Assembly: GCA_003165335.1 (NCBI GenBank)
Contig: PLTD01000022.1
Location: forward strand, 1 to 59,365
Direction: 5' to 3'
From: Rhodospirillales bacterium
GTDB lineage: Bacteria > Pseudomonadota > Alphaproteobacteria > BOG-932 > Roseiterribacteraceae
DNA length: 59,365 bases
Position 1 is the stretch's first letter; the number at the start of each line of letters is the position of its first letter. A program made the translations under genes and the position numbers. This document shows positions 1 to 59,365 of the stretch, in pieces. The notes beneath the pieces are model-generated. The model was not told the DNA's origin. It made no database searches and saw only the letters and a program-made list of their open reading frames with translations.

Positions 1-193
1 ATGCACCAAAACCCGACCCCACCCCGTCCATCCTGATCCCCCATAATCCGACTCGGAGGATCACTATCGATTCAGCACTTCAGTACTTTGTCACCAACTT
101 CTTCGCCCGATTGCCCGGCCTCGATCTCACGAAACACTTGCCAGTCCCACTGGTTTAGGAAAGGTTGAACAGCCCCTACAGATTGAGCCGCCA

Positions 194-472
194 TTGCCCA
201 AAGCCCGCGTCCAGCCGATCCATCTCACCAGCTCGGGGCGCGCCTATTTCAAGATCGTGGGCGTCGCGATCTTTCTCGGCGTCGCATTGGGCGCGCTGAT
301 CACCTTCGTCAGCCGGGAAGCCGTCAACGATCTGCGCCATCATCTGACGCTGTGGCTGGTCATCGCCATCGTCGCGATTATCAATATTACCTCCTTCATG
401 TTGTTCGCGTTTTTCTGGATGATCTACCGCTGGATCAAACGCGACCTGGACCCGGCCGAAGACGAAGATTAG
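194..472 (+). CDS. Small two-helix inner-membrane protein, unknown function
   Basis: A 92-codon frame opening with TTG. It has a short basic N-terminus, two hydrophobic segments (about residues 20-40 and 52-78) joined by a short polar loop, and an acidic tail ending in DPAEDED, so it is probably a helical hairpin with both ends in the cytoplasm. I do not recognise a family. No ATG or strong ribosome-binding site supports the start. A real start further upstream is unlikely because the region before it shows no coding pattern in this frame. It is followed after about 80 bp by the amidohydrolase gene, which has its own ribosome-binding site. Confidence 0.6.
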   Translation: MPKARVQPIHLTSSGRAYFKIVGVAIFLGVALGALITFVSREAVNDLRHHLTLWLVIAIVAIINITSFMLFAFFWMIYRWIKRDLDPAEDED

Positions 473-552
473 TCGCGGTCATAATGGCGAATTGACAGGC
501 CCCTGGTCCCGTTCCACCTTGGCGGAAATCAGAACACCAGCAGGGGATAAAC

Positions 553-1653
553 ATGCTTCCGAAATCGCTGATTTCAGCCGATTCCCATGTCGTGGAGCGC
601 CAAAACGCGTTCGAGGACATCGACCCCAAATTCCGCAGCCGCATCCCTTATGAGCTGGAAACGCCGGAACTCGGCGCGGCGCTGATGATCGAGGGCTTGT
701 TTCCAATGGGCTATGGCCGATCCGTCGGCGCCGGCCGGCCACTGAAGGAGCTGGGGACGAAGATCGAATGGAAGGACGTGAACCCCGCCGCCTTCGATTC
801 CGCCACCAGGCTCGACGTGCAGGACCAGGACGGCGTCCACGCCGAGGTCATCTTCCCGACCGTCGGCATGTTCCTTCAGGGCCATCCCGATATCGATTAC
901 GCCAAGGCCTGCCTGGATGCCTATAACCGCTGGTTGGTCGAATATTGCAGCAAGGACCCCGACAGGCTGATCGGCGTCGCCCAAATCTCGCTACGCACCG
1001 TCGCGGATGGTCTGGCCGAATTGGAAGAGGCCAAAAAGCTCGGCTACAAGGCGATCATGCTGCCGGGCGAACCGCTGGTCGAGGATTACGACCATCCGAT
1101 GTACGACGAGTTCTGGTCAGCCTGCGAGCAGTTCAATCTGCCGGTCAATTTCCACATCCTGTCCAGCCGGCGGGAAATGGCGGAGGCTCGTGGCAAGACC
1201 CGCGGGCCGCATATCTGCGGCCATCACCGCTTCGTGCGCGGCAACCAGGACGTGATCTCGCTCTTCATCTTCGGCGGTGTCTTCGAACGCCACCCCAAGC
1301 TGCAGATCGTTGCGGTCGAAAGCGACACCAGCTGGGTGCCGCATTTCCTGACCCGGATGGACAACTCCTATCACCGCTATTTCTATATGGAGAACGTCAC
1401 TCTGCCCAAGCCGCCCAGCGAATATTTCAAGACCAACGTCTATGTAACGATGCAGGACGACTATCCGGTCGGCCAGATGACCCATATCCTGCCGATGGAC
1501 CGGGTATTATGGGCGAACGACTTCCCCCACGGCGACGCGATTTGGCCCTATTCGTCGACAGTTCTGGCGCGGCTGACCGAAGGCATGTCCGACCAGCACA
1601 TCAAGATGATGGTCCACGACAATGTCGCCAAACTCTATGGGCTGACGGTCTAG
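553..1653 (+). CDS. Amidohydrolase family (amidohydro_2, ACMSD/decarboxylase-like) metal-dependent hydrolase
   Basis: A 366-aa TIM-barrel metal hydrolase of the amidohydrolase-2 type, the group that holds ACMSD- and resorcylate-type decarboxylases and hydrolases of aromatic or polyketide-like compounds. Visible features are the N-terminal metal motif DSHVVE (residues 10-15), a His in NFHIL (about 201), ERHPKL (His about 247) and a late Asp in WANDFPH (about 323). These fit the usual beta-strand metal ligands. The ATG is preceded by an AGGGG ribosome-binding site. There is no signal peptide, so it is cytoplasmic. The SCO gene converges on it with 2 bp between stop codons. The substrate cannot be told. 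Relatives often sit in catabolic clusters with Rieske oxygenases and TonB receptors, which this window has elsewhere. Confidence 0.9.
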   Translation: MLPKSLISADSHVVERQNAFEDIDPKFRSRIPYELETPELGAALMIEGLFPMGYGRSVGAGRPLKELGTKIEWKDVNPAAFDSATRLDVQDQDGVHAEVIFPTVGMFLQGHPDIDYAKACLDAYNRWLVEYCSKDPDRLIGVAQISLRTVADGLAELEEAKKLGYKAIMLPGEPLVEDYDHPMYDEFWSACEQFNLPVNFHILSSRREMAEARGKTRGPHICGHHRFVRGNQDVISLFIFGGVFERHPKLQIVAVESDTSWVPHFLTRMDNSYHRYFYMENVTLPKPPSEYFKTNVYVTMQDDYPVGQMTHILPMDRVLWANDFPHGDAIWPYSSTVLARLTEGMSDQHIKMMVHDNVAKLYGLTV

Positions 1654-1655
1654 CC

Positions 1656-2306
1656 CTAGGCTTTGCCCATATAGCGCTTGATTTCCGCGGCCATCTTGTC
1701 GCTGTCCATATCGCTGGAGAACACCGTCAAAAACCTGCCCTGCGGGTCCATCAAATAGACGAATGACGAGTGGTTCATGCCATAGGCCTTGGGGTCGCCG
1801 CCCGGCTGATCCGCCTTGGCGTAATAGACCTTATAGGCCTTGGCCACCGCAGCGATCTGTTCCGGCGTGCCGGTGAGGCCGACCAGACGCTTGTCGAACT
1901 GCGGCACATAGGCGGCAAGCTGCTTGGTGGTGTCGCGTGCAGGGTCGATGGTGATGAAGATCGGCTGAACCTTGTCGGCCAACGCCCCCAGCGAATCGAC
2001 CGCCTGGCCGATGGTCTGCAGCTCAGTCGGGCAGGCATCGGGGCAGAAAGTATAGCCGAAATAGATCAGGCGATAGGATCCGTCATAGGTCTTGTCGGTT
2101 ACGGCCGCGCCGCTTTGGTCGGTCAATTGGAACGGTCCGCCGATCGACACTGCCGACGCGCTGTTGTCATAGCCCGGGTCGCGCGGACCGCTGGCCACGA
2201 TATGCCACATGACGACAACGGTGACGGCGACGATCGCCATCATCGAGACCATCAAAATCAGCAGGGACCGGTTTGAGCGGCTATCTGGCTTGGGCATGGG
2301 TTTCAT
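1656..2306 (-). CDS. SCO1/SenC family protein (copper chaperone for cytochrome oxidase)
   Basis: A 216-aa membrane-anchored thioredoxin-fold protein. One N-terminal helix (about 14-35) places the C-terminal domain in the periplasm. The copper-binding CPDAC motif (Cys88, Cys92) sits in YFGYTFCPDACPTE, and the third ligand His lies in GMNHSS (about 179). In this family these bind Cu and deliver it to, or reduce, the CuA site of cytochrome c oxidase. The ATG at 2306 was chosen over a longer frame because the extra 69 residues overlap fkbM and lack a signal or homology pattern. It is the last gene of a tight operon phoH-fkbM-SCO (16-bp gap). That grouping does not look functional. Confidence 0.93.
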   Translation of the reverse strand: MKPMPKPDSRSNRSLLILMVSMMAIVAVTVVVMWHIVASGPRDPGYDNSASAVSIGGPFQLTDQSGAAVTDKTYDGSYRLIYFGYTFCPDACPTELQTIGQAVDSLGALADKVQPIFITIDPARDTTKQLAAYVPQFDKRLVGLTGTPEQIAAVAKAYKVYYAKADQPGGDPKAYGMNHSSFVYLMDPQGRFLTVFSSDMDSDKMAAEIKRYMGKA

Positions 2307-2322
2307 ATAACGGACCGATGCC

Positions 2323-3078
2323 TTATGCGCCACCGTGAGCGAGCAACCCGGCTTTCTCCGCGGGAATCCAAACGACGTCGCCGTCGGCCTCGGGATCGAA
2401 TAGCGGAAGCCCGGCCGCCAGACGATGGGGTTGGTACTTGCGCTCCCGCATGAAGCGCCACAATGCGACCCGGCTATCGCCGGCGCGCGCCAGATAGCTG
2501 TCGACCACCTCAAGGAAAACTACAGGCCGCAATTTTGTCAGAGTTTCGGTCGCGCCCAGCAGCAACTGCATTTCCCAGCCTTCGATATCGGCCTTGATCA
2601 GGTCGAGCCGCGCCAGTCCCTTGGCTGCGACAAACCGGTCGATGGTTTCGACCGCCACGTCATGCCGGTAGACATTGTCGCCCTCCCCGCCCTCGCCCAG
2701 ATGGCTGAGGCCAAAACCCAGGCTGCCCGACCGTTTGATCGGGGTGCTCAGCGTCAATGTGCCGGGCTTGGCGCCGAAAGCGATGGAGTCGATCGAAATT
2801 CGGCCCCTGCCCTTCAGACGAACCATGGGGCGCAATATGGCCAGCGCATAGGCGCCCGGCTCAAAGGCATAGACATGGCCAAGCGGCGCCATCATGGCGA
2901 ACAGCTTCGCCATCTGGCCGGCATGGGCGCCCACGTCGAACACCACCCCGTCCGGCGGCAGCAAAGGCCGCAGGATGGGAATCAGCTCGAGATGATGCTG
3001 GCGTGTGATCGCCTTGAAGAGGTGCGCCCAGAATGTGAGGCGCGCCCGCCCCCGCAGGGGCGGGTTTTTAGTCGTCAT
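2323..3078 (-). CDS. FkbM family methyltransferase
   Basis: A 251-aa SAM-dependent methyltransferase. The nucleotide-binding loop VFDVGAHAGQ (about 46-55), an acidic residue ending the next strand in VYAFEP, and the later LDLIKADIEGWE motif are characteristic of the FkbM family, which O-methylates sugars and small molecules. The start MTTKNPP at 3078 was preferred to an ATG 12 codons upstream because it leaves a 10-bp gap after phoH rather than overlapping it. No signal peptide is seen. It lies between phoH and the SCO gene with very short spacers, so it is probably co-transcribed. The acceptor is unknown; a surface glycan sugar is a guess from the family. Confidence 0.9.
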   Translation of the reverse strand: MTTKNPPLRGRARLTFWAHLFKAITRQHHLELIPILRPLLPPDGVVFDVGAHAGQMAKLFAMMAPLGHVYAFEPGAYALAILRPMVRLKGRGRISIDSIAFGAKPGTLTLSTPIKRSGSLGFGLSHLGEGGEGDNVYRHDVAVETIDRFVAAKGLARLDLIKADIEGWEMQLLLGATETLTKLRPVVFLEVVDSYLARAGDSRVALWRFMRERKYQPHRLAAGLPLFDPEADGDVVWIPAEKAGLLAHGGA

Positions 3079-3088
3079 GCGCCCGTTA

Positions 3089-3826
3089 TTACAGAACTCC
3101 GAGCATTGCGCCAACCAGCGGATGGCGAACGATATCGCGATCTTCCAGTCGCACCACGGCGATGCCTGTCAGTGTCTCCAGCCGGCGCGCGATATCGGAG
3201 AGTCCCGACATCCCGTCCAGCAGATCGCTCTGTTCCGGATCGCCGGTGATCACCATCGTCGAGTGCCAGCCCAACCGGGTCAGCAGCATTTTCATCTGCG
3301 CATAGGTGCAGTTCTGCGCCTCGTCGATCACCACGAAGGCGTTGTTCAGCGTCCGGCCGCGCATGAAGCCGATAGGTGCGATCTCGATATCGCCCTCCTC
3401 CATCAGCGCACGCAGCCTTTTGCCGCCCAACCGGTCGGTCAGGCAGTCGTAGAGCGGGCGCAGATAGGGGGCCATTTTCTCCATCATGTCGCCGGGCAGA
3501 TAGCCCAGACTTTCCCCCGCCCCGATTGCCGGCCGCGACAAGACGATGCGCTCGATCCGCCCGGCTTCGAGCGCCTCCACGGCCGCCGATACGGCGAGAT
3601 AGGTCTTGCCGGTGCCCGCAGGTCCGATCGCCAGGGTCAGACTGTGGTCGGCAATGGCGGTCAGGAATTTCTGCTGGTTGGGGCTGCGCGGCTGAATTTT
3701 ACGGACATAGCTTTGTTCTCGCTTCTCGCTGAGCGGGTCCCATCCCGCTCCGAACAGCGACTGAACCTTGCCGCGGTCGGGAGTATCGGAATGAACCGAG
3801 ACTGCACGAGAAGAGCGCTTTGTCAT
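3089..3826 (-). CDS. PhoH family P-loop ATPase
   Basis: A 245-aa PhoH-type ATPase with Walker A GPAGTGKT (68-75), Walker B FVVIDEAQN (164-172) and the conserved SRPAIGAGESLGYLPGD block between them. PhoH proteins are SF1-helicase-like ATPases linked to RNA metabolism. No N-terminal KH or PIN domain is present, so this is the short stand-alone form rather than PhoH2. The ATG at 3826 has AAAGGG upstream. A longer frame would run into a hairpin 55 bp upstream. It heads the phoH-fkbM-SCO operon. A rho-independent terminator-like hairpin just upstream means either that its promoter lies in the 55-bp gap or that expression depends on read-through. Confidence 0.9.
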   Translation of the reverse strand: MTKRSSRAVSVHSDTPDRGKVQSLFGAGWDPLSEKREQSYVRKIQPRSPNQQKFLTAIADHSLTLAIGPAGTGKTYLAVSAAVEALEAGRIERIVLSRPAIGAGESLGYLPGDMMEKMAPYLRPLYDCLTDRLGGKRLRALMEEGDIEIAPIGFMRGRTLNNAFVVIDEAQNCTYAQMKMLLTRLGWHSTMVITGDPEQSDLLDGMSGLSDIARRLETLTGIAVVRLEDRDIVRHPLVGAMLGVL

Positions 3827-3880
3827 GGCGAAAACCCTTTCACGCTGGTGGTAAACCCGGTTGCGTTTACAATCGGGCAC

Positions 3881-3906
3881 AAAAAACCCCGCGACAAGCG
3901 GGGTTT
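3881..3906 (-). terminator. Rho-independent terminator upstream of phoH
   Basis: On the minus strand a perfect 9-bp stem (AAACCCCGC / GCGGGGTTT) with a 5-nt loop is followed by six T residues. It stops transcription heading toward phoH. No coding gene ends within 280 bp upstream, so it may end an unannotated small RNA or act as a leader attenuator of phoH. Confidence 0.75.
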
Positions 3907-4188
3907 GGAAAAACGGAAAGTATAAAATGATGCTGCAGCGCCCGGTGGCGCCGGAATTCTAGGGGTCGAGCGAAAAGCATCACCGACAAAAATAGGCCGC
4001 GTCCTTTGATCTACGGAAGCGCACGATTTTCTTAATATATACTATATGCATACGAATACCAGATATTTTGCATGCCAAACACGACAGCCCACTAAGCGTT
4101 GCTGTTGCAGCTACGGGTAGAGAAAGCTGATGGCCGATATGCTGAATGCCAAGTTTGTCGGCAGGAAGCATATTTGTCCCGGTAAGGC
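3907..4188. other. Intergenic region between the glycosyltransferase-like gene and phoH
   Basis: About 280 bp without a convincing gene. The middle (about 4030-4075) is AT-rich and could hold a minus-strand promoter. The end nearest phoH leads into the strong terminator. No tRNA, repeat or good small ORF was seen. The arrangement would suit a small RNA of roughly 120-150 nt on the minus strand. Confidence 0.35.
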
Positions 4189-5646
4189 TCAGGGAGCAGA
4201 AACCGGCTTGCGGCAGATATGCGGCGGCAGCCAACACGGGAAACCTATCGCGATGCTTTCCGCCCACCGGCGCTGCGGCGGCGCACCGGCCGGCATGTCC
4301 AGGCCGTGCCCGGCTCTCCAATCCACGGGGTCGGCAAAATCCCGACGCAGGGCGATCAGCCGCACGCCGTTGCTCGATGGGAAGGGAAAGGCGCGCATCA
4401 TCGTGATGTTAGATATTACCCCATCGGCGTCGGCAACCGCGAGTTCCGGATTCATTGTTGTGTTGCCTTCGGTGGCTGCGGGCCCAGGGATATCCACCGC
4501 GACCGCCGGTTCGTTCGGCACTGCCGGGCGGGGGGTGACGCGAATGCAGGATAAAATCAGGACGACTGCCAGCGCCACCCAGGCCGTTCGCCGCCGCAAC
4601 CGCAGATCGCCAAGCAAAAGCCAGCCGAGCAGCCCGAAACCGGGCAACGTCCATTTGAAATAATGGATATTGAAATAGCGCCACAGCCCCGTCGGAAGCA
4701 GATCGATATAGCAGAGGAAAAACAGGCAATAGGCGGTGAGACAGACCGACAGAAGCGCCAGGACCCCGCCCTTTCGCCAGGCCCACAGCGCACCGGCGAA
4801 TCCGAGCAGCAGCCAGGGGATTCGGGAAAGAATGCCCGACCCGGCAAAGAACCATTGGCGCGGTTCTATTAGCAGAACACAGGCGCGCCAGATCGGGTTA
4901 TGCACAGTGAGCCCGATATTGCCTGAATTGATCATATAGGCCGTCGGATGCAGCCCATAGATCGCCAAATAGAGGGCAGCGTAGGGCAGAACAGGCAATG
5001 CCAATCCGGCGATTATCAAGCCGAGGTCGCGCCGACGCAGCCGGGCCGCGCGCAAGTCGGTCGCGGCAAGCCACACCAGGCAGATCGCGCCAATGATTCC
5101 GTCTGTCGGACGGATCAAAGGCAACGCGCCGGCCAGAGCGCCGAGCAGAAAGGGCCGCCGCTGCCCCTGCAGATATGCCGCGCTGACCGCCAGCAGGCCC
5201 CAGATCAGGGCAGCTGATGGACTCGTGTTCCATGGGATTGCCCATTGCTTGAACAGCATCGAATCGAGACAACCGGTCAGCAGAAAGATGATCGCTGCGA
5301 CGGTCGCCGTGATGGCGACACGGCGGGCGAAGAGGATGAAGGCCGCATAGGTCGATAGAAGGTTGACCAGATCGACCGGAAAGAACGGATGGCTGCGCAG
5401 AAAACCGAACGGCGCAGCCAGTACCGCATAGCCCAGCGGATACCAGTGCCGTGCCGGATCGAGATTGCCGGCCGCCAGCGCGCCGGCCGATTCGTAATAG
5501 CGCCCCTGATCCCACCAGCCGATCCAGCCACTGGCGCAGCAGGCGTCGAACCGGTTCCCCGGCGTCGCCGGATCACCCAGATAATACCCGATGTAGAGAA
5601 GGGTCAGTAGAAAGGCCCCGTAAACCTTTGGGGAAATCCGGCGCAC
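4189..5646 (-). CDS. Polytopic membrane protein, GT-C glycosyltransferase-like
   Basis: A 485-aa protein with about ten hydrophobic helices and a periplasmic C-terminal tail of roughly 100 residues. The large first loop contains DQGRYYESAGAL and HWYPLGYAVLAAPF, resembling the acidic first loop and downstream Pro/Tyr region of GT-C enzymes (ArnT/PMT or DUF2029-like), which move sugars from polyprenyl-phosphate donors. The start is GTG at 5646, 12 bp after the stop of the cNMP/FHA gene, so the two are probably one transcript. The family assignment rests on topology and loop pattern only. A hypothetical integral membrane protein is the fallback call. Confidence 0.6.
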   Translation of the reverse strand: MRRISPKVYGAFLLTLLYIGYYLGDPATPGNRFDACCASGWIGWWDQGRYYESAGALAAGNLDPARHWYPLGYAVLAAPFGFLRSHPFFPVDLVNLLSTYAAFILFARRVAITATVAAIIFLLTGCLDSMLFKQWAIPWNTSPSAALIWGLLAVSAAYLQGQRRPFLLGALAGALPLIRPTDGIIGAICLVWLAATDLRAARLRRRDLGLIIAGLALPVLPYAALYLAIYGLHPTAYMINSGNIGLTVHNPIWRACVLLIEPRQWFFAGSGILSRIPWLLLGFAGALWAWRKGGVLALLSVCLTAYCLFFLCYIDLLPTGLWRYFNIHYFKWTLPGFGLLGWLLLGDLRLRRRTAWVALAVVLILSCIRVTPRPAVPNEPAVAVDIPGPAATEGNTTMNPELAVADADGVISNITMMRAFPFPSSNGVRLIALRRDFADPVDWRAGHGLDMPAGAPPQRRWAESIAIGFPCWLPPHICRKPVSAP

Positions 5647-5658
5647 CGCTGCTACGCC

Positions 5659-6486
5659 TTAGGACACAGTCACAATGAATTTGAAACGCGACTCCAGGCC
5701 GCCGGCCACGATCTTGTTGGCGCCGATATGCAGCGGAACCCAGTCCTTGTTGAAATGGCGTCCGATGGCCCTGCCGTTCACGCTAGTACCCAGGGTGCTG
5801 TTCATATCCCGCACGATCAGATGGCCGACTTTCCGGTCGATCATGAAATGATTGCGGGAGATCACATAGGGTTTGGTCACCTTCACGATGATGTCGGGCG
5901 TATATTGCGGCCAGCTTTCGCCGGGCTGAAGATTGCGCCCGACGACAAACGGCCGCTCGCCGACCGAAATCGGATCGCCGCCGATTTCAGCCCGCAATTC
6001 CGTCGTATCGGCGGCAATGGTGACACGGGAATCGGCCGGCGCGGCATTATCCGCGGGCGCGCCTTCGGCATTGTCACGGATGATATGCGATTGATAGGTG
6101 ACCGGCGCCAAGACATGGGAACGGCGCGGACCGGCGCGGACCAGTTCGTCGTCGGCCTTTCTCAACCGCGCGCTCAAACGCATGATCAGTTCAAGTGCGG
6201 CCGATGAGTCGCTGGCGATGCGGTCAAAAAACTGCTCGATCGATAGAACCTCGGCAACGCCGTCGGATTCGGCGCGCGCGGTTGCCAGATGGGGACGGTT
6301 TTCGATCACCCCCATCTCGCCGATAAATTCCCCCTCACCGATGCGGCCCAGCACGATCGGTTGCCCGCCGACCTCGCGTTGAATTTCGACAATGCCGGAA
6401 ACCAAGCGAAATACGACATCGCTCGGATCGCCCTCGCGGACGAGAATATCGCCGGTACGGAAATTCTTGAGCGTCGTTCCAGTCAC
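5659..6486 (-). CDS. Cyclic-nucleotide-binding domain plus FHA domain protein
   Basis: A 275-aa cytoplasmic signalling protein. Residues about 8-110 form a CAP-type cyclic-nucleotide-binding beta-roll (GDILVREGDPSDVVFRLVSG, then GEFIGEMGVIENRPHLATARA, the phosphate-binding cassette region). Residues about 175-265 form an FHA domain (VGR near its start, RNHF, DMNSTLGTSVNG), which binds phosphothreonine. There is no DNA-binding helix-turn-helix, so it is not a CRP-type regulator. It probably links a second messenger to a Ser/Thr-phosphorylated partner. It is upstream of and likely co-transcribed with the membrane glycosyltransferase-like gene, so controlling that enzyme is a reasonable inference. 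Confidence 0.85.
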   Translation of the reverse strand: MTGTTLKNFRTGDILVREGDPSDVVFRLVSGIVEIQREVGGQPIVLGRIGEGEFIGEMGVIENRPHLATARAESDGVAEVLSIEQFFDRIASDSSAALELIMRLSARLRKADDELVRAGPRRSHVLAPVTYQSHIIRDNAEGAPADNAAPADSRVTIAADTTELRAEIGGDPISVGERPFVVGRNLQPGESWPQYTPDIIVKVTKPYVISRNHFMIDRKVGHLIVRDMNSTLGTSVNGRAIGRHFNKDWVPLHIGANKIVAGGLESRFKFIVTVS

Positions 6487-6586
6487 GGCATCCCCGGCAT
6501 GAATTTCACTGGGTCCGTTGATATAGGTTAATCAACCGCGCGCCACTGGAATTTCGTGCGCAACCGGGCCGGGAACGATGTGATCG

Positions 6587-7549
6587 TTACTCGAAGGCCT
6601 CTTCCCAGGTCCCTTGGGTCGATGCCTTGGAATATTCCGTGGCGCGGCTTTCGAAGAAATTAGCATGCTCGACGCCGTTCAGGATCGCATCCATCCAGGG
6701 CAGCGGATTGGCGGCGATGCGATACATCGGCTGAAGATTAAGCTGCGACAGGCGGCGGTCGGCGATCCAACGGATATAGATCTTCACATCCTCGCCGGTC
6801 AGGCCCTGAATGCCGCCCTGCTCGAAGGCTAGATCGATAAAGGCATCTTCGTGGGTGACGATGGTCTCGCACGCCTTATAGATTTCGCGCTGAAGCTCCG
6901 GTGTCCAGATATCGCGATTTTCGTCGATGAAGGCGCGGAACAGCTTGATGATCGACAGCGTGTGCAGTGTCTCGTCGCGCACGCTCCAGGAAACGATCTG
7001 CCCCATCCCTTTCATCTTGTTGAACCGCGGGAAGTTCATCAGAATCGCAAAAGAGGCAAACAGCTGCAGCCCTTCTGTGAAGGCGCCGAATACCGCCAGC
7101 GTCAGCGCGATATTCTCCCGCGATTTGACGTTAAAGCCCTGCATATAATCATATTTGTCCTTCATCTCCTTATAGTGGAAGAAGGCCGTATATTCAGATT
7201 CGGGCATGCCGATCGTATCGAGCAGATGGCTATAGGCCGCGATATGAATCGTCTCGATATTCGAAAAAGCCGACAGCATCATCTTCACTTCGGTCGGCTG
7301 AAAGACCTGGGAATAATGCTTCATATAGCAGTTATTCACCTCGACATCCGCCTGGGTGAAAAAGCGGAAAATCTGGGTCAGCAGATTGCGCTCGGCATCC
7401 GACAGCTTGTTGCGCCAGTCCTTCACATCGTCGGCCAGCGGCACCTCTTCCGGCAGCCAGTGGATCCGCTGCTGGGTCATCCAGGCTTCATAGGCCCAGG
7501 GATAGTTGAACGGCTTATAGGCTGCGCTGGGGGCGAGAAGATTCGGCAT
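6587..7549 (-). CDS. nrdB: Ribonucleoside-diphosphate reductase beta subunit (class I)
   Basis: A 320-aa radical-generating subunit. The di-iron ligands can be placed at Asp68 (FTQAD), Glu99 and His102 (ETIH), Glu159, and Glu193 and His196 (RDETLH). The tyrosyl radical residue aligns with Tyr106 (ETIHIAAY), matching Tyr122 of E. coli NrdB. A class I enzyme making dNTPs under oxygen is therefore expected. It is shorter than the E. coli protein (376 aa), as is common in alphaproteobacteria. It lies downstream of nrdA with a 121-aa gene between; all three read on the minus strand and are likely one operon. Confidence 0.96.
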   Translation of the reverse strand: MPNLLAPSAAYKPFNYPWAYEAWMTQQRIHWLPEEVPLADDVKDWRNKLSDAERNLLTQIFRFFTQADVEVNNCYMKHYSQVFQPTEVKMMLSAFSNIETIHIAAYSHLLDTIGMPESEYTAFFHYKEMKDKYDYMQGFNVKSRENIALTLAVFGAFTEGLQLFASFAILMNFPRFNKMKGMGQIVSWSVRDETLHTLSIIKLFRAFIDENRDIWTPELQREIYKACETIVTHEDAFIDLAFEQGGIQGLTGEDVKIYIRWIADRRLSQLNLQPMYRIAANPLPWMDAILNGVEHANFFESRATEYSKASTQGTWEEAFE

Positions 7550-7579
7550 GTAATGAGCCTCGGACGATCTGAAAACTGG

Positions 7580-7945
7580 CTAATGAAGGGGAAAAAGGAA
7601 CGGTTCAGCGGGACGTTCCTTCGAGGAGGACGCGGCTTTCCTCCCTTTCGCGGCGGGCGTCGCCGCCGCCCGCTTGCGGAAAATATCCGGGAATTCATCG
7701 ACCAGATCGCCTTCGCCATGCTGCATCAGAAAGCGCATGGCCCGATCCGGGCTCCAATCCTCGGCGGCATAGACGCCCCTGCCGCCGATAACCCGGTCCA
7801 GATAGGCGAAACGCCCGTCCTTGGTCAGCATCAGGTAACGCGTCGCCATCGCCTCGGCATCGACGGTGCGATAGAGGCAGGTCGCGGCCTCGGCCTGGTA
7901 GACCCTGCCCGAAAGGCGGAAGCTGAAGCCTTCTTTTACTGACAT
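7580..7945 (-). CDS. Hypothetical protein between nrdA and nrdB
   Basis: A 121-aa soluble protein (start MSVKEGF) whose beginning overlaps the end of nrdA by 10 bp, which suggests translational coupling. The first about 85 residues look like a compact alpha/beta domain (SFRLSGRVYQAE, MLTKDGRFAYLDRV). The last 35 are a Lys/Ala/Ser-rich, probably disordered tail. I recognise no family. Its position inside the ribonucleotide reductase operon suggests an accessory or regulatory role, but nothing in the sequence states one. Confidence 0.7.
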   Translation of the reverse strand: MSVKEGFSFRLSGRVYQAEAATCLYRTVDAEAMATRYLMLTKDGRFAYLDRVIGGRGVYAAEDWSPDRAMRFLMQHGEGDLVDEFPDIFRKRAAATPAAKGRKAASSSKERPAEPFLFPLH

Positions 7946-9789
7946 GACAAGCATTCTTCATAATTGGTCGAGGTGGTCGGCTCGCCGAGCGGCAGGCGCG
8001 AAGCCCCATCGACGCTTTCGATCACCTGTTCGCTCGGGCTGGTATGTGACGCGCCGACGGCCGCTTCGGCGCGTTGGATCGACATCGAACGGCAATAATA
8101 GAGCGACTTCACGCCCTGCTTCCAGGCCTGGAAATGGATTTGATGCAGGTCGCGCTTTTGCACATTGGCCGGGATGAAGACGTTCAGCGACTGCGACTGG
8201 CAGATGAACGGCGTGCGGTCCGCGGCCAATTCGATGACCCAGCGCTGGTCCAGCTCGAAGGCGGTCTTGAAGACCATCTTCTCGTGCTCGTTCAATATAT
8301 CCAGATGCTGCACCGAACCGCCGTTCATCACGATCGACGACCAGGTTTCTTCGTCGTTGCGATCGCGCTCGGCCAGCAAGGCCTGCAGGTGCGGATTGCG
8401 GACCGGGAACGAGCCCGACAGCGTCTTGTGCGTATAGGCATTGGTCGGCAGCGGCTCGATACCGGGCGAGGTACCTCCGCAGATGATCGAAATCGACGCT
8501 GTCGGCGCGATCGCGATCTTGTTCGAGAAACGCTCCATAATGCCGTAATCGGCCGCGTCGGGGCAGGCGCCGCGTTCTTTCGCCAGCTTCACCGATGCCG
8601 CATCAGCGCCGCGCTTCACATGCTGGAACATGCGGCGGTTCCACACCTTGGCCATCACGCTTTCGAACGGCACGCCCATGCCTTGCAGGAAGGAATGGAA
8701 ACCCATGATGCCCAGCCCGACCGACCGCTCCCGCTGGGCGGCGTATTTGGCGCGCGACATCGAATCCGGTGCGCTGGCGATGAAATCGCTAAGCACATTG
8801 TCCAGGAACCGCATCACATCTTCGATGATGGTCGGATGGTCCTGCCATTCCAGGAATTTCTCGAGATTGAGCGACGACAAGCAGCAGACTGCCGTCCGTT
8901 CCTGTCCCTGCGGGTCGGTACCGGTCGGCAGCGTGATTTCGCTGCACAAATTCGACATTTTGACCTGCAACCCGGCCAGCTTGTGATGCTCGGGGATCGC
9001 CCTGTTCACATGGTCGATGAAGATCATATAGGGCTCACCGGTTTCGATCCGCGCCGTCAGCAGGCGAATCCAGAGGCCGCGCGCCGAGACGCGTCGAATT
9101 ACCGACCCATCCTTCGGGCTGGTCAGCGCCCATTCTTCGTCGTTTTCCACCGCGCGCATGAAGGCGTCGGGGATGGTGACGCCATGGTGGAGATTGAGCG
9201 CCTTGCGGTTCGGGTCGCCGCCGGTAGGACGGCGCAGCTCCATGAACTCCTCGATTTCCGGATGGCTGATCGGCAGATAGACGGCCGCCGAACCACGGCG
9301 CAGCGAACCCTGGCTGATCGCCAGCGTCAGGGAATCCTGAACGCGGATAAAGGGCACGATGCCGCTGGTCTTGCCGTTGCCGCCGACCCGCTCGCCGATC
9401 GAGCGCAGATTGCCCCAATATGAGCCGATTCCGCCGCCGCGCGCCGCCAGCCAGACATTCTCGTTCCACAGATCGACGATGCCGTTCAGGCTGTCGTCGC
9501 ATTCATTCAGAAAGCAGGAAATCGGCAGGCCGCGGCTGGTGCCACCGTTCGACAGAACCGGCGTCGAGGGCATGAACCACAGCTTGGAAATATAATCATA
9601 CAGCCGCTGCGCATGGGCGCTGTCGTCGCTGTAATGGACCGCGACGCGGGCGAACAAATCCTGAGTCGTTTCGCCGGGCAGCAGATAGCGGTCAGCGAGC
9701 GTCGCATTTCCAAAATCTGTCAACAGATCGTCGCGAGACGGATCGGTCTGCAGACGCGTGCCGTTCTCTAGCTGTACGACGTCGAACAT
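7936..9789 (-). CDS. nrdA: Ribonucleoside-diphosphate reductase alpha subunit (class I)
   Basis: A 617-aa catalytic subunit reducing NDPs. Key features are FMPSTPVLSNGGTSRGLPISCF near the N-terminus (active-site Cys), NLCSEI (thiyl-radical Cys region), the PTASIS motif, and the C-terminal redox tail ECLSC, whose two Cys pass electrons from thioredoxin or glutaredoxin. The N-terminus starts directly at the catalytic region, so the ATP-cone allosteric domain of E. coli NrdA appears to be missing. ATG 9789 (MFDVVQ) was chosen because GGGAG lies 8 nt upstream. The frame continues 19 codons upstream, but through DnaA-box-like sites. It is first in the operon with a small gene and nrdB. Confidence 0.95.
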   Translation of the reverse strand: MFDVVQLENGTRLQTDPSRDDLLTDFGNATLADRYLLPGETTQDLFARVAVHYSDDSAHAQRLYDYISKLWFMPSTPVLSNGGTSRGLPISCFLNECDDSLNGIVDLWNENVWLAARGGGIGSYWGNLRSIGERVGGNGKTSGIVPFIRVQDSLTLAISQGSLRRGSAAVYLPISHPEIEEFMELRRPTGGDPNRKALNLHHGVTIPDAFMRAVENDEEWALTSPKDGSVIRRVSARGLWIRLLTARIETGEPYMIFIDHVNRAIPEHHKLAGLQVKMSNLCSEITLPTGTDPQGQERTAVCCLSSLNLEKFLEWQDHPTIIEDVMRFLDNVLSDFIASAPDSMSRAKYAAQRERSVGLGIMGFHSFLQGMGVPFESVMAKVWNRRMFQHVKRGADAASVKLAKERGACPDAADYGIMERFSNKIAIAPTASISIICGGTSPGIEPLPTNAYTHKTLSGSFPVRNPHLQALLAERDRNDEETWSSIVMNGGSVQHLDILNEHEKMVFKTAFELDQRWVIELAADRTPFICQSQSLNVFIPANVQKRDLHQIHFQAWKQGVKSLYYCRSMSIQRAEAAVGASHTSPSEQVIESVDGASRLPLGEPTTSTNYEECLSCQ

Positions 9790-9805
9790 CGGTCGGCTCC
9801 CTAAC

Positions 9806-9841
9806 TTGTCCACAGGCTGTGGACGCTTTTGCTGTGGATAA
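9806..9841. promoter_or_regulatory. Cluster of DnaA-box-like sites upstream of nrdA
   Basis: A perfect DnaA box (TTATCCACA on the minus strand, 9833-9841), a one-mismatch box TTGTCCACA (9806-9814) and a third partial box form a cluster. The last two build the palindrome GTCCACAG-G-CTGTGGAC (9808-9824). They lie 17-52 bp upstream of the nrdA start. DnaA control of nrdAB is known in E. coli; here it is inferred from sequence alone. Confidence 0.55.
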
Positions 9842-9927
9842 CCCATGGGTCAACCACAACAGCTTGTTGTCATGAACTGGAACCGTACCATATCTCGATA
9901 CCCTGTCTATCGATTTCTTCAAACTAA

Positions 9928-10446
9928 ATGACGTCTGTGATGAACATTCAATCGCCGCTTGTTTTTACTATCGGGCATTCAACTCACCCTATCGATCAAT
10001 TCATCGCCCTGCTTAAACAACATGGCGTAGAGGCACTCGCAGACGTGCGTACATACCCCGGATCGGGGCGCAATCCGCAGTTCAACCAAGAGCCCCTGAA
10101 ACGGTCGTTAAACGATTCTGGAATCACATATTATCATATGGTGTCGCTGGGCGGCCGGCGCAAAAGGCCCAAGCCCGCGGACCCGGAAAAATTTTCACAC
10201 GCCGGGCCCTTCGCAGCCTATATCGATTACACGAAAACTGAATCATTTCAGACGGGTTTGAGTGCCCTTGAAGATTTGGCATCAAAAACAACGACGGCGA
10301 TCATGTGCGCCGAAGCCCTCTGGCGAAACTGCCATCGTCAGTTCATCGCTCAGGCCATGGAAATCCACGGTTTCGCGGTGACGCACATCACCGACAAGGC
10401 GAATCGGCAGGACATCGACCGCTCACCGACGATACCTGGATTATGA
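9928..10446 (+). CDS. DUF488 family protein
   Basis: A 172-aa soluble protein. The N-terminal VFTIGHSTHPIDQFIALLKQHGVEALADVRTYP followed by GRNPQFNQ is the DUF488 signature, and the later MCAEALWRNCHRQFIAQ with Cys/His matches the family's second conserved block. The function is unknown; a nucleic-acid or metal-related enzyme has been suggested from fold. ATG 9928 and 9940 are both possible starts and neither has a strong ribosome-binding site. It is divergent from nrdA across 138 bp. It is somewhat less GC-rich than its neighbours. Confidence 0.9.
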   Translation: MTSVMNIQSPLVFTIGHSTHPIDQFIALLKQHGVEALADVRTYPGSGRNPQFNQEPLKRSLNDSGITYYHMVSLGGRRKRPKPADPEKFSHAGPFAAYIDYTKTESFQTGLSALEDLASKTTTAIMCAEALWRNCHRQFIAQAMEIHGFAVTHITDKANRQDIDRSPTIPGL

Positions 10447-10563
10447 ATAGCTATTTCATATAGTTGTTCTGTATTCCTCTACTCGCACCTACAGATACGG
10501 CCGTCGACGCAGTGACAGTCAACGGCGCCCACTTATGATTCGCAAGCGGTCAGACGACGGGCT

Positions 10564-12801
10564 CTAAAACTTCCGTGATGCCTGGAACACGAAGGTGCGC
10601 GGGTCGCCAGGACGGCCGACGATGGTGGACAGACCCGGGCCGCCGTAATCGGCGGAGCTGGTGATATACTGCCGATCGGTCAAGTTGCGCGCGATCATCG
10701 CGACATTCCACAACCGATCATCGCTGGTCCAGCCGACGCGGGCATTGAGCAGGCCGAAGGATCCCTGCTTTGCCTGATAGCCGGATATTCCGTTCACCCC
10801 GCCGTTCGCCGGCGAAAAGAACTCCGTTGTCTGGAAATGAAAGTCGAGGCCGGCGAAGAACGAGCCTATCGTGTCCGTGTCATAGGTATAGGTGCCGCCG
10901 GCGGTGAAGGTCCATTTCGGCGCATCGTTCAGATACTGGCCCGAAGCGTCGAAGGGCATCGGCGACGCCTTGAACTGTGCGCCCGGATAAGAATCATACT
11001 GTGCATCGAGATAGGCGATGTTGGCATGGAGTTCGAGGCTGGGCACCGGGCGCCCGGCAAGCTCCGCCTCCAGTCCCTTGACCGCGGCAGACGCCGCGTT
11101 CTGGGTGAAGGCGTTAGCGGGCGGCGTAAACAACTCTACCTGCAGGTTGGTGTAGTCATAATAGAAGCCATCGAGATTGACCCGCAGGCGGTTCTCGAAC
11201 CATTGCGACTTGAGGCCGATTTCGTAGGACCAGAGGAATTCCGGGTTGTAACCGGTCGCTTGCTGAACCGGACCGCTCGACCCGAAATCGAAGCCTCCGC
11301 TCTTAAAGCCGCGCGTGATCGAGGCATAGGCCAGAATATCCTCGGTCAACTGATAGTCGAGACCGAATTTCGGCGTTAGAGCCTGGGCGTCCTTGGTCGC
11401 GCTGATCGCAAAAGGACTCGAAAAGCCTGGGATGCCGACCAGCTTGGGGGCGAGAATTCCAATGCTCGGGTTCGCTGAACCGGAGAAGGTCCAGAAGTCG
11501 GTAATTGCATAATCCTTGGATTCCCGCGTCCAGCGCAACCCGACGATAGCCGACAATTGGTCGGTGAAGTGATATTCGCCCTGGGCGTAGAAGGCATAGG
11601 TCTCGTCTTCCAGGGTCGGGCGCTGAAAATGCGTCACGCCGAAGCCGGGAAGGATCACATCCGCAGGCTCCCGATAATTTTCATGGAGATAAAAGGCGCC
11701 GGCGATCAGCTTGAGCGGCCCGAGATCGGCATTGAGATTCGCCTCCTCGCTTATCTGATGCTCGCCCAGGTCGAAGATCGCCCGCGTCGTGTCGGTGCTG
11801 CTGGCGTCCGAATCGGTGACGTCGTTCGAGAAGAGCGAGCGATAGGCGGTCAGTGACTTGAGTGTGACTGCGTCGTTCACCTGATATTTCATGTCCAGCG
11901 CGAAGCCGAAATTCTCAAGTTTGAGCGCATCGGGCGCATTGGACGCGATTTGGTGATAATTGCCGAGGATCGAATCGTCGAGCGGCACCCCGATCGGCTG
12001 CAACAGCTTGGAATCGCCGCCGTTCGCTTCTTCCGAATTGTAATAATCGGCGCGCACCGTCGCCTCGAATTTGTCCCCGACCGGCAGAATAAGCTGCCCG
12101 CGGAACGCATATGAATCCTGGTTGTCGATGCCGCCCGACGTCGAGACATTGTTCAGGTATGGGTCGTGCGACAGGCGCACGCCCGACAGGCTGAACAACA
12201 GCGGCGTGCCGGCGATCGGGCCCGAGACATAGCCTTTGAGGCTATATTCGTTATAGGTGCCGACGCTGGCCTCGACTTCGCCGGTCAGAGTGTCGCTCGG
12301 CCGTCGGGAGGCGATGTTGATCGTGCCACCCACGGAATTGCGGCCATAGAGCGTGCCCTGCGGCCCGCGCAGCACGTCGACCTGCGAATCCAGAAAGTCC
12401 GAGAAATAGGCGAGCGGTCGCGCCAGGTAGACACCATCGACCTGAATCGTAGTGCTGGGATCCGACCCGATGAAGACCGTGTTCGAGCCGACACCGCGGA
12501 TATACAACTGGGCATAGCCGTTGATGTCTGAGATTTGCAGGCCGGGGGTGTATTCGACCAGCCCACGCACATCCTCGATCTTGTGGGCATCGAGCTCGGC
12601 CGGGGTAAAGCTGGTGATCGCGATCGGCGTCTGCTGAAGCTTGGTGGCCCCGGTTTTCGTGGCCGTGACGATGATTTCTTCGAGCTGCTGCGAGCTCGTT
12701 CCGGTGGCGGGCTGCACGGATTGCGCCCGAACCGCCCCCGGAATGAAGCCGAGGGCGCCAAACGCCACCAAAGCCGAGCCTGTTGTCAATATATGTTTCA
12801 T
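10564..12801 (-). CDS. TonB-dependent outer-membrane receptor
   Basis: A 745-aa receptor. A signal peptide (MKHILTTGSALVAFGALGF, cleavage near AVRAQ) is followed by a TonB box-like segment EEIIVTATKT, a plug domain (about 45-160, with VRGLVEYTPGLQISD and DVLRGPQGTLYGRNSVGGTINI), and a 22-strand barrel ending in an aromatic residue (FQASRKF). It imports a scarce substrate using energy from TonB-ExbBD. The substrate is unknown. There is an AGGGGAGGG ribosome-binding site before the ATG. It is transcribed away from an XRE regulator with a perfect 41-bp palindromic region between them, so control by that regulator is likely. The sequence is intact, unlike the receptor remnant at 18.8-19.4 kb. Confidence 0.95.
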   Translation of the reverse strand: MKHILTTGSALVAFGALGFIPGAVRAQSVQPATGTSSQQLEEIIVTATKTGATKLQQTPIAITSFTPAELDAHKIEDVRGLVEYTPGLQISDINGYAQLYIRGVGSNTVFIGSDPSTTIQVDGVYLARPLAYFSDFLDSQVDVLRGPQGTLYGRNSVGGTINIASRRPSDTLTGEVEASVGTYNEYSLKGYVSGPIAGTPLLFSLSGVRLSHDPYLNNVSTSGGIDNQDSYAFRGQLILPVGDKFEATVRADYYNSEEANGGDSKLLQPIGVPLDDSILGNYHQIASNAPDALKLENFGFALDMKYQVNDAVTLKSLTAYRSLFSNDVTDSDASSTDTTRAIFDLGEHQISEEANLNADLGPLKLIAGAFYLHENYREPADVILPGFGVTHFQRPTLEDETYAFYAQGEYHFTDQLSAIVGLRWTRESKDYAITDFWTFSGSANPSIGILAPKLVGIPGFSSPFAISATKDAQALTPKFGLDYQLTEDILAYASITRGFKSGGFDFGSSGPVQQATGYNPEFLWSYEIGLKSQWFENRLRVNLDGFYYDYTNLQVELFTPPANAFTQNAASAAVKGLEAELAGRPVPSLELHANIAYLDAQYDSYPGAQFKASPMPFDASGQYLNDAPKWTFTAGGTYTYDTDTIGSFFAGLDFHFQTTEFFSPANGGVNGISGYQAKQGSFGLLNARVGWTSDDRLWNVAMIARNLTDRQYITSSADYGGPGLSTIVGRPGDPRTFVFQASRKF

Positions 12802-12895
12802 CGCGCCCTCCCCTTATTCGTTCTATCTGCACGGTTTTCCCGTATTTCCGAGCCAGTAGCAGCCGCCCGATGCGAGGGGAAGCCGCCGGGAATTT

Positions 12896-12936
12896 GGTAG
12901 CATAATATGCCCCTATACAGGGCATATTATGCTACC
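12896..12936. promoter_or_regulatory. Perfect operator-like inverted repeat between TonB receptor and XRE regulator
   Basis: Two 17-nt arms (GGTAGCATAATATGCCC and its exact complement) flank a 7-nt spacer CTATACA. Inside each arm is an 11-bp palindrome GCATA-N-TATGC (12900-12910 and 12922-12932), with centres 22 bp apart, about two helical turns. It lies 28 bp before the regulator ATG and about 95 bp before the receptor ATG. It is a probable binding site for two dimers of the XRE regulator. Confidence 0.7.
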
Positions 12937-12963
12937 TGTTTGTACTCACTGGAGGGAACGAGC

Positions 12964-13695
12964 ATGTTGCAGAGCGATATTCCGCAAATTCTCGCGTCGC
13001 TGAAAAACGCGCTACGCGCCCGACACCTGACCTACAAGGAGATCGCCGCCCGCCTCGGCGTCCATGAGACGACCGTGAAGCGCAACCTGAACGGCCGCGG
13101 CCTGTCGTTGGAGTTCCTCGAGCGCATATGCAATGCCGCCGACCTGCGCATTACCGACCTGCTGGAGATTTCCGCCGAAAGCCGGGAAAGCCACCGGCGC
13201 CAGATATCCATCCGCCAGGAAAGCGGTCTGGCCTCCAATCTGCAATCGACCTTCTTCTTTCTGCTGCTCCAGCGCAAATGGACGCCTGAGGAAATTCGCG
13301 TCGAGTTCGGTCTGACCGAGGCGCAACTCGTCAACCATCTCGTCCGTCTCGACCGACTGGGGGTCATCAAACTGCTGCCCAACAACCGAGTCAAAATGCT
13401 GATCGACCGCCATCCTGAATGGAAAAGCGGAGGCCCTATCCGGCAAAGCTTCAACCGCTGGCTGGGTCAACAGTTCGCCCACATGGATTGGCCGAGAGGC
13501 ATGTTCGAGGTGGAAACGGTCAAGATCGCGCCGTCATCGCTCGCGCTCATCCAAAGCCTGATGAAGGATTTCTCCGAAGCCGTCATCCGGGTCGGCGAAC
13601 GCGACCATCAGCTTAGCGGCGAACAGTGTAGCTGGTACTCGGTGCTCGTCGCCGCACGCACCGTGGACCCGTTGACGATTCCCGACGGAAGCTGA
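12964..13695 (+). CDS. XRE-family helix-turn-helix regulator with unknown C-terminal domain
   Basis: A 243-aa transcription factor. Residues about 8-68 are a Cro/CI-type HTH (LTYKEIAARLGVHETTVKRNLNGRGLSLEFLERIC). A second winged-helix-like segment (about 110-145, WTPEEIRVEFGLTEAQLVNHLVRLDRLGVIKLL) and a C-terminal part with no known ligand signature follow. The ATG at 12964 has GGAGGG 8 nt upstream. Longer starts would lie inside the palindrome. It is divergent from the TonB receptor, so it most likely controls that gene and itself. The inducer is unknown. Confidence 0.88.
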   Translation: MLQSDIPQILASLKNALRARHLTYKEIAARLGVHETTVKRNLNGRGLSLEFLERICNAADLRITDLLEISAESRESHRRQISIRQESGLASNLQSTFFFLLLQRKWTPEEIRVEFGLTEAQLVNHLVRLDRLGVIKLLPNNRVKMLIDRHPEWKSGGPIRQSFNRWLGQQFAHMDWPRGMFEVETVKIAPSSLALIQSLMKDFSEAVIRVGERDHQLSGEQCSWYSVLVAARTVDPLTIPDGS

Positions 13696-13722
13696 ACCAC
13701 GCGAATTTGAATGCTATCGATC

Positions 13723-14145
13723 TTAGGATCGGTAAGCGACCAGAACGCCGCCAGCCGCGATCATCGCAACGCCCAGCCAGTTCGGCCCGGACAGCTTCTC
13801 ACCCAGGAACATGACCCCGAAAATGGCGACCAGCAGCACGCTCATCTTGTCGATCGGCGCCACCTGACTAGCATTGCCCAACTTCAGCGCCCGGAAATAG
13901 CAGAGCCACGACGCCCCGGTCGCCAAGCCTGACAGAACCAGGAACAGATAGGTTCGGCCGGAAATCGACCTCAGAGGCTGAAACTCGCCCAGACCGGCCA
14001 GTATACCTGCCGTGACGATCACAATCACGATCGTGCGGATGAACGTCGCGAAGTCGGAATTGATGTTCTCGATCCCGATCTTGGCGAAGATCGCGGTCAG
14101 GGCCGCAAAGCCTGCTGAAAACAGCGCCCAGATTTGCCAGGACAT
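13723..14145 (-). CDS. Single-domain EamA/DMT-family transporter
   Basis: A 140-aa protein with four or five membrane helices and the EamA pattern (IWALFSAGFAALTAIFAKIG at the start, LGEKLSGPNWLGVAMIAAGGVLVAY at the end). Full-length DMT carriers have two such domains. One-domain members of this length are common and are thought to dimerise as EmrE does. The start MSWQIW at 14145 removes a non-hydrophobic 27-residue extension. It lies 77 bp downstream of the disrupted nucleoside hydrolase and could once have shared a transcript with it. The substrate is unknown. Confidence 0.85.
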   Translation of the reverse strand: MSWQIWALFSAGFAALTAIFAKIGIENINSDFATFIRTIVIVIVTAGILAGLGEFQPLRSISGRTYLFLVLSGLATGASWLCYFRALKLGNASQVAPIDKMSVLLVAIFGVMFLGEKLSGPNWLGVAMIAAGGVLVAYRS

Positions 14146-14222
14146 TCGGTCGGCTTTCGTGCTGTTCGAAGGAAAAGAACCAATCCGCAGATCATCGCAC
14201 AGATCGGTGCGCCTTCGAACGC

Positions 14223-14862
14223 TCAATGTGCCTTGCCGTCGAACCCCGCCGAATTGACGAACATATCGATGAGTTTCTGGGAATCGACGTCAGTCACGAT
14301 CGTCACCTTGCGCTCGCCCGCATGGGGGCGGCTGGCCTCGGGCCAGACGTGAACAAGGCCGTAATTGATGCCATGTTCGATTTCGATATCCATATAGCCG
14401 TCGACGCTCTGGGTGGCGACCGAAGGATCGACCACTACGGCGGCGGCAAGTTCGTCCCACAGGGGAACTTTCTCGACATATTTGGCTATCAGCTTGGCAA
14501 CAGGCGTGCCCACGGCGCCCACCCGGTCGATCAGCTTCTGATCGATTCGCGTCTTCATCGTGACCGATCCCAGACAGGTGATTTTGGCCCAGTCGGCGGT
14601 CAGTGCGATATGAGCCGCCTCCGGGTCGAACATCATGTTGAAATCGGCGAAGAAATCGGCGTTGTCGGTAATTTGCGCCATATTCCCGTCGACGATCCCG
14701 CCCATGAACACCAGCTCCTTGGCCAAACTGGCGAATTGCGGGTCCTGGCGAATCGCCAGGGCGAGATTGGTCATCGGCCCGCCCTCCAGGATGGTTACCT
14801 GGTGCGGATGCTCATGCACCGTCCGGATCATGAAGGTGACAGCATTCTCCGCCTGAGGCTTG
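14223..14862 (-). pseudogene. Nucleoside hydrolase, C-terminal part (interrupted gene)
   Basis: This is the 3' piece of an inosine/uridine-preferring nucleoside hydrolase. The frame enters at 14862 as SKPQAENAVTFMIRTV and runs to the stop at 14223, about 213 codons, with the family blocks ILEGGPMTNLALA and NMMFDPEAAHIA. The 5' piece lies at 18160-18642, and a 3.3-kb recombinase element separates them. Removing the element with a 2-bp core joins the two frames without a stop (KEKA|SKPQAE). The Met at 14831 could start a fragment, but that lacks the Asp-rich metal site in the N-terminal half, so no active enzyme is expected. Confidence 0.85.
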
Positions 14863-14880
14863 GATTAAGCCGTCAACTGC
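14850..14880. other. Left attachment junction of the serine-recombinase element
   Basis: Hydrolase sequence GAGGCTTG is followed by the core dinucleotide GA (14863-14864) and then element sequence TTAAGCC. The same GA recurs at 18158-18159. Joining the two flanks gives the uninterrupted site GAGGCTTG-GA-AGCCTTCTC, which holds the inverted repeat AGGCTT-GG-AAGCCT. A 2-bp crossover is what serine recombinases make. Confidence 0.7.
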
Positions 14881-14908
14881 AGCCCGTACGGGGACAAGCG
14901 GGCTTACG

Positions 14909-15175
14909 GTGTGCATTACGCACCCTTTCCACCCCCTCTATGGGCAGACGTTTGACGTCGTCAGTCGGAGCCCGCACTGGGGTGAGGAGCGCGTAATCTA
15001 TCGAGCGACGAACGGAACATTGCCAACCATAGCCGTGACCCTGACGGACATGGCTCCGCCCGATCTATTCCGCCGGATCGCGGCTGGGCGCGCGGCTTTC
15101 CGGATGGTCGACCTCCAGCGGCTTGTGGGCGTCTTGGATGACATCGCCTCTTCGATGGCGGGCGATGATGCGTAA
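14909..15175 (+). CDS. DUF5372 family protein of the mobile element
   Basis: An 88-aa basic/aromatic protein starting with GTG. The opening ITHPFHPLYGQTFDVVSR, then WGEERVIYR and PPDLFRRIAAGRAAFRMVDL, matches the small DUF5372 proteins that accompany alphaproteobacterial serine-recombinase units. The function is unknown. By position it may be a DNA-binding accessory or immunity factor. It lies 44 bp inside the left end and is followed by a region of repeated AAATACGCC motifs. Confidence 0.75.
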   Translation: MCITHPFHPLYGQTFDVVSRSPHWGEERVIYRATNGTLPTIAVTLTDMAPPDLFRRIAAGRAAFRMVDLQRLVGVLDDIASSMAGDDA

Positions 15176-15179
15176 AGTT

Positions 15180-15313
15180 AAATACGCCACATGTGTAATG
15201 CAAAATACGCCGCATTGGAGTGTCTTGTCTTCATACATAGTCAGTGTAACGGCGCAGTTCGACGATCCTTGTGAGAGTATTCTGTTTGACAGCTCGGTTG
15301 ATGTGGCGTATTT
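15180..15313. promoter_or_regulatory. Three copies of AAATACGCCRCAT around the HTH gene promoter
   Basis: AAATACGCCACAT occurs at 15180-15192, AAATACGCCGCAT at 15203-15215 (23 bp on) and the exact reverse complement ATGTGGCGTATTT at 15301-15313. The last ends 30 bp before the HTH start codon. The paired direct copies and distant inverted copy look like binding sites for the element's HTH protein or recombinase. Confidence 0.6.
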
Positions 15314-15342
15314 TCCTTTACGAACTAGTTTTGGAGTCGGGA

Positions 15343-15822
15343 ATGGCCAAGCCAAAGCCGCCGAGAGACGATCCAAAGGGCGATGCGCTTGCTCGGGATT
15401 ACGCGCTCAACGCCCACCCCGAGGCCGTCAGCGACGCGCTGTTCACAAGCAATCCGTTCTTCGATGCCAGGGACCTTATCCAGGTCCGTTACGAGATGGT
15501 GCGACGCCACCAAGCCGACGGTGTTCCCATCGGCAACGTTGCCAGTGTCTTCGGCGTTTCGCGGCCAACCTTTTACAAGGCGCAAAGTGCCCTCGCCGAG
15601 CACGGTTTACCTGGCTTGATCCCGCAGCAGAGAGGACCCAAGGGGGGACACAAGCTCTCGGCCGAAGTGGTCGCCTTTGTCGACGAGCTCAAGGCGGCAA
15701 GGCCGGATCTGACCGTGCCGCAATGCATCGCCGAGATCACGGACCGCTTTGGCATCATCGTGCATCGACGAAGCCTCGAGCGGGCGATGGCGCGCAAAAA
15801 AAAACGGCTCGACTCTCTGTAG
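15343..15822 (+). CDS. Helix-turn-helix protein of the mobile element
   Basis: A 159-aa DNA-binding protein starting MAKPKPPRDD with GGAGTCGGGA upstream. A transposase-like HTH lies at about 50-95 (RHQADGVPIGNVASVFGVSRPTFYKAQSALAEHG), followed by a second HTH-like unit (about 115-150). The zero frame ends shortly after a run of nine A residues (15796-15804). The -1 frame from the same run is open to 16088 and enters coding-like sequence, so a longer fusion protein could be made by frameshifting. The role is probably regulation of, or help to, the adjacent recombinase. Confidence 0.75.
   Translation: MAKPKPPRDDPKGDALARDYALNAHPEAVSDALFTSNPFFDARDLIQVRYEMVRRHQADGVPIGNVASVFGVSRPTFYKAQSALAEHGLPGLIPQQRGPKGGHKLSAEVVAFVDELKAARPDLTVPQCIAEITDRFGIIVHRRSLERAMARKKKRLDSL
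15796..15804 (+). other. A9 slippery run at the end of the HTH gene
   Basis: Nine consecutive A residues read as Lys-Lys-Lys in the zero frame. A -1 slip (A AAA AAA type) moves translation into the frame holding the 15831-16088 ORF. It is a candidate programmed frameshift or transcript-slippage site, as known for IS3-type elements, or a simple indel that separated two parts of one gene. Confidence 0.45.
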
Positions 15823-15830
15823 CCGCCGGC

Positions 15831-16088
15831 GTGCCCGATCTCGTCGCCACCTACGAACAGTTAAGGGCGGCCGTTCTCGGCGCTCCCGTGATTGCCGCCG
15901 CTGGGCAGGGGACCTTGCACCGTCAAGGCATGGCCGCCTGGATCAAGGCTATGTCCACGACGCCGCCTTCCACATTGACACGCCCGACCCATCGGCTGCC
16001 CGTGCCCGGCGCCCCCGCCGCCAGTGAGCTTGCCGTCCTTTTAGCCAGCCTTGTCGTCACGCTAACCGGGGAGACTGCACATGCCTGA
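15831..16088 (+). CDS. Short ORF of the mobile element, possible -1 frame extension of the HTH protein
   Basis: An 85-codon frame if read from the GTG at 15831 (MPDLVATYEQLRAAVLG...). The same frame is open back through the A9 run. It begins 8 bp after the HTH stop and overlaps the recombinase ATG by 8 bp, so coupled translation is possible. The composition (Ala/Leu-rich, TYEQLRAAVLG, HRQGMAAWIKAM) resembles a small helical protein. I recognise no family. Whether it is a separate gene or the C-terminal part of a frameshift fusion cannot be settled from sequence. Confidence 0.5.
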   Translation: MPDLVATYEQLRAAVLGAPVIAAAGQGTLHRQGMAAWIKAMSTTPPSTLTRPTHRLPVPGAPAASELAVLLASLVVTLTGETAHA

Positions 16089-18159
16089 CCTCAAAATCAC
16101 CGCCGATCATCTTCGCCGCGACGCCTATCTTTACGTCCGCCAGTCGACGCTGCGGCAGGTCGCAGAGAACGGCGAGAGCACTCAAAGACAATACGCCTTG
16201 CGTGACCGCGCCATCGCCGCGGGCTGGCCTATCGATCGTATCCACGTCATCGACTGCGATCTCGGCAAGTCAGGCTCGAGCGCCGTGTCGCGGGACGGCT
16301 TCCAGACCCTGGTGAGCGAAGTCGCCTTGACCAAGGCCGGCATCGTCATGGGCCTGGAGGTCTCGCGCTTAGCCCGCAATTCGGCTGACTGGCATCGGCT
16401 TCTCGAACTCTGCGGCCAGACCCGCACTCTGATCCTTGACGAGGACGGCATCTACGACCCGGGCGGCTTTAACGACCGTTTACTCCTCGGGCTCAAAGGC
16501 ACCATGAGCGAAGCTGAGCTTCACTTCCTCAAAGCCCGCATGCGCGGCGGCCAGATCAATAAAGCTCGTCGCGGTGAACTGCGCATCGGTGCGCCCGTCG
16601 GCCTGGCCTACCGGCCCGACGGCGTTCTCGATCTCGACCCCGACGCTGAAGTGCAAGCGGCGATTCGCCTGGTGTTCGCCACATTCGAGCGCCTCGGCAG
16701 TGCGACCCGGACGGTCAAGTACTTTCTGGACCAAGGCATCCTGTTCCCACGACGGTTGCGCAGGGGCCCACAAAAAGGGGAGCTGTTGTGGGCGCCACCG
16801 GCTCACGCTCGTATTCTACAGGTGCTGCATAACCCAAGATATGCCGGAGCCTTTGTCTATGGCAGATCTCTGGGTCGCCCCCGGCCAGGCGGCGGCGTGT
16901 CCCAAATCAAGGTGGAGATGGCTGACTGGCAGGTTATGAAGCTCGACATGTATCCCGGCTACATCGACTGGGAGCGCTTCAAGGCGAACCAGGAAAAGCT
17001 CACCGACAACGCTCAGGCCTATACAATAGCGCGCAAAGCCGGCCCCGTCCGTGAAGGACCCGGATTACTCCAGGGGCGTGTTCTTTGCGGTCTGTGCGGC
17101 GAGCGCATGAGCGTTCAATACAACCAGGAATATGGCCGGTCAGTCCCCTCCTACGTTTGCAAGGAAAACGCGACCCGCAGGGGCGGCAAGATCTGCCAGA
17201 CAGTGCCGGGCAAGGTCGTCGATCCAGCCATCAGCGCCCTCTTGGTCGAGCTGATGGCCCCGATGACCTTGGAGGTCAGCCTCGCGGTCCAAGGCGAACT
17301 CGAAGCCCGCACTGCCGAGACTGACGCCTTGCGCCGCCAGCATATCGAGCGAACGCGCTACGATGCCGAACTCGCCCAGCGACGCTACATGAAGGTCGAT
17401 CCCGACAACCGCCTGGTCGCCGACGCGCTTGAAGCCGAGTGGAATGAAAAGCTTCGGCTCCATGCCGACGTCGTCGAAGATTACGAACGGCGCGCGCCGG
17501 AGGAAGCCGCCGCCATGGACACCCAGATGCGCCGACGCATCCTTGATCTCGCCGAACAGTTCCCACGCATCTGGAGCGATCCTCGCGTCGACATGCGCGA
17601 GCGAAAGCGCATCCTGCGCCTGCTCATCGCCGACGTGACTTTAATTAAATCGGATAAGATCACGGTTCACATCCGGTTGTCTGGCGGGGCCAACCGTACA
17701 TTGAACCTGGATCGGCCGCTGCCGATCGCCCAGATTCGCAAGTTCAAACCGGAACTTGTCGCCGAGGTCGACCGACTGCTCAATAATCACTGTGATCGTG
17801 AGATTGCCGATATTCTCAACCAGCGCGGCTTCAGGACCTGGGAGAGCAAGCCGTTTAACCTGAAGAAGATCGACTTTATCCGCGGCGCTTATAACTTGCC
17901 TAGTCGACGCGAGAGATTGCGTGAGCGCGGTATGCTGACTACAGAGGAAGTGGCCGAACGGTTCGACATCGCCAAAACGACTGTGCACGAGTGGGGCCGC
18001 CAGGGTCTGATCAAGAAGTACTATAGCGACAATTGTAACCGTGGCCTCTGGGAACTTCCCGCGGATCACACCATCATTAAGGGCAATCCTGGGAAACGAC
18101 CCTATCCCGCTCGCCTTGAACCGATTACCGCTCAATCAACCAAACAAGGTGCAATATGA
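16081..18159 (+). CDS. Large serine recombinase
   Basis: A 692-aa site-specific recombinase. The N-terminal resolvase domain (about 10-150) has the nucleophile region YVRQST and the Arg-bearing LEVSRLARN. A recombinase domain (about 170-290) and a zinc ribbon (CGLCGERMSVQY ... YVCKEN, about 335-375) follow. Next comes a charged coiled-coil segment (about 400-470) and a C-terminal HTH (TEEVAERFDIAKTTVHEWGRQGLI, about 620-645), which is unusual in phage integrases. The start overlaps the preceding ORF. The stop codon TGA contains the GA crossover core, so the attachment site is built into the gene's end. Confidence 0.95.
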   Translation: MPDLKITADHLRRDAYLYVRQSTLRQVAENGESTQRQYALRDRAIAAGWPIDRIHVIDCDLGKSGSSAVSRDGFQTLVSEVALTKAGIVMGLEVSRLARNSADWHRLLELCGQTRTLILDEDGIYDPGGFNDRLLLGLKGTMSEAELHFLKARMRGGQINKARRGELRIGAPVGLAYRPDGVLDLDPDAEVQAAIRLVFATFERLGSATRTVKYFLDQGILFPRRLRRGPQKGELLWAPPAHARILQVLHNPRYAGAFVYGRSLGRPRPGGGVSQIKVEMADWQVMKLDMYPGYIDWERFKANQEKLTDNAQAYTIARKAGPVREGPGLLQGRVLCGLCGERMSVQYNQEYGRSVPSYVCKENATRRGGKICQTVPGKVVDPAISALLVELMAPMTLEVSLAVQGELEARTAETDALRRQHIERTRYDAELAQRRYMKVDPDNRLVADALEAEWNEKLRLHADVVEDYERRAPEEAAAMDTQMRRRILDLAEQFPRIWSDPRVDMRERKRILRLLIADVTLIKSDKITVHIRLSGGANRTLNLDRPLPIAQIRKFKPELVAEVDRLLNNHCDREIADILNQRGFRTWESKPFNLKKIDFIRGAYNLPSRRERLRERGMLTTEEVAERFDIAKTTVHEWGRQGLIKKYYSDNCNRGLWELPADHTIIKGNPGKRPYPARLEPITAQSTKQGAI

Positions 18160-18175
18160 AGCCTTCTCCTTGGCT
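18145..18175. other. Right attachment junction of the serine-recombinase element
   Basis: Element sequence CAAGGTGCAATAT runs into core GA (18158-18159) and then hydrolase sequence AGCCTTCTCC. The core is part of the recombinase stop codon. In the excised circle the core is followed by TTAAGCC, so the stop is kept in either state. Confidence 0.7.
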
Positions 18176-18642
18176 TTGGGCGGGCCGGCAGGGTTCGGCA
18201 TGATCGCATAGGGATCGTTCGGGTGGAATCCGCCGGGCGGGTAGTCGGGTTCGTTGAAGGCGCCCTTCCAGGGAATCTTGCCATAGGCCGCTTCCCAGGC
18301 GGTCATCCGCGCCTTGCTGTTCACAAGCGGAAATACGGCGCCAGGATAGACCGGCATGTTGCCCGCCCCGGCGACTTCGAGGAACTTGAGCAGGAATTGG
18401 GTTTCCTCATCGCGCCACGCATCCCCGGTCACGACGGTAAAGCCCAGCACCTTAACAGTAGGGTTCGCCAGCAAGATGAGGGCTGACTGCATGTCCGACC
18501 CAACGGGGCCGAAATAATCGTTATCTTCGATCACCAAACCCGCCGCCCGGGTCTCGGACGCCAACAGGAACAGCAGCGCGAAAAGCGCCGCGCCCCGCAC
18601 GATCGGCGAATAGCGCGGGCAAGACTGGAACTTACGATTCAT
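18160..18642 (-). pseudogene. Nucleoside hydrolase, N-terminal part (interrupted gene)
   Basis: The 5' piece of the hydrolase split by the mobile element. It has a signal peptide (MNRKFQ ... GAALFALLFLLASETRA), then LVIEDNDYFGPVGSD in place of the usual DxDxxxDD metal motif, LILLANPTVKVLGFTVVTGD, and PVYPGAV. It leaves the native frame at KEKA and would end six codons later in element DNA (18136). The intact protein was probably a periplasmic or outer-surface hydrolase of about 370 aa. The Asp cluster looks weaker than in classical IU-nucleoside hydrolases, so its original substrate is uncertain. Confidence 0.85.
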
Positions 18643-18732
18643 CTTGGTCTGGTCCTTCACCTGATGTCGGCAAGACCTTGGGTTTGGTCCCGCAACTGGC
18701 CGTGCCGCCCTCGTCGGAAACTGTAAGCCCTA

Positions 18733-18758
18733 CTCCGCCGCCGGTGAAGGCGGCGGAG
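18733..18758 (-). terminator. GC-rich hairpin after the TonB-receptor remnant
   Basis: A perfect 10-bp stem (CTCCGCCGCC / GGCGGCGGAG) with loop GGTGAA lies between the receptor remnant and the hydrolase. It has no following T-run, so it may be an attenuating or RNA-stabilising hairpin rather than a true terminator. Confidence 0.4.
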
Positions 18759-18809
18759 CGAAACTTAGGCTAAAGCATGCCCACCGAAGAGCTCGGGCGG
18801 GCCGGCGGA

Positions 18810-19360
18810 TCAGAACGAATAGCGTGCCTCCCCGCCGAAGGTCCGCGGGTCGTTCACAAAGCCGGTGATATTGTCGAAATCGATGGCCCCGGTCGCCCGA
18901 ACCTGGTTCAGCAGATTATGGATAAAGAAGGCGACTTCGAAGTTTTTGTCGTTATCGACATAGCCGATCCGCAGATTCCCCAGAAGGAGCGTCTGGCTGT
19001 CAAACTCGACCGCCTTATAGAGGAAGAAGTCGACGGAACTGCGAAACGACCAGTCGGTGCTAGCATAAACCTCGGTCCCCTCGGTAACCGGTACCGAATA
19101 GCGGGCGCTGCCGTCGACGATCCACCGTGGCGCCTGCGGCAGCGGATTATGGTTGATGTGATAGTTTCCGGTTGCCGGGTCCGACCCACCCAGCATCGTA
19201 CAGCCGCCGCCGCAGGGGCTCACCTCAAGGTTCGGGTCCTGAATCTGGGTGAAATTATAACTGGCGCTCGCGCGCAGGAATAAAGGCGGGATCGGCTTGT
19301 AGTCGAACTCGGTTTCGAGCCCTTCACCAGACTTACGCGCCCTTTGACGATCACGGTAGC
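18810..19360 (-). pseudogene. TonB-dependent receptor, C-terminal remnant
   Basis: About 185 codons resembling the end of a TonB receptor barrel: GLETEFDYKPIPPLFLRASASYNF, APRWIVDGSARYSVPV, FFIHNLLNQVRAT, and the terminal aromatic EARYSF. The signal peptide, TonB box, plug and most of the barrel are absent, and similarity stops near 19340-19360, where sequence leading to an SDR gene on the other strand begins. It lies directly upstream of the split nucleoside hydrolase on the same strand, so the two probably formed a nucleoside-uptake operon that is now dead. Confidence 0.8.
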
Positions 19361-19532
19361 GCAGAATTCCGCCTGGCTTGCTACCGATTTGGCATCGCAA
19401 ATGTCCCTATGCGAGGCAAGCCCGCCTGGCCGCGGAAGCAAGGTTAATTCACGATATCGGTTCCGTTCTCGCGATCATCGCGTAGATTGGTCGCAACGGT
19501 ATCGTGGATACGAAAACTTGGGGGACTGGGGC

Positions 19533-20297
19533 ATGCGGGGATTGAAGGACAAGGTCGCGGTGATCGCGGGCGGGGCGACGGGAATTGGCGCGGCGACCGC
19601 AGTTCGGTTGGCCGAGGAAGGGGTCGCCGTCGTTATCGGGGACATCAATCTAGAAGGGGCCGTGGCCGTCGCGGGGCGAATCACCAAGACCGGCGGACAG
19701 GCCGCGGCGGTTCGCTTCGATGTCAGCGACGATTCTTCGGTACGCGAGTTGATCGCCGCCGCGGTCCAAGCCTATGGCGGTATCGACTTCATCCATGTCA
19801 ACGCCGCCGATCTGTCGCTGTGCTTGACCGACACCGATGCAGTCGATGTCGCGCTCGATCTGTTCGACCGTACGATCGCCGTCAATCTGCGCGGGCATCT
19901 CCTATGTACCCGCCACGCCATACCCGAATTGCTGAAGCGCGGCGGCGGCGCCATCGTCTATACCTCATCGGGCGCCGCCTATGTCGGTGAGCCTGAACGC
20001 GTCTCCTACGCCGTGTCGAAATCGGGCATCAATGCGCTGATGCGCCACGTGGCGTCGCGCTGGGGCAAGGACGGCATCCGCTCCAACGCCATCGCGCCGG
20101 GATTGGTACTGACCGATGGCTCGCGCGCCAGCATGGACGCCGAAGCGCAGGAGAGGATGCTGGCGCTCGGACGCAGCACGCGTTTGGGCACGCCGGACGA
20201 TATTGCCTCGATGGTGGCCTTGTTGTTCTCCGACGACGGCGAATGGGTGAACGGCCAGGTCATCAGCGTCGACGGCGGCATCACCATGCGGGGATGA
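19533..20297 (+). CDS. Short-chain dehydrogenase/reductase (SDR)
   Basis: A 254-aa classical SDR. It has the cofactor motif GGATGIG (residues about 11-17), NAAD (NNAG-like), the active-site Ser in VYTSSGAAYVG, YAVSKSG (YxxxK), and the C-terminal VNGQVISVDGGITM typical of FabG-like enzymes. An acidic residue after the second strand (GDIN) suggests NAD(H) preference. The start at 19533 follows a G-rich ribosome-binding site. A longer frame upstream overlaps the receptor remnant on the other strand and lacks homology. The substrate is unknown. Confidence 0.93.
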   Translation: MRGLKDKVAVIAGGATGIGAATAVRLAEEGVAVVIGDINLEGAVAVAGRITKTGGQAAAVRFDVSDDSSVRELIAAAVQAYGGIDFIHVNAADLSLCLTDTDAVDVALDLFDRTIAVNLRGHLLCTRHAIPELLKRGGGAIVYTSSGAAYVGEPERVSYAVSKSGINALMRHVASRWGKDGIRSNAIAPGLVLTDGSRASMDAEAQERMLALGRSTRLGTPDDIASMVALLFSDDGEWVNGQVISVDGGITMRG

Positions 20298-20300
20298 TGC

Positions 20301-20516
20301 CTAGCCCCGCCTCCACCACCGCCTCAGCGCCACAAGGCCCCAAATCGCCTCAACCAGGCCGAAAGGCCAGGCGCCCTGGAAGAAACCATAGGCCGAGCCC
20401 AGCCAGCATGCGCCAGCAAAGGCCAGTGTGAACCAGCGGCTGCGGTCTTCCAGTGCGTAGGTGACCAACATCGCGGTGACCGCGAACAGGCCGAACAGGG
20501 TCAGCGGATCGAACAT
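20301..20516 (-). CDS. Small membrane protein, unknown function
   Basis: A 71-aa protein with two or three hydrophobic segments (MFDPLTLFGLFAVTAMLVTYALE, WFTLAFAGACWLGSAYGFFQGAW, PFGLVEAIWGLVALRRWW) ending in a basic tail. The pattern matches small conserved hypothetical proteins of alphaproteobacteria with no known role. The start MFDPL was preferred to an ATG 11 codons upstream because the extra residues are polar. It lies between the SDR and a cytochrome c gene. Confidence 0.7.
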   Translation of the reverse strand: MFDPLTLFGLFAVTAMLVTYALEDRSRWFTLAFAGACWLGSAYGFFQGAWPFGLVEAIWGLVALRRWWRRG

Positions 20517-20569
20517 CGCGCGATTATAGGGAGGATAGCCCCATCGCAAACGACTATTCTCGGAAAAGC

Positions 20570-21016
20570 CTAGCCGCCGTTTTGGCTGCGCAAACTGAGA
20601 ATATAGCTCACCATGTCCGCCAGGGCCGTCGCAGATAAATGAGGAATCGGCATCAATCTGGGGAGAAGATTCGCAGGCCTCTGATGTCTGACGCTTAGCG
20701 AGTCGCGAAGCGACGCAGCCGTAGTGCCGGGTGCGTTTGCGATGTGATCGAATGACGGCCCCTGTATATTCCCGGTGGTAAAGGTTTGGTGGGCCTCGAC
20801 ATTATGGCATGAGGCGCAGTGATCGAGGGCGTATGCACGGCCATTGGCCGAACTGCCGATATTCGGTTGGCCCTGCGCGGCCATCGGAACCAGCAGGAGA
20901 ACGCCGCACAGGGAACTCTTCAGTCGAGAGGAAAAGCCGACCTTAGGGAATCGTGTCTTTTGGCCATATTCCCGATCTTGCCTGATCGGATTGCTGACCT
21001 GTTTTGACGTCGACAT
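20570..21016 (-). CDS. Class I c-type cytochrome, secreted
   Basis: A 148-aa monohaem cytochrome. A basic N-terminus and hydrophobic stretch (SSLCGVLLLVPMAAQGQP) form a signal peptide. Haem attachment is CASCH, and the axial Met is in LMPIPHLSATALADMVSYILSL, the usual C-terminal helix. It is an electron carrier of the periplasm or outer face. Start 21016 (MSTSKQ) has GGGGA upstream. A frame 86 codons longer shows no homology and overlaps the divergent SnoaL gene. Its redox partner is unknown; no oxidase or dehydrogenase is adjacent. Confidence 0.85.
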   Translation of the reverse strand: MSTSKQVSNPIRQDREYGQKTRFPKVGFSSRLKSSLCGVLLLVPMAAQGQPNIGSSANGRAYALDHCASCHNVEAHQTFTTGNIQGPSFDHIANAPGTTAASLRDSLSVRHQRPANLLPRLMPIPHLSATALADMVSYILSLRSQNGG

Positions 21017-21272
21017 TTTGATTTCCCCGGCAAGTTTGAACATTGTCCCCATAATGCGGGCTGATCGTGGGGCAGTTCGAAACCAGATGGCGAGTTCAAC
21101 CACTAACCACGCTGCATCGAGCCGAAATTGCAGGGACAAGTCTTCTCGAGCACTAACTCCATCCAATTGCGCACAAACCCGCCCGCGCTGGTATCCTCGG
21201 AAAATACCTAGATGTGAGTCGCCATAAGCCCCCAGAACTTCAGGCATTGGCGAACCAAGGGAGAATAAGCCC

Positions 21273-21848
21273 ATGCCAAACGACTATTCGCCGGAACGCC
21301 TTGCCGACCGGGCGCAGATTCAAGACGTCATGTATCGTTGGTGCCGCGCCATCGACCGGCTGGACATCGTCGCGATCCGTGGTGTCTTCCACCCGGATGC
21401 GATCGATAATCACGGCCCCTTCGTCGGCGGCGTCGACGCTTTGATCGCCTGGCTCACCAACCGGCACCGCAAAATCCCGTTCTCGATGCATATGATCAGC
21501 AACATTCTGATCGAATTCGCCGCTACCGATCGCGCGCTTGTCGAAACTTATATTTTTGCGACACTGCGCTATTCGCCCGAAGGTAAAGCCGAACTGGCAG
21601 CCTTCACCGGCGGCGTTGCGGGCGCTCAAGGTGTTTCTACAGATTCCCTCTCATGGGCCCGCTATATCGACCGGTTCGAACGGCGCGGCGGCGAATGGCG
21701 TATCGCCCATCGCACCGTCACCTTCGATTCCGGCATCATGGCCGACGTCGCAGAGAACGCCCCCAAATTCGACCCCAACTGGGCCGTCGGCCGCCGAGAC
21801 ATGGACGACCCTATCTATAAGGAGCGCGCGGCAATGGGGTTGGCATAG
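21273..21848 (+). CDS. SnoaL-like (NTF2-fold) protein
   Basis: A 191-aa cone-fold protein of the SnoaL_4 type. The helical start LADRAQIQDVMYRWCRAIDRLDIVAIRGVFHPDA, then HMISNILIEF and WARYIDRFERRGGEWRIAHRTVTFD, are the standard family blocks. Members act as small hydrolases, dehydratases or isomerases, or as ring-oxygenase beta-like subunits. A purine-rich GGGAGAATA site precedes the ATG. The protein is probably cytoplasmic. The second SnoaL protein of this window (23.7-24.1 kb) is only distantly similar. Confidence 0.88.
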   Translation: MPNDYSPERLADRAQIQDVMYRWCRAIDRLDIVAIRGVFHPDAIDNHGPFVGGVDALIAWLTNRHRKIPFSMHMISNILIEFAATDRALVETYIFATLRYSPEGKAELAAFTGGVAGAQGVSTDSLSWARYIDRFERRGGEWRIAHRTVTFDSGIMADVAENAPKFDPNWAVGRRDMDDPIYKERAAMGLA

Positions 21849-21851
21849 TGA

Positions 21852-22382
21852 TTAAGCAGGAACGTACGTCACCCTGATCACGTCCTCGCCAATCAGGTCG
21901 CTGGCCACAAGGCGGAGCGACGGCCGGGGGCTGGCGAAGAATGGCATGCCGCGACCCAGCACGACGGGGTGGAAGTAGAGTCTATACTCATCGATAAGAC
22001 CAAGGTCGGTCAGTCTTCGCGCCAGGTCTGGTCCGGAAACTGCAATCTCCCCAACGAGCCGAGCCTTGAGCCCGCGTATAGCCGCCTCGAAGTCATCCTC
22101 GACAAGTGTGGCGTTGGGACCGACCGACTTCATCGAGCGCGACACGACCCACTTCGGTTGGCGCCGCCACGCCGCCGCGAACTCGCGTTCCTCCACGCCC
22201 CATTCAGGACGGTCTTCTTCCCAATATCGCATGACCTCGTACATGCGTCGGCCGTACACACTGCCGGTCAGGTCGCGCACATGCTCCGTCCAGTGACGAA
22301 AGAGCGCCGGGCATGTCCGCATTTCAAGGTGGTCGACGTAGCCGTCCAGGGACTGGTTCATTCCAAAGACGAGCTTTGCCAT
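21852..22382 (-). CDS. Dihydrofolate reductase-like / RibD C-terminal domain protein
   Basis: A 176-aa protein with the RibD_C/DHFR-like fold: MAKLVFGMNQSLDGYVDH at the start, GSVYGRRMYEVM, KWVVSRS, and EIAVSGPDLARRLTDLGLIDEYRLYFHPVVLGRG. Stand-alone members are NADPH-dependent reductases of unclear substrate, distinct from FolA. It converges on the SnoaL gene with 3 bp between stops and starts 17 bp downstream of the ring-hydroxylating oxygenase gene, so it may be last in that operon. Confidence 0.88.
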   Translation of the reverse strand: MAKLVFGMNQSLDGYVDHLEMRTCPALFRHWTEHVRDLTGSVYGRRMYEVMRYWEEDRPEWGVEEREFAAAWRRQPKWVVSRSMKSVGPNATLVEDDFEAAIRGLKARLVGEIAVSGPDLARRLTDLGLIDEYRLYFHPVVLGRGMPFFASPRPSLRLVASDLIGEDVIRVTYVPA

Positions 22383-22399
22383 GTTAGAGACCGACCTTC

Positions 22400-23668
22400 C
22401 TAATCCTCGCCCAGTTCAGCCGCGACCGAGCTTCCCAGATAGCGGTCGAGCGTCTGGTGCATATGGCCGATGCGGATCTCCGACGGAGTCAGGTTGAGCA
22501 CCTCAACACCGGGTTGCGACATGCCGCGCTGCAGGCGGGGCAGAAGTTCGACATCCTGCATCATCACCCGGCCAAAGGCCGCCGCCGCCTCAGGGGTAAT
22601 GGTGCTCGCAACCGGTTTCACATGCATAGCAGCATGCCCTGGCGGCAGCAGGTCAAAGCTCCACAGATCGAAATAGCAGGTGTCGGGCGTATCGCCGGGG
22701 CGGGCGCGGTTAATGCCGATCCAGCCGGCAAAAATATTGAAGATAAGGTTTGGAAAAACATAATAGTGAAAATCGTTGAGGATGTGACGCTGGTCCAGAT
22801 CCGCGTAAATGGGGCTGAGAGTCCGCAGATGGTCGCCGACCAACCGCGTTAGAACGTCCTTTAGAGTATCGCCTTGCTGGATCGCAGGCATGGGTGGCGG
22901 CGCGCTGGGATCGACGGCGAGCGTTCCGCCGATGCGATGGCCTACATTCTCAATGAAGGCACGCCACATGGCGTCGTCATCGTGCTTGAGCCGGGGGCTG
23001 GGAACGCCGAACGTCTGTTCGAAGTAAGAATGCCGGTCGAACAGCCGGATCGGCACGTTGACATCGTCGGCGGCGGGCAGAAGCTGTGGATGGACGGTAT
23101 GAATGTGATAGACCTCATTGAAGGCATCCATTACCAGCTTCCAGTTGCATGCGATCGGAATGGTGATGACGTGACGGCAGGTGAATTGCTCCATGCCGAC
23201 CCAAGCGAGTTCGCCCGGCACGACGCCAAGGAATTCCTCCAGGCTTTCGCCCTCGCTGCGCCAATCGACGAAGATCATGCCGGCCCAAACGCCGAGCCGA
23301 AGCGACTTCAGGTCGAACTTTCCGCTGCCGCCTCGCCTGCCGGCCAAATCGAATGTCCAGCCATGAAAAGGACAGGTAATCGCGTTCAGGCCGCAGCCCG
23401 CCCCGTCGAGCAGAGGGCTCGCGCGATGGGTGCATGCATTCTGAAAGGCGCGCAACGCCCCGTCCTGACCACGAACGATAATCGCCGACATCGCGCCCAG
23501 CCGATATTCCCACCAATCTCCGGGGTTGGGGACGCAATCCACCGTACAGGCAAACTGCCAGACCTGCGGCCACAGATGTGCCGCCTCCCGATCCTGCCAG
23601 GCCCGGTCGACATAGCGGGCAGCCGGGATCCGGCGCAGAATTTCGTCAGAGTGGACCGTATCCATCAA
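22400..23668 (-). CDS. Rieske aromatic-ring-hydroxylating oxygenase, alpha subunit
   Basis: A 422-aa oxygenase component. The Rieske [2Fe-2S] ligands are Cys79/His81 (ACTH) and Cys99/His102 (CPFHGW). The mononuclear iron site is NEVYHIHTVH (His188, His193), with a C-terminal catalytic domain around it. It inserts oxygen into an aromatic or related ring using electrons from a reductase not encoded here. It overlaps the upstream SnoaL-fold gene by 4 bp (ATGA), so the two are translationally coupled. That neighbour may take the place of the beta subunit. Substrate unknown. Confidence 0.93.
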   Translation of the reverse strand: MMDTVHSDEILRRIPAARYVDRAWQDREAAHLWPQVWQFACTVDCVPNPGDWWEYRLGAMSAIIVRGQDGALRAFQNACTHRASPLLDGAGCGLNAITCPFHGWTFDLAGRRGGSGKFDLKSLRLGVWAGMIFVDWRSEGESLEEFLGVVPGELAWVGMEQFTCRHVITIPIACNWKLVMDAFNEVYHIHTVHPQLLPAADDVNVPIRLFDRHSYFEQTFGVPSPRLKHDDDAMWRAFIENVGHRIGGTLAVDPSAPPPMPAIQQGDTLKDVLTRLVGDHLRTLSPIYADLDQRHILNDFHYYVFPNLIFNIFAGWIGINRARPGDTPDTCYFDLWSFDLLPPGHAAMHVKPVASTITPEAAAAFGRVMMQDVELLPRLQRGMSQPGVEVLNLTPSEIRIGHMHQTLDRYLGSSVAAELGED

Positions 23669-24147
23669 TACCCCTCCGGCGTTTCGTAGGCCTCGGGAAA
23701 ATTATGACGGAAGGCCAGCCGCTCGGTCCGCTTGGCGATCTTCCAATCCTTACCCGCGCGCACCAGTTCGTCCTCAAACCAGATTCCGCTGAACGCGATC
23801 TGCCGCCCGCCGCCCGGCGAAGCGAGCGAGATCGGGATCAGCTGAAGCTCCCGCGTTTCTGCGCGGTCGCCGTTGAGCGTGATTTCGATGTTGGTGATGA
23901 AATGCTGGTAGGCCGGAACCGGAAAATTCTCGCACACCTTGATGAACCAGGCGCCTACCTCGTCGCGTCGTCCCCTAATGGCGCCGTTTTCGCGCCAGTC
24001 AATGTCGGCATCGTCGGTAAAGCAGCTGTGCCAAAGCGCCCAGTCCCGCGTATCGATGGCCCGCGCCTCGCGGTGCAGCAGATCCTGAATGCGAACGCGA
24101 TCCCGCATCTCGTGAAAATCGCGCACATCCTCCGCGCTTAATTCCAT
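23665..24147 (-). CDS. SnoaL-fold protein coupled to the Rieske oxygenase
   Basis: A 160-aa NTF2-like protein (HEMRDRVRIQDLLHREARAIDTRDWALWHSCFTDDADIDW, then YQHFITNIEITLNGDRAETRELQL, GIWFEDELVRAGKDWKIAKRTERL). Its fold is shared by oxygenase beta subunits and SnoaL enzymes. The 4-bp overlap with the Rieske alpha gene makes a beta-like structural role plausible. The sequence pattern is closer to stand-alone SnoaL_4 proteins. It is the first gene of the operon, and no clear promoter was read in the 140 bp before it. Confidence 0.85.
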   Translation of the reverse strand: MELSAEDVRDFHEMRDRVRIQDLLHREARAIDTRDWALWHSCFTDDADIDWRENGAIRGRRDEVGAWFIKVCENFPVPAYQHFITNIEITLNGDRAETRELQLIPISLASPGGGRQIAFSGIWFEDELVRAGKDWKIAKRTERLAFRHNFPEAYETPEGY

Positions 24148-24287
24148 CTACCCGTCCCTCCCCGATCATTAAGCGCCGCCACGGTTTAGCATTGTGCGGC
24201 TTGCCTGTGAGGGGATCAGCATAGTCCCAAAGGTCGGACGATCGGAACTGCAGATTGGTCTACCGGATGCTTCAAATTGCACTGGCG

Positions 24288-25652
24288 CTAATACGCGAAC
24301 TCTTCGAACACCGGGTCGAGCGAGCCCTGCCACCGGTCGTTATAGAGCTTCAGCATAACGTCGGCCTGGGTCATGCCGGCCTCCACGATGCGGTCGAGGG
24401 GATCGAGGAATATACCCTCGTCGGCGCCGTCGGTATTCAGCCGCGCTCGCACTTTGAGCCCGGCGCGTGAAACAGCGAGCAGGTCGCGGGCTACATCCTG
24501 TACCGTGCGTCCGGCAATTTTTGCCGCCAAGGCGTCGCGTGGCACGGCCGCCTTCAATTCGGCCCTGTCCTGCTCGGTCCAGCCTTTTACCAGATCCCAG
24601 GCGGCATCGAGCGCACCCTTGTCGTAGAGCAGGCCGGTCCAGAAAGCGGGCAGCGCGTCGATATGGCTGGCAGGGCCGCCGTCGCCGCCGCGCATTTCTA
24701 GATATTTCTTGAGACGGACCTCGGGGAAGATCGTCGTCAGATGATCGGCCCAATCGCTCATCGTCGGCATTTCGCCGGGCAGACCCGGCAGTTTCCCGGC
24801 GATGAAGTCGCGGAACGATTGGCCGGAGACGTCGATATAGCCGCCGTCGCGCAGAACGAAATACATCGGCACGTCCAGCGCATAATCGACATAGCGCTCG
24901 AAGCCAAAACCGTCCTCGAAGACGAAAGGCAGGTCGCCGGTGCGGTCTGGGTCGACATCCGTCCAGACCTGGGCGCGGCGGCTCTTGAAGCCGCTGGGCT
25001 TGCCCTCCTTGAAGGGCGAACTGGCGAACAAGGCGGTCGCGATCGGCTGGAGCGCTAGCGAAACCCGGAATTTCTTGGCCATGCAGACTTCGGATTCGAA
25101 GTCGAGATTGGCCTGGATAGTGCAAGTGCGCAGCATCATGTCATGCCCCTCGCCGCCCCGCTTGGGCATATAGGCGCGCATGATCGCGTAGCGACCCTTA
25201 GGCATCCATTGGGCCTTTTCGCGGGTCAGCGTCGGGTGAAAACCCAGCCCCAGAGCACCGATGCCCAGCGGGCCGGCAATCTCCGCGACCTGGGCCAGGT
25301 GCGTCGCGGTCTCGGCCGCCGTTTCATGGATGGAATCCAGCGGCGCGCCGGACAGTTCGAACTGTCCGCCCGGCTCCAGCGAGATATTGGCAAGGCCCTG
25401 GGTCAACCCGATCAGCGTTTCGCCCTCATGGACGCCTTTCCAGCCGAACCGCATCAGCCCTTCCAGCAAGGCCCGTACGCCGTCGTCCCCGCCATAGGCG
25501 ATCGGCCCGCGTCCGGCTTTGCGGAACAGGAATTTCTCGTGTTCGGTCCCAACCCGCCATTCGGACGCGGGTTTGCAACCGCTTTCCAAATAGGCGGCAA
25601 GCTGCCGTCTATCGGAAACGATTTCGTTGCCCGCGTTGGAAGCTACAGACAT
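24288..25652 (-). CDS. gshA: Glutamate-cysteine ligase (plant/alphaproteobacterial type)
   Basis: A 454-aa enzyme of the GCS2 family making gamma-glutamylcysteine, the first step of glutathione synthesis. Visible blocks are GTEHEKFLFR (37-46), LIGLTQGLANISLEPGGQFELSGAPLDSIHETA (about 80-115), YMPKRGGEGHDMMLRTCTIQANLDF, and EMRGGDGGPASHIDALPAFW. The length is normal for the plant-like group and the protein is cytoplasmic. It follows rsmE on the same strand after 21 bp, a pairing found in many alphaproteobacteria. Confidence 0.95.
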   Translation of the reverse strand: MSVASNAGNEIVSDRRQLAAYLESGCKPASEWRVGTEHEKFLFRKAGRGPIAYGGDDGVRALLEGLMRFGWKGVHEGETLIGLTQGLANISLEPGGQFELSGAPLDSIHETAAETATHLAQVAEIAGPLGIGALGLGFHPTLTREKAQWMPKGRYAIMRAYMPKRGGEGHDMMLRTCTIQANLDFESEVCMAKKFRVSLALQPIATALFASSPFKEGKPSGFKSRRAQVWTDVDPDRTGDLPFVFEDGFGFERYVDYALDVPMYFVLRDGGYIDVSGQSFRDFIAGKLPGLPGEMPTMSDWADHLTTIFPEVRLKKYLEMRGGDGGPASHIDALPAFWTGLLYDKGALDAAWDLVKGWTEQDRAELKAAVPRDALAAKIAGRTVQDVARDLLAVSRAGLKVRARLNTDGADEGIFLDPLDRIVEAGMTQADVMLKLYNDRWQGSLDPVFEEFAY

Positions 25653-25673
25653 CGATCGCCTCAGAGACTGGAC

Positions 25674-26438
25674 CTAGGACACGAATTCATTACGGAACGG
25701 CGGACGGGAATCCGCCCCCGCGCCATCGCCTGCCAATGCCTGCCAACAGGCAAGGGCGACGACCGCCGCGGTTTCGGCCCGGAGCAACCGGGGACCGAGA
25801 CCGACGGCGACAACAAACGGAAGTTTGCGCAAGGCGTCAAGCTCGCTGGCTGCAAAGCCGCCCTCCGGCCCGATCAGGAAGCCCGCGGGCCTACCCCGAT
25901 GGGCCAGCACCGCATCGGCGATCGGCAGCGCCGCACCGGCCTCCGCGCATACGAACAAGGTCCGCTCGCGCGGCCATTCCTGCAGCATTTTCTCGAGCTG
26001 AAGCGCATTGCGAACGACCGGCACGTCAAGCCGTTCGGTCTGTTCCGCCGCCTCGATCGCGATATTGGTCAGCCGTTCGACATTCACCCGCGCAGGTTCG
26101 GCGCGGCGCGTCATCACCGGCCACAGCAGCGAAACGCCGAGCTCGGTCGCCTTTTCGGCGATGAAATCAGTTCGCGCGCGCTTCACCGGGGCAAAGGCGA
26201 GCCACAGGTCCGGACTCGCCGCCTGCGGCCTTCGCTGCATGTCGAGAGCGATCTCGGCCGTGTTGCGGCCGAGGCTGTGCACCCGGCCCAGCCACTCGCC
26301 GTCTCGGCCGTTGAACAGCCCGACCTCGTCGCCCAGCGATCGGCGCATGACATTTTTGATATAATGCGTGCGGTCTCCGTCGAGCGCGACACGCCGACCG
26401 GGTTCAAGATCATCCACAACGAATAGCCGAGGTATCAT
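25674..26438 (-). CDS. rsmE: 16S rRNA (uracil-1498-N3)-methyltransferase
   Basis: A 254-aa SPOUT methyltransferase: N-terminal PUA-like domain (MIPRLFVVDD, HYIKNVMRRSLGDEV) and the knotted C-terminal domain with LIGPEGGFAASELDAL and VVAVGLGPRLLRAETAAVVAL. It modifies U1498 of 16S rRNA. Start 26438 was chosen over a frame 20 codons longer because the family begins at MIPRLF. It is divergent from ubiA and probably co-transcribed with gshA. Confidence 0.95.
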   Translation of the reverse strand: MIPRLFVVDDLEPGRRVALDGDRTHYIKNVMRRSLGDEVGLFNGRDGEWLGRVHSLGRNTAEIALDMQRRPQAASPDLWLAFAPVKRARTDFIAEKATELGVSLLWPVMTRRAEPARVNVERLTNIAIEAAEQTERLDVPVVRNALQLEKMLQEWPRERTLFVCAEAGAALPIADAVLAHRGRPAGFLIGPEGGFAASELDALRKLPFVVAVGLGPRLLRAETAAVVALACWQALAGDGAGADSRPPFRNEFVS

Positions 26439-26545
26439 GATGCGCTCTATAATCGCTCTGCCGCCGACAGGCCATAGTTCGATCTGATTGCCCCGCAATC
26501 CCAGGAAGCATAGCTAGCCATTCCCTTAGCCCCTATGATCGCTCC

Positions 26546-27469
26546 ATGACCGACATCTCCAACACTCCCCATACCGATATGGTCCAGGACAGCTGGATCG
26601 ACCGGCGAATGCCGGGCTGGACCCGGCCCTATTTCAAGCTTGCGCGGCTGGACCGGCCGACGGGCATCTGGCTGCTGTTGCTGCCCTGCTGGTGGGCGAT
26701 TGCGCTGGCCAGCCCAACCGCGGCAACCGGCATCGGTATGACCGTACTGTTCACCATCGGCGCGGTCGTGATGCGCAGCGCAGGCTGCACGGTGAACGAT
26801 ATTATCGACCGCAAGATCGACGCGCAGGTCGAACGCACCCGCGGCCGTCCCCTGCCCTCGGGCCAGATCGGCGTCTTCGGCGCATCGATCTTCCTCATAC
26901 TCCTCCTGCTGCTCGGGCTGGGTGTTCTGATCCAACTTAACCACCTGACGATGATTTTAGGCGTGGCGTCCCTGCTTCTCGTCGGCGTCTATCCGCTGAT
27001 GAAGCGACTGACCTGGTGGCCGCAGGCCTTCCTGGGGCTTACCTTCAACTGGGGCGCCATAATGGGCTGGTCCGCCTCTACCGACCGGGTCGGCATCGGC
27101 GCGCTGCTACTCTATGCCGCCGGCTTCTGCTGGACCATGATCTATGACACGATTTACGCCCATCAGGACGCCCGAGACGACGAAACGGCTGGGGTCAAGT
27201 CGACGGCGCTGTGGTTCGGCACCTTCAGCCGCCTGTGGCTGATCGGTTTCGCCGTCGTCATGCTGGCTTTGATCGAACTGGCCGGCGATGTCGCCGGATT
27301 GGGCCCGATATTCCAATATATGTTGATTCCGATAATCGCTCACCTAGCCTGGCTGGTGCTACTGTGGAAGATCGACGATCCGCGCGATTGCCTGCGCCGG
27401 TTTCAGGCAAGCCGCTGGACAGGACTCTTGGTTGTCGCCGCCTTCGTGCTGGGGCGCATCTTCCGTTGA
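26546..27469 (+). CDS. ubiA: 4-hydroxybenzoate polyprenyltransferase
   Basis: A 307-aa integral membrane prenyltransferase of ubiquinone synthesis. Two Asp-rich motifs bind the prenyl diphosphate: NDIIDRKIDAQVERTRGRPLPSG and YDTIYAHQDARDDETAGVKSTA. Eight or nine helices are visible. It transfers the polyprenyl chain to 4-hydroxybenzoate in the inner membrane. Its stop codon overlaps the TTG start of the next methyltransferase gene (TTGA), so the two are coupled. A later UbiH-type gene in the window serves the same pathway. Confidence 0.96.
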   Translation: MTDISNTPHTDMVQDSWIDRRMPGWTRPYFKLARLDRPTGIWLLLLPCWWAIALASPTAATGIGMTVLFTIGAVVMRSAGCTVNDIIDRKIDAQVERTRGRPLPSGQIGVFGASIFLILLLLLGLGVLIQLNHLTMILGVASLLLVGVYPLMKRLTWWPQAFLGLTFNWGAIMGWSASTDRVGIGALLLYAAGFCWTMIYDTIYAHQDARDDETAGVKSTALWFGTFSRLWLIGFAVVMLALIELAGDVAGLGPIFQYMLIPIIAHLAWLVLLWKIDDPRDCLRRFQASRWTGLLVVAAFVLGRIFR

Positions 27470-28125
27470 CCGACCGCCATGCCAGGTTCGTCCGCGACAA
27501 CACGGTCACTGTGGCCGCATCCCTGGTTCCGGAAATTACCCTCCATCTCGCCTCAGAAGTGACGCCCCTGTGGCACGCGACCGAAGCGGCGCTCGAAAAA
27601 GAGGGATTGCCGCCGCCCTATTGGGCCTTCGCCTGGCCGGGCGGCCAGACATTCGCCCGGCTGCTGCTGGACCGGCCGGAATTGGTGCGGGGCCGCACGG
27701 TGCTGGATTTCGCGGCCGGCTGCGGGATCGCGGCCATCGCCGCAGTCAAATCAGGCGCGGTTCGGGTGACCGCCTGCGACATCGATTCTTTTGCAACCGC
27801 CGCCATCGGCCTCAATGCCGCACTTAACGATGTCGCACTCGATATCACCGACAGCGATCTCCTGGCCGCGCCCCCCGCATCCTGGGATCTGATTCTGGCC
27901 GGGGACGTGTGTTATGAGCGGCCGATGGCCGAACGGACGCTCGTATGGCTCAATCAGGCAGTCGCCCATGGCGCCGAGGTACTGATCGCCGACCCCGGCC
28001 GCGCCTATCTGCCCAAAGGCGGCCTGCTCGAGATCGGCCGCTACGATGTTCCGACCTCGCTCGACCTCGAAAATCGCAAGATCATGACCACTGTCATATA
28101 TCGGTACACGCCGACACTCTGCTAA
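27466..28125 (+). CDS. METTL20/ETF-beta lysine methyltransferase-like protein (COG3897)
   Basis: A 219-aa class I methyltransferase with TTG start in the TTGA overlap with ubiA. The PYWAFAWPGGQTFARLLLD segment before the SAM motif VLDFAAGCGIAAIAA, and the DVCYE post-motif, characterise the ETF-beta-lysine methyltransferase-like group, once annotated as nicotinamide N-methylases. By family it may methylate the beta subunit of electron transfer flavoprotein. A longer frame exists upstream but lies inside ubiA in another frame, so TTG 27466 is preferred. Confidence 0.8.
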   Translation: MTDRHARFVRDNTVTVAASLVPEITLHLASEVTPLWHATEAALEKEGLPPPYWAFAWPGGQTFARLLLDRPELVRGRTVLDFAAGCGIAAIAAVKSGAVRVTACDIDSFATAAIGLNAALNDVALDITDSDLLAAPPASWDLILAGDVCYERPMAERTLVWLNQAVAHGAEVLIADPGRAYLPKGGLLEIGRYDVPTSLDLENRKIMTTVIYRYTPTLC

Positions 28126-28161
28126 AGCCCAGCCCTGCCCTCTCAGGAAATCCGCATCAGC

Positions 28162-29499
28162 ATGACCACCGATCTGCTCTCGCTTCTCGACGATACGATC
28201 CGCCGCGCCATCAAAGGCGGCGCCGACGCCGCCGATGCCCTGGCCTATGACAGCCAGTCGCTCAGCATCGCCCGCCGGCTGGACAAGCCCGAACGGCTCG
28301 AGCGCTCGGAATCGCGCGATCTCGGCCTGCGGGTATTCGTCGGGCAGCGTCAGGCTATGGTCTCCACCAGCGAGCGCACACCACAAGCCCTGGCCGAACT
28401 GGTCGAACGCGCGGTGGCAATGGCCCGAGTCGTGCCGCAGGACCCCTATTGCGGCCTCGCCGATCCGTCTCAACTGGCGCGCAATTGGGGCGATTTCGAC
28501 ATGGCCGACCCGGTCGAGCCGTCGGTCGACGCGATGATCGCCCAGGCTGCCGAAGCTGAAGCCGCAGCGGTTGCCGTCAAAGGCGTCACCAATTCCGAGG
28601 GCGCCGAGGCCGGCTGGGGCCGCAGCGACATCGCGCTCGTCGCATCAAACGGCTTTGCCGCATCTTATGCCCGCACCAGCCACAGCCTTTCGGTTTCGGT
28701 CCTCGCCGGCGAGGGCGCGGGTATGGAGCGCGATTACGACTTCACATCCGCGGTTCATGCCGAAGACCTCAAAGGCGCGGCTGAAATCGGCCGCTCCGCG
28801 GGCGAGAGGGCGGTGCGGCGGCTGAACCCGCGTAAAGGCACGACAGCGACCCTGCCGATCATATTCGATCCGCGCGTTTCCAACGGCTTCATCAGCGGAC
28901 TGGCCGGCGCGATTTCCGGGCCGTCCGTCGCCCGCGGCACCTCGTTTCTCAGAGACAAGATGGGCGCGCAACTTTTCGCTGCGGGCATCTCGATCGTGGA
29001 CGACCCCTTCCTGGTGCGCGGCCTGCGCTCGCGTCCCTTCGACGGCGAAGGCGTCGCTCCGCAGCGCCGCGCGATTATCGAAGACGGCAGACTGACCACT
29101 TGGTTTCTCGACCTGCGTTCGGCGCGCCAGCTCGGTCTTACCACGACAGGTCATGCGGCGCGGGGCACCGGCGGACCGCCCTCGCCATCGCCCAGCAACC
29201 TGGCACTCATGCCCGGCCGTCAGACGCCGGCCGAACTGATCGGCGAGATCGAAAACGGCTTTTATGTCACGGAAATGATGGGCATGGGGCTGAACGGCGT
29301 GACGGGAGACTACAGCCGCGGCGCAGCCGGCTTCTGGATCGAAAACGGGCAATTGACCTACCCGGTCAGCGAGATGACCGTCGCAGGCAATCTGAAGGAC
29401 TTGTTCCCGCGCCTGACCCCGGCTAACGACCTGATCCGTCGCTATGGAATCGACGCGCCGACAATCCGCATCGACGGCATGACTGTGGCCGGCCGCTAA
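28162..29499 (+). CDS. pmbA: TldD/PmbA family protein, metalloprotease-like
   Basis: A 445-aa protein. Family blocks include RRLDKPERLERSESRDLGLRVFVGQRQA, LPIIFDPRVSNGFI, and the C-terminal GVTGDYSRGAAGFWIENGQLTYPVSEMTVAGNLKDLF. PmbA (TldE) pairs with TldD to form a protease that acts on peptide-derived natural products and the CcdA antitoxin. No tldD is nearby. PmbA itself lacks the HExxxH zinc site, as here. In alphaproteobacteria it commonly lies upstream of waaA-lpxK, as in this window. Confidence 0.93.
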   Translation: MTTDLLSLLDDTIRRAIKGGADAADALAYDSQSLSIARRLDKPERLERSESRDLGLRVFVGQRQAMVSTSERTPQALAELVERAVAMARVVPQDPYCGLADPSQLARNWGDFDMADPVEPSVDAMIAQAAEAEAAAVAVKGVTNSEGAEAGWGRSDIALVASNGFAASYARTSHSLSVSVLAGEGAGMERDYDFTSAVHAEDLKGAAEIGRSAGERAVRRLNPRKGTTATLPIIFDPRVSNGFISGLAGAISGPSVARGTSFLRDKMGAQLFAAGISIVDDPFLVRGLRSRPFDGEGVAPQRRAIIEDGRLTTWFLDLRSARQLGLTTTGHAARGTGGPPSPSPSNLALMPGRQTPAELIGEIENGFYVTEMMGMGLNGVTGDYSRGAAGFWIENGQLTYPVSEMTVAGNLKDLFPRLTPANDLIRRYGIDAPTIRIDGMTVAGR

Positions 29500-29604
29500 A
29501 CTCAGTACGGGCGATTTATCGCATCTGCCCTGCCTTTCAGGCCTAGCCAATTTGCGAGTCGTTTCTGTATACCCCAGCGCGATTGTAGTGCCCGGAGGAA
29601 GCAG

Positions 29605-30396
29605 ATGCTTGGTGAGACCGAGGGTGCGCGGCGTTACAGAACGATCTGGCTGTCGGACATCCATCTCGGCACCAAAGGGTGTCAGGCGGAACTTCTGCTG
29701 GAGTTCCTGCGCGAAACAGAATCCGAAAATCTTTTTCTCGTCGGCGACATCGTCGACGGATGGCGTCTGACCAAGGCCTGGTACTGGCCCCAGGCCCATA
29801 ACGACGTGGTGCAGAAAGTGCTGAGAAAGGCGCGAAAGGGCACCAAGGTCACCTATATTCCGGGCAATCACGACGAAGGCTTCCGCCAATATTGCGGAAT
29901 GGACTTCGGCGAAAACATTCTGGTTTCCGACGACGTCATCCACACAATGAAGGATGGGCGGCGCTTTTTGATCACCCACGGCGATAAATTCGACGCGGTG
30001 ATGAATTATGCCAGGTGGCTCGCAAAGCTTGGCGACTATGCCTACTCGATAGCGATCATGATCAACGTCTGGTTCAATCTCATCCGCCGCAAGCTGGACC
30101 TGCCTTATTGGTCGCTGTCCGCCTATCTGAAGCACAAGGTGAAAAACGCGGTCGAGTTTATCGGCGCCTATGAGACCGTGCTCGCCGACGAGGCGCGCCG
30201 GCACAATGTCCAGGGCGTTATCTGCGGCCATATCCACCACGCCCAGATGCGCGATATCAACGGCATCACCTATTGCAACGACGGCGATTGGGTCGAAAGC
30301 TGCACGGCCCTTGTCGAGCACGAAAACGGGGAACTGGAAATATTGAACTGGTCGGTTCTGCGACTCGAACAATCACTTGATCGCGCCGCTGCCTGA
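29605..30396 (+). CDS. LpxH-like UDP-2,3-diacylglucosamine diphosphatase/metallophosphatase
   Basis: A 263-aa calcineurin-type phosphoesterase. The five metal motifs are present: SDIHLG, GDIVDGW, GNHDE, THGDKFD and GHIHHA. The COG2908 pattern is that of the LpxH-like group that cleaves UDP-diacylglucosamine in lipid A synthesis, although some alphaproteobacterial members may act on other lipids. A GGAGGAAGC ribosome-binding site precedes the ATG. It begins a five-gene envelope operon with a glycosyltransferase, waaA, lpxK and an acyltransferase. Confidence 0.88.
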   Translation: MLGETEGARRYRTIWLSDIHLGTKGCQAELLLEFLRETESENLFLVGDIVDGWRLTKAWYWPQAHNDVVQKVLRKARKGTKVTYIPGNHDEGFRQYCGMDFGENILVSDDVIHTMKDGRRFLITHGDKFDAVMNYARWLAKLGDYAYSIAIMINVWFNLIRRKLDLPYWSLSAYLKHKVKNAVEFIGAYETVLADEARRHNVQGVICGHIHHAQMRDINGITYCNDGDWVESCTALVEHENGELEILNWSVLRLEQSLDRAAA

Positions 30397-30411
30397 TCTA
30401 CGGCAACATAA

Positions 30412-31416
30412 TTGAGAATCCTGTTCATTACGGATGCCTGGCATCCGCAAATCAACGGCGTCGTCCGCACGCTGAGTACGACCGGCCGCGAATTGGAGAA
30501 GATGGGCCATACTGTCGCCTTTATCGGGCCCGACCAGTTCGCGACCATGGCTCTGCCGGGTTATAAGGAGATCAGGATAGCCCTGATGCCTCGGCGAAAG
30601 CTGGAGCGATTGATCGCCGAGTTTCAACCTCAGGCCATCCATATTGCCACCGAAGGCCCTCTTGGCTGGGCCGGCCGCGCCATTTGCCGCCGCAAAGCCT
30701 ATATGTTTACGACCTCCTACCACACCTGTTTTCCGGAATATCTGTCCGAACGCCTGCCGATACCGCAGTGGCTGTCCTATGCCGTGCTGCGCCGATTTCA
30801 CAGTGCCTCCTCCGCCGTCATGGTCGCGACGCCCACCTTGGCCCGCATGCTGACCGAACGCGGCTTCAAGAACCTGAAACGCTGGACGCGTGGCGTCGAT
30901 ACCGATTTATTTCGGCCGCGCTCGAAAGATTTTCTGGACGCGCCGCGGCCGATTTCGATCTGCGTGGGCCGCGTGTCGGTGGAGAAGAATATCGAGGCAT
31001 TCCTGTCACTCGACCTGCCCGGCACCAAATATGTCGTTGGCGGCGGACCGATGCTTGCAAGCCTGAAACGCCGCTACCCCGAGGTGCGATTTGCCGGTCC
31101 GCGAGACGGCGAAGAGCTTGCATCTTATTTCGCGGCAGCAGATGTCTTCGTTTTCCCGTCGCGAACCGATACGTTCGGCCTCGTAATGCTGGAGGCGCTG
31201 GCGTCGGGCATACCTGTCGCGGCCTTTCCAGTACAGGGACCGCTCGACGTGATCGGCGGCCATGATATCGGGGTTTTGGATGATGATCTGGGCAGCGCTG
31301 TCGGAAGGGCACTCAAAATCGACCCGGCGCGATGTCGCGACTTCGCTCTCGAACATTCCTGGCAGGCCGCTGCGAGTCAGTTCCTGAACAATGTCCAGCC
31401 CTGTGCCCAAGACTGA
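30412..31416 (+). CDS. GT4-family glycosyltransferase
   Basis: A 334-aa GT-B glycosyltransferase with a TTG start (LRILFITDAWHPQINGVVRTL, typical of the family). The donor-binding C-terminal half contains ICVGRVSVEKNIEAFL, VGGGP and the E(x7)E region SRTDTFGLVMLEALASGIPVAA. It resembles the mannosyl/glycosyltransferases of MgtA/PimB type that act on glycerolipids or lipid-linked glucuronate. The gene lies between the LpxH-like phosphatase and waaA (26-bp overlap), so a role in glycolipid or core-sugar synthesis is inferred. Confidence 0.9.
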   Translation: MRILFITDAWHPQINGVVRTLSTTGRELEKMGHTVAFIGPDQFATMALPGYKEIRIALMPRRKLERLIAEFQPQAIHIATEGPLGWAGRAICRRKAYMFTTSYHTCFPEYLSERLPIPQWLSYAVLRRFHSASSAVMVATPTLARMLTERGFKNLKRWTRGVDTDLFRPRSKDFLDAPRPISICVGRVSVEKNIEAFLSLDLPGTKYVVGGGPMLASLKRRYPEVRFAGPRDGEELASYFAAADVFVFPSRTDTFGLVMLEALASGIPVAAFPVQGPLDVIGGHDIGVLDDDLGSAVGRALKIDPARCRDFALEHSWQAAASQFLNNVQPCAQD

Positions 31417-32719
31417 GTCTGAGCAGCGTTCGATTCTGCTGATCACCTATAAAGCGCTGCTCGAAGCTGGCGGTCCGCTGCTCGAGTTCTATCTCCGCCG
31501 CCGTCTGCGCGCCGGACGGGAAGATGCTTTGCGATTTGCCGAACGGCACGGCGTACCCTCCATTGCGCGGCCCGCTGGATTCCTGATTTGGTTCCATGCC
31601 GCAAGCGTCGGAGAATCGATGTCGATGCTGCGGCTGGTCGATCGCCTTCTGGCGGAACGACACGATCTCAGCATTCTGGTTACCACCGGAACCGTCACCT
31701 CCGCAGCGATGGTCGCCGACCGCTTGGGCAATCAGGTCATACACCAATATATCCCGGTCGATCGGCCCAGTTGGGTCGATCGATTTCTGGAACACTGGCA
31801 TCCCGACTGCGCCATTTGGATCGAATCGGAGATATGGCCCAATCTCCTGAACGGCATCGCCACGCGGCGGATTCCCGCCGCACTGGTCAATGCGAGGATG
31901 TCGGCGCGGTCGCATGCACGCTGGTCGCTGGCCCCCAAGACCATCCGTCGGCTGCTGTCGACATTCGATCTCTGTCTGGCACAGACCGAGGAAGAAGCGG
32001 TCCGGCTCGGCGCACTGGGCGCCCGCGACGTGCGCTATGTCGGTCACCTGAAATTCGCTGCCGAACCCTTGCCTGCCGGCGCGGAGGCGCTTGACGAGCT
32101 GAAATCGGCAATTGGCAATCGGCCGCTTTGGGTCCTTGCCTCCTCGCACGAGGGCGAGGAAGAAATCGCGATCGAGGCGCATCTGCGCCTGGCCGCACGT
32201 TTCCCTGACCTGCTGACGGTTATCGTTCCACGCCACACCAAGCGGGGCGGCTCAATAGCGGATCGTGCACGCGAAGCCGATCTGACAGTATCTCTGCGTT
32301 CAGGTGGCCTTCCGCCGAATATGAAAGATTCCATATATATCGCTGATAGTATGGGAGAACTTGGTCTTTGGTATCGACTAACCGGGATCGCCTGCATCGG
32401 CGGGTCGCTGGTTCCGGTCGGTGGGCATAATCCGATCGAGGCGGCTCAACTGGGGTGCGCGCTGATCTACGGACCGCATATGTATAGCGTACCGGGTGTA
32501 GCCGCAGAGCTGCAGGCCGAACATGCCGCTATCGTCGTCACCGATGCGCAATCTCTCGCTGAAACGATCGGCCGGTTGCTTGAGGACAGGCCCGAGGCTT
32601 TGGCCATGGCGGCAGCGGCACGCGGCATCGCGGAGCGCAATCGGCATGTCCTGGATCGCGCCTTCTTGGCACTGGACCCGCTGATAGACCGCGCGGCTCG
32701 CGACCGGGCCGGAAAATGA
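31391..32719 (+). CDS. waaA: 3-deoxy-D-manno-octulosonic acid (Kdo) transferase
   Basis: A 442-aa GT-B enzyme that adds Kdo from CMP-Kdo to lipid IVA at the inner membrane. It shows an N-terminal segment with the catalytic GGPLLEFYLRRR, WFHAASVGE, TGTVTS, IWIESEIWPNLL, NARMSARS, and the C-terminal GGSLVPVGGHNPIEAA. All are standard WaaA motifs. Its start overlaps the end of the GT4 gene and its end overlaps lpxK by 4 bp. Presence of this gene shows that lipid A/Kdo synthesis is kept. Confidence 0.95.
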   Translation: MSSPVPKTESEQRSILLITYKALLEAGGPLLEFYLRRRLRAGREDALRFAERHGVPSIARPAGFLIWFHAASVGESMSMLRLVDRLLAERHDLSILVTTGTVTSAAMVADRLGNQVIHQYIPVDRPSWVDRFLEHWHPDCAIWIESEIWPNLLNGIATRRIPAALVNARMSARSHARWSLAPKTIRRLLSTFDLCLAQTEEEAVRLGALGARDVRYVGHLKFAAEPLPAGAEALDELKSAIGNRPLWVLASSHEGEEEIAIEAHLRLAARFPDLLTVIVPRHTKRGGSIADRAREADLTVSLRSGGLPPNMKDSIYIADSMGELGLWYRLTGIACIGGSLVPVGGHNPIEAAQLGCALIYGPHMYSVPGVAAELQAEHAAIVVTDAQSLAETIGRLLEDRPEALAMAAAARGIAERNRHVLDRAFLALDPLIDRAARDRAGK

Positions 32720-33690
32720 ATTCTCCCGCATTTTGGAACAGCCGAACGGCGCTGACCGGACGCCTCCTGGCCCCTTTAGGCTGGATCTATGCTGGAACGA
32801 CCGCTTGGCGGCTGGCCCATAGCCGCCCCTGGCAAGCCCCGGTGCCGGTGATTTGCGTCGGAAATCTGACCGCGGGAGGCTCGGGCAAAACCCCCGTCGT
32901 CCGCGATCTTGGCATACGGCTCCAGGAGCTTGGCCTGAAGCCGGGCATTCTCTCACGCGGCTATGGCGGAGCCGAGCGCGGCCCGCTCAAGATCGATCCG
33001 GGTCGCCACAATGCAGCCCAGGTCGGAGACGAGCCGCTTATGCTGGCGCGCGACATTCCCTGCTGGATCGCCGCCGACCGGGCTGACGGCGCGCGCGCTA
33101 TGATCGCCGATGGTGTCGGGGTCATCGTGATGGATGATGGGTTGCAAAACCCCACGCTGGTCCAGGATTTGAAATTGGTCGTGGTGGATGGCGAAGTCGG
33201 GTTCGGCAACGGCCGCGCTATCCCCGCCGGCCCGCTGCGCGAAACGCTCCAAAGCGGCATCGCGCGAGCCGACGCGCTGATCGTCGTCGGTCGGGATAAG
33301 CAAAATCTGACTGGAACTTACTCTAATAATTTAAATGTCTTACATGCAGATACTGAGCTCATTTCTGAAGGCGATCTGCCGTTGGGCCGCCTCGTTGCAT
33401 TCGCCGGCATCGGACGGCCGGATAAATTCCGGGCGAGCCTGATCGCGAAGAACGCAGAGATTGCCGCCTTCCATGAATTCGCGGACCACCACCCCTATAG
33501 CGAGAATGAACTTGCGGCCCTATCCGAAGAAGCCGCAGCACTGCGAGCCCGGCTGGTCACCACAGAAAAGGACTGGGTTCGCCTGAACTCTACATGGCGC
33601 CGTAAAATCAGTCAGATAGAGATTCTTCTTTCATGGGATAATGAAGATGCTCTGTCATCCCTGCTGAACAGGGTTATGCGCCATGACTGA
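32716..33690 (+). CDS. lpxK: Tetraacyldisaccharide 4'-kinase
   Basis: A 324-aa membrane-associated P-loop kinase that phosphorylates the 4' position of the lipid A precursor. The N-terminal helix is followed by the Walker A motif VGNLTAGGSGKTPVV, SRGYGG, VGDEPLMLAR, and VIVMDDGLQNP. It is coupled to waaA by an ATGA overlap and to the acyltransferase by an 8-bp overlap. Confidence 0.95.
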   Translation: MNSPAFWNSRTALTGRLLAPLGWIYAGTTAWRLAHSRPWQAPVPVICVGNLTAGGSGKTPVVRDLGIRLQELGLKPGILSRGYGGAERGPLKIDPGRHNAAQVGDEPLMLARDIPCWIAADRADGARAMIADGVGVIVMDDGLQNPTLVQDLKLVVVDGEVGFGNGRAIPAGPLRETLQSGIARADALIVVGRDKQNLTGTYSNNLNVLHADTELISEGDLPLGRLVAFAGIGRPDKFRASLIAKNAEIAAFHEFADHHPYSENELAALSEEAAALRARLVTTEKDWVRLNSTWRRKISQIEILLSWDNEDALSSLLNRVMRHD

Positions 33691-34567
33691 GCGCAGTCGG
33701 GGGCGCCGGATCGCGTATTTCGGTCAGGCAGTGGTACTTGCAATATTTCTCGCAATCTGCCGGATTTTGCCGATCGATTGGGCGTCAGGTTTCGGCGGCT
33801 TTCTTGGCCGAACGATCGGCCCCTTTATGGGTCAAAGCCGCAAAGCGAACCGCAACCTGGCGCGCGCGCTACCGGAATTGTCACCCGAGCGGAACCGACA
33901 GATCATTAAAGGCATGTGGGACAATTTAGGCCGCGTCATCGCCGAATATCCTCACCTGCCCTGCATCTGCGCGCGTTTGGAGGGCGGCCGGGTCGAAATC
34001 GAGGGGCTGGACATCATCCGCGCGCTCGCCACCGATGGAAAGCCGGGCATATTGTTCGGCGCGCATCTCGCCAATTGGGAAGTACAGCCCTTCATCGCTC
34101 GCCATACCGGGCTTGAATTGGGCTTGATCTACCGGGCGCCAAACAACGAATGGGTCGACGGTCTGCTTCGCCGCCTGCGCGACACACCGCTGCTGTTCCG
34201 CAAAGGACAGGAGGGTGCGAAGGCGCTGTACAGCCTTCTGCGGCGGGGCGGACATGCGGCGATGCTGGTCGACCAGAAGATGAACGATGGCATCCCGGTG
34301 CCGTTCTTCGGCCGTGACGCCATGACGGCCCCGGCGATCGCGCAGTTCGCCGTGCGGCTCGGCTGCGTTCTCGTACCCGTGCGCACGGAGCGGCTGAATG
34401 GTGCGCGCTTCCGAATCACCGTTTACCCACCGCTCGAACTGCCATCGACGGGCGATCGCACAGCCGACGAGCGGGCGATAATGGTCGGGATCAATGCAAC
34501 CCTAGAAGGATGGATACGGGCAAAGCCCGAACAATGGCTCTGGCTCCATCGGCGCTGGCCGGACTGA
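33683..34567 (+). CDS. LpxL/HtrB-like lipid A acyltransferase
   Basis: A 294-aa membrane acyltransferase. The family blocks are NLARALPELSPERNRQIIKGMWDNLGRVIAEYPHL, the catalytic HLANWE (HX4D/E type), FRKGQEGAKALYSLLRRGGHAAMLVDQKMNDGIPVPFFGRDAMTAPAIAQFA, and WLWLHRRWPD at the end. It adds a secondary acyl chain to Kdo-lipid A. Last gene of the envelope operon; the next gene lies 149 bp on with its own promoter motif. Confidence 0.92.
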   Translation: MTERSRGRRIAYFGQAVVLAIFLAICRILPIDWASGFGGFLGRTIGPFMGQSRKANRNLARALPELSPERNRQIIKGMWDNLGRVIAEYPHLPCICARLEGGRVEIEGLDIIRALATDGKPGILFGAHLANWEVQPFIARHTGLELGLIYRAPNNEWVDGLLRRLRDTPLLFRKGQEGAKALYSLLRRGGHAAMLVDQKMNDGIPVPFFGRDAMTAPAIAQFAVRLGCVLVPVRTERLNGARFRITVYPPLELPSTGDRTADERAIMVGINATLEGWIRAKPEQWLWLHRRWPD

Positions 34568-34635
34568 ACCGCCCAGCCCAAAAAGCATAATATTTCTGTT
34601 ATTTAGATGATGCAACAGATCGACGCATTCTGTGA

Positions 34636-34649
34636 ATTGTGCATTGCAG
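34636..34649 (+). promoter_or_regulatory. Conserved upstream motif, copy 1 (ATTGTGCATTGCAG)
   Basis: The 14-bp motif starts 81 bp before the first small secreted-protein gene, with an AT-rich -10-like TATATA about 20 bp downstream. The same motif precedes the two paralogues at nearly the same distance. Confidence 0.6.
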
Positions 34650-34716
34650 AACCTTTCGTAATGTGTACTATATAAAAAGTGAACATCGAATCATCCGGTG
34701 AATTGGAGATATTGTT

Positions 34717-34974
34717 ATGAGAATCACGTCAACGGCGCTGGCCGCATTCTTGGTTGTCGCTGCGGCCGCATCGATGCCCGCCACGGCAGCTACCGCCCTG
34801 TTTGCGACTGAAGCCGCTGCTACCCAGGCTTGCGCTGCCGATGAAGTGGTATGGGTCGACCTGGACCACGGCCGCTTCTATCACAAGGCCTCGGCAAGCT
34901 ACGCCAAAGGCAATAACGGTGGTTATGCCTGCCTCAAGGGCGCGCACGCTCAGTATCGCGAAGCCCACGAGTAA
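34717..34974 (+). CDS. Small secreted two-Cys protein, paralogue 1
   Basis: An 85-aa protein with a signal peptide (MRITSTALAAFLVVAAAASMPATA) and a mature part of about 60 residues. Pattern: two conserved Cys (QACAAD and GYACLKG), then DEVVWVDLDHGRFYHK, an NGGY motif and the end AQYREAHE. The Cys pair suggests one disulfide in the periplasm or outside. It is the first of three tandem copies (about 80% identical to copy 2 in the mature part). A GGAG ribosome-binding site precedes the ATG. The VWV...YH.. layout resembles short secreted hypothetical proteins of other alphaproteobacteria; no function is known. Confidence 0.85.
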   Translation: MRITSTALAAFLVVAAAASMPATAATALFATEAAATQACAADEVVWVDLDHGRFYHKASASYAKGNNGGYACLKGAHAQYREAHE

Positions 34975-35009
34975 GCTTTTTTGGCGCCGATATCGGTGCA
35001 AGGCATTTA

Positions 35010-35039
35010 GGGGCGGCCCCTTGGGGACCGCCCTTTTTG
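35010..35039 (+). terminator. Terminator after paralogue 1
   Basis: GGGCGGCCCC-TT-GGGGACCGCCC with one bulge, followed by TTTTT. The stem sequence recurs after paralogues 2 and 3, so the terminator was duplicated with the gene. Confidence 0.8.
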
Positions 35040-35158
35040 TTTGGCCAAATCTCTGAAATTCCTGCGGTTTTTTGCAGTGCACTCTGCGTCTGATTGGCAT
35101 ATTTGCATTTAATCATAAGACTATGCTAGGTGAGACTTATCGTTTCACCACCTGCGAC

Positions 35159-35172
35159 ATTGTGCGCCGCAG
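35159..35172 (+). promoter_or_regulatory. Conserved upstream motif, copy 2 (ATTGTGCGCCGCAG)
   Basis: The same motif starts 86 bp before paralogue 2, preceded by TGCGAC as in copy 3 (TGTGAC). A TATAGA element follows after about 21 bp. Confidence 0.6.
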
Positions 35173-35244
35173 CAATTCGTGCGAAGCAGCCCATATAGAG
35201 GGTTGAGTAACTTTTCTACGTCCTGAAAATCCGAGGAGTTTGTC

Positions 35245-35502
35245 ATGAAGATCGCATCCAGCGCGATTGCCATCGCCCTTCTAGCCGCCACAACCGCCGC
35301 TCTTCCGGCAGTTGCCGCGACCAGCCTTTTCGCCACCGAGCCCGCCGCTACTGCAGCTTGCGCGTCTGACGAAGTTGTATGGGTCGACCTCGACCACGGC
35401 CGCTTCTATCACAAGGCCCAGTCCAATTTCGCCAAAGGCAATAATGGCGGCTTTGCCTGCCTGAAGGCAGCTCACGCCCAGTATCGCGAAGCTCACGAGT
35501 AA
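35245..35502 (+). CDS. Small secreted two-Cys protein, paralogue 2
   Basis: An 85-aa protein with a signal peptide (MKIASSAIAIALLAATTAALPAVA) and nearly the same mature sequence as paralogue 1: Cys in AACASD and FACLKA, the DEVVWVDLDHGRFYHK core, and the AQYREAHE end. The signal peptides have diverged more than the mature parts, which indicates selection on the secreted domain. The ATG has GGAG upstream. Its own motif and terminator flank it, so each copy is an independent transcription unit. Confidence 0.85.
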   Translation: MKIASSAIAIALLAATTAALPAVAATSLFATEPAATAACASDEVVWVDLDHGRFYHKAQSNFAKGNNGGFACLKAAHAQYREAHE

Positions 35503-35551
35503 GCATATCTGCGGCCGCCGTTGCGGCGGTTTCTGGACTATACACAGTAAA

Positions 35552-35581
35552 GGGGCGGTCCCAACAGGCCGCCCCTTTTTT
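35552..35581 (+). terminator. Terminator after paralogue 2
   Basis: GGGGCGGTCC-CAACA-GGCCGCCCC followed by TTTTTT. A second small hairpin with a short T-run (CCGCCG-TTG-style, 35515-35532) lies just before it. Confidence 0.8.
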
Positions 35582-35600
35582 GTTTAGGACATAAATATAT

Positions 35601-35613
35601 GGCGATGCACAAT
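35601..35613 (-). promoter_or_regulatory. Inverted, partial copy of the upstream motif
   Basis: The minus strand reads ATTGTGCATCGCC, matching the first 12 positions of the ATTGTGCRYYGCAG motif apart from one base. It sits 85 bp before copy 3 in the opposite direction, possibly a second site for the same regulator. Confidence 0.35.
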
Positions 35614-35684
35614 TTTGATCTGCCGTATAACTATATTAATTAACATTGGGTTAGAGATATACATCTAGTCCGAATGGATGTGAC

Positions 35685-35698
35685 ATTGTGCGTTGCAG
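35685..35698 (+). promoter_or_regulatory. Conserved upstream motif, copy 3 (ATTGTGCGTTGCAG)
   Basis: Third copy, starting 88 bp before paralogue 3. The common core TGC-RYY-GCA is a short palindrome (TGC...GCA), as expected for a dimeric transcription factor. Confidence 0.6.
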
Positions 35699-35772
35699 CA
35701 TTTTCCATATATTGGGTTAGACTCTCGATCTATCCGGTAACGCGATGTTGCCGAACCCTCTAGGAGATTATG

Positions 35773-36033
35773 ATGCGAATTCAGCATTGGGGCGCAGCTC
35801 TTCCTCTCGTCGCCGCCTTGGCGGCCGTGTCTCTGCCAGCCGGCGCTATGGGCAGCATGTACGCGACTGAGGCCCAAGCGGCTCAGGCATGCGCCGCCGA
35901 CCCCGTCGTATGGGTCGATCTGGACCGCGGTCGGTTTTATCAAAAAACCCAGAGCGATTACGGCAAGAGCAAAAATGGCGGATATACCTGCCTGAAGGCG
36001 GCGCACGCCGATTACCGGCCGGGCCACGACTGA
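35773..36033 (+). CDS. Small secreted two-Cys protein, paralogue 3
   Basis: An 86-aa protein with a signal peptide (MRIQHWGAALPLVAALAAVSLPAGA). The mature part keeps both Cys (QACAAD, GYTCLKA) and WVDLDRGRFYQK but ends in RPGHD rather than REAHE. It is the most diverged copy. The second of two adjacent ATG codons was chosen because it aligns with the other copies and gives better spacing to AGGAG. Confidence 0.82.
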   Translation: MRIQHWGAALPLVAALAAVSLPAGAMGSMYATEAQAAQACAADPVVWVDLDRGRFYQKTQSDYGKSKNGGYTCLKAAHADYRPGHD

Positions 36034-36060
36034 TCGGCAGATGGGCTAGGATATCGACAA

Positions 36061-36087
36061 GGGCGGCCTCATAGGGGTCGCCCTTTT
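36061..36087 (+). terminator. Terminator after paralogue 3
   Basis: GGGCGGCC-TCATA-GGGGTCGCCC followed by TTTT. It lies 10 bp before the end of the convergent xseA gene and may serve both directions. Confidence 0.7.
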
Positions 36088-36097
36088 CATTTTCGGC

Positions 36098-37555
36098 TCA
36101 AAACAGCCGGCCTTGCGGCCCGGATTTCGGCGCCTCCGCCTTCACCGCGCGGGACCGCGCGGGCGTCTCGGCTGTACCGTCTAGCGTGGCGCCAACTTTA
36201 CCGTCGTGGAACTCGATGGAAACCTCCGTCCCCGGAGAAGCATCGGTCGAAGAGCCGATCGCATGACCGGCCGAGTCGCTGACCAGCGCAAAGCCGCGCT
36301 TCAGCACACCCCGATAGGAATAGCTTTCAAGCAAATCTCCTAACCGCTGAAAACGCGCCTGTGCTGAATCGACCGACCGGCGGAAACCGGCGTCGAGGGA
36401 GCGCCCCTGCGTTTCGAGATGCCGCTTCATGTCTTGAATCTGCTGCAGCGGGTGGCGCAGCCGCGCGCCCCACGTCCCCACAGTCTGCGCCTGCCGATCG
36501 AAATAATTGCGTCTAGCCCCTTCCAATCGCTCTTCCAGTCCGTCCAGACGCTGGGCATGAGCCTCTATCGCATGACGCGGATTGCCCAGCCCGCGCTCCA
36601 GCGCCTGCAACTCGCTGCGCTTGAAGGCGACCGACCTTTCGATCTGAAACAGCAGGCGGGACGAACATTCCTCGACCCGGGCCAGCAATTGCAGCCGCAC
36701 CGGCACAGCGAACTCTGCTGCCGCGGTCGGCGTAGGCGCCCTGACATCGGAGGCAAAATCAATCAATGTCGTATCGGTTTCATGGCCAACTGCGGAAATC
36801 AGCGGAATCGCGCTCGCCGCCGCAGCGCGCACGACTATCTCCTCGTTGAAGGCCATCAAATCTTCGATCGCTCCCCCGCCGCGCGCCACGATCAGCACGT
36901 CGGGACGGCGCGGCCAGCCAACCAATGGCAGGGCATTAAATCCATTGATCGCCGCCGCGACCTCCGCGGCGGCCGTCGCCCCCTGCACGGCAACCGGCCA
37001 GATCAGCACGTCGCGCGGAAACCGGTCGGCCAATCGGTGAAGAATGTCACGAATCACCGCCCCGGTCGGTGAGGTCACCACCCCGATCACACCCGGCAGG
37101 CTGGGCAGCGGACGCTTGCGGTCGCTGTCGAACAGCCCTTCGGCGGCAAGCTTCTTGCGCCTCTCCTCGATGAGCTTGAGCAGAGCCCCCTGCCCGGCCA
37201 GCTCCATCGACTCGATGACAAGCTGATAACTCGACCGCGCCGGATAGGTTGTGACCCTGCCGGTGCAGATAACTTCGATCCCGTCTTCGGGGATGAGGCC
37301 CAGACGCGACACTGCCGAGCGCCAGACGACTCCGTCGAGAACCGCGTCCTCGTCCTTGAGGCAGAGATAGATATGGCCCGACGTATGGCGCTTGACCCGC
37401 AACAGCTCGCCGCGCACCCGAACCAGCCCATAGGCGCCCTCGATCGTGCGCTTCACCGCCCGCGCCAACTCGCCGACGGTATAGGGGGTCAGGTTGTCGC
37501 CGACCGCGGGGCCGGCGTCCGCGTCAAGAAGACCGGGTTCAATTTGCGTGCTCAT
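36098..37555 (-). CDS. xseA: Exodeoxyribonuclease VII large subunit
   Basis: A 485-aa nuclease subunit. An N-terminal OB domain (TPYTVGELARAVKRTIEGAYGLVRVRGEL, HIYLCLKDEDAVLDGVVWR) is followed by the catalytic domain (GVVTSPTGAVIRDILHRLADRFP, DVLIVARGGGAIEDLMAFNEE, ISAVGHETDTTLIDFASDVRAPTPTAAAE) and a coiled-coil C-terminus. It degrades single-stranded DNA with XseB, which is not encoded here. ATG 37555 (MSTQIEP) was chosen. It is divergent from purD, a common alphaproteobacterial arrangement. Confidence 0.96.
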   Translation of the reverse strand: MSTQIEPGLLDADAGPAVGDNLTPYTVGELARAVKRTIEGAYGLVRVRGELLRVKRHTSGHIYLCLKDEDAVLDGVVWRSAVSRLGLIPEDGIEVICTGRVTTYPARSSYQLVIESMELAGQGALLKLIEERRKKLAAEGLFDSDRKRPLPSLPGVIGVVTSPTGAVIRDILHRLADRFPRDVLIWPVAVQGATAAAEVAAAINGFNALPLVGWPRRPDVLIVARGGGAIEDLMAFNEEIVVRAAAASAIPLISAVGHETDTTLIDFASDVRAPTPTAAAEFAVPVRLQLLARVEECSSRLLFQIERSVAFKRSELQALERGLGNPRHAIEAHAQRLDGLEERLEGARRNYFDRQAQTVGTWGARLRHPLQQIQDMKRHLETQGRSLDAGFRRSVDSAQARFQRLGDLLESYSYRGVLKRGFALVSDSAGHAIGSSTDASPGTEVSIEFHDGKVGATLDGTAETPARSRAVKAEAPKSGPQGRLF

Positions 37556-37608
37556 AGCGCCATGATACAAACCGCCCCGGAAAAAGCCATTTCAGGAAAA
37601 ACGACATT

Positions 37609-38922
37609 GTGACGGATCGGCTCAATATCCTTCTGGTCGGAAGTGGCGGACGCGAACATGCCCTGGCGCTGCGCATCGCATCATCGCCGCTGACGGCGAA
37701 TCTGACCGTCGCGCCAGGCAATGCCGGTATTGGCGAAATCGCCGAATGCGTTGCAATCGCAGCGGACGATGTACCGGGTCTGGTCGATTACGCCGCGCGG
37801 AACGCGATCGATTTCGTCATCGTCGGACCCGAAGTTGCCTTGGTTGCCGGGCTGGCCGACCGTCTGGCGGAGAAAAATATCCGCGCTTTCGGCCCCAACG
37901 CCGCCGCCGCCCTTCTGGAAGGCTCGAAATCCTTCATGAAGGATATTGTCGCCAAGTACGGCATTCCTACCGCCGCCTATGCGCGCTTCCGCGATCGTGA
38001 TGCCGCCAAAGCCTATGTGATCGAGCACGGTATGCCGATCGTGATCAAGGCGGATGGCCTGGCGGCTGGCAAGGGCGTCACGATTGCCACTACGCCGGCG
38101 GAGGCGGAGGCAGCGATCGACGAGGCGCTGATCGGCGGCCGGTTCGGTGCCGCGGGCAGCGAAATCGTGATCGAAGAATTCATGACCGGCGAAGAAGCCA
38201 GCTATTTCGCCCTGGTTGATGGCGAAACCGTCGTGCCGCTTGGCGCAGCGCAGGACCATAAGGCTGTCGGCGACGGCGACACCGGCCCCAATACCGGCGG
38301 CATGGGCGCCTATAGCCCAGCCCCCGTCGTAACGCGGGAGCTGGAACGGCAAATCCTGAACGACATCCTGCGTCCGCTGGCAAGCGCGATGGTCGCTGAA
38401 GGTCGGCCATATCGCGGGGTCATCTTCGCCGGCTTGATGATCGTGCCCGGCCCGGCCGGCCCGAAGCCCCGGCTGATCGAGATCAACGTCCGTTTCGGTG
38501 ACCCCGAATGCCAGGTGCTGATGGCGAGGTTGGAAAGCGACCCGGTCGCGCTGATGTTGGCCACGGCGGAGGGCCGGCTTGCCGATCTGCCGCCCGCACG
38601 CTGGAGCGACCAGGCCGCACTCACCGTCGTGCTCTGTGCCGAAGGCTACCCGGGAACTCCGGTAACCGGGACCGAGATCAAGGGTGTTGCAAAGGCCGCG
38701 GCGGTCGAGGGGGTGACGGTCTTTCATGCCGGCACCAAGCGCAGCGCGGACGGCAAGTTGCTGGCTTGCGGCGGCCGGGTTCTCAATATCGTCGCCACCG
38801 GCAGCGATGTCGCGCAGGCGAAGACGCGGGCCTATCGCGCGGTAGACCTTATCGACTGGCCGGGCGGGTTCTGCCGCCGCGATATCGGCTGGCGCGCCAT
38901 CGAAAGGGAGGCTGTTTCGTGA
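37609..38922 (+). CDS. purD: Phosphoribosylamine-glycine ligase
   Basis: A 437-aa GARS enzyme of purine synthesis. It begins with GTG (MTDRLNILLVGSGGREHAL) and shows GPEVALVAGLADRL, the ATP-grasp blocks KADGLAAGKGVTIA, EEFMTGEEASYFALVDG, GAAQDHKAVGDGDTGPNTGGMGAYSPAP and EINVRFGDPECQ. Its stop overlaps the GTG start of the UbiH-type gene (GTGA). Confidence 0.97.
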   Translation: MTDRLNILLVGSGGREHALALRIASSPLTANLTVAPGNAGIGEIAECVAIAADDVPGLVDYAARNAIDFVIVGPEVALVAGLADRLAEKNIRAFGPNAAAALLEGSKSFMKDIVAKYGIPTAAYARFRDRDAAKAYVIEHGMPIVIKADGLAAGKGVTIATTPAEAEAAIDEALIGGRFGAAGSEIVIEEFMTGEEASYFALVDGETVVPLGAAQDHKAVGDGDTGPNTGGMGAYSPAPVVTRELERQILNDILRPLASAMVAEGRPYRGVIFAGLMIVPGPAGPKPRLIEINVRFGDPECQVLMARLESDPVALMLATAEGRLADLPPARWSDQAALTVVLCAEGYPGTPVTGTEIKGVAKAAAVEGVTVFHAGTKRSADGKLLACGGRVLNIVATGSDVAQAKTRAYRAVDLIDWPGGFCRRDIGWRAIEREAVS

Positions 38923-40160
38923 GCAAACGCAAAACCCTGTCACGCTTCGACGTCGCAATTGTCGGTGGCGGCATCTCCGGCACGACATTTGCCGCCATCC
39001 TGGGCGGCGCCGGTCTCAGCGTCGCCCTGATCGAGCGGCAGGCGCAGGCCGCCCTCGAAAAGAGCGCCTACGACGGCCGCACGACCGCGATCACCTATGG
39101 TTCGCGCAAATTGCTTGAGGCGGCAGGGCTGTGGGACGACCTGGCGCCCGATGCCTGCCCGATCGACGATATTCGCGTCGCCGACGGCGCGTCATCCTTG
39201 TTTCTGCATTTCGATTCGCGCGAAGTCGGCAACGACCCGCTGGGGTCGATTCTTGAGAACCGCGTCATCCGCAAATCGCTGCACAAGCGAATCAACGCCA
39301 TCAAGACCGTAACCCAGATCGCTCCTGCAACCGTCGCCGGACTGGATACGAGCGGCCCGCTGGCGTACCTCACACTCGAAGACGGCAGGCAAATAGCCGC
39401 CGATCTCGTCGTCGGGGCAGACGGCCGCGAGTCTTTTATCCGCGGCGCCGCCGGCATCGGAACGATCGGCTGGGCCTATAAGCAGCACGCCATCGTGACC
39501 GTCATGGGCCATGAGTTGCCCCACGAAAACGTCGCTGTGGAGAATTTCCTGCCGGCCGGTCCATTCGCGATCCTGCCGATGACCGATGCGCCCGACGGCA
39601 CGCATCGCAGCTCGATCGTCTGGACCGACCATGTCGACGCGGTTCCGCTTTACGCGAAGCTGGATCGGCCGGCCTTCGAAGCCGAGTTGCAAAAGCGCGC
39701 CGGCGAGTGGCTGGGCCGGGTTTGGGAAATCGGACCGCGCTTCACCTATCCGCTGCAGCTTCGCCACGCCAAGCGCTATATCGCGCCCCGCGTTGCACTG
39801 ATCGCCGATGCGGCCCATGTCATCCACCCGATCGCCGGCCAGGGCCTAAACCTCGGCATGCGCGACATCGACCTGCTGTCTGAGCTGCTGGTCGACCATC
39901 GCCGTTCCGGCCTGGATCTGGGCGATCCCTTGATGCTGAGGCGGTACGAGCGCGCGCGCAGAACGGACAATTTCGCTTTCAGCGCGACGACCGATATTCT
40001 CGACCGGCTGTTCTCCAACGACATCCCGCCGATCCGGGCGGCGCGCCGCATTGGGCTGGGCGCGGTCAACAGCATGCCCCCTCTGCGCCGCTTCTTCATG
40101 CGCCGCGCCATGGGCGCGTCCGGGGCGCTGTCGCGGCTGGGGCGCGGCGAAAGCCTATAG
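38919..40160 (+). CDS. UbiH/UbiF-family FAD monooxygenase
   Basis: A 413-aa flavoprotein hydroxylase starting with GTG in the GTGA overlap with purD. FAD-binding GGGISGTTFAAILG at the N-terminus, VVGADGRES in the middle (NADPH/FAD motif) and the family signature RVALIADAAHVIHPIAGQGLNLGMRDIDLL. It probably carries out one of the ring hydroxylations in ubiquinone synthesis (UbiH, UbiF/Coq7-like position not certain). A longer open frame upstream overlaps purD and is not coding. The end converges on and overlaps an alpha/beta hydrolase gene by 6 bp. Confidence 0.9.
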   Translation: MSKRKTLSRFDVAIVGGGISGTTFAAILGGAGLSVALIERQAQAALEKSAYDGRTTAITYGSRKLLEAAGLWDDLAPDACPIDDIRVADGASSLFLHFDSREVGNDPLGSILENRVIRKSLHKRINAIKTVTQIAPATVAGLDTSGPLAYLTLEDGRQIAADLVVGADGRESFIRGAAGIGTIGWAYKQHAIVTVMGHELPHENVAVENFLPAGPFAILPMTDAPDGTHRSSIVWTDHVDAVPLYAKLDRPAFEAELQKRAGEWLGRVWEIGPRFTYPLQLRHAKRYIAPRVALIADAAHVIHPIAGQGLNLGMRDIDLLSELLVDHRRSGLDLGDPLMLRRYERARRTDNFAFSATTDILDRLFSNDIPPIRAARRIGLGAVNSMPPLRRFFMRRAMGASGALSRLGRGESL

Positions 40161-40949
40161 GCGGCGCAAAAACCCGCTCAGCGCCTCGTTATATAGCTCG
40201 CTACTTTCGACGAACGGCGAATGGCCTGCGCCCGGAATGATGCAAAGCTTCGCACCGCCCACGGCGGCCGCTGTCCCCTCGATCATCCAGGGCAGTGTCA
40301 GCTCGTCCTGATCGCCGACGATGAACAGTGTCGGCACGGGGAAAGCGGAATAATCGACAGGCAGCGCATCGCGCATCCTGCGATAGGGCTCGTAAATCTG
40401 ATCGCCGCTGGGTACCGAAACGGTGCTCTCCAACCGCATCCGGCAAATTCCGCTGTAGAGGTAATTCAATTCCGGCTCTGCTTGCGCAAAGCCTGGAGCA
40501 AAGAGATGATCCAGAACCTGAAAACCGCCGGCAATCTTATCAATCATCTGGTCCGCCCAACGCGACAGGGACGCCGTCTGGAAACCGAAAGGCGTGTCGC
40601 TCATGACAAGCCCGCGGACCCGCTTTGGGTGCTGTTGCGCCACACCCGAAACCGCCATGCCGCCCATCGAATGACCGACCAGTATCGCGCGGTCGATTGC
40701 GAGATGGTCCATCAGCCCCAGAAGATGACCGGCTGGTGTCGGCATAGCGCTTGCCGCAGCCTTGCGCTCGGTCAGCCCGAAACCCTCCGCATCGTATGTC
40801 ACGCAGCGAAATCGGTCTTTCAGCGCCGCAACCTGCTTCCACCAGCATAGATGATTGCCGTCGCCGCCATGGGCAAACACAAGCCAATCGCCTGCGCCCT
40901 CGACCTCGTAATAGACGCTGAGCCCATCGATTAGAATGCGCGGCATCAA
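40155..40949 (-). CDS. Alpha/beta hydrolase
   Basis: A 264-aa soluble hydrolase. Oxyanion region VFAHGGDGNHLCWW, nucleophile GHSMGG (Ser about 95), catalytic Asp in VGDQDELT and His in PGAGHSPFV. Substrate unknown; esterase- or C-C hydrolase-like. It overlaps the convergent UbiH-type gene by 6 bp and may follow the membrane two-gene operon on the same strand (20-bp gap). Confidence 0.9.
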   Translation of the reverse strand: MMPRILIDGLSVYYEVEGAGDWLVFAHGGDGNHLCWWKQVAALKDRFRCVTYDAEGFGLTERKAAASAMPTPAGHLLGLMDHLAIDRAILVGHSMGGMAVSGVAQQHPKRVRGLVMSDTPFGFQTASLSRWADQMIDKIAGGFQVLDHLFAPGFAQAEPELNYLYSGICRMRLESTVSVPSGDQIYEPYRRMRDALPVDYSAFPVPTLFIVGDQDELTLPWMIEGTAAAVGGAKLCIIPGAGHSPFVESSELYNEALSGFLRRL

Positions 40950-40969
40950 GTTTCCCCTATCGGCTGCCG

Positions 40970-41743
40970 TTATTCGGCTTCTCTATCCCAGCGTTCCGTC
41001 AGCTTTTGAAGCTCGCGCGCCTGTCTCTTGTTCTCGATGTCCTGAATCATATTTGTTCTTCTCGGCAGCCCGACGACACGGGCGGCGCCTCGTCCTGCCC
41101 ACGGCAGGTCGAATCGGCGACGAGACTGACGGCAAGACGCGACCAAAGCCAGAAACTCACGATGGTCGGCGTTCCAGCTTTCCTTCATCGTTTGGCTATA
41201 TCCCACCGGTAGCCAGGGCGCACAGTGCTGCAGGCGCTCAAGAGCCGCTTTCAAATAGCGTTTTCTAATCGGCATCACATTCGCGCAGGCGTCGCGGTTC
41301 CAAATGACCAGCTGATAGTGGAACCGCTGAATGAAATACTCTGCATAAGACCAAACCATTTGCTCCAACGGCTGGACATCGACCTCTCGCTCGCGTGCGC
41401 AATAGATCCATTTTTCGCTGACACAGACAGGGATATCCGGGAAGTAATCGCACACGACTTGTGTATCGCCATGCGCGCTCATTGCGGCACTGAGCAAAGC
41501 CGACAAGATCCGGCGGCGCCTGTTAGCCTTCCATACGAAAAAACCGATCCAGACAATGGCGCCGGCCCCGAGCGTCACGCCAATGAGGAAAAAAACTGCG
41601 AATATGTCTCGGTCGCTCTCCTGCGCGATGCGCGGGTCCCCGATCAGCGCGACGATAATCAAACCCAGGACAGCGATAGCGAGTGCCAGCGGGTTGCCTG
41701 TCACGTCCATCCACAATCGCCGCAATGCCCTCTCGGCTCTCAT
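40970..41743 (-). CDS. Membrane protein of unknown function, partner of the TIR-like protein
   Basis: A 257-aa protein. After a basic N-terminus are two hydrophobic helices (about 13-31 and 43-66), then a basic stretch (WKANRRRRI) and a soluble domain. The domain pattern EKWIYCAREREVDVQPLEQMVWSYAEYF resembles PH-like membrane-stress domains (hydrophobic strand, acidic turn, WxY), but I do not recognise a family. ATG 41743 overlaps the stop of the preceding gene (ATGA), so the two are coupled. A conserved role with that partner is inferred only from coupling. Confidence 0.75.
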   Translation of the reverse strand: MRAERALRRLWMDVTGNPLALAIAVLGLIIVALIGDPRIAQESDRDIFAVFFLIGVTLGAGAIVWIGFFVWKANRRRRILSALLSAAMSAHGDTQVVCDYFPDIPVCVSEKWIYCAREREVDVQPLEQMVWSYAEYFIQRFHYQLVIWNRDACANVMPIRKRYLKAALERLQHCAPWLPVGYSQTMKESWNADHREFLALVASCRQSRRRFDLPWAGRGAARVVGLPRRTNMIQDIENKRQARELQKLTERWDREAE

Positions 41744-42531
41744 GCGTGCGCCGTATGCTCTGGGGATAGAGATCGAACCTGTTCGGCGAAGGGGGTGAGC
41801 GCCACCGAAGCCCTTCGTCCAAAGACGACAGGCTGAGGCCGCGCTGCCGCGTCGAACATGAAGGCGTCGGCATTTGCGCAATCAACCGGCAACGGCAACG
41901 GTAAAATCCCCTCCATCAACGACCGGATTCGGGCATAACCGAGTGGCCTGACAGCGGGATTGGGGACGACGATCAGAATCCGCCTCGGGTCGACCAGTCT
42001 GGCGACCCGGACCGCTTCCCAGACCGTGCCTTCGCTGGTTTCGGGCAGCAACACGATCGCCGCCGCGCCGCGCACCAACTCATCGACTTTGCGCTGCCAG
42101 TTGTCGTCCGCCAGGTAAAGACGCGCCGCACCCAATGGCGCCAAGGCATCCCCAGGTGCGCCGACAGCGACAAAGGGTCCGATGCTTCGCAACGCTTGGG
42201 CAATGCGTCGCTCATGCGTTGCGGATGCTGACGATTGCATCACGGGCCGGCCGCCGATACGACGCCCGACAGGCAGGGCGTCGATGCGCCGCTCATCTTC
42301 ATCGAAAGGTCTGAGATAAACCACCGGAGCGCGCTTATCACGACTTAGAACCGCCTCCGCGCTCGGCATCATCAGCTTGCGTCCGATCGAGGCAGCACCG
42401 ACAGCAAAAACCAGCAGCAAGGCAGTGATTTCGAGGTCGTCCCGTTGGGTTAGCGGCGTGCGATCGACATGATAGGCATGGTTACCCCAGGCTACAGCAG
42501 CCCATACCAAAGCCGCGGCAACCAGGAACAT
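41740..42531 (-). CDS. Membrane-anchored protein with a Rossmann/TIR-like cytoplasmic domain
   Basis: A 263-aa protein: two helices (about 1-16 and 32-48) and a long alpha/beta domain. It has PVVYLRPFDEDE after the membrane part, ERRIAQALRSIGPFVAVGAPGD, ARLYLADDNWQRKVDELVRGAAAIVLLPETSEGTVWEAVRVARL, and RRILIVVPNP. The strand order and the late W-E motif (TSEGTVWE) resemble TIR or SLOG-type nucleotide-handling domains seen in bacterial signalling and defence, but this is a guess from pattern. The start at 42531 is the only ATG before an upstream in-frame stop. It is coupled to the next gene by an ATGA overlap. Confidence 0.7.
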   Translation of the reverse strand: MFLVAAALVWAAVAWGNHAYHVDRTPLTQRDDLEITALLLVFAVGAASIGRKLMMPSAEAVLSRDKRAPVVYLRPFDEDERRIDALPVGRRIGGRPVMQSSASATHERRIAQALRSIGPFVAVGAPGDALAPLGAARLYLADDNWQRKVDELVRGAAAIVLLPETSEGTVWEAVRVARLVDPRRILIVVPNPAVRPLGYARIRSLMEGILPLPLPVDCANADAFMFDAAARPQPVVFGRRASVALTPFAEQVRSLSPEHTAHA

Positions 42532-42685
42532 CGTGATTCCGCCGGACTTGGAACGAAGCGGCTGGCTGGCCGGACGGCCGCGATTTCCATCAGTTTTGAT
42601 CGGCTACTCCCCCATGGCGGCATAGTGCCCAGCGCTACGGCAATACCGCAAGAGCGCTCCTTGCTAAACTCAGGGTTTGCCGCCC

Positions 42686-42982
42686 CTACTCCAGCGCCTC
42701 GATCACGCGGATATCCCGCTCGGCGGAATTCGGGCCGAGAGCTTCGAGCGCCTTTTGATAGGCCGGGCTGTCATAGGCAGCCAACGCCTGTTCGACGCTG
42801 TCGAATTCGACCAGAACCGTGCGTTGATTAAGACCCTTTTCCTTGGTCACGACCGGAAGGCCGCGGGCGAGGAACCTGCCCCCCGCCGCCACGATGGCCG
42901 GCAGGGCAAGTTTGGCATAGTCCGTCATCGCGTCCGGGTTCGAAATCGAACGATAGCAACCGATCCAATAGGCTTTAGGCAT
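42686..42982 (-). CDS. DUF1330 domain protein
   Basis: A 98-aa dimeric alpha-beta barrel protein: PKAYWIGCYRSISNPDAMTDYAKLALPAIVAAGGRFLARG, then VLVEFDSVEQALAAYDSPAYQKAL. Length and pattern are those of DUF1330. No function is known. It precedes thpR on the minus strand in order of transcription after a 26-bp gap, so it may be downstream of that gene in one operon. Confidence 0.92.
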   Translation of the reverse strand: MPKAYWIGCYRSISNPDAMTDYAKLALPAIVAAGGRFLARGLPVVTKEKGLNQRTVLVEFDSVEQALAAYDSPAYQKALEALGPNSAERDIRVIEALE

Positions 42983-43008
42983 AAGTCAGCTCCGCAATTC
43001 GTGTGTCG

Positions 43009-43551
43009 TCAGGCCGCGATCGATAGCGGATAATCCACCAGCGGAATATAGGCCGCTGCCCCGTTCCCCTGACGGCTTTCGAACAAGGTGAAGTGATCGA
43101 CAGTAAAAGGCGGCGCCCGAAACAGCCCTTTCTGCTGGATAAAATTCATCGCCTCCACCATCGACGTGTCTTGCAGCCGGGCAAGCGTCACATGGGGCGT
43201 GAAGCTCCGGTCTTCGCGCGGCAAATCGACCAGACGCACAGCCCGGTTGGCTTTGCGGGCCAGTTGATGCAATGGCAGCGAAGGATCGACGCCGGCCCAA
43301 AGCACGCGAGGACGGCTTGTCGTCCCGAAATAATTTACGCCGGCCAGCGCGATATCGAAGGCGGGCATCGCGATCTTAGCCAGCATTTCATTCAGCTCCT
43401 CTGCCTGGGCGCGGCCTGATTCGCCGATAAAGCAGAGCGTCAGGTGATAGGTCTCGGGCGGCATCCACCGCGCACCCGGTACTCCGCCGGTCAAGGCTGA
43501 GAGACGCTCCCCGATTTCTCCGGGAATCCCGATGCCGACGAATAGGCGCAT
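43009..43551 (-). CDS. thpR: RNA 2',3'-cyclic phosphodiesterase
   Basis: A 180-aa 2H phosphoesterase. The two HxT motifs are TYHLTLCFIG (His36) and SFTPHVTLARL (His120), giving the bilobal active site that opens 2',3'-cyclic phosphates on RNA. The gene follows the tesA-type esterase gene by 1 bp, so they are co-transcribed. Confidence 0.93.
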   Translation of the reverse strand: MRLFVGIGIPGEIGERLSALTGGVPGARWMPPETYHLTLCFIGESGRAQAEELNEMLAKIAMPAFDIALAGVNYFGTTSRPRVLWAGVDPSLPLHQLARKANRAVRLVDLPREDRSFTPHVTLARLQDTSMVEAMNFIQQKGLFRAPPFTVDHFTLFESRQGNGAAAYIPLVDYPLSIAA

Positions 43552-43552
43552 C

Positions 43553-44188
43553 TCAATTCGCTGGTGAAGCCGTGGGCAGCGCTTTTTCGACGGCCGGGGC
43601 CAGCAGCTTTGACACTATGGCCGCACCGTCCTTATTGGGATGCATCCCATCACCCTGGTTCAGCGCCGGGTTCAACGCCACCCCATTTAAAATGAAAGGA
43701 TAAAGCGGCACGTCATATTTTTTGGCCAAGTCGGCGAAGATCGGGTCGAATTTTGCGTCATAGTCGGGCCCGAGATTGCGCGGTGCTATCATACCGCACA
43801 GCAGGACGGGTATCTTGGCCGCCTTCAGCCGCGCCAGAATCTGGTCGAGATTGGCCCGCGTCTTTTCCGGGTCCTGCCCGCGCAACGCGTCGTTGGCTCC
43901 AAGCTCCAGCAATATCAGGTCGGGCTTATCCGCCAGCGACCAATCCAGCCTCGCCAACCCGTCAGTCGTCGTGTCGCCGGATACGGCGGCATTGATCAGC
44001 TTAACATCGTGCCCATCGGCCTTCAGCAACCGTTCCAGCTGGCTTGGAATATTGTCGCTGTCCAACGAAAGCCCATAACCGGCAAACAGGCTGTCGCCGA
44101 AGGCCATGATCTTGATCGGCGCCGCCTGGGCGATAGCGCTTGCCATAAAGGTCAGGCAAAATGCGACAAGGGCGGTGCTAAGCCGCAC
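43553..44188 (-). CDS. tesA: Periplasmic GDSL-type arylesterase / TesA-like thioesterase
   Basis: An SGNH hydrolase: signal peptide, then block I FGDSLFAGYGL (Ser nucleophile), block III GANDALRG and block V DGMHPNKDG with Asp and His. E. coli TesA is the thioesterase I/protease I/lysophospholipase in the same chromosomal context (divergent from ybbA-ybbP). I chose GTG 44188, which gives a classical signal peptide (VRLSTALVAFCLTFMASAIAQA) and a normal length of 211 aa. A longer start at ATG 44272 overlaps the ybbA start. Confidence 0.9.
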   Translation of the reverse strand: MRLSTALVAFCLTFMASAIAQAAPIKIMAFGDSLFAGYGLSLDSDNIPSQLERLLKADGHDVKLINAAVSGDTTTDGLARLDWSLADKPDLILLELGANDALRGQDPEKTRANLDQILARLKAAKIPVLLCGMIAPRNLGPDYDAKFDPIFADLAKKYDVPLYPFILNGVALNPALNQGDGMHPNKDGAAIVSKLLAPAVEKALPTASPAN

Positions 44189-44264
44189 CCCGAAACGATT
44201 GAACCGCGGCAGCGTCGCGCCATATCGCCTTGCACCATTCTTGGCCCGTCCGGAGCCGTTACCT

Positions 44265-44993
44265 ATGCCCATTCCATCCTCATCTTCGGCGTCCGGCGCC
44301 ATGCTTGACCTGGCCGACGTGCATCTAGAGCTGAGAAGCGCGGCCGGGATGGTCAATATCCTCAAGGGAATATCGCTCCAAGTCGAGGCCGGAGAGCGAG
44401 TCGGGCTGGTCGGGCCTTCCGGTTCTGGCAAATCCAGTCTGATGATGCTGATGGGGGGGCTGGAACGCCAGAGCAGCGGCCGGATCCGCGTTGCCGGCCA
44501 CGACCTGTCCAAACTGGATGAAGACGGGCTGGCGCGGTTCCGCCGCGACAATGTCGGGATCGTTTTCCAGAACTTCCATCTGGTCCCGACGATGACCGCT
44601 CTCGAAAATGTCGCGCTTCCCGCCGAATTCGCCGGGCGCCAGGATGCCTTCGAACTTGCCGCCGAGGGGCTGAAAGCGGTGGGGTTGGGGCACCGGCTGG
44701 AGCATTATCCCGGGCAGCTTTCAGGCGGCGAGCAGCAGCGCACAGCGCTGGCCCGCGCCTTGGTCGCCAGCCCGAAATTGATTTTGGCTGACGAACCGAC
44801 CGGCAATCTCGACGGTGATACCGGCCGGCACGTCATCGCCCTGTTGTTCGACCTGGCCCGGCGCAAGGGCACGACGCTGATCCTCATCACGCACGACAAT
44901 GCCCTGGCGGAAAGCTGTGACCGAATCGTCCGGCTGGGCGACGGGCTGATCGTAGAGGACCGGACCGCCATAACCATTGCGGCGGCGCAATGA
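44265..44993 (+). CDS. ybbA: ABC transporter ATP-binding protein, YbbA/LolD-like
   Basis: A 242-aa ATPase. Walker A GPSGSGKSS, Q-loop in VFQNFHLVP, signature LSGGEQQR, Walker B LILADEPTGNLDG, and switch His in LITHDN. It pairs with the large FtsX-type permease that overlaps it by 4 bp (ATGA). The start ATG 44265 has GGAG 9 nt upstream; an ATG 12 codons on is an alternative. The tesA-ybbA-ybbP order matches E. coli. Confidence 0.94.
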   Translation: MPIPSSSSASGAMLDLADVHLELRSAAGMVNILKGISLQVEAGERVGLVGPSGSGKSSLMMLMGGLERQSSGRIRVAGHDLSKLDEDGLARFRRDNVGIVFQNFHLVPTMTALENVALPAEFAGRQDAFELAAEGLKAVGLGHRLEHYPGQLSGGEQQRTALARALVASPKLILADEPTGNLDGDTGRHVIALLFDLARRKGTTLILITHDNALAESCDRIVRLGDGLIVEDRTAITIAAAQ

Positions 44994-47533
44994 AAAAATT
45001 TCTACCGCTGACCCTGGCGCGGCGCGAATTGCGCGCTGGCGCAAAGGGTTTCCGCATCCTGATCGCTTGCCTGGCGCTGGGCGTCGGCACCATCGCCAGC
45101 GTTCAGTCACTGTCGCGGGACGTGCTGGGCGGCATCGAATCCCAGGGCCGCACCCTGCTGGGCGGCGATATCGCGATCCGCATGATCTATCACGGCGTGG
45201 ATGCCGAACAGCTCGGCACGCTCGATGCGTTGGGGGCCGTGTCGGCTTCGGCCGATCTGCGCGGCATGACACGTAGCGAGGACAGCCAGAAATCGACGCT
45301 TGTAGAGGTCAAGGCGGTCGACAGAGCCTATCCCATGGTCGGCAAGGTGACCTTCCTACCACCTGCCGAAGCCTTGGACTTGCCTCACGCTCTGGCGCTT
45401 AGCGACGGTCTTTGGGGCGTAGCCGTCGACCAGGCGGTACTGGACCGCTTGGATGTGGGTGTCGGCGACCGCATAAAGCTCGGCACCCAGGATTTTCAAA
45501 TCCGCGCAGTCATCGCCAAGGAGCCCGACAAAGTGGGCACCGGCGGCTTTACGCTCGGTCCGCGCTTCCTGATTGCGATGGATGCGCTGCCCGGAACAGG
45601 TCTGGAGCAGCCGGGGAGCCTCACCTATTATGACTACCGCCTGCTTTTGAAGCCCGACCAATCTGTCGCCGCCGCCGAAAAGGATTTGCGGGACCGCTAT
45701 GGCGCGGCCGGCTGGCAAATTCGCGATACGCGCGACGCCGCTCCCGAAATCCGCAGTTTCGTTACCCGCCTGGCGACCTTCCTGACGCTTGTCGGGCTGA
45801 CCGCGCTGCTGGTCGGCGGGGTCGGCGTCGGCAATGCCGTCAAATCCTATCTCGATGGGCGGATCGCGGTGATCGCGACGATGAAATGCCTGGGCGCATC
45901 GGGCCGGACCATCGCCTGGACCTATCTGATTCAGGTTATGGCTCTCTCGTCGGTCGGCATCGCCATCGGCGTGGGGCTCGGCGCATTGATTCCCTGGGCC
46001 TTCAGGGGGGTCATTGCCGATAATTTCCCGGTCGACGTTATCATCACCGTGCATCCGGCTGGATTGGCGCTGGCCGCGCTCTATGGCGCTCTGATCGCCC
46101 TGGGCTTTTCCCTCTGGCCGATAGGGCGCGCGCGCGCTGTGCCGGCGGGAACCTTGTTCCGCGAACTGGTACAGCCGGCCGGGGGCATGCCAGATCGTTT
46201 TATGGTAGGTGCGACCGCGATTACGCTGGCGGCGCTGGTCGCACTGGTTCTCGCGACCTCCAGCCAACTGGTCTTCTCGGCCGGCTTCGCGGCCGGTGCA
46301 ATCGTTGCCTTCGGCGTGCTTGGGTTGGCTGCACGAGGACTTGCCTGGGCCGCCAGAGGCATCGGACGCATCGATTGGGTGCGCCGGAAGCCGACCTTGC
46401 GGCTGGCCTTGGCAAACCTGACCCGGCCCGGCGCGGCTACGGTCAGCGTCGTGTTGTCGCTCGGTCTGGGACTGACCATCCTGGTCGCCATCGCCCAGGT
46501 GGAGAGCGATTTCCGCGGCGAGGTTCAACGCGTCCTGCCGGCTGAAGCACCGGCATTTTTCTTTCTCGACATTCAGCACGCCGACCGTGACGCTTTCCGC
46601 AGCGCCATCGCCGCCTTGCCCGGCGTGACCAAAGTCGAGACCGTACCCTCTCTGCGCGGCCGGATCGTCGCCGCCCACGGCATGCCCGCGGAGAAAGCCA
46701 TCGTCGACAAGCGCTATGCCTGGGTTCTGGGCGGCGACCGTGGCATCACCTATTCCACCGCCATGCCGCCGCGCTCACACCTGATCGCCGGCGACTGGTG
46801 GCCGGCGGACTATCACGGGGCGCCTAAGGTCTCGATCGCCAAAGAAGTGATGCTGGCGCTGGGACTGAAAGTCGGTGACGAACTGACCTTCAACATCGTC
46901 GGCCGCGACCTCAAGGCGACTGTCGCCAATGTGCGGGAGATCGACTGGGGCGGGCTCGGGATTAATTTCTCGCTGGTCTTCGCCCCCGGCTTCCTAGAGG
47001 GCGCACCGCAAACTGAGATCGCCACTGCCTATGCCCCACGTTCCGTGGAGCCCGCAATCGAACGCGTCGTCAACCAAAGCTTCCCCGGCATCACCATGAT
47101 CGGCGTGCGCGATGCGCTGGCGACAGTCGACAATCTGATCGGGGAGATCGGGACGGCCGTCCGACTGACAGCCGGTGTCGCGCTGGCCGCGGGCACTTTG
47201 GTGCTGGCCGGCGCAATCGCTGCGGGCGAACGCCGGCGCATCTACGACGCCGTTGTCCTGAAGGTGCTGGGCGCGACTCGCGGCACGATCGTGCGCGCTT
47301 TCCTGCTCGAGCATGGGATATTGGGCCTGATGGCGGCGACGATCGCAATCGCACTCGGTAGTCTGGCCGCCTGGGCGGTCGTCGTGCCGGTGATGGATCT
47401 GCATTGGCGTTTCAGCGTGATGGCGGCATTCGGTGTCGCGGCAACGGCTGCCGTCATAACCTTGGCCTTCGGGCTGGTCGGCACCTGGCGCGCCTTGGGG
47501 CAGCGTGCGGCCCCGCTTTTGCGGAATGAGTAG
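44990..47533 (+). CDS. ybbP: FtsX-domain ABC permease, YbbP-like
   Basis: An 847-aa membrane protein with two FtsX domains: an N-terminal helix, a periplasmic MacB-like domain (about 40-240), a helix bundle (about 260-370), further helices around 400-460, a second periplasmic region and a final three-helix bundle (about 710-840). It works with the YbbA ATPase. In E. coli the pair is implicated in export or hydrolase release with TesA, but the substrate is uncertain. No frame breaks are visible. Confidence 0.93.
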   Translation: MKKFLPLTLARRELRAGAKGFRILIACLALGVGTIASVQSLSRDVLGGIESQGRTLLGGDIAIRMIYHGVDAEQLGTLDALGAVSASADLRGMTRSEDSQKSTLVEVKAVDRAYPMVGKVTFLPPAEALDLPHALALSDGLWGVAVDQAVLDRLDVGVGDRIKLGTQDFQIRAVIAKEPDKVGTGGFTLGPRFLIAMDALPGTGLEQPGSLTYYDYRLLLKPDQSVAAAEKDLRDRYGAAGWQIRDTRDAAPEIRSFVTRLATFLTLVGLTALLVGGVGVGNAVKSYLDGRIAVIATMKCLGASGRTIAWTYLIQVMALSSVGIAIGVGLGALIPWAFRGVIADNFPVDVIITVHPAGLALAALYGALIALGFSLWPIGRARAVPAGTLFRELVQPAGGMPDRFMVGATAITLAALVALVLATSSQLVFSAGFAAGAIVAFGVLGLAARGLAWAARGIGRIDWVRRKPTLRLALANLTRPGAATVSVVLSLGLGLTILVAIAQVESDFRGEVQRVLPAEAPAFFFLDIQHADRDAFRSAIAALPGVTKVETVPSLRGRIVAAHGMPAEKAIVDKRYAWVLGGDRGITYSTAMPPRSHLIAGDWWPADYHGAPKVSIAKEVMLALGLKVGDELTFNIVGRDLKATVANVREIDWGGLGINFSLVFAPGFLEGAPQTEIATAYAPRSVEPAIERVVNQSFPGITMIGVRDALATVDNLIGEIGTAVRLTAGVALAAGTLVLAGAIAAGERRRIYDAVVLKVLGATRGTIVRAFLLEHGILGLMAATIAIALGSLAAWAVVVPVMDLHWRFSVMAAFGVAATAAVITLAFGLVGTWRALGQRAAPLLRNE

Positions 47534-47631
47534 CGCCGAGGCCCCGGCGAGAGTAGTATTTAAATCTCGAGGTTGCCGCACAATATAATGGCCGTGGCAA
47601 TCACTCGGGTTCTTTAAGGAGAAGCCCTTAC

Positions 47632-48348
47632 ATGTCTTACGACTTTAATAACGGGATCAGGACCGCCCGCGGGAGCATCGGCGTCACGTTCGACGCGGCG
47701 CTGCGCGCCCATATGGTGCGGGTCTATAACCATATGACCGCCGGTCTCATGGTGACCGGAATCATCGCTTACTTGGTCAGCACTTCGCCGGCCATGATCC
47801 AGGCGATCTTCGGCTCGCCGCTGCGCATCCTGGTCATGCTGGCGCCCCTCGCCTTCGTGATGGTGATGTCGTTCGGCATCCAGCGACTATCGCTGGCCGC
47901 CCTGACCGGAACCTTCTACGGGTTCAGCGTGGCCATGGGTCTGTCGCTATCGACGATCTTCCTGGTCTACACACACGCGTCGATCGCACAGGTATTCTTC
48001 ATCAGTGCAGCGATGTTCCTGTTTATGAGCCTCTACGGCTACACCACCAAGGCCGACCTCACGAACTGGGGTTCGTTCCTGATGATGGGCCTGTTCGGCA
48101 TCATTATCGCCAGTCTGGTGAATATCTTCGTGCATTCGCCGGGCATGAACTTCGCAATCTCGGTGATCGGCGTGCTGATTTTTGTCGGCCTGACCGCTTA
48201 TGACACGCAGAAGATCAAGGAAAACTACTCCGAGTCCTGGGGCGCCGAATCCAACGGCAAGCTCGCCTTGATGGGCGCGCTCAACCTCTATCTCGATTTC
48301 ATCAACCTGTTCATGATGCTGCTGCGCCTGATGGGCAACCGCAGGTAA
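47632..48348 (+). CDS. Bax inhibitor-1/YccA family membrane protein
   Basis: A 238-aa protein with seven helices of the BI-1 (UPF0005) family: RTYNHMTAGLMVTGIIAYLVS-like first helix region, FGIQRLSLAALTGTFYGFSVAMGLSLSTIFLVYT, and LTAYDTQKIKENY near the end with the conserved Asp pair region. It may conduct calcium ions or interact with FtsH, by homology. AAGGAG precedes the ATG and a terminator follows, so it is monocistronic. Confidence 0.93.
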   Translation: MSYDFNNGIRTARGSIGVTFDAALRAHMVRVYNHMTAGLMVTGIIAYLVSTSPAMIQAIFGSPLRILVMLAPLAFVMVMSFGIQRLSLAALTGTFYGFSVAMGLSLSTIFLVYTHASIAQVFFISAAMFLFMSLYGYTTKADLTNWGSFLMMGLFGIIIASLVNIFVHSPGMNFAISVIGVLIFVGLTAYDTQKIKENYSESWGAESNGKLALMGALNLYLDFINLFMMLLRLMGNRR

Positions 48349-48371
48349 TCGAACCAGCCCTATTGAAACCG

Positions 48372-48408
48372 AACCGCCAGGCCTTCACGGGTCTGGCGGT
48401 TTTGTTTT
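48372..48408 (+). terminator. Terminator after the BI-1 gene
   Basis: AACCGCCAG paired with CTGGCGGTT (9 bp, 12-nt loop), followed by TTTTGTTTT. It is also positioned to stop the convergent tadA transcript. Confidence 0.85.
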
Positions 48409-48412
48409 GATC

Positions 48413-48883
48413 TCAACGCAGGCGGGCGAAGAACGACTTCAACAAAGCCCCCGCCCTCGCCTCTTCGATGCCGCCGTAAATCTCGGGCTGATGGTGGCAG
48501 GTCGGCTGGCTGAACCAGCGGGGCCCATGCTCGACCGCCCCGCCTTTAGGATCGTAGGCGCCGAAATAGACCCGCCGGATACGGGCGAAGGCGATGGCCG
48601 CGGCGCACATGGCGCAGGGCTCCAGTGTCACATAGAGATCGCATTGCGGCAGGCGCGCTTCGCCGATAGCCTGGGCGGCGGCGCGGATGGCCAGGATTTC
48701 GGCATGGGCCGTCGGGTCGAAATCCTGTTCGGTCCGATTGCCGGCAGCAGCCAGAACTCGCCCCGTCGCGCAGTCTACAACTACGGCGCCGACCGGCACT
48801 TCGCCGCGTGACCCTGCAGCTTCGGCCTCTTGGAAGGCCAATGCCATTGGTGAAATTTCTGAATACGTGTCATCCATCGGCAC
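48413..48883 (-). CDS. tadA: tRNA-adenosine deaminase
   Basis: A 156-aa zinc deaminase that makes inosine at the wobble base of tRNA-Arg(ACG). Zinc-site HAE (in PTAHAEILAIRAA) and PCAMC (in TLEPCAMCAAAIAFARI), preceded by EVPVGAVVVD. An ATG two codons downstream is an alternative start. It is divergent from the pseudouridine synthase gene. Confidence 0.95.
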   Translation of the reverse strand: MPMDDTYSEISPMALAFQEAEAAGSRGEVPVGAVVVDCATGRVLAAAGNRTEQDFDPTAHAEILAIRAAAQAIGEARLPQCDLYVTLEPCAMCAAAIAFARIRRVYFGAYDPKGGAVEHGPRWFSQPTCHHQPEIYGGIEEARAGALLKSFFARLR

Positions 48884-48926
48884 AGCATAGACCCGGCAGG
48901 CCAGTCCGGCCTACCCTGGAGCGATC

Positions 48927-49763
48927 ATGAGCGAATCCGAAACGACCAACGAAACCGAGGACCCGTCCAAAGGCGAACGCATCGCAAAGCGGATGGCGCG
49001 CGCGGGCCTCTGCTCGCGCCGCGATGCGGAACGCTGGATCGCAGAACGCCGCGTGGCGGTCAACGGCACCGTGCTGACCAGCCCGGCGGTCGTGGTCACG
49101 GCCGGCGACAAGATCGTGGTGGACGGCAAGCCCCTGCCCGATGCCGAGCCGGCGCGGCTCTGGCGCTATTACAAGCCATCCGGTCTGGTCACGACGGCAC
49201 GCGATGAGCAGGGTCGAACCACGATCTTCGAGCGTTTGCCCCCCACTATGCCGCGGGTCGTCTCGGTCGGCCGTTTGGACATCACGTCGGAGGGGCTGCT
49301 GCTACTGACCAATGACGGCGGTTTGGCGCGCCATCTCGAGCTGCCGTCGACCGGGTGGGTGCGCCGCTATCGCGTGCGCGCCTTCGGGCGCATCGATCAG
49401 GCTGCGTTGGACAGGCTGAAAGACGGCATCACCGTCGAGGGCGTCAATTATGGATCGATCGAGGCGGTGATCGAACGCCAGCAGGGCAGCAATATGTGGA
49501 TCAATATGGCCCTCTCTGAGGGGCGCAACCGCGAAATCCGCCGCGTGCTCGAAGCCATCGGACTGACGGTGAACCGGCTGATCCGCGTGTCCTACGGCCC
49601 GTTTCAGCTCGGCAAGATGTTCGAGGGCACCGTCGATGAGGTGCCGCGCCGCGTCCTGAAGGAACAACTCGGCGAATTCCTCGAAGGGGAAACCCGCGCG
49701 GCTAAGGCCAAGCGGCAGGAACGAAACCGCGAATCCGATGCGAATCGTCGCTGGCAGCCATAG
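48927..49763 (+). CDS. RsuA/RluB-family pseudouridine synthase
   Basis: A 278-aa rRNA pseudouridine synthase. It has an N-terminal S4 domain ([30 protein letters not shown]), catalytic [17 protein letters not shown] (Asp nucleophile), and [30 protein letters not shown] charged C-terminal tail suits rRNA contact. RluB-type (23S U2605) is likeliest by length. It overlaps rsmD by 26 bp. Confidence 0.94.
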
Positions 49764-50283
49764 GGGACGACGGCTGGAGGCCCCGGCCGACGACCATATT
49801 CGCCCGACCTCGGACCGCATCCGCGAATCCCTGTTCAATATCTTGCATCACCGATTGGGCGGATTTGTAGGGAAACACGTTCTGGACGGCTTCGCCGGAA
49901 CCGGCGCGCTAGGGTTCGAAGCCCTCTCGCGCGGGGCGGCCTCGGTGCTGTTCGTCGATCAAAATCGCGATGCCCTGGCGCTTTGCCGCCGCAATGCAGC
50001 GTCTTTGGGATTAACCGATCGATCCGAGTTTAACCTGACCGATCTGACGCGCTGGCCGGCGGGTTCAACGGTATTCGATCTCGTTCTGCTTGATCCGCCG
50101 TATGGCAAGGGGTTGGCTGGCGCCGCGCTGAATGCGCTGGCCCTTGGGGGCGCTTTGGGCCCCCAGTCGATCGCGGTAGTCGAAGCGGACCGATCACAAC
50201 CGGAACTCATTCCACCCGGGTTCGCCGTGATCGACAGCCGCGATTACGGCAGGACACGAATTGAGTTGCTGGCGCGGTCCTAA
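49738..50283 (+). CDS. rsmD: 16S rRNA (guanine-966-N2)-methyltransferase
   Basis: A 181-aa methyltransferase that acts on G966. [16 protein letters not shown] at the start, [17 protein letters not shown] motif [19 protein letters not shown] and catalytic DPPYGKG. It starts inside the end of the pseudouridine synthase gene and its end overlaps the convergent hypothetical gene by 4 bp. Confidence 0.95.
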
Positions 50284-50705
50284 CGGACGGCCGGAGCACC
50301 GGCGCTGACTGTGGCCGGTGCAACCGGATGCGTATCTGAGGTCACCATCATGAAAACGACCGAAGCGGCCAGCCACGCCACGATCATTAGCAGACCGTAT
50401 TTTCTGAAAATGGCCTGCCGGTCGGCCATCTTTGCCGGCAGCGTTTGAGATACGGCCGAGCGCGGCAGTAATTCGGCCAGGCGCCGCGCTGTGGCGTTAT
50501 CGCTCGCAAGGCCCAACAGCGCGGCTATTGCCGCAACAGCTGCCTGCCTGGGCAGCGCCGCGAGCCGTTTGGCCTCAGCCCAGGGATCGACGCCGGCCCG
50601 GGCCAGAGCGGACAGCACGCTCAGATCCATCCCGTTTTCCTCGACTCCGAGGGATTCGAAGAGAAACGCGTCGTATGCGTCGCTCATCGAGGCATGATTG
50701 GCCAA
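50280..50705 (-). CDS. Hypothetical single-helix membrane protein
   Basis: A 141-aa protein. Residues 1-100 are helical and soluble (DAYDAFLFESLGVEENGMDLSVLSALARAGVDPWAEAKRLAALP), then a single membrane helix (about 106-124, YGLLMIVAWLAASVVFMMV) and a short outer tail. No family recognised. It is probably anchored with its N-terminus inside. It converges on rsmD with a 4-bp overlap. Confidence 0.75.
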   Translation of the reverse strand: MANHASMSDAYDAFLFESLGVEENGMDLSVLSALARAGVDPWAEAKRLAALPRQAAVAAIAALLGLASDNATARRLAELLPRSAVSQTLPAKMADRQAIFRKYGLLMIVAWLAASVVFMMVTSDTHPVAPATVSAGAPAVR

Positions 50706-50754
50706 TTTCGACTCTCCTTTGAACGATGCGCAAGGCGCAGTCGGGTAACAGTAG

Positions 50755-51768
50755 CTAAGCAGGCTTTGATCCGTCCAGCTTCGGAAAGGGTACCATCAAT
50801 CCGCGAGTCTCATCCCACAGCGCATAGCGCCAACTCTTCAAGCCGCTCCAAAGTGACAGGGTCGGCGCAGTTTGTAACTCGGCCGAAGCATTGTGGCAGC
50901 GTTCAAGACGGTAATTCGGGATTCGCGGATTGAAATGATGGACATGGTGAAAGCCGATATTGCCGGTAAACCACTGCAGCAAACGGGGCAGCTTTAAATA
51001 GGAACTGCCCTGAAGCGACGCCCCCGCGACCGACCAGTCGCCCTTGCGCGCCCACAGCGTGTGCTCAAATCGGTGTTGAAGGGAAAAGAGCCAAACCCCG
51101 ACCATCGCGGCGATTACCGCTATTGGAATCTGTGCTGACAGAACGCGCCGGAAGCCGAACGACACTCCAAGGACGATAAGCAGAATAAGAATGCCCAGGT
51201 TGGTCAGATGGACGCCCAGCTTTTCACGGCGCCAACTGTCCGGCGAATCGAATGGGATCCGGTACAGCGCCAAGAATACCAGCGGCGGCAGCAAAATCAG
51301 CGATACGATCGGGTTGCGCATCACCCGATAGCGCCGCTGTTCGACCGGCGACAGGGCGGCATATTCATCTACCGTCAGGCAGGTCGAATAGATGTCGAGT
51401 CCGCTGTCCCGACGGTCGAGATTATTCCAGTTGGCATGATGCTGCCCGTGGTGACGCCGCCATTGGGTATAGGGGGCCAGCGTGATCAAGCTGGCGATCC
51501 AGCCGAGGGTTTCATTGGCCTTGCGCGCGGCGAAAAACGACCCGTGTCCGCAATCATGCTGGATTATGAAGATACGCACGACAAAACCTGCGCCCAGCAG
51601 CCACAGTACAGGCTTTATCCACCAGGCCAGATTCGGCACGGCAAAAAGGATCGCGCAGACCAGCACATAGGGACCGAACGAACTGGCAATCTGCCAGAGG
51701 CTCTGCGCCAAATGGGGCCGCTGAATATTTGATAATTGCGGGTCGGTATCCCGTGCGCCCATTGTCAT
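50755..51768 (-). CDS. Membrane fatty-acid desaturase
   Basis: A 337-aa di-iron desaturase with four membrane helices and the three His boxes HDCGH (HDCGHGSFF), HHGQHH and HHVHH. It probably introduces a double bond into membrane acyl chains; the position cannot be told. The upstream 350 bp are AT-rich and are likely to hold a promoter, possibly temperature- or stress-controlled. Confidence 0.92.
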   Translation of the reverse strand: MTMGARDTDPQLSNIQRPHLAQSLWQIASSFGPYVLVCAILFAVPNLAWWIKPVLWLLGAGFVVRIFIIQHDCGHGSFFAARKANETLGWIASLITLAPYTQWRRHHGQHHANWNNLDRRDSGLDIYSTCLTVDEYAALSPVEQRRYRVMRNPIVSLILLPPLVFLALYRIPFDSPDSWRREKLGVHLTNLGILILLIVLGVSFGFRRVLSAQIPIAVIAAMVGVWLFSLQHRFEHTLWARKGDWSVAGASLQGSSYLKLPRLLQWFTGNIGFHHVHHFNPRIPNYRLERCHNASAELQTAPTLSLWSGLKSWRYALWDETRGLMVPFPKLDGSKPA

Positions 51769-52064
51769 TTTTTCTCTCCGGCTCGCCTTGCCGTATCAAA
51801 TGACGTGGATCGCAAATGCGCAAATATATCAAATATTTGAGCATCTCTTTCGTCATCAACAGACGTGAGCAACGATAATATTTTTGAGTACCTAGTATAT
51901 ATCGCCCATTAGAGGGCATAATTCAAGAAACATAGGGACAAATATTATACCGGAGCGGGAGGATTTATTTTTCTGCTATACCATTCGGATGTTGAATCGA
52001 TTGGCTAACGCGACGAAATTTGATCTTTTGCGATAGAAGATTTCTCCCGAACGCCAATTCTGCC
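51769..52064. other. AT-rich intergenic region between desaturase and stress-gene promoter
   Basis: About 300 bp with no coding pattern. It contains AT-rich runs (about 51825-51960) suitable for the desaturase promoter on the minus strand. No tRNA or clear repeat was seen. Confidence 0.4.
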
Positions 52065-52090
52065 GGAACGACGGTCTCGGCGTCGCTGTT
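52065..52090 (+). promoter_or_regulatory. EcfG-type general stress promoter
   Basis: GGAAC (52065-52069), 17 bp, then TGTT (52087-52090). This matches the alphaproteobacterial EcfG consensus GGAAC-N16/17-CGTT except for one base of the -10. Transcription would begin just before the ribosome-binding site (GGGAGG at 52105) of the 73-aa gene. Confidence 0.6.
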
Positions 52091-52115
52091 GATCCAGGAA
52101 GGGCGGGAGGTTGTG

Positions 52116-52337
52116 ATGACAAAGCAAGGCCATATCGAGGCGGCCGAACGGCACGAGCAGGCCGCCATTGCCCATCGCACGGCGGCCGAAATCTACGACG
52201 GCGGCGATGCCGAGGCGGCGCGTCGGCAGACCATAATCGCCCATGAATATTCAAAGGCTGCGCACGACCGATCGGCCGAAATGCAAGCCAAGGTCGGCGA
52301 CGCCGGCCCGGCCACACGTCGTTACGAAGGGCTTTGA
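52116..52337 (+). CDS. Small helical protein, likely general-stress gene
   Basis: A 73-aa charged helical protein (MTKQGHIEAAERHEQAAIAHRTAAEIYDGGDAEAARRQ...). The repeated HxxAAxxH-like spacing suggests an amphipathic helical hairpin. I recognise no named family, although similar small His/Ala-rich proteins are common in sphingomonads. GGGAGG lies 5 nt before the ATG. The EcfG-type promoter just upstream suggests general-stress control. A frame 32 codons longer lacks an ATG with a ribosome-binding site. Confidence 0.75.
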   Translation: MTKQGHIEAAERHEQAAIAHRTAAEIYDGGDAEAARRQTIIAHEYSKAAHDRSAEMQAKVGDAGPATRRYEGL

Positions 52338-52459
52338 CGATCCGATAACGCTGCCGCCGGTTGCCTCTGCCATCCACCGCCCAGCGCCAGAAAAAGGGAG
52401 ACCTGGTCGCCCGCAACCTCACTGTGGGCCAGCACCAGTGTAGGGACTACAGGTTCGTT
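52322..52459 (-). pseudogene. C-terminal tail remnant of an outer-membrane efflux protein (NodT/OprM type)
   Basis: About 45 codons whose end reads NEPVVPTLVLAHSEVAGDQVSLFLALGGGWQ. This matches the last helix of NodT-type efflux channels, which end in ...ALVALYKALGGGW. No upstream portion of the channel remains: just beyond it the sequence becomes the plus-strand permease gene. It is a scar of a deletion or rearrangement. Confidence 0.55.
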
Positions 52460-53630
52460 GAACAGGTTGGGCACCATGGCGCCCGCTGCGATGCTTCCCA
52501 CCGCCATGCTGGGCGCATTGGCCGGCATCTCGATCACCTTTATCTCGATGCGACCGGCATTCCAGGGTTGGGAGGAGCCGTGGCTGTTCTTCATGTCCTT
52601 TGCCATCGTCCTGATCAACTGGACCGCCAATGTGCGGCTTCCCGGCGGTTTGCCCGGCGGACTGGTTGCGGTGGTGATTGGAACTATGCTCGCTTGGCTC
52701 GCCAAGGCATTCCATCTCGACGAACTCATGCAGCCGGCCGACGTGGTCAGCAGCTTCAGCCAATTCGGCCTGCACCTGCCCTATCCCTCCGGCGACTTTA
52801 TGAAGGCAGTGGGCGGAATCGGACCGCTTCTGGTCACAGCGGTCCCCCTGGGCATCTATAATTTCACCGAAGGCATGAACAATGTCGAAAGCGCGGCCGC
52901 CGCGGGCGACGATTACAACCTGCGGCAAATCCTGCTCGCCGACGGTATCGGGGCCATCGTCGGTGCCCTGCTGGGCAGCCCGTTCCCGCCGGCCGTCTAT
53001 ATCGGCCATCCGGGCTGGAAAGCGGTCGGTGGTCGGATCGGCTATTCGATGGCGACCGGGGTCGTCATCGGCCTGGTCTGCTTCCTGGGCCTGACTGCGC
53101 TGTTGCTGGCGGTCATCCCGCTGGTCGCGATCCTGCCGATTCTGCTCTATATCGGACTGGTAATCGGGGCGCAGGCTTTTCAGGCGGTCCCGCTGCGGCA
53201 TGCGCCGGCGGTCATCCTTGCAATCCTGCCCAACATCGCCGGCTGGGCGCAAACCCAGATCGATAATGCGCTGGGCGCGGCCGGCACGACGGCCGAGGCG
53301 ATCGGCTATGACAAGCTGGCGATGAACGGCGTCATCTATCACGGCATGGCGCTGCTGGGTGGCGGCGCGGTGCTGGCCGGGTTGATCCTGGGGGCGATCG
53401 CCGCCTTCATCATTGACCGCAAGTTCGGCTGGGAGGCGGTCTATGCCGGCGCGGGCGCGGTCTTTTCCTTCTTCGGCTTCATACACGGCACGTCGCTGGG
53501 ATGGGGCAATTCGGCGCCCGTGGCGCTGGGTTATGTCATGATCGCCGGCATCTGCCTGGTGTTTAGCCGGAAAGGGGTTCTGGCCAAGTTACCGCCGATG
53601 GTCGACGTCGAACACGCGATGGCCGAGTAG
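52458..53630 (+). CDS. AzgA/NCS2-like permease, N-terminally truncated
   Basis: A 390-aa polytopic protein resembling the second two-thirds of NCS2/AzgA-like permeases: ALAGISITFISM, NWTANVRLPGGLPGGLVAVVIGTMLAW, FTEGMNNVESAAAAGDDYNLRQILLADGIGAIVGALLGSPFPPAVYIGHPGWKAVGGRIGY. The family normally has about 500-570 aa and further N-terminal helices. Here the frame opens with TTG directly at the junction with the efflux-protein remnant, so about 130 residues appear to be missing. It may be a pseudogene. Ten helices remain and no stop interrupts them. Confidence 0.65.
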   Translation: MNRLGTMAPAAMLPTAMLGALAGISITFISMRPAFQGWEEPWLFFMSFAIVLINWTANVRLPGGLPGGLVAVVIGTMLAWLAKAFHLDELMQPADVVSSFSQFGLHLPYPSGDFMKAVGGIGPLLVTAVPLGIYNFTEGMNNVESAAAAGDDYNLRQILLADGIGAIVGALLGSPFPPAVYIGHPGWKAVGGRIGYSMATGVVIGLVCFLGLTALLLAVIPLVAILPILLYIGLVIGAQAFQAVPLRHAPAVILAILPNIAGWAQTQIDNALGAAGTTAEAIGYDKLAMNGVIYHGMALLGGGAVLAGLILGAIAAFIIDRKFGWEAVYAGAGAVFSFFGFIHGTSLGWGNSAPVALGYVMIAGICLVFSRKGVLAKLPPMVDVEHAMAE

Positions 53631-53635
53631 CCGAT

Positions 53636-53672
53636 TGACCGGCAGAGGCGCGTTCAGCGCCTCTGCCGGTCA
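53636..53672. terminator. 16-bp perfect hairpin between convergent genes
   Basis: TGACCGGCAGAGGCGC and its exact complement with loop GTTCA. It lies between the end of the permease and the end of the cysteine hydrolase gene. No T-run follows on either strand, but the strength suggests bidirectional termination or transcript protection. Confidence 0.65.
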
Positions 53673-53680
53673 GCCTCGCT

Positions 53681-54364
53681 TCATCCAAGAGCTTCGACCA
53701 AATGTTGCGAATTCGAAACCGATCCGAAGACCCCGCCCTGCATTTTTACCATGCGAATTGCGTGGTCGTGATTGGCCCTGTCGGTTGCGGCACAACAATC
53801 CTCGAGCAACAGGCACTCGAAACCGCGATCGTTGGCCTCGCGCATCGTCGTATGCACGCGGACATCCGTCGTGATCCCCGTCAGCACGATATTGGTGATT
53901 GCGCGCGTGCGCAGGATCAGTTCCAGATCCGTCGCGCAGAACGATCCCTTTCCCGGCTTGTCGATAATCGGTTCGCCCGCCAAGGGGGAAAGTTCGGGAA
54001 TGATGTTCCAGCCCGGCTCGCCACGCACCAGAATGCGCCCGCAGGGGCCGGGATCCCCGATGCCGGCCCCGATTCGGCGCGACCGCCAGCGTTTGTTTGC
54101 CGGCAAGTCGGACAGATCGGGCCGATGGCCTTCGCGCGTATGGATCACGTGGTATCCCTTGGCGCGCATGACATCCAGCACAAACCCTATCGGCGCGATC
54201 GGCGCCCGGGTCAGCGACAAATCATAACCCATGCTGTCGACATAGCCGCCAGGCCCGCAGAAATCCGTCTGCATGTCGATAATAATCAGCGCCGTATTCG
54301 CAGGCGAAAGGCTTCCGTCAAATGGCCAGGGATAAGGATCTGCAATAACAGTGCGATCGGTCAT
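53681..54364 (-). CDS. Isochorismatase-family cysteine hydrolase lacking the catalytic Cys
   Basis: A 227-aa protein close to biuret/ureidoacrylate-type amidohydrolases: [22 protein letters not shown] (catalytic Asp), PGKGSF (Lys) and [29 protein letters not shown]. In active relatives the last motif reads [14 protein letters not shown]. Here CGC encodes Arg where TGC encodes the nucleophilic Cys. It is expected to be inactive in the usual chemistry or to have a new role. No frame break is seen. An AT-rich upstream region with a palindrome suggests active control. Confidence 0.88.
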
Positions 54365-54470
54365 GACGACACCCAGTGATAAAATTATGACTAGGAGTTT
54401 TATATGCCTATATCATGATTAGAGTCCATATATATTTACAATAATTATCTATGTATTCTAGTCTTACTAA

Positions 54471-54491
54471 GAGTATTGCGACATAATACTC
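54471..54491. promoter_or_regulatory. Palindrome in the AT-rich gap upstream of the cysteine hydrolase
   Basis: GAGTATT-GCGACAT-AATACTC, 7-bp perfect arms with a 7-nt spacer, in the AT-rich region 54365-54540 between the divergent hydrolase and PPOX genes. A possible operator; no regulator is adjacent. Confidence 0.4.
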
Positions 54492-54631
54492 GTTACTTAA
54501 ATATTTTTATTCATTGTAAAAAGACGCCCGCCTGAACTCGTACTGGCGAAAATTGCTGTCGAAGGGGTGGTAAGGACCGCCCAGCTCACCATCTCTAGCT
54601 CGGTCCACAACCACCGAAGATGGAGCAGCCG

Positions 54632-55027
54632 ATGGCGAATATTCCCGAAAAATATCTCGATCTCGTCGACAAGAAGATCGCGTTCGCCAGTCTGGCAACC
54701 TTGATGCCGGATGGCACACCGCAGGTGACGCCGGTGTGGTTCGACTATAAGGACGGGCTGGTGATCGTGAACACCGCGATCGGCCGGACCAAGGCCCGCA
54801 ACATGCAGGAAGGCGCGCACGTCGCGCTGTCGATCCCGGACCCCGACAATCCCTACCGCTATGTCCAAGTCCGCGGCCGCGTAACCCGGACCACGACCGA
54901 CGGGGCTGATGAGAATATCGAGGCGCTATCGCATAAATATCTGGGCAAGCCCTACCCGTTTCGGCAACCGGGCGAGGACCGGATCATTGTCGAAATCACG
55001 CCCGACCGTGTTTCCGCCAGCGGCTGA
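54632..55027 (+). CDS. PPOX-class (pyridoxamine 5'-phosphate oxidase-like) protein
   Basis: A 131-aa split-barrel flavin or F420-binding protein: KKIAFASLATLMPDGTPQVTPVWFDYKDGLVIVNTAIGRTKARNMQ, VALSIPDPDNPYRYVQVRGRV. The family reduces or oxidises small molecules with FMN or F420. ATG 54632 (MANIPEK) has GGAG at good spacing; an ATG four codons upstream is less likely. Confidence 0.88.
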   Translation: MANIPEKYLDLVDKKIAFASLATLMPDGTPQVTPVWFDYKDGLVIVNTAIGRTKARNMQEGAHVALSIPDPDNPYRYVQVRGRVTRTTTDGADENIEALSHKYLGKPYPFRQPGEDRIIVEITPDRVSASG

Positions 55028-55135
55028 CATAAAAATGCCCCATCCGAGCGGCCGAGATACGGCAACAAGATAGGGCTCTCGACTTAGAAAAGCCTGGGCA
55101 CACGGATCGAAACCCCGCACCCAGGCTTTCTGCGC

Positions 55136-55441
55136 TTACTTGGACATGCTGTCCTTGTCGTCTTTCTTCATCGTGTCTTTGGACATGCTGTCCTTCGACA
55201 TCGTGTCCTTCTTCATCGAATCCTTGGCCATCGTGTCTTTAGCCATCGTATCCTTTTTCATGCTGTCCTTGGCCATGGTGTCTTTGGCCATCGTGTCCTT
55301 CTTCATCGAATCCTTCGACATGCTGTCCTTGGACATCGTGTCCTTGGATGCGTCCTGAGCGAAAGAGACGGGCGAGAAGGCCAGGCCGAAAGATACGGCG
55401 ACAGCTGAAACGGCGAGGGTCGTGGCTTTAAAACTGAACAT
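55136..55441 (-). CDS. Secreted pentapeptide MXKDX-repeat protein (methionine-rich)
   Basis: A 101-aa protein. A signal peptide (MFSFKATTLAVSAVAVSFGLAFSPVSFA, cleavage before Q29) precedes a mature part of 73 residues, almost entirely a pentamer repeat of KD-[ST]-M-[SAK], with 13 Met. This is the MXKDX pentapeptide family. The DNA is a 15-bp tandem array. Exposed Met in such proteins can be oxidised and re-reduced: the MrpX peptide of Azospira suillum scavenges hypochlorite this way with YedY1. A YedY-like gene and its cytochrome lie directly upstream. A sigma-F type promoter matches at 55495-55520. Confidence 0.9.
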   Translation of the reverse strand: MFSFKATTLAVSAVAVSFGLAFSPVSFAQDASKDTMSKDSMSKDSMKKDTMAKDTMAKDSMKKDTMAKDTMAKDSMKKDTMSKDSMSKDTMKKDDKDSMSK

Positions 55442-55470
55442 TGACTATCCCCTTTATTTTAGGATGCAGG

Positions 55471-55486
55471 AACGGTGACTACCGTT
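55471..55486. promoter_or_regulatory. Inverted repeat in the MXKDX gene leader
   Basis: AACGGT-GACT-ACCGTT, 6-bp perfect arms, beginning 30 bp before the MXKDX ATG. It lies near the predicted transcription start of the sigma-F type promoter. It could be an operator or a short leader hairpin. Confidence 0.3.
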
Positions 55487-55494
55487 ACCGTACT

Positions 55495-55520
55495 TTCGTC
55501 CTGCGCTTTACGATGGTTAC
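55495..55520 (-). promoter_or_regulatory. Sigma-F (ECF) type promoter of the MXKDX gene
   Basis: Minus strand GTAACC (55515-55520), exactly 16 bp, then CGAA (55495-55498). This equals the -35/-10 consensus GTAACC-N16-CGAA described for Caulobacter crescentus SigF. It would start transcription about 45 nt before the ATG. Confidence 0.75.
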
Positions 55521-55536
55521 ATCATATATACGAATT

Positions 55537-56295
55537 TTATGATCCGCTGAACCAATTATATCCCTGGTCCTCCCAATAACCGCCCGGAAAATCATTGGTC
55601 ACATAAATTTCGGCGATTAACTTCGGATTCTTAAAACCGAGTTTGGTCGGAACCCGCAATTTGAGCGGATAGCCATATTTCGGCGGCAGCTCGGCATCGC
55701 CGTAATCCAGCGCCAGCAAAGTCTGCGGATGCAGCGCTGTCGCCATATCGATGCTGGAATAATATTTGTCCGCGCATTTGAAGCCGACATATTTGGCCCG
55801 CATATCCGCACCGACCTGCTGCAGGAATGTACGGAAAGGCGCACCGCCCCATTTGCCGATCGCACTCCACCCCTCAACGCAGATATGACGCGTCACCTGG
55901 CTTGTCTGCGGCAGCGCGCGTAGACGGGCGAGAGTCCATGGGGTCTTGTCCTCGACCAACCCCGATACCTGAAGCTTGTAATCCGAACCGTCGATCACCG
56001 GCGTCTCGTCTTCGCCGTAAAAGGCGTTGAACGGAAAGGGTTTGGTGATTGCGCTCTCAGGATAGACCGGGGCCAGCTTGTTCGGGTCGAACAGCGCGGC
56101 TTGGACCTTGTCGTTAAAACGCGACACGACCCAAAGCACTTTTTCGATATCATCGTCCTCGCCCCAATTGCACCCGGTCAGCATCGACAGAGCGCCGAAG
56201 GACAGCGCTTGACGCATGAACAGGCGGCGCTCGAGACGCGCCAGAGCTGGCCTCAAATCGGCCAGCTTCGAGGGCTTGCGGGTAAGGATGCTCAT
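55537..56295 (-). CDS. Molybdopterin-dependent oxidoreductase, YedY/MsrP-like
   Basis: A 252-aa sulfite-oxidase-fold protein. The N-terminus has a twin-arginine-like ERRLFMRQ followed by a hydrophobic stretch and LTGC, consistent with Tat export and possible lipid attachment. The molybdenum-ligating Cys is in TRHICVEGWSAIGKWGG. PPKYGYPLKLRVPTKLGFKNPKLI and YWEDQGYNWF are also typical. In the YedY/MsrP group this enzyme reduces methionine sulfoxide in the periplasm. It overlaps the cytochrome b gene by 4 bp (ATGA). The substrate is inferred, not proven. Confidence 0.9.
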   Translation of the reverse strand: MSILTRKPSKLADLRPALARLERRLFMRQALSFGALSMLTGCNWGEDDDIEKVLWVVSRFNDKVQAALFDPNKLAPVYPESAITKPFPFNAFYGEDETPVIDGSDYKLQVSGLVEDKTPWTLARLRALPQTSQVTRHICVEGWSAIGKWGGAPFRTFLQQVGADMRAKYVGFKCADKYYSSIDMATALHPQTLLALDYGDAELPPKYGYPLKLRVPTKLGFKNPKLIAEIYVTNDFPGGYWEDQGYNWFSGS

Positions 56296-56951
56296 ATCGG
56301 CGCTCCTTCAGGATCTTGGCTGTGCGGGTCGTGGGCCGGGGCACGGCCTGTAATCATCGGCGGAAGAGTGGAAGGAACCAGGGCCACAAGCACCAAATGC
56401 ACAGCGACGAAGCCGACGATCCCCGCCATCATCGCGAAATGCACGATGCGGGCAAAATCATAGCCGCCGAGCAGACCGGTCACGAATTGGAACTGCACCG
56501 GCTTCCAGATCGCCAGGCCGGAGATAACGACGCCGACACCGAATAGTATGACGACGATATAGAGCAGCTTTTGCACGGCATTATAGACGCCCAGGCGGTG
56601 CTTCAGTTTGAAGGTCAGGGCGGCCACGAAATCACGCCAGATTGCCCGGATGCTGAGCGGCAGAAAATCATGCCGGAAATGACCCGAGAGCATGCCATAC
56701 AATACATAAATTAGCCCATTGATCACCAAGACCCACAGCGCCGCGAAATGCCAGGCAAGAGCGCCGCCGAGCCAACCGCCGAGCGTCAGATATTTGGCGA
56801 AGCGAAAATCGAAAATGGGCGAGGCGTTGTAGATCGCCCAGCCGCTCGTCACCATGCACAGAATGGCCAACGCATTGATCCAGTGGGTAATGCGGACCAT
56901 TAGCGGGTGGATGATTGGGCGCTTCGGCTTGCCTGTATTCATCAATGTCAT
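56292..56951 (-). CDS. Cytochrome b (b561/b6-type) membrane electron carrier, YedZ1-like
   Basis: A 219-aa membrane protein with about five helices and His residues placed for haem b (VRITHWINALAILCMVTSGW, GALAWHFAALWVLVING, GYDFARIVHFAMMAGIVGFVAVHLVLV). It belongs to the cytochrome b561/Ni-hydrogenase b-type family and carries quinone electrons to the periplasmic molybdoenzyme encoded next (ATGA overlap). Upstream at 56989-57013 is a sigma-F-like promoter with 15-bp spacing. Confidence 0.9.
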   Translation of the reverse strand: MTLMNTGKPKRPIIHPLMVRITHWINALAILCMVTSGWAIYNASPIFDFRFAKYLTLGGWLGGALAWHFAALWVLVINGLIYVLYGMLSGHFRHDFLPLSIRAIWRDFVAALTFKLKHRLGVYNAVQKLLYIVVILFGVGVVISGLAIWKPVQFQFVTGLLGGYDFARIVHFAMMAGIVGFVAVHLVLVALVPSTLPPMITGRAPAHDPHSQDPEGAPI

Positions 56952-56988
56952 CGACCGCCCCTTCGCGGATATTGCCTACGCCGGGTTG

Positions 56989-57013
56989 TTCGCGGCCGCG
57001 CGAGAAAGGTTAC
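56989..57013 (-). promoter_or_regulatory. Sigma-F type promoter of the cytochrome b/molybdoenzyme operon
   Basis: Minus strand GTAACC (57008-57013), 15 bp, CGAA (56989-56992). The spacing is one base shorter than the 16-bp consensus. The other GTAACC sites I saw in the window (in purD, the UbiH-type gene, the receptor remnant and the PPOX gene) lack CGAA at 15-16 bp, so the match next to this locus is notable. Confidence 0.6.
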
Positions 57014-57061
57014 TGCATATTCGGAAGGCATTCGAGCCTCAACGTGTATAAACGGCTTGAG

Positions 57062-57082
57062 ATGGTGCAACAGTTGCACCAT
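57062..57082. promoter_or_regulatory. 21-bp perfect palindrome before the DUF4160 gene
   Basis: ATGGTGCAAC-A-GTTGCACCAT: 10-bp arms around a single base, 8 bp before the DUF4160 ATG. A likely autoregulatory operator bound by the HTH domain of the next gene's product, as in toxin-antitoxin operons. Confidence 0.6.
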
Positions 57083-57090
57083 TTTGAGGT

Positions 57091-57318
57091 ATGGTCACAA
57101 TGTTTCGCGGTTCCAACTGGAAGATTGCGGTCTACGGCCGAGACCATGGCAAACCGCATTTTCATATTGAGGGCGCGGATTTTCGTTGCTCGGTTTCGAT
57201 TGCCGATTTCGAAAGGATTGTGGGCTCGGTGCCGCCATTGGTTATGCGCGAGGCGTTGGCATGGGCACGCCTGAATCAGGGGGCGCTTATGCAGACGTGG
57301 CAGGAGTTGAACGGATGA
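57091..57318 (+). CDS. DUF4160 domain protein
   Basis: A 75-aa protein (FRGSNWKIAVYGRDHGKPHFHIEG), the HxH-bearing DUF4160 family, usually encoded beside a DUF2442 protein. Such pairs look like toxin-antitoxin units, but none is well characterised. ATG 57091 and 57100 are both possible. It overlaps the DUF2442 start by 4 bp (ATGA). Confidence 0.9.
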   Translation: MVTMFRGSNWKIAVYGRDHGKPHFHIEGADFRCSVSIADFERIVGSVPPLVMREALAWARLNQGALMQTWQELNG

Positions 57319-57791
57319 ATATCACCGACAAAACGAGAACAATTACAAGCGCCCAAGCGATCGGGCCCGTCAGTCTGAGTCTGGTGTGGAGCGACGGGAC
57401 CGCAGCGGACCTCAATCTCAGAGGTTTTCTCGGGGATCGGGCGTTCGTCGCGCTACGCGCTCCTGCTGAATTCGAACGCGTAAAGGTCGGCGATTGGGGT
57501 CACAGCCTTGCATGGCCTTCGGGGTGCGAGATCGGGGCGGACACGCTTTGGCTCGAGACGCTCTCGGCGACCGGGCACGGCGATACAAGACTATTTCTGG
57601 AATGGCGACTACGCCACGCCCTGTCGCTCAGCAAAGCGGCCGACGCTCTGGGGATATCCCGCCGGATGACAGCTTATTATTCCAGCGGGGAAAAGCCGGT
57701 GCCAAAGCCGATCCTGCTCGCCTGCCGTGGCTGGGAGGTTGATGACGGGCGAAGTCTCTCAGCTTTACCAGAGCATCGGAGCTGCCGTTAA
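57315..57791 (+). CDS. DUF2442 domain plus C-terminal helix-turn-helix protein
   Basis: A 158-aa protein: N-terminal DUF2442-like domain (SLVWSDGTAADLNLRGFLGDRAFVALRAPAEFERVKVGDWGHSLAWPSGCEIGADTLW) and a C-terminal HTH (RHALSLSKAADALGISRRMTAYYSSGEKPVPKPILLACRGWE). It starts in the ATGA overlap with the DUF4160 gene. By layout it is the DNA-binding (antitoxin-like) partner and probably binds the 21-bp palindrome. The last about 15 residues, after the conserved CRGWE, are unlike the family and may be a frame-run extension. Confidence 0.85.
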   Translation: MNITDKTRTITSAQAIGPVSLSLVWSDGTAADLNLRGFLGDRAFVALRAPAEFERVKVGDWGHSLAWPSGCEIGADTLWLETLSATGHGDTRLFLEWRLRHALSLSKAADALGISRRMTAYYSSGEKPVPKPILLACRGWEVDDGRSLSALPEHRSCR

Positions 57792-57937
57792 AAAACGTTC
57801 CCCCTATGGGGTATCGAGGCTCTTCTTGGGCTACCAGCACTTGAGGCAATGTGCCTTCTATTGTCCCCACGTGTGCCTGAGAGGCTAAAAGAGACAATCC
57901 AATCGCTATCAGATTCATCGCTTCGCCCCCATACAAC

Positions 57938-59323
57938 CTATCCCAATTTCCTTGGACGATGGCGAATGACGACTACCTTGGGCTCCGTATATTCCGCCAC
58001 CATCGACCGCACACCCTCTCGGCCGAAGCCGGAAGTGCCGGTACCGCCATAAGGCATCTGGTCGACGCGCCATGCGCTGGGGCCGTTGATGATAACACCG
58101 CCCGCACGCACCTGGTCGGCCAAGGTCAACGCAAGGTCGAGGTTGTTGGTGTAGATGCCCACATGGATCGCGCCGTCGACCGCATTGGTCTGCGTCACCG
58201 CTTCGGCAAGACTGTCGACCGGCGCCAAAGCAACCACCGGGCCGAAGGCCTCGACCCGCATCAAGCGCATCTTCGCCGTCACATCGGCCAACACCGCCGG
58301 CTGTACCAGCGCGCCATCGCGCGTGCCGCCGCACATCAGCCGAGCGCCTTTGGCAGTGGCATCGACGATCAGCGCCTCTACCCGTCGCGCCGCCGCCTCG
58401 TCGACCAACGGACCGACCTCGGTTGCCGGATTGCGCGGGTCGCCTGTCACCAAAGCAGCAACCCGCTCCGTAATCAGACGGGTGAAGCGCTCATAGGCCG
58501 GACGCTCGACATAAATCCGCTGAACCGCGAGGCAGGCCTGACCTGAACGCACAAAGCCGCCGGCGGTACATTGATCTGCCGCCAATTCCATATCCGCATC
58601 GGCTGCGATAATCACTGCGCCGACACCACCCAACTCCAGATGTACGCGCTTACGCGGCACAGCATCCTTGATCTTCCAACCGACATCGCCACCGGTGAAA
58701 GTGATCAACGGAAAGCGCGGGTCGTGGATGATCCGCATCGTCGCGTCATTGTCCAGCGGCAGCACTGCCAGCGCCTCGGCCGGCCAACCGGCTTTGACCA
58801 CATGCTGAGCGAGCAGCACCGCCGAACGCGGCACGCGCGGCGACGGCTTGATGATGATCGAGCAGCCGGCGACGATGGCCGGGGCTATCTTATGTGCCGC
58901 GATCAGCATCGGACCGTTAAAGGCAGTGATGCCCAGCACCGGGCCGATCGGCTCGGCTTTCACAATGCCGATCGCATCTCGACCGCGCGCGGCCGCATCG
59001 AGATTGACCTGCCCGTCGACACCCTCCCGCGCCACGGCGGCCGACAGGCTGAACACCTCGATCGTGCGCTCCAACTCCAGCACCATGTCGCGCCGGGTCA
59101 GGCAGCCGCTTTCCTCAGTAATCGCATCGACGATGGCGTTCTCCTCGGCCTTGAGCGACTGCACGACCCGATCGAGGATCGCCGCGCGATCGTAGGAACT
59201 GAGTTTCTTAGTGGCGGCGATGGCGGAGGCGACACCCGCTACCGCTTGCTCGATCGATGCGTCGTCGAGCGGAACATGATTGCCGCCGATGAAGGCCAGC
59301 ATGGGGCCATTATTGTCAGTCAT
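57938..59323 (-). CDS. Aldehyde dehydrogenase
   Basis: A 461-aa NAD(P)-dependent ALDH. GPVLGITAFNGPMLIAAHKIAPAIVAGCSIIIKPSPRVP binds the nucleotide, ELGGVG holds the general-base Glu and SGQACLAVQR the nucleophilic Cys. The end PYGGTGTSGFGREGVRSMVAEYTEPKVVVI is typical. The start MTDNNG was chosen one codon after an alternative ATG. It is the last full gene and transcribes toward the DUF2442 gene. The upstream neighbour lies outside the window. Substrate unknown. Confidence 0.94.
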   Translation of the reverse strand: MTDNNGPMLAFIGGNHVPLDDASIEQAVAGVASAIAATKKLSSYDRAAILDRVVQSLKAEENAIVDAITEESGCLTRRDMVLELERTIEVFSLSAAVAREGVDGQVNLDAAARGRDAIGIVKAEPIGPVLGITAFNGPMLIAAHKIAPAIVAGCSIIIKPSPRVPRSAVLLAQHVVKAGWPAEALAVLPLDNDATMRIIHDPRFPLITFTGGDVGWKIKDAVPRKRVHLELGGVGAVIIAADADMELAADQCTAGGFVRSGQACLAVQRIYVERPAYERFTRLITERVAALVTGDPRNPATEVGPLVDEAAARRVEALIVDATAKGARLMCGGTRDGALVQPAVLADVTAKMRLMRVEAFGPVVALAPVDSLAEAVTQTNAVDGAIHVGIYTNNLDLALTLADQVRAGGVIINGPSAWRVDQMPYGGTGTSGFGREGVRSMVAEYTEPKVVVIRHRPRKLG

Positions 59324-59341
59324 CAAATCCTCCGCGAGAAA

Positions 59342-59361
59342 CCCCGGCCTTCAGGCCGGGG
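59342..59361. repeat. GC-rich palindrome at the window edge
   Basis: CCCCGGCCT-TC-AGGCCGGGG: 9-bp arms with a 2-nt centre, preceded by GAAA and followed by GAGGG. This form is common at the ends of IS200/IS605-type elements, where it forms the right-end hairpin. The rest would lie outside the window, so it could also be an ordinary intergenic repeat. Confidence 0.4.
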
Positions 59362-59365
59362 AGGG

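Follow-up and report, generated by a model that had tools for sequence, protein, structure and literature searches.

A likely SigF-controlled methionine sink with a YedY-like molybdoenzyme and a b561-type cytochrome in an alphaproteobacterial genome

The methionine sink is an established idea, also among alphaproteobacteria, having been described from Azospira suillum PS in 2015 and from Brucella melitensis in 2021. The Azospira system consists of SigF/NrsF, MrpX, and YedY1Z1 (Melnyk et al. 2015, as cited in PMC4623255 and PMC5748585). The Brucella BcrXQP-BcrS/AbcS system, which includes an MXKDX protein, is switched on by HOCl and required for resistance to it, and its ECF16 promoter has been mapped as TGTAAC...GCGAAA (PMC8315932). 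Further promoter boxes are known from Caulobacter, in which SigF has the consensus GTAACC-N16-CGAA and a YedY gene among its targets (PMC3511200), and from Bradyrhizobium japonicum, in which EcfF controls MsrA/B genes through GTAAC-N14-15 boxes and the EcfF-OsrA regulon also takes in a cytochrome c biogenesis-type protein (PMC3420878).

Here, we describe a locus on a 59,365-nucleotide stretch of DNA, hereafter the window, from a Rhodospirillales bacterium (GenBank assembly GCA_003165335.1, contig PLTD01000022.1). Genes, promoter boxes and their conservation, a SigF/NrsF pair, an MsrP-like motif, and genomic links to other methionine-sulfoxide reductases are documented below, and we consider it likely that the window carries a periplasmic methionine sink under SigF/NrsF (ECF16) control and that a YedY-like methionine-sulfoxide reductase fed by quinol recycles it. 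Put simply, the cell probably uses a small, exported, methionine-rich protein to absorb bleach-like oxidants, and a neighbouring membrane enzyme probably repairs that protein. Read along the minus strand, the locus starts with a box, followed by the cytochrome b gene, the molybdoenzyme gene, a second box, and the MXKDX gene (Table 1); the cytochrome b gene runs 4 bp into the start of the molybdoenzyme gene.

Table 1. Features of the locus, in window coordinates.
Feature	Position	Strand	Details
mrpX-like gene, pentapeptide MXKDX repeat protein, exported	55136..55441	-	101 aa; TIGR02953; ortholog in congener locus L033
Signal peptide of MXKDX protein	about 55358-55441	-	Sec-type; ends SFA/QD
Tandem repeat, 45-bp (3 x 15-bp) unit	55139..55345	-	Encodes DSM/DTM-K/A/S-KD array; TRF
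SigF (ECF16)-type box of MXKDX gene	55495..55520	-	GTAACC-N16-CGAA; ATG 53 bp downstream
Tat-exported lipoprotein-type molybdoenzyme, sulfite-oxidase fold (YedY1/nSor-like)	55537..56295	-	PF00174; Mo-Cys in RHICVEGWS
b-type cytochrome (b561/formate-dehydrogenase-gamma-like), presumed quinol-facing electron donor	56292..56951	-	PF01292
SigF (ECF16)-type box of cytochrome b-molybdoenzyme operon	56989..57013	-	GTAACC-N15-CGAA; ATG 37 bp downstream

Two further parts of the window are recorded for completeness. Immediately 5' of the operon but on the opposite strand (57091-57791), a DUF4160 protein and then a DUF2442 protein are encoded as a toxin-antitoxin-like pair, the former with a weak match to the DhiT toxin model (36.2 bits; cut-off 100) and the latter with a possible helix-turn-helix tail. 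Positions 53681-54364 encode the biuret amidohydrolase BiuH (NF050097, 412.9 bits; cut-off 370).

The initial annotation had proposed a secreted MXKDX protein with 13 methionines among 73 mature residues, and profile search (TIGR02953, 102.8 bits; cut-off 41), signal peptide (cleavage site read by eye), and composition count (K19 D16 M13 S12 T7 A5 in the mature protein) agree with that proposal. The long pentamer array that it had seen is likewise found as a tandem repeat at the DNA level, with 45-bp and 15-bp periods (4.7 copies, 78% match). Methionine accounts for 18% of the protein, and the remainder is almost wholly K, D, S, T, and A. Copper binding is known among methionine-rich proteins of the periplasm, and the MXKDX protein might accordingly be read as a metal (copper) buffer under SigF, with the enzyme repairing methionine oxidation caused by metal. 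Caulobacter SigF does answer chromium and cadmium (PMC3511200), but we regard this reading as quite unlikely: neither Cys nor His occurs in the mature repeat (73 residues counted), the methionines are evenly spaced along it rather than clustered as ligands, and chlorine oxidants are the subject of the experimental work on the Brucella and Azospira precedents. Among related loci, the MXKDX arrays of L111 and L121 contain KDCM, that is, a Cys at regular places, and in Roseiarcus (L141, 6141-6443) the enzyme gene adjoins that of an exported 100-aa protein with 35% methionine after the signal peptide, which is not an MXKDX array.

A Tat-exported YedY/MsrP-like enzyme next to a cytochrome b had also been proposed. 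The neighbouring PF00174 (E=1.6e-30) and PF01292 (E=4.3e-20) proteins and the Tat twin arginines uphold the pairing and the export, but the enzyme does not pass the MsrP equivalog model NF003767 (76.8 bits; cut-off 207) and its partner is not MsrQ, there being no BLAST match between the cytochrome and E. coli MsrQ. Because RR23-24, the lipobox C42, and the Mo-ligand C139 are invariant in 39/39 aligned enzyme sequences, the best reading of the enzyme is a lipoprotein exported through the Tat route; N90 is invariant in the alignment as well. Of the solved structures, E. coli YedY (1xdq, 7e-25) comes closest in sequence, and the SorA and SoxC models score far below their cut-offs against the window enzyme. 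Its structure was predicted with a pLDDT of 80.1, and a fold search undertaken to part MsrP from sulfite dehydrogenase was not decisive, both being matched at E about 1e-13.

In sulfite oxidases, the Mo-Cys sits in a CxGNxR motif. That motif is absent at the Mo site of the window enzyme, which instead has CVEGWS, the counterpart of CVEAWS in E. coli MsrP; of the three further PF00174 matches in the genome, the two stronger ones (the weaker is C147) lack a CVEGWS-type motif. A SoxC-like molybdoenzyme of the genome (L028, 1042-2457, contig C53) has QEAGNSR around the expected Mo ligand, without a Cys at the usual CxGNxR place. The Mo site bears on whether the enzyme could be a quinone-reducing sulfur oxidase (‘nSor’) that passes electrons from a sulfur substrate through cytochrome b to quinone. 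A 2023 paper proposes such a direction for a YedYZ-resembling pair of Acetobacteraceae (PMC10715153); the window cytochrome has matches, though below cut-off, to models of hydrogenase cytochromes and of formate dehydrogenase gamma; and the fold search treats MsrP and sulfite dehydrogenases alike. We nevertheless judge a sulfur oxidase unlikely, given that the active-site motif resembles that of MsrP and is not CxGNxR, that the genomic partners of the enzyme are MsrA, MXKDX, and SigF, and that the electron direction in PMC10715153 is, by that source's own account, a prediction.

As for control, the initial annotation had placed GTAACC...CGAA promoters with spacings of 16 and 15 bp before both transcription units, and exact boxes are indeed present there, about 1.5 kb apart and both in promoter position. 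The 15-bp spacing is unremarkable because the Bradyrhizobium EcfF boxes are GTAAC-N14-15. Exact GTAACC-N15/16-CGAA occurs twice in the window vs 0.26 expected occurrences, and 2/100 shuffles reach that number. Genome-wide, the exact pattern is not enriched (26 occurrences vs 41 for the reversed control); the genome-wide count was therefore dropped as support, a box match by itself counts for little, and position and conservation carry the weight.

Conservation was assessed in a congener (G246, locus L033) that has the same layout and an enzyme 89% identical to that of the window. Its MXKDX gene is preceded by an exact box (GTAACC-N15-CGAA) 52-53 bp before the ATG, and its operon by a box with one mismatch (GTAACG-N15-CGAA) at the matching place; the flanks of the operon box are barely alignable between the congeners, yet the position of the box is kept. 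In the congener, an exact box also precedes an exported MsrB-MsrA pair.

Other boxes were considered and set aside. The one at the cytosolic MsrA gene of the window's own genome (L015) has no counterpart in the congener, and the one at a DsbD-like gene (L024, L171) is a doubtful SigF target, its CGAA lying inside a strong conserved hairpin. That hairpin (z -6.9 in L024, -5.4 in L171) lies in the gap that separates the DsbD-like gene from a gene for an exported glutathione peroxidase, and it overlaps the GTAACC-CGAA match. Separately, both congeners (L013 and L165) have a near-identical GTAACC-N16-CGAA about 110-150 bp 5' of a gene resembling rpoH, where it also falls inside a same-strand open frame.

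That no sigma or anti-sigma gene adjoins the window genes had been stated correctly: the pair sits on another contig. A search of the rest of the genome, as had been suggested, located an ECF sigma gene directly 5' of a PF06532 gene, with an overlap of 4 bp (L001, contig C28; the window is on C260). The latter is the one nrsF in the genome (53.6 bits; cut-off 26.8), and there is no exact box upstream of this sigF. For a wider view, at least 571 relatives were confirmed by a contig scan, from which 80 loci were kept and joined by five from a genome search, giving 85 loci. The cytochrome is near the enzyme in 85/85; an ECF sigma gene lies within the stretch in 13/85, and because not every relative has one, we do not take adjacent sigma genes as defining for an MrpX/BcrX-type sink.

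Across the 803 kb of these 85 loci, 29 boxes were found vs 3 in reversed controls. Where an ECF sigma gene is adjacent, 12/13 loci have exact boxes, vs 4/72 of the others (Fisher 1.7e-10), an association that partly reflects sigF autoregulation and includes related loci that are not independent. The cytochrome gene has a box no more than 300 bp upstream in L086, L102, L132, L138, L035, and L036, and the MXKDX gene has one equally close upstream in L146, L147, L150, and L033. In L035, L036, and L086, a cytochrome b-enzyme-sigF-nrsF operon is divergent from an exported MsrA gene; exact boxes stand at both divergent units in L035 and L036, and in L086 an exact box was found only at the operon. 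The cross-genome search for promoters and genes proposed earlier returned a congener that keeps both boxes (one with a mismatch), along with the boxed sigma-linked loci. A reading of both window boxes as chance matches, with the genes under other control, agrees with the genome-wide frequency, which is no higher than in the reversed control; the reading is highly improbable in the face of two well-placed boxes 1.5 kb apart that are kept in the congener and of the boxes at 12 of the 13 sigma-adjacent loci. Three other alphaproteobacterial MXKDX proteins (L064, L065, L067) have neither an exact box nor a recognised molybdoenzyme within about 1.5 kb, and an ECF-like sigma gene is near the MXKDX gene of L064.

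An MXKDX-type gene occurs within 5 kb in 21/85 loci and is absent nearby in 64/85, so that the ancestral substrate of the enzyme need not be an MXKDX protein. An HprR-like regulator within 2.5 kb, together with an HprS-like kinase, accompanies 33/85 loci, none of which has sigF and only one of which has MXKDX. Plasmids carry the pair too: a Yersinia ruckeri plasmid is annotated with cytochrome b, molybdopterin oxidoreductase, and ‘pentapeptide MXKDX repeat protein’; a Klebsiella pneumoniae plasmid has the enzyme-cytochrome pair and a small hypothetical protein; and a conjugative Burkholderia contaminans plasmid has the pair, a small methionine-rich protein, and a DUF1109 protein. On the enterobacterial and Burkholderia plasmids of L151, L152, and L211, the pair and a small protein (MXKDX, methionine-rich, or unread) have insertion sequences nearby.

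In an enzyme tree built by a ‘quick’ method with SH-aLRT support only and some long branches, most MXKDX-linked enzymes, mainly beta- and gammaproteobacterial, form a 22-row clade (support 100). The window and congener enzymes belong to a separate 55-row group (support 93) in which methionine-rich partners are otherwise nearly absent. Mapping of MXKDX linkage, with three looser methionine-rich proteins scored as MXKDX, needs at least 6 changes of state; a separate pairing of MXKDX with the window enzyme and repeated loss elsewhere may both fit the tree. Because the tree places the window enzyme in a mostly MXKDX-free group and not in the MXKDX-linked clade, we tentatively propose, as a minority possibility, that the sink was joined independently to a b561-linked lipoprotein molybdoenzyme in an alphaproteobacterial genus. 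If so, the methionine sink would be a repeatedly assembled module, and the b561-linked YedY enzymes would represent a wide group of methionine-sulfoxide reductases that are fed by quinol and differ from MsrPQ. Elsewhere in the tree, the L034 (G277) enzyme is identical to that of L071 (Rhodospirillales), and L035 and L036 group with L086 (Sphingomonadales), placements that favour an alphaproteobacterial origin for the window.

The same distribution lends an appreciable, if lesser, chance to general periplasmic methionine-sulfoxide repair, with the MXKDX protein as one of several SigF targets instead of a dedicated sink. It would account for the 64 enzyme loci free of MXKDX, 32 of which have an HprRS-like two-component system, just as hprRS adjoins msrPQ in E. 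coli, and for the mostly MXKDX-free tree group of the window enzyme. The genus, however, keeps an MXKDX gene with its own SigF box beside the enzyme, and the composition of the protein is more what one would expect of a sink than of a folded client.

Under the favoured reading of a dedicated sink, the biochemistry and redox cycle, namely inducer, catalytic reaction, electron direction, and substrate pairing, are what we infer from gene content, boxes, and precedent. An envelope oxidant, most likely reactive chlorine species, would free SigF from NrsF, and SigF would then transcribe the MXKDX gene and the cytochrome b-molybdoenzyme unit in parallel. The regularly spaced methionines of the MXKDX protein would react with the oxidant to give methionine sulfoxide, which the molybdoenzyme, anchored in the membrane as a Tat lipoprotein, would return to methionine with electrons passing from the quinol pool through the cytochrome to the enzyme. 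The initial annotation had suggested an alphaproteobacterial version of an oxidant sink; the SigF boxes, the SigF/NrsF pair, the congener, and the MsrA/MXKDX links uphold it, but it is not new, given Brucella BcrXQP in 2021.

The locus would extend the SigF-methionine-sink system to another alphaproteobacterial genus, in which the repair enzyme comes from a branch that has received less study. It ties, by neighbourhood, a large b561-linked YedY family (at least 571 relatives) to methionine repair, under SigF in some lineages and apparently under HprRS-like systems in others, and offers a testable assignment for enzymes annotated merely as ‘molybdopterin-dependent oxidoreductase’.

Compared with E. 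coli MsrPQ, the window pair shares the CVE(A/G)WS Mo-Cys motif, Tat export, and a cytochrome partner in the membrane; MsrP, however, is 31% identical to the window enzyme over 159 residues and has no lipobox Cys, and MsrQ is a different cytochrome from the PF01292 partner. The Bradyrhizobium EcfF-OsrA system resembles the locus in having an ECF16 sigma factor and GTAAC-N14-15 boxes over several methionine-sulfoxide reductase genes but was induced by H2O2 in that study, and the available part of its description includes neither an MXKDX protein nor a molybdoenzyme (PMC3420878). In domain content, the window pair is compatible with the Acetobacteraceae ‘novel Sulfoxide-Q oxidoreductase’ (nSor), a sulfite-oxidase-family protein with a formate-dehydrogenase-like cytochrome b, for which quinone reduction is proposed and, in the portion available, no MXKDX or SigF link is described (PMC10715153). 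The Azospira MrpX-YedY1Z1 system likewise combines an exported methionine-rich protein, a YedY-type enzyme with a membrane partner, and SigF/NrsF control; there, sigF and nrsF share one functional gene group within the island, whereas here (compared by description) the pair lies on a different contig, with separate SigF boxes for the sink unit and the enzyme unit. Brucella BcrXQP is also alphaproteobacterial and joins an MXKDX protein, a molybdoenzyme, and a membrane partner under an ECF16 promoter. It differs in its single bcrXQP transcript, in which the MXKDX gene is named first (here, the MXKDX gene is last and has its own promoter), in its adjacent sigma genes, and, again by description, in enzymes that are MsrQP homologues where the window has a PF01292 cytochrome. 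The locus described here is set apart by an enzyme below the MsrP cut-off, a b561-type cytochrome, and a position outside the main MXKDX-linked clade.
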